Positions 1 to 34,176 of a stretch of DNA of 34,176 bases are shown one piece after another; position 1 is the first letter of the stretch; each line of letters starts with the position of its first letter. The DNA comes from an uncultured Pelagibacteraceae bacterium (lineage in GTDB: Bacteria > Pseudomonadota > Alphaproteobacteria > Pelagibacterales > Pelagibacteraceae). The translations under genes were made by a program, and so were the position numbers. The stretch lies in assembly GCA_902579585.1 (NCBI GenBank), contig CACHHJ010000006.1:1-34176 (forward strand), given 5' to 3'. The notes below the pieces were generated by a model. It saw only the letters and a program-made list of their open reading frames with translations. It made no database searches and was not told the DNA's origin.

Positions 1-573
1 CTTTTTTCTAACAAATAATAAATTTGGACGTTCTGCGAAAGTTTCAAAATTATTTCTATAATAAAAATTTTTTGCAGCCATATTATCTTTCTCATAACAT
101 AGAAATAATATTTTGGCATTAAAATTTTTGATTATTTGCTTAAAAAAATAATTAAATAATTTATCCTTATATTTTAAACTCTTTTTCATATAATATTGTT
201 TATATATAACAAGATGTAATAAATGAAGATAGTTTTTATCAATCGAAGGTTCTGAACCTTTGAATAAACTTTTTAACAAGTGATTAATATTAAACAAAAT
301 CATAATTGGATTCTTTATAAAAAACCAAATTATTTCATTTTTAAGTATTTTATAATTTTTATAATCAACAACTGTAATGACAGATGTTATGCTTTTTCCT
401 TTTTTTATAGAAAACACTTTAATGATATTTTTTTTAACTAATTTTTCAAAATATTTAAAATTAATTTTTGTGAATAAAGATGCAGGAATTTCTTTACATA
501 TAATATCAAATATGTGTTTTAAATTTTTTTTATCCTCTTTTAAGGTAAATTTTCCTAATTTAATATTTTTCAA
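1..573 (-). CDS. Partial ORF (C-terminus off window), possible GNAT-like acetyltransferase
   Basis: Manual reverse-strand translation is open from TTG at 573 to the window edge: LKNIKLGKFTLKEDKKNLKHIFDIICKEIPASLF...KILFLCYEKDNMAAKNFYYRNNFETFAERPNLLFVRKK. The 'N..A..FY...F' ending resembles the GNAT C-terminal motif. Its TTG overlaps the upstream TGA stop (TTGA). Absent from the ORF track, probably because it is incomplete. Confidence 0.5.
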   Translation of the reverse strand, partial: MKNIKLGKFTLKEDKKNLKHIFDIICKEIPASLFTKINFKYFEKLVKKNIIKVFSIKKGKSITSVITVVDYKNYKILKNEIIWFFIKNPIMILFNINHLLKSLFKGSEPSIDKNYLHLLHLVIYKQYYMKKSLKYKDKLFNYFFKQIIKNFNAKILFLCYEKDNMAAKNFYYRNNFETFAERPNLLFVRKK

Positions 574-830
574 TCAGTTCCTAGTTCTTCTCTAATTTTA
601 TTAATAAATTGATTTAATAAAATAGCATCACCTTTATCCAATATTCTATCTTTTTTGACACCCTCTTGAAGTTCATTTCTAATTTTATTTTTTATTTGCT
701 CAATGTTTTCTTTATTTCCTAAAGAATAAAATTTTTGTTCAAATTTAGAAATCGTGTAACCTATAGTTAATTTATAACCTAAGAAAATAAATAAAAATAC
801 AATTAAGGTTTTATAAATAAAAATCTTCAT
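570..830 (-). CDS. Small protein with one N-terminal hydrophobic segment, unknown function
   Basis: 86 aa ORF, co-directional, 1 nt from the next gene and overlapping the downstream TTG start; N-terminal hydrophobic stretch IFIYKTLIVFLFIFLGYKL. Confidence 0.6.
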   Translation of the reverse strand: MKIFIYKTLIVFLFIFLGYKLTIGYTISKFEQKFYSLGNKENIEQIKNKIRNELQEGVKKDRILDKGDAILLNQFINKIREELGTD

Positions 831-831
831 T

Positions 832-2478
832 TTAGTTTATACGTTTATATATTGTGTATATAGGAATTTCATCAATAATTAATTTATCAAACTCTTTAAA
901 ATTTTCTGGTATTTTGTATTTATTATTATATCTGATATCTACCTCATAGATATAATTTGTATAAATATAATCAGCTTTATTATATTCCTGTCCAACAAAA
1001 TTAAGTCTTTTTTTATCATCCTCTTTTAAAAGGGCTTTGCCATTAAAAAATGGTGTCCATGAGGCATTAGCTACATTTATATACACATTATTATTTTCCT
1101 GACTTAAAATATTTTTTAAAGCATCGGCTCTACTCAAAGAAGCTGTATCAACCTGATATTTTTCAACATTATGAGAATTGATTAGATTATTAAAATACAA
1201 ACTTTGATATGGATGGAATTGATAAATTTTAAAAACAATAAAAAATAAAGGCAGAATAGATATAGGAATAAAAAACGTTTTAATTTTTTTATACTTTGAA
1301 ATTATAACATAAAGAAAATAAAGCCCAAAGGCACAAATATAAACAATAAATGTATGGAGAAAATAAAAATGTCTCCAGCCACTTAACATCGCTACGTCAA
1401 AGAAGACTACAAAAAAAATAAATGTAAGAAAAAAAATAATCATGTACACATCTTTTTTTTCTTTTGTACCACGCCACAAATCATTATGAATAGTATTCTC
1501 TTTTACTTTTAATAATCTTCTGAACAATCTAAAGATTAGATATGCTAAACCAATAAATAATAATAACAAATAATATATAGGAGTGGAAATTGTGATCCAG
1601 GTTGGCAAATATGACCTGGGTAAGAATTTAATTAAATAGTACTCACCATTAAATAATATGGATAAACCCATATAATAAAAAAAAGGGTCAAGCCAATTTA
1701 ATATATTTTTGAATTCAAGAGTCCATGCATAGGGAAAATGCAAAAATAGAAAAAGAAAAAAAAAGAATATTAAAAAAAAGGATTTTAAAATAAATTCTTT
1801 GTATTTGGACGTATTAGCTAAAAATTCAAAAAAATAAAAAATTATTATTGAAAAAGGTAAAAACAATCCTACTATTCTTGAAGATGTTGCAAATGCTGCA
1901 AAAAGTGAAAATAAAATTAAATTTTTATATGAATTTTTTTGTATAGTTTCAAGACAATAATAAATTGAAATTGTAAAAACAGACAAAAAAAATACATCTT
2001 TATTATTGTGAAAACTGTCACCAAAGATTCTTGGTGAAAGTATATAAATAAGCAGGCCAATTAGACCTATAAAAAAACCAAATCTATTTTTAAGGATTTT
2101 ATAAAAAAAAATTGAACTAATGAAATATACTATGAAACTAAAAAGATGTCTCATTTCGAAATAATCTTTCGACTCATTTATTCCAAACAAAATCTCTATT
2201 AAAGCCGTTGGTACATCAAATAAAATTCCATAAAAATTAAAAAAATTGATATCTGGTAATTGATTGGTAGCTATAATTTCTTGATACTTCAAATTTGAAA
2301 TTTCAGTTAGTTCACTAAAATTAGTAAAACTTAATAAATAACTTAACCAATGAAAACCATTTTTTCTTTGGAAATGTTCCTCTATACCAATCCCAAAATC
2401 TTTATAAATAAAAATTCCTATTAAGAGATAGATACTAAAAACACTAAATAAAATTAAATTATTTGTCTTGTTGATCAT
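832..2478 (-). CDS. Multi-pass membrane glycosyltransferase, GT39/PMT-like
   Basis: 548 aa, many TM segments, RIFGDSFHNNKDVFFLSVF and ATSSRIVGLFLPF typical of PMT/ArnT-like GT-C enzymes; followed by a GT2 gene 5 nt downstream. Confidence 0.7.
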   Translation of the reverse strand: MINKTNNLILFSVFSIYLLIGIFIYKDFGIGIEEHFQRKNGFHWLSYLLSFTNFSELTEISNLKYQEIIATNQLPDINFFNFYGILFDVPTALIEILFGINESKDYFEMRHLFSFIVYFISSIFFYKILKNRFGFFIGLIGLLIYILSPRIFGDSFHNNKDVFFLSVFTISIYYCLETIQKNSYKNLILFSLFAAFATSSRIVGLFLPFSIIIFYFFEFLANTSKYKEFILKSFFLIFFFFLFLFLHFPYAWTLEFKNILNWLDPFFYYMGLSILFNGEYYLIKFLPRSYLPTWITISTPIYYLLLLFIGLAYLIFRLFRRLLKVKENTIHNDLWRGTKEKKDVYMIIFFLTFIFFVVFFDVAMLSGWRHFYFLHTFIVYICAFGLYFLYVIISKYKKIKTFFIPISILPLFFIVFKIYQFHPYQSLYFNNLINSHNVEKYQVDTASLSRADALKNILSQENNNVYINVANASWTPFFNGKALLKEDDKKRLNFVGQEYNKADYIYTNYIYEVDIRYNNKYKIPENFKEFDKLIIDEIPIYTIYKRIN

Positions 2479-2483
2479 ATTTA

Positions 2484-3218
2484 CTAAAATTTTTTAAAAA
2501 AACTTATTAATAAAGTTAAACTATACCTAATACATGTATAAATATATTTTAAATTAAAATTGACCACGGTTTTTGAATATCCTGATGCTCTTGTTTCATC
2601 TTTAAATGGTATCTCTATAACTTTATAATTATTTTTTTTTAAATATATTATTAAATCAACAAAATAATTTCCGTAAAAACCTTTTAATTTATAATTTTCA
2701 AATACTTTTTTTTTTATACTTACGAAGCCGCTTGTGTAATCAGTGATATCTTTATACAAGAGTAATTTACATAGTTTATTATAAAAATAACTCTGGTTTT
2801 CATTTATATCCTTATTAAGTTCGGGATTGTTAAAATATCTTTCGCTGTTATTTAGAAAACGTGAGCAAATTATAGCATCATTAGTATCAGCTCCCTCGAT
2901 AAATTTTATAATATATTTTGGCGGATGTTGAAAATCTGCATCCATCCATATCAAATTATCAAACAAAGATTTTTTTATTCCATCATTTAATGAGGCAGCT
3001 AAATTCTTGTTTTTATTTTCCCTTACAATGAGTTTTAAATTTAATTTTTTTTTAAGCATATTCTTTATTGTTTCGATAGTACCATCTAATGAATTGTCAT
3101 CTACGACAATGATTTCGTAATCAATTTGTTTGTTTTCAAAAATATTGGAAATATTATTTATTAAATCCTTTATATGACCATTTTCATTAAGTGTTGGTAA
3201 TATAACGCTGAAACCCAT
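2484..3218 (-). CDS. GT2 family glycosyltransferase (polyprenyl/dolichyl-phosphate sugar synthase-like)
   Basis: SVILPTLNENGHIKDLI, IIVVDDNSLDGT, LIWMDADFQHPP are GT2/DPM1 motifs. Confidence 0.85.
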   Translation of the reverse strand: MGFSVILPTLNENGHIKDLINNISNIFENKQIDYEIIVVDDNSLDGTIETIKNMLKKKLNLKLIVRENKNKNLAASLNDGIKKSLFDNLIWMDADFQHPPKYIIKFIEGADTNDAIICSRFLNNSERYFNNPELNKDINENQSYFYNKLCKLLLYKDITDYTSGFVSIKKKVFENYKLKGFYGNYFVDLIIYLKKNNYKVIEIPFKDETRASGYSKTVVNFNLKYIYTCIRYSLTLLISFFKKF

Positions 3219-3222
3219 TTTT

Positions 3223-4218
3223 TTAAAAATTCTTAAGAGTTAATTTTTTGTTCAAACATATGCATTCAACAAGACTGTACATTAAAGGAAAGTTTTTTTT
3301 ATGATATTTGTTTAATATCTTTGGGCCAAGCTCAAAAGCTAAATCAGCTCCTTCGACAGTTTCATGTTTCATAAATTTTAATTTAGCTTTTTTGTATGTG
3401 TACCCCTCGCCTAAATATTTTCCCATTTTACTATTTCGTCCTCCTGCACTGCTAACATGCAAATCTGCTAATCCAGATAAACCATAAGCTGTTTTTTCAT
3501 AACCTCCATAAAGTTTAATAAATTTACACATTTCAAGAAAAGATTTATAAAAAATTACAGATGCTGTATTTAAATCACTTACTGAACCAATGATCATTGA
3601 ATAAAAATTTTTAATAGCAGCACAATACTGAACACTTCTATGATCATTGGAACATTCAATTTTGTAATAATGTGTCTCAAAAATTTTTTTATGTTTTTTT
3701 GCATTTTCTAAAAATTCATTAGAAAAAACAACAGATGTCCTTTTTTTCATTGCAAGACTCTTGGCTATACATGGTCCAGCAACAGCTGTTATAGACAAAT
3801 TTTTAAATTTAGAAAATTGATCATTTTTAATTATTGATGAAAGTTTATAACTCAAAGTTTCAATTCTTTTATCAAAGATTGTTAAACCTTTTGTGAGTAA
3901 AACAATTGGGACATTGGGATTATGAAATTTTGCTAATTTTTTACCTATCCATTCAATACCCATTGAATTTACTCCCACCACTACTACAGTCGGTTTTGTA
4001 TTTAAAGCTTGATATAATTTATTAGCTTTAAATAGTTTTAATTTTTTAGGTAAATAACAATCTAGATTTTTATAAAACTTTCTACTTTTATTTAATTTAT
4101 CAATTAATTTATCCTCAAGTGGTGATCCAATTAAAGTTACACTGTGACCATTTTCTATGCTCGGGATGGAAAATGCGGATCCCATTGCGCCAGCACCAAT
4201 AATTAATATTTTTGACAT
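3223..4218 (-). CDS. NAD(P)-dependent glycerol-3-phosphate dehydrogenase-like protein (divergent GpsA)
   Basis: N-terminal Rossmann GAGAMGSAF; AVAGPCIAKSLA; CAAIKNFYSMIIG; YGLSGLADLHVSSAGGRNSKMGKYLGEG match the GpsA pattern but divergently. Confidence 0.75.
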   Translation of the reverse strand: MSKILIIGAGAMGSAFSIPSIENGHSVTLIGSPLEDKLIDKLNKSRKFYKNLDCYLPKKLKLFKANKLYQALNTKPTVVVVGVNSMGIEWIGKKLAKFHNPNVPIVLLTKGLTIFDKRIETLSYKLSSIIKNDQFSKFKNLSITAVAGPCIAKSLAMKKRTSVVFSNEFLENAKKHKKIFETHYYKIECSNDHRSVQYCAAIKNFYSMIIGSVSDLNTASVIFYKSFLEMCKFIKLYGGYEKTAYGLSGLADLHVSSAGGRNSKMGKYLGEGYTYKKAKLKFMKHETVEGADLAFELGPKILNKYHKKNFPLMYSLVECICLNKKLTLKNF

Positions 4219-4221
4219 AAA

Positions 4222-5637
4222 CTAATTTCTAGCAAAAACCTTTCTGATAATTAAAAAAACAGCAAGTAATTCGATTTTAGCTATAATCATAAAAATTATA
4301 AGTGAAATCTTTGAAAGATTTAATAAACTGCTAAAATTAATACCCTCTAAACCGTAAATACTTGACGTTGTTGTGTTTGTTATAGTCAATACTGATAATT
4401 TAAAAGAACTTTCAAAATCAAAAATATCTATTAACAAAATACTACTTAAAATTAAAAGACTTAAAAAAAATAAAATGAATATTAGGAAAGCAATTCTAAT
4501 ATTATCTTTATTTATTTTTTTATCAGTAAACATTATTCTGTTGTCTAATATTATATTAGGTTTAACAAGGCGATATATTTCCAGTATAAAAGCCTTAACT
4601 AAAATATAAATTCTTATAAATTTTATTCCTGATGTACTGGACAAAACAGAGCCTCCACAAATTACAAGTATTAAGAAAAATAAATTAAAATTATTAGGTA
4701 TGGATGTAGTAGATAATCCTGAATTTCCAATGCTGCTAAGAACATTCGTAAAAACACTCAATAAATCAAAATTATTTAACAAATAAAATATTAATGAGAA
4801 TGATAAAAATATAAAAAGTAAATATAAATCTTCGCCATGATACTTTAAATCATTTCTATTAAAAAAAATATTATACATTATATAAAAATTAAAAATTGGA
4901 ATTAAAAAAGAAATAGTCAGGACAAATAATTGTAAATTAGTTGTTATTATATCATTTAGAGAATTAGTTGGCAAAAAACCGCCAGAAGAAATCAATGTCA
5001 TAGATAAATTTAGACTGTTAAAAATTCTAAGACCTGAAAATGAAAGAAGGATAAAAATTATCAAGGTTAAGAATAAATAAATAAAAAAAATTCTATATGA
5101 AACATTTAGTAAATTTTTTGAAAAGTTAATTTTTTTTTCAAAATTATATACATATTCAGTCATTTTAAAATTAATTTGTTTATTAGAAAAAATTAAAACT
5201 AAAAAAATTAAAAATAAAAAACTACCAAGCCATTGTGAGGAAGATCTCCATATTATTAATGGTGGGTCTAGATTTTTTATATCTGCAAGAGTACTAAATC
5301 CTGTTCCAGTTAAACCAGATATAGATTCGAAATAAGAGTCTATAAAAGAGATATTGTAACTGCTCATATAAAAAGGAATTAAAATAAAAAATGAACAAAA
5401 TATATAAATCAAAAAGACTAGAAAAATTTGTTCATATATTCCAATTTCATCTTTCTTTGATTTTCCGAATACAAAAAAAGTAATCCCAATTGTTAAAGAT
5501 AACACCAGGACTACGACGTAAGAATTAACATCTAATAAATATTCAAAGTAATAAGAATAAAAAATATTTATTAGAGAAAGTATGCTTATAGGAAAGCAGC
5601 TCATACCTAAGTAATATAAACTTGGTTGAATTTTCAT
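4222..5637 (-). CDS. trkH: Trk potassium uptake system membrane subunit TrkH
   Basis: Multi-pass protein with SGLTGTGFST, SSSQWLGSFLFLIF, SSGGFLPT, SSIGNSGLSTTS, TNTTTSSIYGLEGINF filter-like repeats; next to trkA. The ORF track start (5703) overlaps trkA; Met at 5637 (MKIQPSLYYLG) is preferred. Confidence 0.9.
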   Translation of the reverse strand: MKIQPSLYYLGMSCFPISILSLINIFYSYYFEYLLDVNSYVVVLVLSLTIGITFFVFGKSKKDEIGIYEQIFLVFLIYIFCSFFILIPFYMSSYNISFIDSYFESISGLTGTGFSTLADIKNLDPPLIIWRSSSQWLGSFLFLIFLVLIFSNKQINFKMTEYVYNFEKKINFSKNLLNVSYRIFFIYLFLTLIIFILLSFSGLRIFNSLNLSMTLISSGGFLPTNSLNDIITTNLQLFVLTISFLIPIFNFYIMYNIFFNRNDLKYHGEDLYLLFIFLSFSLIFYLLNNFDLLSVFTNVLSSIGNSGLSTTSIPNNFNLFFLILVICGGSVLSSTSGIKFIRIYILVKAFILEIYRLVKPNIILDNRIMFTDKKINKDNIRIAFLIFILFFLSLLILSSILLIDIFDFESSFKLSVLTITNTTTSSIYGLEGINFSSLLNLSKISLIIFMIIAKIELLAVFLIIRKVFARN

Positions 5638-5641
5638 TTTA

Positions 5642-7009
5642 TTATGAAGATATTCTAAATATGTCTTCAACCTCTTTAAGTTGTTCCCTTTTAGATAAAA
5701 CAATTACAATATCATCTTTTTCAAAAATAAGTTTAGAACTCGGCATCATAACCTTTTCTTTTCTCACAACAGCTCCAATTCTAACTTGTTCAGGAAGATT
5801 TGAGTCCTTTATAGATTTATTTACAAGCTCAGATGATTCTAAAATTTTGGCTTCAAGAAATTCATATTGTCCGTCTAATAGGGAATATACAGTGTCTATT
5901 GTTCCCATATGTACATGTTTCATTATGGTTGAGACAGTTGCCATTCTTGGATCAACTAAGTCATCAATTTTTAGTGACTCTTGTAATATGTTATAATTAT
6001 GTTTGTTAATTATAGCTATGGTTCTTTTTGATGGCGTATATTTTTCTGCAAGAACACATGCCATTATATTATCTTCGTCGTCTTCGGTTAAAGCAAAAAC
6101 TGTTTCGATTTCCTCAATGTTTGCTTCTTTTAAAATTTTTTCATCAAGTGGGTCACCACATATAACTATCGAAGATGAAAGTTCGCTAGCAATTTGCTCA
6201 GCTCTATTTTTATCTTTTTCAATTATTTTAATTCTCAATCCGTCAGAAGTCTCAAGAAGCTTTGCTAAATGAAGTCCAACATTACCTCCTCCTATTATAA
6301 GAATTTTTTTTGCAACCTTTTCGTCATGACCAAAAACAGAAAGTAATTTATTAATTTGATCTGTGCTCACAACTAAATAAACTTTATCCCCAACTTTCAT
6401 TTGGTCATTTTTTTTAAAGAAAACAAATTTATCTTTTCTTTCCGCTCCAAAAATATATGCTTTAAATTCGGGAAATTTCTTCGTCAAATCATTTAAAGAA
6501 ATATTTGCTATAGGGCATTTTTTTTCAATTAAAATTTCAAGTAATTTAACTTTGTCTTTAACAAATGGAACATTGTCCAATGCGCCTGGAGCCTCGAGTT
6601 TCCTATATAATGATTTGGCTATTTCTCTTTCTGGTGAAATAATTACATCGATTGGTATGTTTGACTTGCTGTATAGTTTACTCCACTTTCCCTCTAAAAA
6701 CTCTTGAGATCTAATTCTTGCAATTTTTTTGGAAATATTAAAAAGAGAACTTGCTATTTGACATACGATCATATTAATTTCATCGTTTCTCGTCACAGCA
6801 ATAATCATATCAGTGTCTTTCGCGCCTGCACTTTCAAGAACTGAGGGAAATGTTGCTCTACCTACAATTCCTTTCACATCCTGTGTATCATTAATCTTTT
6901 TAATATCCTCAGAAGATTGGTCTATAACAGTTACAGAATGGCCCTGTGCTTGTAATTGCTTACTTATTGAAAAGCCAACCATGCCGGCACCACAAATTAT
7001 AATATTCAT
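5642..7009 (-). CDS. trkA: Trk potassium transport regulatory subunit TrkA
   Basis: MNIIICGAGMVGFSISKQL plus a second Rossmann domain ILIIGGGNVGLHLAKLLE; two TrkA_N/TrkA_C modules; 455 aa. Confidence 0.95.
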   Translation of the reverse strand: MNIIICGAGMVGFSISKQLQAQGHSVTVIDQSSEDIKKINDTQDVKGIVGRATFPSVLESAGAKDTDMIIAVTRNDEINMIVCQIASSLFNISKKIARIRSQEFLEGKWSKLYSKSNIPIDVIISPEREIAKSLYRKLEAPGALDNVPFVKDKVKLLEILIEKKCPIANISLNDLTKKFPEFKAYIFGAERKDKFVFFKKNDQMKVGDKVYLVVSTDQINKLLSVFGHDEKVAKKILIIGGGNVGLHLAKLLETSDGLRIKIIEKDKNRAEQIASELSSSIVICGDPLDEKILKEANIEEIETVFALTEDDEDNIMACVLAEKYTPSKRTIAIINKHNYNILQESLKIDDLVDPRMATVSTIMKHVHMGTIDTVYSLLDGQYEFLEAKILESSELVNKSIKDSNLPEQVRIGAVVRKEKVMMPSSKLIFEKDDIVIVLSKREQLKEVEDIFRISS

Positions 7010-7011
7010 GA

Positions 7012-8373
7012 TTAGTTAATACCTTTAATACCTAAAGATTTTAATTTTCGATGAAGAGCAGATCTTTCCATTCCAATAAATTCAGCTGTTTTTGAGATAT
7101 TGCCTTTATTTTTTTTAAGCTGAGTTAGTAAATAATTTTTTTCAAAATTTTCTCTTGCCTGTTTCAAAGGGTATTCCATTGAGATATTGGTATTTTCCAA
7201 AGTTTGAGAAGTATTTTTACTTAGTATTTCATGGAGAAATCTACCAATATTAACTTTATTTTCATTTTGAGACAATATTGATACTCTTTCAACAAGGTTT
7301 CTTAATTCTCTAACATTGCCTGGCCAATGATATGAATACAGTAAATCATCATTAACATTAATTTCAATTTTAGGTATGCCATTAATTTCAGACAACTTTT
7401 TTTGAAAATAATCAATTAGTAAAGGTATATCATCAGACCTTGAACTTAAGCTCGGCAGCTCTATTGGGACTACATTTAATCTGTGAAATAAATCTTCTCT
7501 AAAATTACCCACTAATACTTCATTTTTTAAATCTTTAGATGTTGAAGAAATAATTCTAATATTAACATAAATATCTTCTTTGCCATTTATTCTTTTAAAC
7601 TTTTGATCAATCAAAATTCTTAAAATCTTAGCTTGTGTATCAAGTGGTATTTCTGAAACCTCATCTATTAAAAGTGTTCCACCTTTTGCTTTTTCTAAAA
7701 AACCATATGTATTTGTCCCATCAGGATTTTCTAAACCAAATAACTCTGAGTCAAAATTATCTCCTTTGAGCAAAGCGCCATTTATTACAACAAATGGTTT
7801 TTTATTTCTTTGCGAACTTTTGTGAATTTTCCTAGCTAAAAGTTCTTTACCAGAACCTGTTGGCCCTGATATTAAAATTCTACTATCTGTTGATGCAAGT
7901 TTGGATAAAAGTTTTTTAATTCTTAAGATTTGGTTATTGTTGCCTATAAAATCAAAAGAATGAAAAGATCTATTTTCTAAATTTGAATTCTCTTTCTTGA
8001 GATTAATATTTTCTAATCCACGACTAATAAAATTAAGTAATTGCTCAGGTGCAAAAGGTTTGGTAATAAATTCATATGCTCCAAGTTTTAGTGACTCTAC
8101 AGCCATTTCAACATTGGCATGTCCTGAAATCATTATTACAGGAACTAAATCGGTCTTCCCTTTTATTTTTTTTAATAATTCAATTCCATCCTTGTCTCCT
8201 TTGTCTAATTTAACATCTATGACTGCTATATCTGGGAGTTTTTTGTCAATTTCTAAAACCGCTTGATTATAATTAGCTGCCTCTCTCACATTGTAGTTTT
8301 TATCTTTTAAGATTTCAGAGATTAAATTTCTGATGTCAAAATTGTCATCTATTACTAGTACTTCTTGTATCAT
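7012..8373 (-). CDS. ntrX: NtrX-type response regulator (receiver, AAA+, Fis HTH)
   Basis: Receiver VLVIDDNFDIRNLI / AVIDVKLDKGDKDG; Walker A SGPTGSGKELLARKIH; Walker B GGTLLIDEVSE; C-terminal GNISKTAEFIGMERSALHRKLKSLG; overlaps ntrY by 4 nt. Confidence 0.93.
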   Translation of the reverse strand: MIQEVLVIDDNFDIRNLISEILKDKNYNVREAANYNQAVLEIDKKLPDIAVIDVKLDKGDKDGIELLKKIKGKTDLVPVIMISGHANVEMAVESLKLGAYEFITKPFAPEQLLNFISRGLENINLKKENSNLENRSFHSFDFIGNNNQILRIKKLLSKLASTDSRILISGPTGSGKELLARKIHKSSQRNKKPFVVINGALLKGDNFDSELFGLENPDGTNTYGFLEKAKGGTLLIDEVSEIPLDTQAKILRILIDQKFKRINGKEDIYVNIRIISSTSKDLKNEVLVGNFREDLFHRLNVVPIELPSLSSRSDDIPLLIDYFQKKLSEINGIPKIEINVNDDLLYSYHWPGNVRELRNLVERVSILSQNENKVNIGRFLHEILSKNTSQTLENTNISMEYPLKQARENFEKNYLLTQLKKNKGNISKTAEFIGMERSALHRKLKSLGIKGIN

Positions 8374-10148
8374 GAATATATGGGTAAAGTTATTTCTATA
8401 TTAGCACCATCTGAACTTTTAAAAAAATTTATATCTCCACCGTGGTCATTTACAATTTTTGATACTATAGGAAGACCCAAGCCTGTCCCTTGTTTTTTTG
8501 TAGTAAAATAAGGTTTGGTGATATTTGTAACGTCTTTAAAACCTATGCCATTATCGAGCATTTTGATCACTATATATTCATTATTTGTGTTCATTTCTAG
8601 AGTAATTTTTCCTTGTAAATTGGGATCTTTTTGTTTTTTTTCATCAATTGCTTCAATAGAATTTTTTATTAAATTTAAAAAAACACGATTTAAATGTTCA
8701 CTATCACCTTTTATATAGAAATCTAAATTATTTTTTTTTACAATATTTAAAATTACCTCTTCATTTGATAATTTATAAAAAGATACAGCTCTTTTTAAAA
8801 TATCTTCGATATTGACTTTTTTTAATATTGGAGATGGCATTCTAGCAAAATCTGAAAATTCATTTACTAGCTTTTTAATATCAATAATTTGTCTATTTAT
8901 AGTTTCTAAATATTTAGAAAAGTTAGATTTATCATCTTTAATTTTATCTGAATATTTTTCTTTTAGTCGATCAATTGATAATTGAATTGGTGTCAAAGGA
9001 TTTTTAATTTCATGAGCCAATTTTCTAGCAACGGACTCCCATGCAGAATATCTTTCCGATACTAAAAGCTTTTCTTGTTGTCTTTTTAATCTATCTATCA
9101 TGTTATTAAAATTTTGATTAAGGTTTTTAATTTCTTCATCTGTTTCAATCTCAGGCACTTTACTATCAAGTTTTCCAGAACTAATATTTTTTGATGCAGT
9201 AATTAAATTAATAATTGGTTTTGTTAACCTCCCGGCAAAACTTATAGCTAAAACAATAGTCATAAATAAAAGCATTGAAACTATAATTACATAAATTATG
9301 GCAAAAGTAATTTTTATACCTGTTCTATTATTTTCAACTGTATAGTAAAAATTTACTGCCTGTTGCGTATCGTCAAGGTATTGAAGTAATTGCGGCTGTA
9401 TATTTCTAGATACATAAAGGTAAGTATCGATAAAATTATTTAACTTTAACATGAATGCTGTTTTATTGTCTGATCCAACATTTATAGCCACTGGTTTACC
9501 ACCAAGAGCGGTGTCAAATTCGTCTTCGGATGGTAACAAAAGTTGATCATCAGGATTATTTGTTTCTCCGAGTAAAATTGTTCCAGCACTATCAATTAAA
9601 TAAATTTCATCTAATCTTCTCAAATTTTTCTGTGTTCTAATACTATTTTGAACTCTTTTAGGATTTGAAAATAGGATTCCAGAAAATCTATTTAGGTCTA
9701 TTCCTACTAGAAAAATATCAGCCTCTACAGAACGCTTTGTCTCTTCAATGTAATTTTTTGCAACCTCATAAGAGTTATTTACTGCTGATGTTATTTTTTT
9801 ATCAAAGTATTTTTGTAAACCAACATTAAATAAAACTAGAGAAAAAATTGCAATTACAAGCGATGGTATAAAAGCAAATAAAGAAAATTGCAGAACGTAG
9901 TTTAAGCTAGTTTTTGAGCCCTCTTTTCCTGATTTTATTTTTAAAAATAGTTTTGATGTTTCTTTAACCAGAAGCATTAAAAATAATATTAAAAATGTAA
10001 CGTCTAATATTAGTAAATATTGTAAGTAATCATCATTTAAAAATATCAATTTTTGATTTATAAAAGTAACAAAAGTTAATAAACCTAATAAAATTGAAAT
10101 TAATGAGATGGTAAAAAACCACTTAAAAGTTTTAATAGTATTTAACAT
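8370..10148 (-). CDS. ntrY: NtrY-type sensor histidine kinase
   Basis: N-terminal TM segments, HAMP (LTKPIINLITASKNISSGKLDSKVPE), H-box ARKLAHEIKNPLTPIQLSIDRLK, G-box KQGTGLGLPIVSKIVNDHGG. Confidence 0.93.
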   Translation of the reverse strand: MLNTIKTFKWFFTISLISILLGLLTFVTFINQKLIFLNDDYLQYLLILDVTFLILFLMLLVKETSKLFLKIKSGKEGSKTSLNYVLQFSLFAFIPSLVIAIFSLVLFNVGLQKYFDKKITSAVNNSYEVAKNYIEETKRSVEADIFLVGIDLNRFSGILFSNPKRVQNSIRTQKNLRRLDEIYLIDSAGTILLGETNNPDDQLLLPSEDEFDTALGGKPVAINVGSDNKTAFMLKLNNFIDTYLYVSRNIQPQLLQYLDDTQQAVNFYYTVENNRTGIKITFAIIYVIIVSMLLFMTIVLAISFAGRLTKPIINLITASKNISSGKLDSKVPEIETDEEIKNLNQNFNNMIDRLKRQQEKLLVSERYSAWESVARKLAHEIKNPLTPIQLSIDRLKEKYSDKIKDDKSNFSKYLETINRQIIDIKKLVNEFSDFARMPSPILKKVNIEDILKRAVSFYKLSNEEVILNIVKKNNLDFYIKGDSEHLNRVFLNLIKNSIEAIDEKKQKDPNLQGKITLEMNTNNEYIVIKMLDNGIGFKDVTNITKPYFTTKKQGTGLGLPIVSKIVNDHGGDINFFKSSDGANIEITLPIYS

Positions 10149-10197
10149 TATAATTCCTTAACATTTTACATAAATATAGGATAAATTAATATATATA

Positions 10198-11334
10198 ATG
10201 AGTTTTTGTTTAATTTTATTAGCTGCTGGAAATAGTAAAAGATTTTCACATAAAGTCCCAAAACCCTTCTTTAAAATTACAGGAAAAACCCTTTTAGAGC
10301 TATCTTTGATTAAATTTAACAATATTAAGGAAATTAAAAATATTATTGTTGTTATTAACAAAAAACACTTAAGGCTTGTTAAAAATATAAAATTTAAAAA
10401 ATTTGTAAAAGTAATTGGTGGTGAAACAAGACAAGAGTCCACGTTCAATGCCCTTAAATTTATTAAGAGAAAGAAAATAAAATGTTCAAAAGTACTTATA
10501 CATGACTCCGCAAGACCTAATTTTTCTCTTCGATTGATCAAAAAGATCATACATTATTCAAAAAAAAACTCAGTTGTGCCTAAAATTCATATTGGTGATG
10601 CTCTAAAAACAATGTTTGGTAAAAATAAATTATTAAATTTGACAAGAGAAAATTTTTTTATAACGCAGACACCCCAATCTTTTAATTACAATGAAATACT
10701 TAAATACCACTCAGATAAAAAATTGCTCTACAAAGATGATGACCTATCTTTAGTAGAGTCATTAAAAAACGTTAAATTTATCGAGGGAGAAAAAAGTAAT
10801 TTTAAAATAACAAATCAAGAAGATTTGAAAATGCTTAAAAATTACATGAATCAAAAAACTAAAATTGGAATAGGTTTTGATATTCATAAACTTGTTCCTG
10901 GGAGAAAATTTTATTTAGGTGGTTTAAATATAAAATCAAAAATTGGAACTTTAGGACATTCAGATGGTGATCCAGTTTTACACTCTATAATCGATGCTAT
11001 TCTTGGAGCTTGTAATATGGGAGATATAGGCACACTATTTTCTGACAAAAATAAAAAATTTAAAAATATAAGATCTACAATTTTATTAAAAAATGTAATT
11101 AAAAAAATTAAATCTAACGGTTTTTACATAAACAATTTAGATATTAACATAATAACACAAACACCAAAAGTAAGCAGATATAGAAGAAAGATGATTAAAA
11201 ATATTTCCAAATTTTGTGAAATTAGTCAAGATAAGATTAATATAAAAGGTAAAACGACAGAAAAATTAGGAATTATTGGGAGAGAAAGAGCTATTGCCAC
11301 TGAGGTAGTTGCATCAGTAATTAAATATGATTAA
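10198..11334 (+). CDS. ispDF: Bifunctional IspD/IspF (MEP pathway)
   Basis: N-terminal IspD (LLAAGNSKRF, GGETRQESTFNAL, HDSARP) fused to C-terminal IspF (IGIGFDIHKLV, LGHSDGDPVLHSIIDAILGA, KTTEKLG). Confidence 0.95.
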   Translation: MSFCLILLAAGNSKRFSHKVPKPFFKITGKTLLELSLIKFNNIKEIKNIIVVINKKHLRLVKNIKFKKFVKVIGGETRQESTFNALKFIKRKKIKCSKVLIHDSARPNFSLRLIKKIIHYSKKNSVVPKIHIGDALKTMFGKNKLLNLTRENFFITQTPQSFNYNEILKYHSDKKLLYKDDDLSLVESLKNVKFIEGEKSNFKITNQEDLKMLKNYMNQKTKIGIGFDIHKLVPGRKFYLGGLNIKSKIGTLGHSDGDPVLHSIIDAILGACNMGDIGTLFSDKNKKFKNIRSTILLKNVIKKIKSNGFYINNLDINIITQTPKVSRYRRKMIKNISKFCEISQDKINIKGKTTEKLGIIGRERAIATEVVASVIKYD

Positions 11335-11836
11335 AAAATTAAATTATTATTTTATTACTCTTTTTGTTTTTGGAGACTCAATTCAAAAATACAGAGGTAC
11401 TTGGGCATCATTATTTACAACATTATTTTTATTTATATTAATATATGGCCTTAAAATCCCTACTTTAATTATTTTGTTATCTTTGTTATTAGTTTTTGTT
11501 TATTCCTTCTTTGCAATTAAATCTTGTTTAAATAATTTTAAAGATAAAGATCCTCAAGAAATTGTAATTGACGAATTTCTTGGTCAATCAATTCCAATAA
11601 TTTTATACGAAATTTTTCACCCTAACAGAGGAAACTCAATGGTAGAAACACTTCAGATTTATTTTTGGTTTTTTCTTTTATTTAGATTATTTGATGGGCT
11701 TAAGCCGTTTCCAATAGATTATATTGATAGGAAATATAAAAATACTTTTGGTATCATATTTGATGATATTTTAGCTGGATTTTATGTGGTTATATGTCTT
11801 GTATTATTTATGGTTGGAAAAACATTTTTTAATTAA
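11327..11836 (+). CDS. pgpA: Phosphatidylglycerophosphatase A
   Basis: GTWASL; DPQEIVIDEFLGQ; LFDGLKPFPIDYIDRKYKNTFGIIFDDILAG; overlaps ispDF by 8 nt. Confidence 0.92.
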   Translation: MIKKLNYYFITLFVFGDSIQKYRGTWASLFTTLFLFILIYGLKIPTLIILLSLLLVFVYSFFAIKSCLNNFKDKDPQEIVIDEFLGQSIPIILYEIFHPNRGNSMVETLQIYFWFFLLFRLFDGLKPFPIDYIDRKYKNTFGIIFDDILAGFYVVICLVLFMVGKTFFN

Positions 11837-12309
11837 TGAAAAAGTTAAATAAGAAAGTTGTTGCTCTATTAAAGAAAAAAAGAACTAGGTTGGCTATTGC
11901 AGAATCTTGTACTGGTGGTATGTTGTCAAGTGCTATCACATCAATAAGTGGATCTTCAAAAGTATTTGTTATGGGTCTAGTTACTTACTCAAATATATCA
12001 AAAAATCTACTTTTAAAGATTCCAAAACAAATTATAAAAAATCATGGTGCAGTTAGTAGTGAATGTTGCTCATATATGGTAAATAATTTGTCAAAAATTG
12101 CTAAAGCCAATATAGCCATTTCTATAACTGGAATAGCGGGACCGAGTGGAGGAACTAAGTTAAAACCAGTAGGATTAGTGTATATTGGTATTAAAAGCAA
12201 AAATAGAATTAAAATATCTAAATATTTATTTAAAAATAAGGATCGATCTAAAATTCAAAAAAAAACTGTAAAAAAGGCTCTAGAATTGATTTTAAGTATT
12301 CTTAAATAA
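11836..12309 (+). CDS. CinA C-terminal domain family (nicotinamide-nucleotide amidase-like)
   Basis: LAIAESCTGGMLSSAITSISGSSKVFVMGLVTYSN; ITGIAGPSGGTKLKPVGLVYIG; 157 aa stand-alone domain. Confidence 0.93.
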   Translation: MKKLNKKVVALLKKKRTRLAIAESCTGGMLSSAITSISGSSKVFVMGLVTYSNISKNLLLKIPKQIIKNHGAVSSECCSYMVNNLSKIAKANIAISITGIAGPSGGTKLKPVGLVYIGIKSKNRIKISKYLFKNKDRSKIQKKTVKKALELILSILK

Positions 12310-12741
12310 GTTGATCGCCCTTTTTTCAAAAGCACTTGCAATTTCATTTAATCCTTTATCAAATGATTTTTTCATAATCATATTATAAAAGACATTTTTA
12401 ATTTCAAAATCTATTGAGAAATCAACTTCACTTTGATTATTGATCTCTCTTATTTGCCATATATTTTTAAGATGTTTTAATGGTCCTCCAATGTTGTTTA
12501 CTAAAATCTTGTCTTTATTTTTGTAATAAGTAACATGGCTTTTGTATGTTTGGTTTAGAAACTTTTTTCCAACTGTCAAATCTGCTTCCATCTCAATAAT
12601 ATCATCCATATCATTAATTTTATGTATTTTGCCATCAATACACCATGGAACAAACTCTGGATACTTTTCTATATCAAGTATCATTTTAATAAGATCTTTT
12701 TTTTTACAAGGAATAATCTTTTTTACTGAAGCGTTAGGCAT
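12292..12741 (-). CDS. COQ10/RatA-type START-domain protein
   Basis: [65 protein letters not shown]; position next to lipA fits alphaproteobacterial order. Confidence 0.87.
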
Positions 12742-13664
12742 TTTGATTGCTCATCTCTTGCTTTTTTTAATTTTTTAAAATCTTCATCAGCGTGATAAGA
12801 AGACCTTGTTAAAGGAGATGAGGCAACTAATAAAAATCCTTTTGATAAAGCAATTTTTTTTAATTCTAGAAATTCTTGTGGATTATAGTATCTTTGAAGA
12901 GGATAATGTTTTGGTGATGGTTGAAGGTACTGTCCAATGGTTAAGAAATCCACATTCGCAGTTCTCAAATCATCCATTACTTGCAAAATTTCATTTTTAT
13001 TTTCACCTAAACCTACCATCAAACCAGATTTAGTAAATAAATTAGGTTTAATTTGTTTTGATGACTCCAATAATTTTATAGAAGCAAAATATCTAGAACC
13101 AGGTCTAACACTTAAATAAAGACTTGGTACTGTTTCGATGTTATGATTAAACACATCCGGAGATGCTTCTAAGACTTTTTCAAATGCATTTCCTTTTCTT
13201 AAAAAATCTGGGGTTAAAACTTCTATTGTAGTTTGGGGGTTATTTTTTTTTGTTTCTAAAACAACCTCTTTAAAATGATTTGCCCCACCATCCTCTAAGT
13301 CGTCTCTATCTACGGAAGTTATCACTACGTGATTTAAATTAAGTTCTTTTACTGCTTTTGAAATTTTTAAAGGTTCAAATGGATCTAATTTATTTGGTTT
13401 TCCTGTTTTTACATCGCAAAAAGCACAACCTCTTGTACAAGTATCGCCCATTATCATAAATGTTGCATGTTTTTTACTCCAACATTCTGTAATATTTGGA
13501 CAATTTGCTTCCTGACAAACTGTATTTAAACCGTTTTGATTAACCACTTCTTTTGTTCTAAAAAAAACTTTTGTATCTAAGATTTTAGACCTAATCCAAT
13601 TAGGTTTTTTTTTAATTGGATTAAAAGGTTTGTTAATTTTTTCTGGGTGTCTGCTTTTAGTCAT
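12723..13664 (-). CDS. lipA: Lipoyl synthase
   Basis: Auxiliary cluster [13 protein letters not shown]; radical [42 protein letters not shown]. Confidence 0.97.
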
Positions 13665-13956
13665 TTATTTTTATAATAATTTCCTCTTTTTTTCCTAATT
13701 TTAATTTATCCCTAATAAGAATATCGACAAAATCAGAATTTAAATTTTCAGAAAGTAATGAATTTTTCTTATCTAAAATTTGGATTTCGTTGGTTAACAC
13801 ACTTTTTGTTTTAGTTAATTTTTTTTCAAGTTCGCTTTTTTCAAAATAGGCCATTAAACCTCTTTCACCAGTTAATAAATTAAAAACTATATACAAAAAT
13901 AAAAAGATGTTTAAAAACAAAATTTTTTTATTTTTAAAAACATCAAAAAAGTTCAT
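13657..13956 (-). CDS. Septum formation initiator FtsB/DivIC family
   Basis: 99 aa, N-terminal [10 protein letters not shown] motif, coiled coil [26 protein letters not shown]; directly downstream of eno. Confidence 0.8.
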
Positions 13957-13958
13957 AA

Positions 13959-15155
13959 CTAGATTTTAGTCATTTTTGCTAGTTTTCCAAGAGTATCTTC
14001 TATTCTCAAAAGTCTATTATATTTAGATACCCTCTCAGATCGAGCTAATGAACCAGATTTGATTTGTGAAGATTTTGTCGCAACACATAAATCGGCAATA
14101 AAAGTATCTTCTGAGTCGCCTGATCTATGTGAAATAATTGTTTTAAAGCCGTTTTTTTGAGCAAGATTTATGACTTCTAATGTTTCGCTAACAGTGCCAA
14201 TTTGATTAAGTTTAACAAGAATGGCGTTAGCGGAATTTTCATCTATTCCTTTTTGTAATCTCTTTTTATTAGTTGCAAAGAGATCGTCTCCAACAATTTG
14301 AATATTGGTGCTTTTAGTGAGTTTATTCCAAGACTCCCACTCGTCTTCGGAAAAAGGATCTTCAATAGATTTAATAGGATACTCTTTTATCAAATTAGAA
14401 TAATATTCAATTGTTTTTGGTTTTTTTAATTCGTTTGCAGCGACATCTAAACAGATAGATATATCATCACCTGGTTTAAAACCTGATTTTTCAATGGATT
14501 TTATTATTATTTGAATTGCTTCCTCATTGCTTTTTAAATTTGGTGCAAATCCTCCTTCATCACCCACATTAGTATTGACTAACATTTTTTTAAGATTTTG
14601 GATTACAATAAAGCTACGTCTTAGTGCTTCAGAAAATGAATTTGTTTTTTCAGGGCGTATCATAAATTCCTGAATATCAAGATTGTTTTTTGCATGAACT
14701 CCACCATTGATAATGTTTAACAAAGGTATTGGTAATAAATAATCATCGTTTTTGGATAAATATTTAAAAAGAGGAATTTTTTTTTCAATTGCTGCTAATT
14801 TGCTACAAGCCATAGATACACCTAAAATAGCATTAGCGCCAAGTTTCTTTTTTTGTTCAGTTCCATCTAGTTCGATTAAAATTTTATCTATCTTTAATTG
14901 ATCAGTAATCTCAACATTTTTTAAAGCTTTAGATATTAGATTATTTATATTTGAAATAGCTACAAAAACACTTTTGCCTAAATAATCTTTATTATCTTTA
15001 TCTCTTAATTCAAATGCTTCATGGGTTCCAGTAGATGCTCCTGAAGGTACTATTGAAAAGGCAGATCCGTTTTCTGAAAATACCTCAGCCTCTACTGTTG
15101 GATTACCTCGACTATCAAAAACCTGTCGGCCTTTAATATTTTTAATTTTTGCCAT
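13959..15155 (-). CDS. eno: Enolase (short, 398 aa)
   Basis: [43 protein letters not shown]-like [52 protein letters not shown]. Confidence 0.97.
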
Positions 15156-15975
15156 TCTTTATTAGATTATCTATTTTTAATAGTTGCTTTAAAATATTTG
15201 GCATCATTGATAAAGGAACCATGTTAGGTCCATCAGACGGTGCGTTATCTGGATCAGGGTGTGTTTCTATAAAAATGGCTGCAACTCCAACAGCAATAGC
15301 TGCCCGAGAAAGATGTTCAACAAATTCTCTTTGACCACCGCTCTTGTCCCCCATCCCCCCAGGTTGCTGAACAGAATGCGTCGCATCAAAAACCACAGGA
15401 TAACCGTTTTTGGCCATAATAGGCAATGATCTCATATCAGACACCAAGGTATTATAACCAAAGCTTGCTCCTCTTTCAGTAACCAAAATATTTTTATTTC
15501 CTGAGTCTTCTATTTTTTTAGTAACATTAATCATATCCCATGGTGCTAGGAATTGACCTTTCTTTACATTTATTACTTTTCCAGTTTGTGCAGCAGCTAC
15601 AAGTAAATCTGTTTGTCTACATAAAAAGGCTGGTATTTGCAAAACATCAACGTGTTTAGAGACTATCTTGCATTGATCTATGGTGTGAATGTCAGTTAAT
15701 ACAGGAACATTAATTTCTTTTCTAATTTTATCAAAAATTGGTAAAGATTTTTCAAGACCAGCTCCTCTTTTGCCCTTAAGACTAGTTCTATTAGCCTTAT
15801 CAAATGAGGTTTTATAAATTAAGCCTATTCCAAGTTCATCAGTTATTTTTTTTAATTTAGAAGCAACATCGAGAGCGTGTTTCTCATTTTCTAACTGGCA
15901 AGGTCCTGCAATTAATGTAAATGTGTTGGTGTTTGAAATATTTAATTTTCCACATTTAACGGATTTACTTGTCAT
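15142..15975 (-). CDS. kdsA: 3-deoxy-8-phosphooctulonate synthase
   Basis: [87 protein letters not shown]. Confidence 0.97.
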
Positions 15976-17600
15976 TAATTACTATCTCCATTAACACCAG
16001 CGGCTTTAATAAAAGAGGAAAATAACGGATGTGGTGTAAAAGGTCTTGATTTAAACTCTGGATGAAACTGCACACCAATAAACCATGGATGACCTTTTAA
16101 TTCAATTATCTCAGGTAAAGATCCATCTGGCGATAAAGCTGAAAAAATTAAACCTTTTTTTTCAAAATCACTCTTGTATTTAATATTAACCTCATATCTA
16201 TGTCTATGTCTCTCTTTTATTTTCTTCTCGGAATAAATCTTAGATATCAAAGAATTATTTTTTAATACAGCATCATATAAACCCAATCTCATTGTTCCAC
16301 CTAAATTTTTTTCAGTACCTTTAATTTTCTTCTTACCTTTTTGCCATTCTTCCAAAAGACCAACCACCGGGGTACAATTATTTCCAAATTCACTTGTAGA
16401 AGCATTCTTTATATTTAATAAATTTCTAGCAGCTTCAATTACGGCCATCTGCATACCAAAGCAAATACCGAAGAAAGGTATATTGTTCAATCTTGCATAT
16501 TTTATGGCAGCAATTTTACCTTCAGTGCCTCTTTTTCCAAAACCACCTGGAATAAGAACCCCTGTTACATCTTTAAGCAAAGGTTTGATTTTATCAGGCT
16601 TCAAATTTTCTGAATCTATTCTCTTCAAATTAACTTTTACATTATTTGATATGCCCCCATGAATTAATGCTTCATCTAAGGATTTGTAAGCATCTTTAAG
16701 ATCAACATATTTACCTATAATTCCAATGTTTACATCTTTTTTTGGGTTTAGAACTATAGAGGTAATATTTTTCCATTTACTGAGATCAGGTAATTTTTTT
16801 GTTTTAATATTGAAAAAAGAGAGAACCCTATCATCTAGTTTTTCTTTATGAAAACTAATTGGTGCTTCGTAAATAGTTCTTACATCAACAGTTTCAATAA
16901 CATTATCAATTGGTACATTGCAGAATAAAGATATTTTCTTTCTTTCTGTCTTTGGAATTTCTCTTTCAGATCTACAAATAATTATATCCGGTTGTATACC
17001 TAAACTTCTCAATTCTTTAACTGAATGTTGAGTTGGTTTTGTTTTTAATTCACCAGAAGCTTTTAAATAAGGAACCAGAGTTAAGTGTATAAATAAACTA
17101 TTTTTTTTTCCAACATCATTGGAAAATTGTCTTATTGCTTCTAAAAAAGGTAGGCTTTCTATATCACCAACTGTTCCACCAATTTCACAAATTATAAAAT
17201 CTTCATTTTTAACATCTTGTGAAATAAATTTTTTAATTCTATCCGTGACATGAGGAACTACTTGAACAGTGCCTCCTAAATAATCTCCTCTTCTTTCCTT
17301 TTTAATTATATCACTATAAATTCCTCCGGTAGTAATGTTATCAGATTGTGTAGCTGAAATTCCTGTAAACCTTTCGTAATGGCCTATATCTAAATCTGTT
17401 TCGGCACCGTCATCTGTTACAAAAACTTCTCCATGTTGAAATGGGTTCATTGTTCCGGGATCAACGTTCAAATAGGGATCTAATTTTCTGACTCTTACCT
17501 TAAAACCTCTTAATTGAAGTAAAGATGCAAGGGAAGCAGATGATAGACCTTTGCCTAATGAGGAAACCACGCCGCCAGTTACGAATACATATCGCGCCAT
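15975..17600 (-). CDS. pyrG: CTP synthase
   Basis: [62 protein letters not shown]; glutaminase [36 protein letters not shown]. Confidence 0.98.
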
Positions 17601-17639
17601 GGAAGAACATTATAACTACTTTTTAATTAAAAATAAAGT

Positions 17640-17945
17640 TTATTTTGAAGACTCTGGAATTTTTGGCTGTTCTAAATCTTTTTCATCCTCAATTTTCTCT
17701 AAAACTGATTGTGTTTCTTGCAAGTCAGCTCTTGATAGGACAACTAGTGAAATGCTCGATATGATAAACAAAGCAGCAATAATAGCAGTTGTTTTTGTTA
17801 AAAAATTTCCAACGGACCTTGTGGAAGCAAAATTGTCTTGCGACAACCCCAAGCCCAATGCTCCACCCTCAGACCTTTGTAATAAAACAATTATTATCAA
17901 CACAATTGCCAGGACAATATTAGCTACTATTAAAATTGTTTCCAT
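17640..17945 (-). CDS. secG: SecG preprotein translocase subunit
   Basis: LAIVLIIIVLLQRSEGGALGLG, RSVGNFLTKTTAIIAALFI. Confidence 0.92.
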   Translation of the reverse strand: METILIVANIVLAIVLIIIVLLQRSEGGALGLGLSQDNFASTRSVGNFLTKTTAIIAALFIISSISLVVLSRADLQETQSVLEKIEDEKDLEQPKIPESSK

Positions 17946-17950
17946 AGAGG

Positions 17951-18712
17951 TTATTTATAGAAATTTTTTATTATATCAATAAAATTCTTTGATGATTTAG
18001 ATGCTCCACCAACCAGAAAACCATCAAGTTCTTTAATAGATTTAAAGTGCTTAATGGTATTTTTGTCAACTGAACCTCCGTACAGAAATTTTGGATGAGA
18101 TTTTATTCTAAATTTTTTTACAATAAAATTCTTCAAAATAGTAATATTTTTTTTTAGTTCTGAAGGTGAAGGTATTGACCCGCTACCAATAGACCAAATA
18201 GGTTCATAAGCAATTATAATATTGTTGAAATTATTATTTTTGGAAATAACTTTTAAAATTTGTTTTTTTAAGACCTTCACTGTACTTTTAGTTCTTTTTT
18301 GAATTTTATTCTCACCAATGCAATAAATTACTTTTAAATTATTTTTTAATGCCAACGAAAATTTTTTCTTTATTATTTCGTCTGTTTCACCAGCAGACCT
18401 ACACTCAGAATGTCCTAATAAAGTGTAATTAACACCGAGACGCTTAATCATAAAAGGACTTACTTTGCCTGTATAAGGTCCAAATAAATCTTGGTGATAG
18501 CAGTTTTGAGAAGAAATAATTATTTTTTTATTTTTGAACCTTTTTGAAAAATCATAAATTAAAGTATCGGGAGGGGCCATTATTATTTTATATTTATTTT
18601 TGTTTTTTTGATCCTTGTGATAAAACTGATTAATTTTATCTAAAATTTTATAAGAGCCTGGAACACCGAACATCTTCCAATTTCCAACAAAATATCTAAG
18701 AGAATTTGCCAT
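17951..18712 (-). CDS. tpiA: Triosephosphate isomerase
   Basis: YFVGNWKMFG, LLGHSECRSAGETDE, IIAYEPIWSIGSG, FLYGGSVDKNT, GFLVGGASK. Confidence 0.97.
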   Translation of the reverse strand: MANSLRYFVGNWKMFGVPGSYKILDKINQFYHKDQKNKNKYKIIMAPPDTLIYDFSKRFKNKKIIISSQNCYHQDLFGPYTGKVSPFMIKRLGVNYTLLGHSECRSAGETDEIIKKKFSLALKNNLKVIYCIGENKIQKRTKSTVKVLKKQILKVISKNNNFNNIIIAYEPIWSIGSGSIPSPSELKKNITILKNFIVKKFRIKSHPKFLYGGSVDKNTIKHFKSIKELDGFLVGGASKSSKNFIDIIKNFYK

Positions 18713-18773
18713 ATTTAAGACTTTCTTTATAGATTTATAATCACAATTAATTTAAATTTCATAAATTAAAATT

Positions 18774-20225
18774 ATGCTAGGATCAATAAGAAAATTTTCT
18801 AAAACATTTTTAGCGAAAATATTTATAGCTATAATTGCTCTACCATTCATACTTTGGGGTATGGGCGATATATTTAGGTCTGGTAAACAAAATATTTTAG
18901 CAGAAATTAATGATGAAGTGATAAGTTCAAAAGAATTTATTGGATATATACAAAAGATTGAACTCTCTCAAGAACAAATTGAAAGTTTAGGAAAACCCCA
19001 AATTCTAGAAAATATATTGAGCAATTATTTAAGTGAGAAAATTATTGAAATTGAAAGTGAAGCTAAAGGAATTATGCTTACTGACAAAGGTCTCAAGAAT
19101 ATAATAGTTTCAGATAAAAGTTTTGAAAAAGAAAAAAAGTTTTCAAGGGTGAAATATGAAAAATTTTTATTAAAAAATGGTTATTCGGCACCAACATATG
19201 AAAAATATATTAAAGGACTTGAGGTTAAAGCTCAGCTTTTAAATTTTTATAGCGGAGGAATTAAATTACCTAATTTTATAATTGAAGATTTGGCTGATAA
19301 AGAAAATCATTCAAAACAAATAAGTTATTTAAATTTAAATAATATTTATTCAAAAAAGATTATTGGAGAAAATGAAATTAAAAAATTTTATGATGATAAT
19401 AAAGAATTATTTAAAGAAAGATTCATTTCTTTTAGATTTTTGGAATTAACGCCTGAAGTATTAATTAAAAATAAAGATTATAATGAACTATTTTACCAAA
19501 AATTAGATGAACTTGAAAATGAAATATTAGACGGAAAAACTTTCTTAGAAATAACTGCTGAAAATAAAAATAATATACAAAATATTGAAATGGTAAATAT
19601 TAGAAAAACAAAAAAAGATGGGAGCATTATAGAAAATTTAAGTGACGAACTGTTTAATGAAATATTTAAAATTTCACAAAAAAATTTACCGCGATTTATA
19701 AATTTAGAAAATAAATTTTATATTGTAGAGGTCGTTAATCAAGAAAACATGTTTTTGACCTTAGATGATGAAAATCTGAAAAAAACTATTAAAACCCAAA
19801 TTGATATAATGAAAAAAGTGACTGAGAATAAAAAAATTATAGATGAAATTAATAATAAAAAATTTACAAAAACAAACATGAACAAACTTGCTTCAAAAAA
19901 TAACATAAAAGTTGAAAATTTAAATATTAATGGCTTAAATGATGACAACGTGCTAAGCAAAGAAATAGTTAAAAAAATTTATAATCATTCAGAAAATGAA
20001 ATATTTTTAGTTACAGATAATCTTTTTAAAAAAAATTATTTGGTTAATATAGATAAAGATATTCCTTCAAAAAATACTAATAAAGAAGATATTAAAAAAT
20101 ATAGTAGTAAAGCAAATGCAGATTACGTGTCAAATATTTATAAATCTTATGATAGATATATTAATACTAAATATAAAATTGATATAAATGAAAAAGTTTT
20201 AGAAAGGCTTAAAAATTCCTTTTAA
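18774..20225 (+). CDS. PpiD/SurA-N family membrane-anchored peptidyl-prolyl isomerase-like protein
   Basis: N-terminal LGSIRKFSKTFLAKIFIAIIALPFILWGMGDIFRSG anchor typical of PpiD; SurA_N-like region; diverged PPIC region; upstream of trpE. Confidence 0.8.
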   Translation: MLGSIRKFSKTFLAKIFIAIIALPFILWGMGDIFRSGKQNILAEINDEVISSKEFIGYIQKIELSQEQIESLGKPQILENILSNYLSEKIIEIESEAKGIMLTDKGLKNIIVSDKSFEKEKKFSRVKYEKFLLKNGYSAPTYEKYIKGLEVKAQLLNFYSGGIKLPNFIIEDLADKENHSKQISYLNLNNIYSKKIIGENEIKKFYDDNKELFKERFISFRFLELTPEVLIKNKDYNELFYQKLDELENEILDGKTFLEITAENKNNIQNIEMVNIRKTKKDGSIIENLSDELFNEIFKISQKNLPRFINLENKFYIVEVVNQENMFLTLDDENLKKTIKTQIDIMKKVTENKKIIDEINNKKFTKTNMNKLASKNNIKVENLNINGLNDDNVLSKEIVKKIYNHSENEIFLVTDNLFKKNYLVNIDKDIPSKNTNKEDIKKYSSKANADYVSNIYKSYDRYINTKYKIDINEKVLERLKNSF

Positions 20226-21682
20226 TGAAGTTAAGTACAAGTTTAAATAATTTTAAAAAAAATCATAGAAAAAAAAATAGTCAGACAATTTATTTTGCTG
20301 AAAATTGTAAAGATTATACATTTGTTGAAAATTTATATAAATTTATATTAGCCCAAAAAAATAGTTTTATATTTGAGTCTGTTGAGAAAGGTAAAATTAG
20401 GGGAAGGTATACAATAATAGGTTATAATCCTGATAAGATATACAATATAACTAAAAATAAAGTTATAATTGATAATTTTGAAAAAAAAAAAATTATAAAG
20501 ACTAATACGCTTCATTATTTAAATAATTTGGTTAAAAATTTTAAGGTAAAATCATCAAGTAAATTGCCGAGAATGTCTTCGATGTTGGTGGGTTATTTCT
20601 CATACGATATTATTAGGTTGATTGAAAAAATCTCTGATAAATGTAAAAATGATATTAATATCCCCGACATAAGACTAATTAGGCCAAAAAATTTAATAAT
20701 TTACGATAATTTAAAGAAAAAAATTTTTTATATACATAATATTTTTCAAGATGAAATAATTGAGAATTATGAATTAAAATATAATTTGATTTCAAAAAGC
20801 TTTAAAGAATTACAAAATTTTGGGAAAATAAAACTTCCAGAGCATTTTCATAAAAATAGAAAATCAGTTAATGTTAAATCCAATATTTCAAAGATCAAAT
20901 TTAAAAGAAATGTTTTGAAGGCTAAAAACTATATTAAAAAAGGTGATATTTTTCAGGTTGTTTTGAGCCAAAGATTTGAGGCAGAAATAGAAAAACCCCC
21001 TTTAGAAATTTATAATGCTTTGAGAATTTTGAACCCCTCCCCTTTTATGTTCTATTTTAATTTCAAAGATTTTCAAATTTTAGGAAGCAGTCCTGAAATA
21101 CTTGTTCGTTTGCTAAATGGTGAAGTTACAATAAGGCCAATTGCTGGTACACGGCCGAGAGGAAAAAATAAAAAAGATGATAAAAAACTAATTAATGAGT
21201 TATTAAATGACCCTAAAGAACTAGCTGAGCATTTAATGCTTTTAGATTTAGGTAGAAATGATGTTGGTAAAGTATCTAAAACAGACACTGTTAAAGTTAC
21301 AGAGAAATTTAAAGTAGAGAAATATTCACACGTTATGCACATCGTCTCAAATGTCGTTGGAAAACAAAAAAGGGATTTATCTATTTTTAATACTTTTTTA
21401 TCTGGTTTTCCCGCTGGTACTGTAAGCGGTGCTCCAAAAATAAGAGCAATGGAAATAATTGATGAATTAGAGAGCACTAAAAGAAAATTATACGCTGGTG
21501 GAATTGGTTATTTTACCTCAAGACAAGATTTTGATACCTGTATTGCATTAAGAACAGCACTTATAAAAGATAAAAAAATCTTTGTTCAGTCAGGTGCAGG
21601 TATAGTTGCTGATAGCAATCCAAATAGTGAATATAATGAAACTGTAAATAAAGCTAAAGCCTTATTGAAAGCTATAAGTTAA
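20225..21682 (+). CDS. trpE: Anthranilate synthase component I
   Basis: GDIFQVVLSQRFE, PSPFMFYFNF, SSPEILVRL, IRPIAGTRPRG, DLGRNDVGKV, FPAGTVSGAPKIRAMEII, QSGAGIVADSNP. Confidence 0.97.
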   Translation: MKLSTSLNNFKKNHRKKNSQTIYFAENCKDYTFVENLYKFILAQKNSFIFESVEKGKIRGRYTIIGYNPDKIYNITKNKVIIDNFEKKKIIKTNTLHYLNNLVKNFKVKSSSKLPRMSSMLVGYFSYDIIRLIEKISDKCKNDINIPDIRLIRPKNLIIYDNLKKKIFYIHNIFQDEIIENYELKYNLISKSFKELQNFGKIKLPEHFHKNRKSVNVKSNISKIKFKRNVLKAKNYIKKGDIFQVVLSQRFEAEIEKPPLEIYNALRILNPSPFMFYFNFKDFQILGSSPEILVRLLNGEVTIRPIAGTRPRGKNKKDDKKLINELLNDPKELAEHLMLLDLGRNDVGKVSKTDTVKVTEKFKVEKYSHVMHIVSNVVGKQKRDLSIFNTFLSGFPAGTVSGAPKIRAMEIIDELESTKRKLYAGGIGYFTSRQDFDTCIALRTALIKDKKIFVQSGAGIVADSNPNSEYNETVNKAKALLKAIS

Positions 21683-22249
21683 ATGAAAACTTTATTAATT
21701 GATAATTATGATAGTTTTACCTACAACCTTTATCATTATCTGCAGTCATCGAAATGCAAAGTTGATGTTATAAGAAATGATAAAATTACATCTAAGGAAA
21801 TAACAAAAAAAAAATATAAAAAAATAGTTATTTCGCCTGGTCCAGGAAATCCGGATCAGGCTGGAAATTGTTTAAAAATTGTAAAAGATTTGTCTAAAAA
21901 AATTCCTGTTCTTGGAGTTTGTTTGGGCCATCAGATTATAGGCCAGGCTTATGGCGCTAAAATAATAAGTGCAAAAAAACTGATGCATGGAAAAACAAGT
22001 AAAATTATACATAATAAGAAGGGAATTTTTAAAGGTCTCAAAAATAATATTACAGGTACCAGATATCATAGTTTAATTGTGGATAGAAAAACTTTAAATG
22101 AAGATTTTATAGTTACTGCTGAAACTAAAGACAAAATAATAATGGGAATAATGCATAATAAATACAACATACACGGAGTTCAGTTTCACCCGGAAAGCAT
22201 TAATACTAAAGTAGGAATAAAACTAATCGAAAACTTTTTAAAACATTAA
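21683..22249 (+). CDS. trpG: Anthranilate synthase component II (glutamine amidotransferase)
   Basis: [58 protein letters not shown]. Confidence 0.97.
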   Translation: MKTLLIDNYDSFTYNLYHYLQSSKCKVDVIRNDKITSKEITKKKYKKIVISPGPGNPDQAGNCLKIVKDLSKKIPVLGVCLGHQIIGQAYGAKIISAKKLMHGKTSKIIHNKKGIFKGLKNNITGTRYHSLIVDRKTLNEDFIVTAETKDKIIMGIMHNKYNIHGVQFHPESINTKVGIKLIENFLKH

Positions 22250-22253
22250 CAAA

Positions 22254-23246
22254 ATGAATGAAATAATTGAAAAACTGAGAAAAAGACAAGATTTAAATTT
22301 CGAACAAAGTAAATCTGCATTCGAAATTATCATGACTGGCAAAGCAAAAGAGGAGGAAATTCATGATTTTTTAATTGCGTCTTCTTCTAAGGGTGAAACT
22401 GCAGAGGAAATTGCGGGAGGGGTTTATGTTTTACGTGATAAAGCTACCAAAGTTAATGTCACAGATGATACGATCGATACTTGCGGAACTGGTGGTGATG
22501 GAAAAAATACTTTGAATATATCCACTGCTGCAGCTCTTCTGTTATCAAGTTTTGGAGTAAAAGTAGCAAAACATGGAAATAAATCTGTTTCCTCAAAGTG
22601 TGGATCTGCTGATGTGTTAGAAAAATTGAGTATAAATATAAATCTTGGTCCAAATGATGTTGAAAAAAATATTAATGTAAATAATTTTGGTTTTATGTTT
22701 GCTCCGGGTTATCACTCAGCAATGAAATATGTTGGCCAAATAAGAAAAAAGATAGGAAAAAGAACAATATTTAACCTCATTGGACCTTTAAGCAGTCCGG
22801 CAGGTGTAAAAAGACAAGTTGTTGGGGTTTTTGATAAAAAATTACTAAAAATTTTCGCTGGAGCATTAAAAAATTTAAATTTGAAAAAAGCAATTATTGT
22901 AAATAGTCAAGATGGTTTGGATGAAATTTCACCATACGCTAATACAAGAATAGTGGAACTTTCAAATAAAACGGTTAAAGAAACAATTTTAAATCCGAAT
23001 GATTTAGGCATTAAAGCTGATAAATTTGAAAATATTGTTGGAAAAGGTCCTGATTATAATTCGGAAAAAATGAAAGAAATATTTCAAGGAAAAGATAATG
23101 ATTTTTCAATAGCTGTATGTCTTAATGCTGCGGCAGGATTGATTGTGGCTGATAAAGCAAGTTCTTTTAAAGAAGGTTACATCAAATTAAGAGATCATAT
23201 TCTTTCGGGAAAAGTGATGACTCATATATCGAAACTAAGATCATGA
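22254..23246 (+). CDS. trpD: Anthranilate phosphoribosyltransferase
   Basis: DTCGTGGDGKNTLNIST, VAKHGNKSVSSKCGSADVLE, FAPGYHSAMKYVGQIRKKIGKRTIFNLIGPLSSPA. Confidence 0.97.
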   Translation: MNEIIEKLRKRQDLNFEQSKSAFEIIMTGKAKEEEIHDFLIASSSKGETAEEIAGGVYVLRDKATKVNVTDDTIDTCGTGGDGKNTLNISTAAALLLSSFGVKVAKHGNKSVSSKCGSADVLEKLSININLGPNDVEKNINVNNFGFMFAPGYHSAMKYVGQIRKKIGKRTIFNLIGPLSSPAGVKRQVVGVFDKKLLKIFAGALKNLNLKKAIIVNSQDGLDEISPYANTRIVELSNKTVKETILNPNDLGIKADKFENIVGKGPDYNSEKMKEIFQGKDNDFSIAVCLNAAAGLIVADKASSFKEGYIKLRDHILSGKVMTHISKLRS

Positions 23247-24049
23247 TAGATCATTTAGATAAAATATACAGCGAAAAAAAAGAAAGTGTTGAGAGGTATA
23301 AGAAATTATACTCAGTTAAAGATTTAAGTGAAAAGATAAAGGCATATAAAAATTACTATGATTTCGAAAAACCGTTAAATAATAAAAATAAAGTTAATGT
23401 TATAGCTGAAATAAAAAAAGCTAGCCCATCAGCAGGTGAGATAATAAAAGATTATAACCCATCTGAGATAGCAAAAAACTATGCTAAAGCTGGAGCAACA
23501 TGTTTATCTGTTCTTACCGAAGAAAAAAATTTTAAGGGAAAAATTGAAGATATCCAAAATATAAAAAAAGAAGTTAAACTTCCAATTCTTTGTAAGGACT
23601 TTATATATGATGAATATCAATTATATCTTGCAAGAGCGTTTGGTGCTGACGCGATACTAATAATTTTAAAAGGTATTGGACAACACCGCGCTGTAGGACT
23701 TCGAATGCTGGCAAAAGTTCTTGGGCTTGCTGTAATTTATGAAGCCCATAGTACTCTTGAAGCTGAACAAATTGCTGGTTTGGAAGATGTTATTTTAGGT
23801 ATTAATAATAGAAATTTGGAAACTTTAGAAACAAATGTAAAAAATACATTCGATGTTTACAATAATGTTCTTTCAAAAAAGAAGCATCCTGGTCCTATTG
23901 TTTGTGAAAGTGGGATCAAGTCAGAAAAAGAAGTGGAAGAAATAGTTAAACAGACAAAAATAAATAATTTTTTAATTGGTGAATCACTTCTAAAAGATCT
24001 AAACAAAAAAACCTCATTATTAGATAGAATCCTTAAAATAAGCCCATAA
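23243..24049 (+). CDS. trpC: Indole-3-glycerol phosphate synthase
   Basis: VIAEIKKASPSAGEI, LSVLTEEKNFKG, LPILCKDFIYDEYQLYLARAFGADAILII, GINNRNLETLE; 4-nt overlap with trpD. Confidence 0.97.
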   Translation: MIDHLDKIYSEKKESVERYKKLYSVKDLSEKIKAYKNYYDFEKPLNNKNKVNVIAEIKKASPSAGEIIKDYNPSEIAKNYAKAGATCLSVLTEEKNFKGKIEDIQNIKKEVKLPILCKDFIYDEYQLYLARAFGADAILIILKGIGQHRAVGLRMLAKVLGLAVIYEAHSTLEAEQIAGLEDVILGINNRNLETLETNVKNTFDVYNNVLSKKKHPGPIVCESGIKSEKEVEEIVKQTKINNFLIGESLLKDLNKKTSLLDRILKISP

Positions 24050-24081
24050 ACTAAGGTTTATTTGGCATTGATATTAAAGTA

Positions 24082-24096
24082 GAACTTTTGTAGAAC
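24082..24096 (+). promoter_or_regulatory. LexA (SOS) box upstream of lexA: GAAC-TTTTGTA-GAAC
   Basis: Exact match to the alphaproteobacterial GAAC-N7-GAAC direct-repeat operator, 22 nt upstream of the preferred lexA ATG. Confidence 0.85.
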
Positions 24097-24118
24097 AGAA
24101 ATGTACAGGATTTGTTCT

Positions 24119-24793
24119 ATGCTAACAAAAAAACAAAAAAACTTATTACTATTTATAAATAAGAAAATTAGATCGACGGGTGTTTCTCCTTCATATGAAG
24201 AGATGAAAAATTCTCTCAACCTTAAGTCGAAATCAGGAATTCATCGACTAATATCAGCTTTAGAAGAAAGAGGTTTTATAAAAAGACTCGCTCACAAAGC
24301 TCGAGCTTTAGAGGTTGTTAAATTACCAGAGAATGCTAGCGCACATGACTTATTTAATAGTTTTACTCCAAGCGTAATTAAGGGTGGTCTTGATAAAACA
24401 TCGAACAAATCAAGTAAAATTTCAGTTTTAGGCTCAATAGCGGCCGGCACTCCAATTGAAGCGATACAACAAGAAGTTGATAAAGTAAATTTACCGTCAG
24501 ATTTTAATAAAAACGATGATCATTTTGGATTAAGAGTCAAAGGTGACTCTATGATTGAAGCAGGTATTAATGATGGAGATACAGTAATAATTAAAAAATC
24601 CTCAAATGCAGATAATGGACAAATTGCTGTTGTGTTAATTGACAACGAAGAAGCAACACTAAAAAGAATTCGAAAGAAAGGCAACACAATAGCCCTAGAA
24701 AGTGCTAATAAGAAATACGATACGAAAATATACGCCGCTAAAAGAATTAAGATTCAAGGAAAATTGGTTTCTTTATATAGAAACTTCAATTAA
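24119..24793 (+). CDS. lexA: LexA repressor / S24 autoprotease
   Basis: MLTKKQKNLLLFINKKIRSTGVSPSYEEMKN wHTH; cleavage site SIAAGTP; GDSMIEAGI Ser and ATLKRI Lys. The ORF track start (24101) adds 6 aa; ATG at 24119 gives the canonical start. Confidence 0.96.
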   Translation: MLTKKQKNLLLFINKKIRSTGVSPSYEEMKNSLNLKSKSGIHRLISALEERGFIKRLAHKARALEVVKLPENASAHDLFNSFTPSVIKGGLDKTSNKSSKISVLGSIAAGTPIEAIQQEVDKVNLPSDFNKNDDHFGLRVKGDSMIEAGINDGDTVIIKKSSNADNGQIAVVLIDNEEATLKRIRKKGNTIALESANKKYDTKIYAAKRIKIQGKLVSLYRNFN

Positions 24794-24812
24794 AATAGTT
24801 TAATTTCATTTA

Positions 24813-26204
24813 ATGTCTTTCATTTGCAGGTTTGCGCCATCACCTACTGGTCCGTTACACATAGGGGGTGTGAGAACAGCTCTTTTTAATTGGCTTTTAG
24901 CCAAAAAAAATAAAGGAAAATTTTATCTAAGAATAGAAGATACAGATAAAGAAAGATCTAAAGATGAGTTTAAAAAACAAATAATTGAATCTTTGTCATG
25001 GGTTGGAATAAAGCATGACGATAAAGAATTTATTCAATCCAAAAATATTAATAAACATAAAGAAATTGCTGAGGAACTCTTAAAAAAAGATTTTGCCTAT
25101 AAATGTTATTGTTCAGAGGAAGAAATAAAAGAACAAAAAGAAAAATGTAAAAAACAAGGTATCCCATATGTTTACAATAGAAAATGGAGGGATCCTAAAA
25201 ACCTTCAAATACCTAAAGATATAAAACCGGTTATCAGGTTTAAAAGTAAAGTTTCGGGAAATACTGTAATTAAAGATTTAGTTCAGGGTGACATTAATAT
25301 ATCAAATTCGATTATTGAAGATTTTGTTATTTTAAGACAAGACGGATCTCCAACTTATCAATTGTCTGCAACTGTTGATGATCATTCAATGAAAATTTCA
25401 CATGTTATTCGAGGTGATGATCATAAAATTAATACATTTAAACAAAAACAAATTTATGAGGCTATGAAATGGGATATTCCTCTATTTGCACACATACCTT
25501 TAATTCATAGTGAAAAAGGATCTAAGCTCTCGAAAAGGGATAAATCCTCAACTATTGATGACTATGTTAAAATTGGAATTTTACCCGGAGCACTTAGAAA
25601 TTACTTGTTGCGACTAGGTTGGGCCTATAAAGATAAGGAAATCTTTTCTCTAGATGAGAGCATTAAACTTTTTGACCTGGAAGGTGTTGGAAAATCTCCA
25701 TCAAAACTTGATATGTCTAGAATACTTTCGCTTAATGAACATTATATTAAAAATATAGATGAAAAAATTCTTTTTGATTTTTTAAAGAGTTATGCTCAAA
25801 AGTATAAAAAAACTATCGATCCATCTAAGGAGGATTTTGTTTTCAAGTCCTTAAATTTCTTAAAAAATAAGGCCAAAACTCTTGATGATATTTACCAGAA
25901 TTCACAATACATTCTAAGCAAAGAAATAAGTATTTCCCCTGACGATTTGAAGCTTTTAGATGCTAATTCTAAGAAAATTATTGGTGATTTCCTCAATGAA
26001 TTTAAAAATATCAAAAACCCGAATAAAGAAAATCTTGAAAAACTAGTTAATAGTCTAATCACTAAATACAAAACTAACTTTAAAGGTGTTGGTCAACCAC
26101 TAAGAATAGCTTTAGTTGGTTCAAGATTTGGCCCTGGTATTTATAATATCATCTTATCACTTACAAAAGATGAAGTCGTAAAAAGAATTTCTAAAATTAA
26201 TTAA
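24813..26204 (+). CDS. gltX: Glutamyl-tRNA synthetase
   Basis: FAPSPTGPLHIGGVRTALFNWL (HIGH region), YLRIEDTDKERS, KLSKRDKSSTI (KMSKS-like). Confidence 0.97.
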   Translation: MSFICRFAPSPTGPLHIGGVRTALFNWLLAKKNKGKFYLRIEDTDKERSKDEFKKQIIESLSWVGIKHDDKEFIQSKNINKHKEIAEELLKKDFAYKCYCSEEEIKEQKEKCKKQGIPYVYNRKWRDPKNLQIPKDIKPVIRFKSKVSGNTVIKDLVQGDINISNSIIEDFVILRQDGSPTYQLSATVDDHSMKISHVIRGDDHKINTFKQKQIYEAMKWDIPLFAHIPLIHSEKGSKLSKRDKSSTIDDYVKIGILPGALRNYLLRLGWAYKDKEIFSLDESIKLFDLEGVGKSPSKLDMSRILSLNEHYIKNIDEKILFDFLKSYAQKYKKTIDPSKEDFVFKSLNFLKNKAKTLDDIYQNSQYILSKEISISPDDLKLLDANSKKIIGDFLNEFKNIKNPNKENLEKLVNSLITKYKTNFKGVGQPLRIALVGSRFGPGIYNIILSLTKDEVVKRISKIN

Positions 26205-26224
26205 ATTCTTTTCATTAATTAAAC

Positions 26225-26253
26225 TTGACGATCTTCTATCTTACCTTTATAAA
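26225..26253 (+). promoter_or_regulatory. Sigma70-like promoter for umuDC: TTGACG-N17-TATAAA
   Basis: TTGACG at 26225-26230 and TATAAA at 26248-26253 with 17-nt spacing, ending 1 nt before the LexA box. Confidence 0.65.
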
Positions 26254-26254
26254 A

Positions 26255-26269
26255 GAACAAATCAAGAAC
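26255..26269 (+). promoter_or_regulatory. LexA (SOS) box upstream of umuD: GAAC-AAATCAA-GAAC
   Basis: Exact GAAC-N7-GAAC, between a good -10 and the umuD ATG at 26274. Confidence 0.88.
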
Positions 26270-26273
26270 ATTT

Positions 26274-26657
26274 ATGAAGCTTAAACTACCTTTTTATATC
26301 CACAAAGTTGGCGCTGGTTTCCCCTCGCCTGCAACAGATTATATCGAAGACGATGTAGATTTAAACACGCATCTAATAAAAAATGCGCCAGCAACATTCA
26401 TAATAAGAGTGCAAGGAAAGTCTATGACTAATGTCGGTATCTATGATGGAGATTTATTGATTGTTGATAGAAGCATTAATCCAAAAAACTCATCAACAGT
26501 AATAGCAAACGTAAATGAAGAGCTAGTGGTAAAAACTTTCATAAGAGGAAAAAATAACAATTATTTAGCTTCTGGTCCTAATAAAATTGAATTAAGTGAA
26601 AATCCTAACGTGATAATTTGGGGAGTAGTTACTTATGTCATCCATAAATTACAATAA
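26274..26657 (+). CDS. umuD: UmuD-like S24 protease, Pol V accessory subunit
   Basis: VGAGFPSPATDY (A-G cleavage site), RVQGKSMTNVGIYDGDLLIVDRS (Ser), ELVVKTF (Lys); overlaps umuC. Confidence 0.95.
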   Translation: MKLKLPFYIHKVGAGFPSPATDYIEDDVDLNTHLIKNAPATFIIRVQGKSMTNVGIYDGDLLIVDRSINPKNSSTVIANVNEELVVKTFIRGKNNNYLASGPNKIELSENPNVIIWGVVTYVIHKLQ

Positions 26658-27915
26658 AAAGAAAATTGCCCTTGTAGACTGTAATTCTTTCTATGTTTCT
26701 TGTGAAAGACTATTTAACCCAAAAATCCAAAATAAACCAGTTGTAGTCCTATCAAATAATGATGGTTGTGTGATTTCGAGATCTAACGAAGCAAAAATCT
26801 TAGGAATTAAAATGGGTGAACCTTATTTTAAAGTTAAAGAATTAATTAAGAGAAATAAAGTTTATATTTTTTCATCTAACTATGCATTGTATGGAGATCT
26901 ATCCCGTAGGGTTATGAGGGTATTAAAAACTTTTTCACCTAACGTAGAGATCTATTCTATCGATGAAGCATTTATTGATTTATCTTTTTTAGATGGAAAA
27001 AGTATAGAAAATTATGGGAAAGAAATAAGAAAAAAAGTTTTAAAATGGACAGGGATACCAACAAGTGTTGGGATATCATCAACAAAAACTCTAAGTAAAG
27101 TAGCGAACCATATTGCTAAAAAAGAAAAAACAGGTGTTATGTATTTAAATGAAAATATAGATGAAAAACTTAAAGAATTTCCTATAAGAGACGTTTGGGG
27201 AGTTGGAAAACAATTATCAAAGTTATATATCAAGAATGGAATAGATAATGCATATAAACTAAAATCAACATCAAATACCTGGGTAAAAAAGAGTACAAAT
27301 GTTTTGGGTTCAAGAACTGCAATGGAACTTCGTGGTATAAATTGTATTGGTTTACAAACACACGAGGAAAAAAGAAAAAATTGTTGTGTATCTAGATCGT
27401 TTGGAAAAAAAGTAACTGACCTGCAAAAACTAGAGGAAGCTGTAACTACATATTGTTTAAATGCAGCCGAAAAAATAAGGGGGGATAATCAAATATGTAA
27501 AGCTCTAACAGTTTTTATTAGAACTAGTCCTTTCAACAAAAATAGAAAATACTATTCAAACGGGCTAACAATAGATCTACCAATAGCAACGAGCAATAGC
27601 ATAGAGCTAGTTAAAAGTGCAAGAAAAGCATTAAAGAGCATATACAAACCGGGTTATTATTATCAAAAAGCCGGAATAATTTTATCAAAATTAAAAGATT
27701 CGGATGGTAAAGATATTAATTTATTAACACCTTTGCTTGAAAATAAATCAAAAGAACTGATGAAAGCAATTGATTATACAAACATGAAATATGGTAGGCA
27801 TGCAATTAGTATTGCAAATGCAGGAATAAGTAAGGGATGGAAAATGAGAAGAGAGCATTCATCAAAGATAGATACTGCATCATTCAATTATCTACCAAAA
27901 GTAAGTGCGTCATAA
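26635..27915 (+). CDS. umuC: UmuC translesion DNA polymerase (Y family)
   Basis: IALVDCNSFYVSCERLFNP, VVVLSNNDGCVISRSNEAK, EIYSIDEAFIDLSFL, GIPTSVGISSTKTLSKVANHIAKK, GVGKQL. Confidence 0.97.
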   Translation: MSSINYNKKKIALVDCNSFYVSCERLFNPKIQNKPVVVLSNNDGCVISRSNEAKILGIKMGEPYFKVKELIKRNKVYIFSSNYALYGDLSRRVMRVLKTFSPNVEIYSIDEAFIDLSFLDGKSIENYGKEIRKKVLKWTGIPTSVGISSTKTLSKVANHIAKKEKTGVMYLNENIDEKLKEFPIRDVWGVGKQLSKLYIKNGIDNAYKLKSTSNTWVKKSTNVLGSRTAMELRGINCIGLQTHEEKRKNCCVSRSFGKKVTDLQKLEEAVTTYCLNAAEKIRGDNQICKALTVFIRTSPFNKNRKYYSNGLTIDLPIATSNSIELVKSARKALKSIYKPGYYYQKAGIILSKLKDSDGKDINLLTPLLENKSKELMKAIDYTNMKYGRHAISIANAGISKGWKMRREHSSKIDTASFNYLPKVSAS

Positions 27916-27931
27916 TTATTAAAAATCAATA

Positions 27932-27961
27932 TTGATAGTAGGGTAAAAAATTGTCTATAAA
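27932..27961 (+). promoter_or_regulatory. Candidate promoter TTGATA-N18-TATAAA upstream of the ATP-grasp gene
   Basis: TTGATA 27932-27937, TATAAA 27956-27961; the -10 ends only 6 nt before the GTG start. Confidence 0.4.
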
Positions 27962-27967
27962 AAACAC

Positions 27968-28888
27968 GTGGAAAAAAATATATATATAATTCACGAAAAT
28001 GACGAATGGCTTGTTCCATTAAGAGAGAGTTTTAAAAAAATTAAAGCTCCTTTTAAAGAATGGCATATGGATAAACAAAGTTTTGATTTTAAAAAATCAC
28101 CACCAAATGGTATTTTTTATAATAGAATGAGTGCAAGTGCACATTCACGGGGACATAGATATGCTCCAGAAAATACAAAAGATGTTCTTGATTGGTTGGA
28201 AAAAGATAAAAGAAGAGTTGTGAACAATTCAAGAGCCTTGGAATTAGAAATAAGTAAACAAAAACAATACGAACAGTTAAAGAAATTCAATATAAATTTT
28301 CCAGAAACATATTATGCTAAAAATAAAAATGAGATCCTAGAAAAATCAAAAAATTTTAACAAACCATTTATTACAAAACATAATAGAGGTGGAAGAGGAC
28401 TCGGGGTAAAATATTTTACAAATTCAAATGACCTTGAAAAATATATTAATGGAAATTTTGAAAACTCTATTGATGGAATTACTTTATTACAAGAATATGT
28501 AGAATCTGATCCAAAAATAATAACAAGAGTGGAATTTGTAAACGGAAAATTTTTGTATGCAGTTCAAGTTGATGCTAGTGAGGGTTTTGAGTTATGTCCT
28601 GCTGATGCTTGTAATGTTGAAGAAAAGTTTTGTCCAACAAATCCAGATGGTAATAAATTCATGATTGTCAAAGATTATAGCAATCTTGAACTTAAAAAAT
28701 ATGAGGATTTACTTAAATCGAACAATATTGAAATTGCTGGTATTGAATATATTAAAGGTAAAGATGGGAAACATTATACCTATGACATCAATACAAACAC
28801 AAATTATAATTCAATTGCAGAGAGAAAGAGTAATTTGAAAGGAATGGATTCTATAGCAACATTCCTTTACAATGAACTAAAGAAATAA
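27968..28888 (+). CDS. ATP-grasp (RimK-like) carboxylate-amine ligase, substrate unknown
   Basis: KPFITKHNRGGRGLGVKYF glycine-rich loop; TLLQEYVESDPKIITRVEFVNGKFLYAVQVD; C-terminal YDINTNTNYN metal-binding motif; GTG start. Confidence 0.82.
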   Translation: MEKNIYIIHENDEWLVPLRESFKKIKAPFKEWHMDKQSFDFKKSPPNGIFYNRMSASAHSRGHRYAPENTKDVLDWLEKDKRRVVNNSRALELEISKQKQYEQLKKFNINFPETYYAKNKNEILEKSKNFNKPFITKHNRGGRGLGVKYFTNSNDLEKYINGNFENSIDGITLLQEYVESDPKIITRVEFVNGKFLYAVQVDASEGFELCPADACNVEEKFCPTNPDGNKFMIVKDYSNLELKKYEDLLKSNNIEIAGIEYIKGKDGKHYTYDINTNTNYNSIAERKSNLKGMDSIATFLYNELKK

Positions 28889-28957
28889 ATTTTAAGGGGT
28901 GTCTACAAAGACTGAGATTATACTCTTTGAACCTGACCGGTAATTCAGTGAGGGAAT
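28888..28957 (+). promoter_or_regulatory. TPP (THI element) riboswitch, compact form
   Basis: AAGGGGTGTC-TACAAA-GACTGAGATTATACTCTTTGAACCTGACCGGTAATTCAGTGAGGGAAT matches the THI-box blocks GGGGUGCC / CUGAGA / UACCC..UUGAACCUGA / GGUAAU / AGGGAA. P2 GGGGU (28896-28900) can pair with ACUCU (28922-28926); P3 GUCU/AGAC closes an ACAA loop. Immediately precedes an ATG of a thiamine-related gene. Confidence 0.92.
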
Positions 28958-29827
28958 ATGAAAATAAAATTAGCACTTGAGTGGTTTATAAATCCTGATC
29001 ATCTACCCTTTATTGTGGGTCTGGATAAAGGTTTATATAAAAAAAATAATATCGATTTAGAAATTATTGAGCCTGAAGGACATTATGATGGTTTTAAAGA
29101 ACTTGCTAAAAATAATATTCAATTAGCAACTAATGAGCCTCTACACTTAATTGAAAAATATCAAAATAATATTTGCTCAATTGGAAACTTTTTTGAAACT
29201 AATGGGGGTATTATATTTACCATTAAAGGCTATGAAAATTTAGTTAATGGAAAAGAGATTAAAATTACTTCACCGGTTAGTAATCCTGTTACAGACAAAA
29301 TAGCTAATGATATTATTCAAAGACATTTGAAAAAAATTAATAAAACCAATAAGAACATAAAAATTGTAGCTAATGATTTTTATCATATTAAACATCTTAA
29401 GGCTGGATTAGATGCTGCATGGTTGTGTTTTGAAAACTTTGAGGGTGTAGAGTCAAAATTAGAAGGTTTGGAGATAAAAAAATTGTATTTAGAAGATGTC
29501 GAAATACCTAATTTTTGTGCACTAGACGTATTTGCCTCAAAATCTTTTGCTAATAGTAATAAGAATTTAGTAAATGACTTTAAATCTATGGCGCAGGAGA
29601 GTATCAGAATTTTAAGTTCAGACTTAGATTATTCTAAATCTTCTTATTATTCTTATACTAAAACAAAGCCTAGTCCTTTGATGGACAATATTATTAAAGA
29701 TACAATTTATCGATTTAAAAATCCATTTGAGAATTCAAAGACTAAATGGAAAAACTTACATAAATATGTGGTTAAAGAAAAAATTTCTGATATTTCAGAC
29801 ACTCAATATAGCGAAATGTTTATTTAA
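28958..29827 (+). CDS. THI5/NMT1-like (ThiY-family) thiamine-pyrimidine protein without signal peptide
   Basis: MKIKLALEWFINPDHLPFIVGLDKGLYKKNNIDLEIIEP matches NMT1/THI5 N-termini; later DAAWLCFENFEGVESKLEG...VEIPNFCALDVFAS matches the ThiY-like WNYEG / GVP region; preceded by a TPP riboswitch; starts directly with the mature domain. Confidence 0.85.
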   Translation: MKIKLALEWFINPDHLPFIVGLDKGLYKKNNIDLEIIEPEGHYDGFKELAKNNIQLATNEPLHLIEKYQNNICSIGNFFETNGGIIFTIKGYENLVNGKEIKITSPVSNPVTDKIANDIIQRHLKKINKTNKNIKIVANDFYHIKHLKAGLDAAWLCFENFEGVESKLEGLEIKKLYLEDVEIPNFCALDVFASKSFANSNKNLVNDFKSMAQESIRILSSDLDYSKSSYYSYTKTKPSPLMDNIIKDTIYRFKNPFENSKTKWKNLHKYVVKEKISDISDTQYSEMFI

Positions 29828-29835
29828 TAATATTT

Positions 29836-30966
29836 TCATTTAAGATTATCTATTAATACAGAACAAGCTATTTCTGATGATTTATCTGTTCTGAATTCAC
29901 TTATAATTTCTTGTGTTTTTATTATTTGTTTTTCCATAATTTGTTTGTTACTTAAAAGTTTATCTACAGTATTAAAAATATTAGTGGGATTACATTTGGA
30001 CTGTAATAATTCAGGTATTACTTCAGCATTAGCAGCTATATTAATAATATTTGCAAATTTAACTTTAACTAACATTTTAATAATGAAAAAATTAATAAAA
30101 CCCATTTTATAAATAATAATAGAAGGAATTTTTGCCTTACAAATCTCAAGAGAGATAGTTCCAGATTTGGCTACAGCAAAAATTGATGATTCTATAATAT
30201 GAGATTTAATTTTTTCATCGCTTATGGCCCCGCAATTTTTTAAACCCTCTTTTAATAATAAATTCTGTATTAGCTGGACGTATTCACTAGTTGAATGAAA
30301 AACAAAGAATATATCTTGATATTTAGCATTCATTTTTTTTACAAATTCAAACAATATTGGCATTAATGTTTTAATTTCAGATAATCTGCTACCTGGAAAG
30401 ATAGAGAAGATTTTTTTATTATCTTTAATAATTTGACTTATCTCAATTTTATCTTTTTTATTGTTTTCAAGCAAAGGATGTCCGGTAACTGTTGATTTCA
30501 TTTTTTCTTTGTCAAAATATTTTTTTTCAAAAGGGAAAAGTAATAATACGTGATCTATATATGACTTTAATTTTTTTACCCTTTTCTCTCTCCAGACCCA
30601 CACTTTTGGAGCAATAAAATGAATTGTTTTAATATTTGGATTTATACTTTTAACTTTTTTAGCAACACGCAGGGTAAAGTCAGCACTATCAACTGAAAAA
30701 AGAATATCAGGTTGAAATTTTATTATATCTTTAACTGTTTTGTTAATTTTACTTTTAATTTTAAAAATATTGATTAAAACATTGGTAAAGCCTAAATATG
30801 TTATTTCTTTTAATTCGAACAATGATTTAATCCCTAATTTTTTTAGATGCTCACCACCTACAGAATGATACGCGATATCGGGTTTAGCAACTTTTAAGTG
30901 GGAAATAACTTTTGAAGCTAATTTGTCTCCAGAAGGTTCGCCTGTAAGTATAAATATTTTTTTCAT
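29836..30966 (-). CDS. lpxB: Lipid-A-disaccharide synthase
   Basis: MKKIFILTGEPSGDKLASKVI, YHSVGGEHLKKLGI, HFIAPKVWVWREKRVKKL, PFEKKYF, VTGHPLLE, FPGSRLSEI, AVAKSGTISLEI. Preferred ATG at 30964-30966, overlapping the msrA stop (ATGA); the ORF track start is 31002. Confidence 0.96.
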   Translation of the reverse strand: MKKIFILTGEPSGDKLASKVISHLKVAKPDIAYHSVGGEHLKKLGIKSLFELKEITYLGFTNVLINIFKIKSKINKTVKDIIKFQPDILFSVDSADFTLRVAKKVKSINPNIKTIHFIAPKVWVWREKRVKKLKSYIDHVLLLFPFEKKYFDKEKMKSTVTGHPLLENNKKDKIEISQIIKDNKKIFSIFPGSRLSEIKTLMPILFEFVKKMNAKYQDIFFVFHSTSEYVQLIQNLLLKEGLKNCGAISDEKIKSHIIESSIFAVAKSGTISLEICKAKIPSIIIYKMGFINFFIIKMLVKVKFANIINIAANAEVIPELLQSKCNPTNIFNTVDKLLSNKQIMEKQIIKTQEIISEFRTDKSSEIACSVLIDNLK

Positions 30967-31535
30967 CCCCAAATTTTGTTTAATGTTTCTTCTCTTTGAC
31001 AACCTTTTTTGTACATAAGGTATCTAATAAAATTTTTCTCATAATAATCCTGATGGTAAGTCTCTGCTATATAAAACTCGTTAAATTGTTTTACATAAGT
31101 AACGACTTTTTTATTAAATTTATCTTCAATATTTTTAATTGATGCATCTATAATAGTTTTTTGATCACTGTTTTCAAAAAAAACTACCGACTTATAGCTT
31201 TCTCCTCTATCACAAAATTGACCATCAGCATCAAAAGGGTCTATATTTATCCAATAAATTTCTAAAAGTTTTTTGAAGTTTATAATTGATGTGTCGTAGG
31301 TAATTTCTAAAGTTTCATAATGGCCAGTAGTATTTTTAACAACATCTTTGTATTTAGGGTTTTTTACGTGTCCCCCAGAATATCCAGAGATTGTTTTGAT
31401 TACGCCGTCAACCTTATCAAAAGATTCTTCCATACACCAAAAACAACCTCCGGCAAAATAGACTTTAGATATATTTTCTGCATTTAAATTTACTGGAAAT
31501 AATATAAAAAAAATGATGTATAAAATTTTTCTCAT
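30963..31535 (-). CDS. msrA: Peptide methionine sulfoxide reductase MsrA with predicted signal peptide
   Basis: Signal-like MRKILYIIFFILFPVNLNAEN then YFAGGCFWCMEESFDKVDGVI...GYSGGHVKNPKYKDVV...GHYETLEI; EIYWINIDPFDADGQFCDRGESYKS. Confidence 0.95.
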   Translation of the reverse strand: MRKILYIIFFILFPVNLNAENISKVYFAGGCFWCMEESFDKVDGVIKTISGYSGGHVKNPKYKDVVKNTTGHYETLEITYDTSIINFKKLLEIYWINIDPFDADGQFCDRGESYKSVVFFENSDQKTIIDASIKNIEDKFNKKVVTYVKQFNEFYIAETYHQDYYEKNFIRYLMYKKGCQREETLNKIWG

Positions 31536-32593
31536 TTATACATTCTCCACAACTCTCCATTATCTGTTAGCATATACAATTCACCGGTCCATTTATGTAT
31601 TTTGATATCTCTTATTCTTCCAATATTTCCTTGAAAAATTATTTGTTCACTAATGAATTTATTATCTTTAAATTTTATTTTTCTTAATGACTGGTCTTTT
31701 AGTGACGTAACTAAAGCATCCCCGTTCCATTCTTTAAACTCCTCACCTTGATATATGGCCATTGCACTAACAGCTATAGATGGAACCCAATACTTAATCG
31801 CTTTTGTAAAACCTGGTTTCCATTTTGGCCCAATTTTTGTTCCTGTATAATTTGTTCCACCCCAACCTAAAATTTTCCAACCATAGTTTTCAGCATAATT
31901 AACTGAACCAAACCAATCTCCGCCTTTGGCACCATGATTTGTCATATAAATTTTATTATCAAAAGGAGATAATGACATGCCCTGAGGATTTCTTACTCCA
32001 ATTTGAAAAATTTCAGGTAGCCAATTTTTTTTGTTTTTGAATTTGGGATTATCCTTAGGAATAGATCCATCTAAGTTTATTCTGATTATGCTACCTGGAT
32101 GTTTTGTGACATCTTGGGCAATCATTCCTTTTCCTCTTTCACCGGCAGAAATAAATAAATGTTTATCTTTTTTAACTAGCCTAGAACCAAAATGATATCC
32201 AGAGTCAATTGGTGGTTCAGCTCTAAAAATATTATTAAATTTAATAGTATTCTTATCAAATTTGCCTTTTGCAACAGAGGTGCTTGTTTTCCGACCTTCT
32301 CTTTGTTCAGAATATGACACATAAACATTTTCATTATCATACAGAACATCAAGTAAGCCTCCCTGACCATCTTCGAGAACAGATAAATTGTGTTTGATTT
32401 CAGATATTATTTGGTTTTTTAAATTTAAATGGAACAGTTTACCTTTTTTTTCTGTATAAATAATATTACTTTCATTGATGAATGATAAACTCCAAGGCTT
32501 ATCCATGCCTTCTACGATCTTTTGTAATTTTAATTCAAACCCATATAAATTTGAAAAAAGAATAAAGTATATAATTAAGGTAACTTTTTTCAT
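31532..32593 (-). CDS. Secreted PQQ-type sugar (glucose/sorbosone) dehydrogenase family protein
   Basis: Signal-like MKKVTLIIYFILFSNLYGFE; MDKPWSLSFI, YHFGSRLVKKDKHLFISAGERG, GVRNPQGMSLSPFDNKIYMTNHGAKGGDW beta-propeller motifs. Confidence 0.88.
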   Translation of the reverse strand: MKKVTLIIYFILFSNLYGFELKLQKIVEGMDKPWSLSFINESNIIYTEKKGKLFHLNLKNQIISEIKHNLSVLEDGQGGLLDVLYDNENVYVSYSEQREGRKTSTSVAKGKFDKNTIKFNNIFRAEPPIDSGYHFGSRLVKKDKHLFISAGERGKGMIAQDVTKHPGSIIRINLDGSIPKDNPKFKNKKNWLPEIFQIGVRNPQGMSLSPFDNKIYMTNHGAKGGDWFGSVNYAENYGWKILGWGGTNYTGTKIGPKWKPGFTKAIKYWVPSIAVSAMAIYQGEEFKEWNGDALVTSLKDQSLRKIKFKDNKFISEQIIFQGNIGRIRDIKIHKWTGELYMLTDNGELWRMYK

Positions 32594-33384
32594 TTTGCTA
32601 TAAGGAACATTTTGTTTTTATTTGCAAAATTAATGCATTTTTTTTTATCAAGTAAAATATTATTTTTGCTTCTTAGAACAATTCCTTTCAAACCAACAGA
32701 TTTGCATTGAACAAAGGTTTTTAATCCAACAGTTGGCAAATCAATTCTAAGATCTTGCTTCTTTTTTGGAAATTTTACTAATACACCTGTTTTTTTAGAT
32801 ATTTTTCTTTTGCATTTATTTAACATTTTTTCTGTTCCACCCTTGCCCTCAATAGCTATGACTTTGTCATTTCTAACTACGGCGCCTTGACTATAATTGT
32901 ATTGATTTAACTCTCTCAGTGTTTTGATAGCTTTATCAATATCTTTATTATCTTCTTTGGTTATTATAGTTTTTGTGTAGTTTCCTTTTTTTAAAGAAAG
33001 TTCAGGATTAAATGTAACGGAATTAATAGTTTTAATCTTTTCTTTAGTAAGAATATTGATTATTTCTTTTAAGATAGATGCATCACCTTTTTTAGAGCTT
33101 TTAATTATTCTGGGCATATAATAAATACCTTTTAAATCTAATCGCAACTTTGAAAAATTTGGTTTTTTGACGCTACCCGCAAAAATAACTTTCTTACAGT
33201 GATTTTCTTTTAGAATGTTAATAATCTTACCAAATTGGCCTAGAGAAACCTGAAAAGAATTTTTGTCTTTTTTAAATGATTTATTTTTGGTTAGATCAAT
33301 TATTAAATACTTTTTTCTTTTTTTTTTAACTTTTTTTAGGATTTCTTTTGGAAATGATGTTTCACCAAATATTAAGCCAATCAT
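32590..33384 (-). CDS. lpxI: UDP-2,3-diacylglucosamine diphosphatase LpxI
   Basis: GLIFGETSFPKEIL; SLGQFGKIINILKENHCKKVIFAGSVKKPNF; QYNYSQGAVVRNDKVIAIEGKGGTEKML; DLPTVGLKTFVQCKSVGLKGIVL. Confidence 0.9.
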   Translation of the reverse strand: MIGLIFGETSFPKEILKKVKKKRKKYLIIDLTKNKSFKKDKNSFQVSLGQFGKIINILKENHCKKVIFAGSVKKPNFSKLRLDLKGIYYMPRIIKSSKKGDASILKEIINILTKEKIKTINSVTFNPELSLKKGNYTKTIITKEDNKDIDKAIKTLRELNQYNYSQGAVVRNDKVIAIEGKGGTEKMLNKCKRKISKKTGVLVKFPKKKQDLRIDLPTVGLKTFVQCKSVGLKGIVLRSKNNILLDKKKCINFANKNKMFLIAK

Positions 33385-34166
33385 TATTCAGACAATGGTG
33401 AACAAATAGGCCTTTTTTTGTCCTTTTCTATAAATTTTGTGACCTCTTGAACCAATTCATTTTCTTTAAATTCACCATTAATTTTATTTAGATTATCATG
33501 AAGATTGTTTGATGAAAATATTTGTTTATATGCTTTGTCTAATTCCATTATTTTTTTGTTATCATATTTCTTTCTTCTTAATCCAATTAAGTTTATACCT
33601 TTCAAATAATTTCTGTTACCAAACGAAAGCCCAAAAGGAATAACATCTTTTAAAACTCCGGTCATTCCACCAATCATCGCTAATCTTCCAATTCTAGTAA
33701 ATTGCTGTACTGCTGAGTTACCACCTATAATAACCGAGTCCTCTATTGTTACATGTCCACCTAAGGGAACATTATTAGCAATAACAACGTTATTTCCTAT
33801 ATTGCAATCATGAGCAATGTGTGAAGAGATCATAAATAAACAATTGTTTCCTATTACTGTTTTGCTTCCGCCACCTGCGGTGCCAGGATTAATTGTGACG
33901 TATTCTCTTATTGTATTATAATCGCCTATATCTAAACTATTATGCTCACCTTTGAATTTTAAATCTTGAGGAGATGTTCCAATACTTGAAAAAGGATAAA
34001 GTTTTGTAAATTTACCTATTTTCGTATTACCTTCAATATGAACATTAGATACTAGCTCAACGCCCTCTTTCAAATGAACGTTTGATCCAACAAAACAAAA
34101 GGGACCGATTTTTACATTTTTTTCAATTATAGCTTTTGCGTCTATCACACTTGATTTGTGTATCAT
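33384..34166 (-). CDS. lpxA: UDP-N-acetylglucosamine acyltransferase LpxA
   Basis: Left-handed beta-helix hexapeptides; MIHKSSVIDAKAIIEKNVKIGPFCFVG; IREYVTINPGTAGGGSKTVIGNNCLFMISSHIAHDCNIGNNVVIANN; GLNLIGLRR-like GINLIGLRRKKY. Confidence 0.96.
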   Translation of the reverse strand: MIHKSSVIDAKAIIEKNVKIGPFCFVGSNVHLKEGVELVSNVHIEGNTKIGKFTKLYPFSSIGTSPQDLKFKGEHNSLDIGDYNTIREYVTINPGTAGGGSKTVIGNNCLFMISSHIAHDCNIGNNVVIANNVPLGGHVTIEDSVIIGGNSAVQQFTRIGRLAMIGGMTGVLKDVIPFGLSFGNRNYLKGINLIGLRRKKYDNKKIMELDKAYKQIFSSNNLHDNLNKINGEFKENELVQEVTKFIEKDKKRPICSPLSE

Positions 34167-34176
34167 TTGTTTCTGT

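Follow-up and report, generated by a model that had tools for sequence, protein, structure and literature searches.

The DNA analyzed here carries a conserved arrangement in which a riboswitch-controlled, cytosolic Thi5-like protein of a new clan has replaced the HMP importer in place, with an outcome that is most likely like that of Thi5. SAR11 are the most abundant bacteria in the ocean and are considered uniformly auxotrophic for HMP, a building block of vitamin B1. ThiV has been described as conserved across SAR11 genomes, and every phylogroup is said to have the TPP riboswitch upstream of ThiV (PMC11452348). By gene content, the genus studied here is a clear exception. The strongest point, which lay beyond the view of a first-pass annotation of the same DNA, is the location of the gene: it occupies the very slot that holds thiV in sister genomes. 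A literature search found no report of a replacement of SAR11 ThiV under the riboswitch. Cells of this genus may not depend on HMP import in the way that SAR11 are thought to.

The window, that is, the whole stretch of 34,176 nt that was analyzed, comes from a SAR11 host (Pelagibacteraceae), its close relatives being Pelagibacteraceae single-cell genomes. This agrees with the SAR11-like host that had been supposed from the DNA alone. The features of the locus are listed in Table 1. The stop codon of the ATP-grasp gene overlaps the 5' flank of the TPP aptamer. No gene follows the THI5-like ORF on the plus strand and the next gene, lpxB, is convergent, so no ThiXZ permease or ATPase accompanies the THI5-like gene at the locus. 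The first-pass annotation was thus right that the protein has no transporter beside it.

Table 1 Features of the riboswitch locus in the window.
Feature	Position	Strand	Evidence and remarks
RimK-like ATP-grasp protein	27968..28888	+	Pfam; upstream flank of exchange slot
TPP riboswitch aptamer (THI element)	28885..28973	+	cmscan RF00059, 45.5 bits, E 7.4e-8
NMT1/THI5-fold protein, 289 aa, new clan	28958..29827	+	Pfam PF09084, profile search, AlphaFold, residue table, tree
lpxB	29836..31002	-	Pfam; convergent downstream flank of exchange slot

The riboswitch match covers the full length of the Rfam model (positions 1-105), and the aptamer runs to the ATG of the 289-aa ORF, as the first-pass annotation had described. 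All core motifs are intact (GGGGTG at 28896, CTGAGA at 28912, ACCTG at 28931, and GAGGGA at 28950) and conserved in relatives, and 31 columns are invariant across 13 homologous TPP elements. The element therefore has the conserved aptamer core and the architecture of RF00059. Its score lies below the curated Rfam cut-off for this family (54.3 bits), so that a default scan is silent and a search by E-value was needed. Low scores of this kind are usual in SAR11. A TPP riboswitch was detected in 121 of 147 Pelagibacteraceae genomes, exactly one in each, and only 16 of these 121 elements passed the cut-off while the other 105 scored below it. The host genome likewise has a single detected TPP riboswitch. 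As read from the Rfam alignment, helix P1 would pair UUUUA (28890-28894) with UAUGA (28957-28961), including one non-standard pair, which would place the start codon inside the ligand-stabilized helix.

The ORF matches only PF09084 (NMT1/THI5) in Pfam (E 1.6e-25), which bears out its earlier assignment to this family, and no other PF09084 match was found in the host genome (62% complete). The NCBIfam search returned a carbapenemase model only, which we regard as a chance match (E 0.0044). The protein begins with MKIKLALEWF, and the ATG is preceded by a stop codon at a distance of 2 or 4 codons in nearly every SAR11 copy, so a signal peptide has not been missed. Signal peptides were never found in the family, and secreted ThiY proteins carry visible ones wherever the N-terminus could be read. 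The protein is cytosolic, as had been proposed. The gene is under purifying selection, with dN/dS of 0.04-0.17 against eight relatives and a protein identity of at least 84% across the genus.

We then compared the fold with known structures. The AlphaFold model is confident, with a pLDDT of 93.5 and a pTM of 0.89. The best match in a PDB search with the single sequence was the substrate-binding protein 4nmy, while a search with the family profile, one of the checks that had been suggested, had yeast THI5 as its top match (E 1.2e-14) and 4nmy in fourth place (E 1.6e-13), a small gap. The structural half of that check did not separate the candidates: Foldseek ranked the thiamin-binding protein 4nmy, the FAMP-binding protein 3ix1, and the Thi5 structures together, with query-normalized TM scores to Thi5 mostly of 0.77-0.81. 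The fold therefore does not decide between Thi5 and ThiY. Among the fold-search matches were also enzymes of the same fold that do not consume themselves, labeled "Enzyme of biosynthetic pathway" (7ahr/7an5-8).

The gene order in the genus of the window was found to be lexA-gltX-umuD-umuC-ATPgrasp-[TPP-X]-lpxB, where X is the NMT1-like gene, thiV, or tenA. The ATP-grasp gene lies 5' of NMT1-like and thiV alleles alike, and lpxB adjoins the slot in genomes with any of the three genes. Across the genus, for which 31 genomes were searched with profiles, 16 have the NMT1-like gene and 7 have thiV, whose product is a sodium:solute symporter (Pfam PF00474), with no genome carrying both. One further match to the symporter alignment (E 1e-7, in G122) was a distant symporter. 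A strongly scoring TenA, counted without a second, CADD-like TenA protein, was found in two genomes (G020 and G096), both of which have neither thiV nor the NMT1-like gene. The remaining 6 genomes have none of the three genes and also lack lpxB, indicating that the slot was not recovered in them; all recovered slots therefore hold one gene. In this genus, the NMT1-like gene and thiV exclude each other.

DNA comparison of an NMT1-like locus with a thiV locus (L003 and L073) located the exchange. In 60-base steps, 50-60 of 60 bases (83-100%) are identical over the 900 bases upstream and through the aptamer, and identity falls to 15-20 of 60, the level of chance, directly after the last base of the aptamer. 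The gene was therefore exchanged in place and the riboswitch retained. In the loci read outside the genus, the TPP riboswitch mostly precedes a symporter of the thiV kind, and one locus from another genus (L080) has the order umuC-TPP-thiV. Because thiV prevails behind the riboswitch in other genera, it probably occupied the slot first. The lpxB flank tree needs 3 label changes in all, and in the weakly supported ATP-grasp flank tree the thiV genomes are intermingled with the NMT1-like ones; neither tree fixes the number of exchanges. Many of the SAR11 single-cell genomes are incomplete, which makes gene losses hard to read. Whatever the chemistry of the protein, three HMP-related genes are exchanged beneath one riboswitch at one site, an unusually clean case of replacement at a regulatory socket.

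Several smaller features of the slot were also observed. In G096, a TPP riboswitch is followed by tenA in the slot (L072:3887-4552). In G020, tenA adjoins lpxB after a hemB-like gene, and no riboswitch was seen there (L094). The ATP-grasp gene between umuC and the riboswitch is missing in some sister genomes, and the upstream edge of the slot therefore varies too. In a few genomes, which have no ATP-grasp gene directly upstream, a convergent ORF of 188-190 aa lies 3' of the THI5-like gene on the minus strand (L008:6873-7439, L085:8384-8950, and L005:6873-7445). It has a signal-peptide-like start, and the L008 copy gave no Pfam match.

The thiamine pathway of the genus sets limits on what the protein can do. 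ThiC was found in none of the 31 genomes, as is expected for SAR11. A proper ThiE (E 1e-35 or better) is present in 12 of the 16 genomes with the NMT1-like gene, and HMP is therefore still needed. As is established for ABC importers, mere binding by a lone cytosolic protein of the binding fold cannot make up for a membrane transporter. To meet the need for HMP, a soluble protein must either make or free it intracellularly or act on HMP that comes in by another way. In the two tenA genomes, neither ThiV, the NMT1-like protein, nor ThiC was detected. Since these genomes are without thiV, another route for the pyrimidine probably exists. A CytX/PucI homologue has been described for SAR11 (PMC11452348) and is a candidate for this route.

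To place the protein relative to Thi5 and ThiY, we compared residues and constructed a tree. The residues told the candidates apart better than the fold did. Known Thi5 turns over once: its His66 and a PLP imine on Lys62 are converted to HMP-P in a reaction that involves Fe(II) and oxygen (PMC10848271). The histidine of the EPLH motif, which the first-pass annotation could not align with confidence, is His63, and both the profile match and the multiple alignment place it at Thi5 His66. A histidine occupies this position in 15 of 15 family members and in none of 30 secreted ThiY proteins, which have Gln, Ser, Thr, or Asn. Likewise, Glu165 corresponds to Thi5 Glu170 in the family, where the 30 ThiY proteins have Gln or Ser. 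The residues that are invariant in ThiY (Tyr60, Gln61, and Glu188 in window numbering; 30 of 30) are Glu60, Pro61, and Ala188 in the family. Its own invariant residues comprise four histidines (H15, H42, H63, and H143) and six acidic residues, His42 and His143 being particular to the family. The PLP lysine of Thi5 is replaced by Asn59 here and by Thr in the distant homologue L028, and the family has no invariant lysine. CCCFC is missing, as had been noted earlier; the sequence reads PNFC in SAR11 copies and PNFS in Campylobacterota. In the tree, which includes only two Thi5 sequences and in which L028 forms a long branch, the family, Thi5, and ThiY form three separate clans with support of 99/97 or more. 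The yeast Thi5 sequence used was checked against the PDB chains 4h65/4h6d and agrees with them over 340 residues, apart from a few positions that are engineered or differ. Because the family lacks two defining residues and branches separately in the tree, we did not class it as Thi5. A version of Thi5 without the lysine would need another way of holding its substrate.

The protein has features in common with several known systems. It shares with THI5 of yeast and Candida (THI13; PDB 4h65, 4h67, 4h6d, 4esx, and 4esw) the fold (TM about 0.8), the best profile match, the cytosolic form, the equivalents of His66, Glu170, and Asp47, and regulation by thiamine. It differs from them by Asn in place of Lys62, the missing CCCFC motif, two additional invariant histidines (His42 and His143), its separate clan, and a shorter C-terminus (289 aa versus 340 aa). 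With ThiY of the ThiXYZ importer (3ix1) and with 4nmy it has the fold in common, and the N-terminal motif L[DE]WFxNPDH is common to the family and proteobacterial ThiY; however, it has neither a signal peptide nor ABC partners at its locus, and its pocket signature is Glu-Pro...Ala, with a histidine at the Thi5 position, rather than Tyr-Gln...Glu. The slot, riboswitch DNA, and regulatory logic are those of SAR11 ThiV (SAR11_0811), but ThiV is a symporter while the window gene encodes a soluble protein. A bacterial Thi5 is known from Legionella (Lpg1565). Like this protein and a Thi5 from another alphaproteobacterium (L133), the window protein is cytosolic and stands alone. The L133 gene is also preceded by a TPP riboswitch but, unlike the window gene, keeps the K62...H66 and CCCFC motifs.

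The L133 locus (about 1338-3879, in the 1.3 Mb genome G699) is an operon of a TPP riboswitch, Thi5, Thi4, and ThiE. Its Thi5 is about 46% identical to that of yeast and contains GLKAMIH and CCCFC. Although this alphaproteobacterial genome is small, its operon is a complete thiamine operon of the yeast type, with Thi5, ThiE, and a thiazole synthase that is THI4-like, and it shows the TPP riboswitch arrangement with a clear Thi5.

Relatives of the window protein were found in its SAR11 genus, in an alphaproteobacterium (L017, 56% identity) whose homologue has its own TPP riboswitch upstream, sporadically in Campylobacterota (7 of 200 genomes), and in the distant deltaproteobacterial L028. No copy was found in viral contigs, which gives no sign of a viral origin. 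In Campylobacterota, the gene often lies directly after thiE, in thiD-thiE-X or thiE-X operons. Nearly all Campylobacterota with the gene, among those tested, also have ThiC, and we rejected a role as a stand-in for ThiC there. Weak family matches in Campylobacterota (L110-L132) fall for the most part within long open frames (600-1500 codons). These frames have the look of sensor proteins that contain a binding domain of this fold, and not of members of the family.

Taken together, we read the protein as a lysine-less, Thi5-like former of HMP(-P) that replaces import, and we give this best reading a probability of about one half. In most genomes of the genus, thiV would have been replaced in place by the cytosolic Thi5-like gene, with the single riboswitch kept. 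At low TPP, the riboswitch would allow synthesis of the protein; when TPP is bound, P1 would close over the ribosome site and the start codon, turning expression off. HMP(-P) would be formed intracellularly, His63 taking the part that His66 plays in Thi5, and ThiE and the rest of the pathway would run without ThiC and without ThiV. The riboswitch, the exchange in a single slot, the exclusion of thiV, the lack of ThiC, the cytosolic form, the fold, and the conserved histidine are direct observations, whereas the formation of HMP(-P), its starting substrate, and any self-consumption of the yeast Thi5 type are inferred. The riboswitch of the L017 homologue and the Campylobacterota operons tie the family to thiamine independently and speak for this reading. 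The first-pass proposal of an HMP-P synthase thus stands as the leading interpretation, through the Thi5-like histidine and the absence of ThiC in 31 of 31 genomes, but not as plain membership in Thi5. Confidence stays near one half mainly because another pyrimidine route probably exists. The asparagine at Lys62, the absence of CCCFC, the presence of ThiC alongside the gene in Campylobacterota, and the lack of separation by Foldseek also count against synthesis. A parallel comes from algae, in which PF09084 genes without an assigned role lie next to TPP riboswitches and were judged unlikely to be HMP-P synthases (PMC4260697).

The protein could instead be an intracellular salvage enzyme that converts a pyrimidine from another uptake route to HMP, such as an aminomethyl- or formylaminomethyl-pyrimidine or a product of thiamin breakdown, as TenA would in the sister allele of the slot. 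This appears less likely than synthesis, although the third occupant of the slot, TenA, is itself a known pyrimidine salvage enzyme, the fold includes the non-self-consuming enzymes noted above, ThiY relatives bind formylaminopyrimidine (3ix1), and ThiC co-occurs with the family in Campylobacterota. Salvage leaves unexplained how uptake proceeds after the loss of thiV, and does not sit well with the retention of the Thi5-specific histidine and the loss of the Tyr, Gln, and Glu invariant in ThiY.

Less plausible still is a non-catalytic cytosolic protein that binds or buffers HMP, thiamin, or TPP, perhaps to store the compound or to deliver it to ThiD/ThiE. The periplasmic-binding-protein fold, which resembles thiamin- and FAMP-binding proteins no less than Thi5, and the position directly after thiE in several Campylobacterota would fit such a role. 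A binder, however, cannot replace an importer, yet the gene excludes thiV 16 to 7 with no overlap; the altered ThiY pocket positions and the set of four histidines and six acidic residues would also better suit catalysis or metal. A secreted ThiY-type protein with a missed signal peptide and a permease and ATPase elsewhere, which PF09084 membership and the single-sequence match to 4nmy would favor, is very improbable given the upstream stop codon in SAR11 copies, the absence of signal peptides from the family, the missing signature residues, and the fact that this is the sole PF09084 match behind the sole detected TPP riboswitch of the host genome. Finally, the view that the transporter gene was lost and that what now follows the riboswitch is a passenger, neutral or in decay, which is helped by the incompleteness of the single-cell genomes, is hardly credible under such strong purifying selection and with the same family tied to thiamine genes in other phyla.

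Should the Thi5-like protein make HMP, a lineage that is abundant in the ocean would supply itself in the B1 cycle where it had been counted as a consumer, and the protein would represent a new enzyme class. Tentatively, and at somewhat less than even odds, thiamin-pyrimidine synthases would then include a third class that has the Thi5 fold, does not depend on the lysine, and uses His63 and a pocket rich in histidines and acids (H15, H42, and H143). It would free part of SAR11 from HMP auxotrophy, having been acquired by exchange beneath the resident riboswitch, which would act as a plug-in socket for thiV, THI5-like genes, and tenA.

The second, distant protein of the TenA/PQQC family was observed in the host genome (G000:C2; L101:6411-7076, minus strand) and in most genomes of the genus. 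By eye it resembles CADD, a pABA synthase that sacrifices itself. If it is of this type, SAR11 would have a further enzyme that may work only once.
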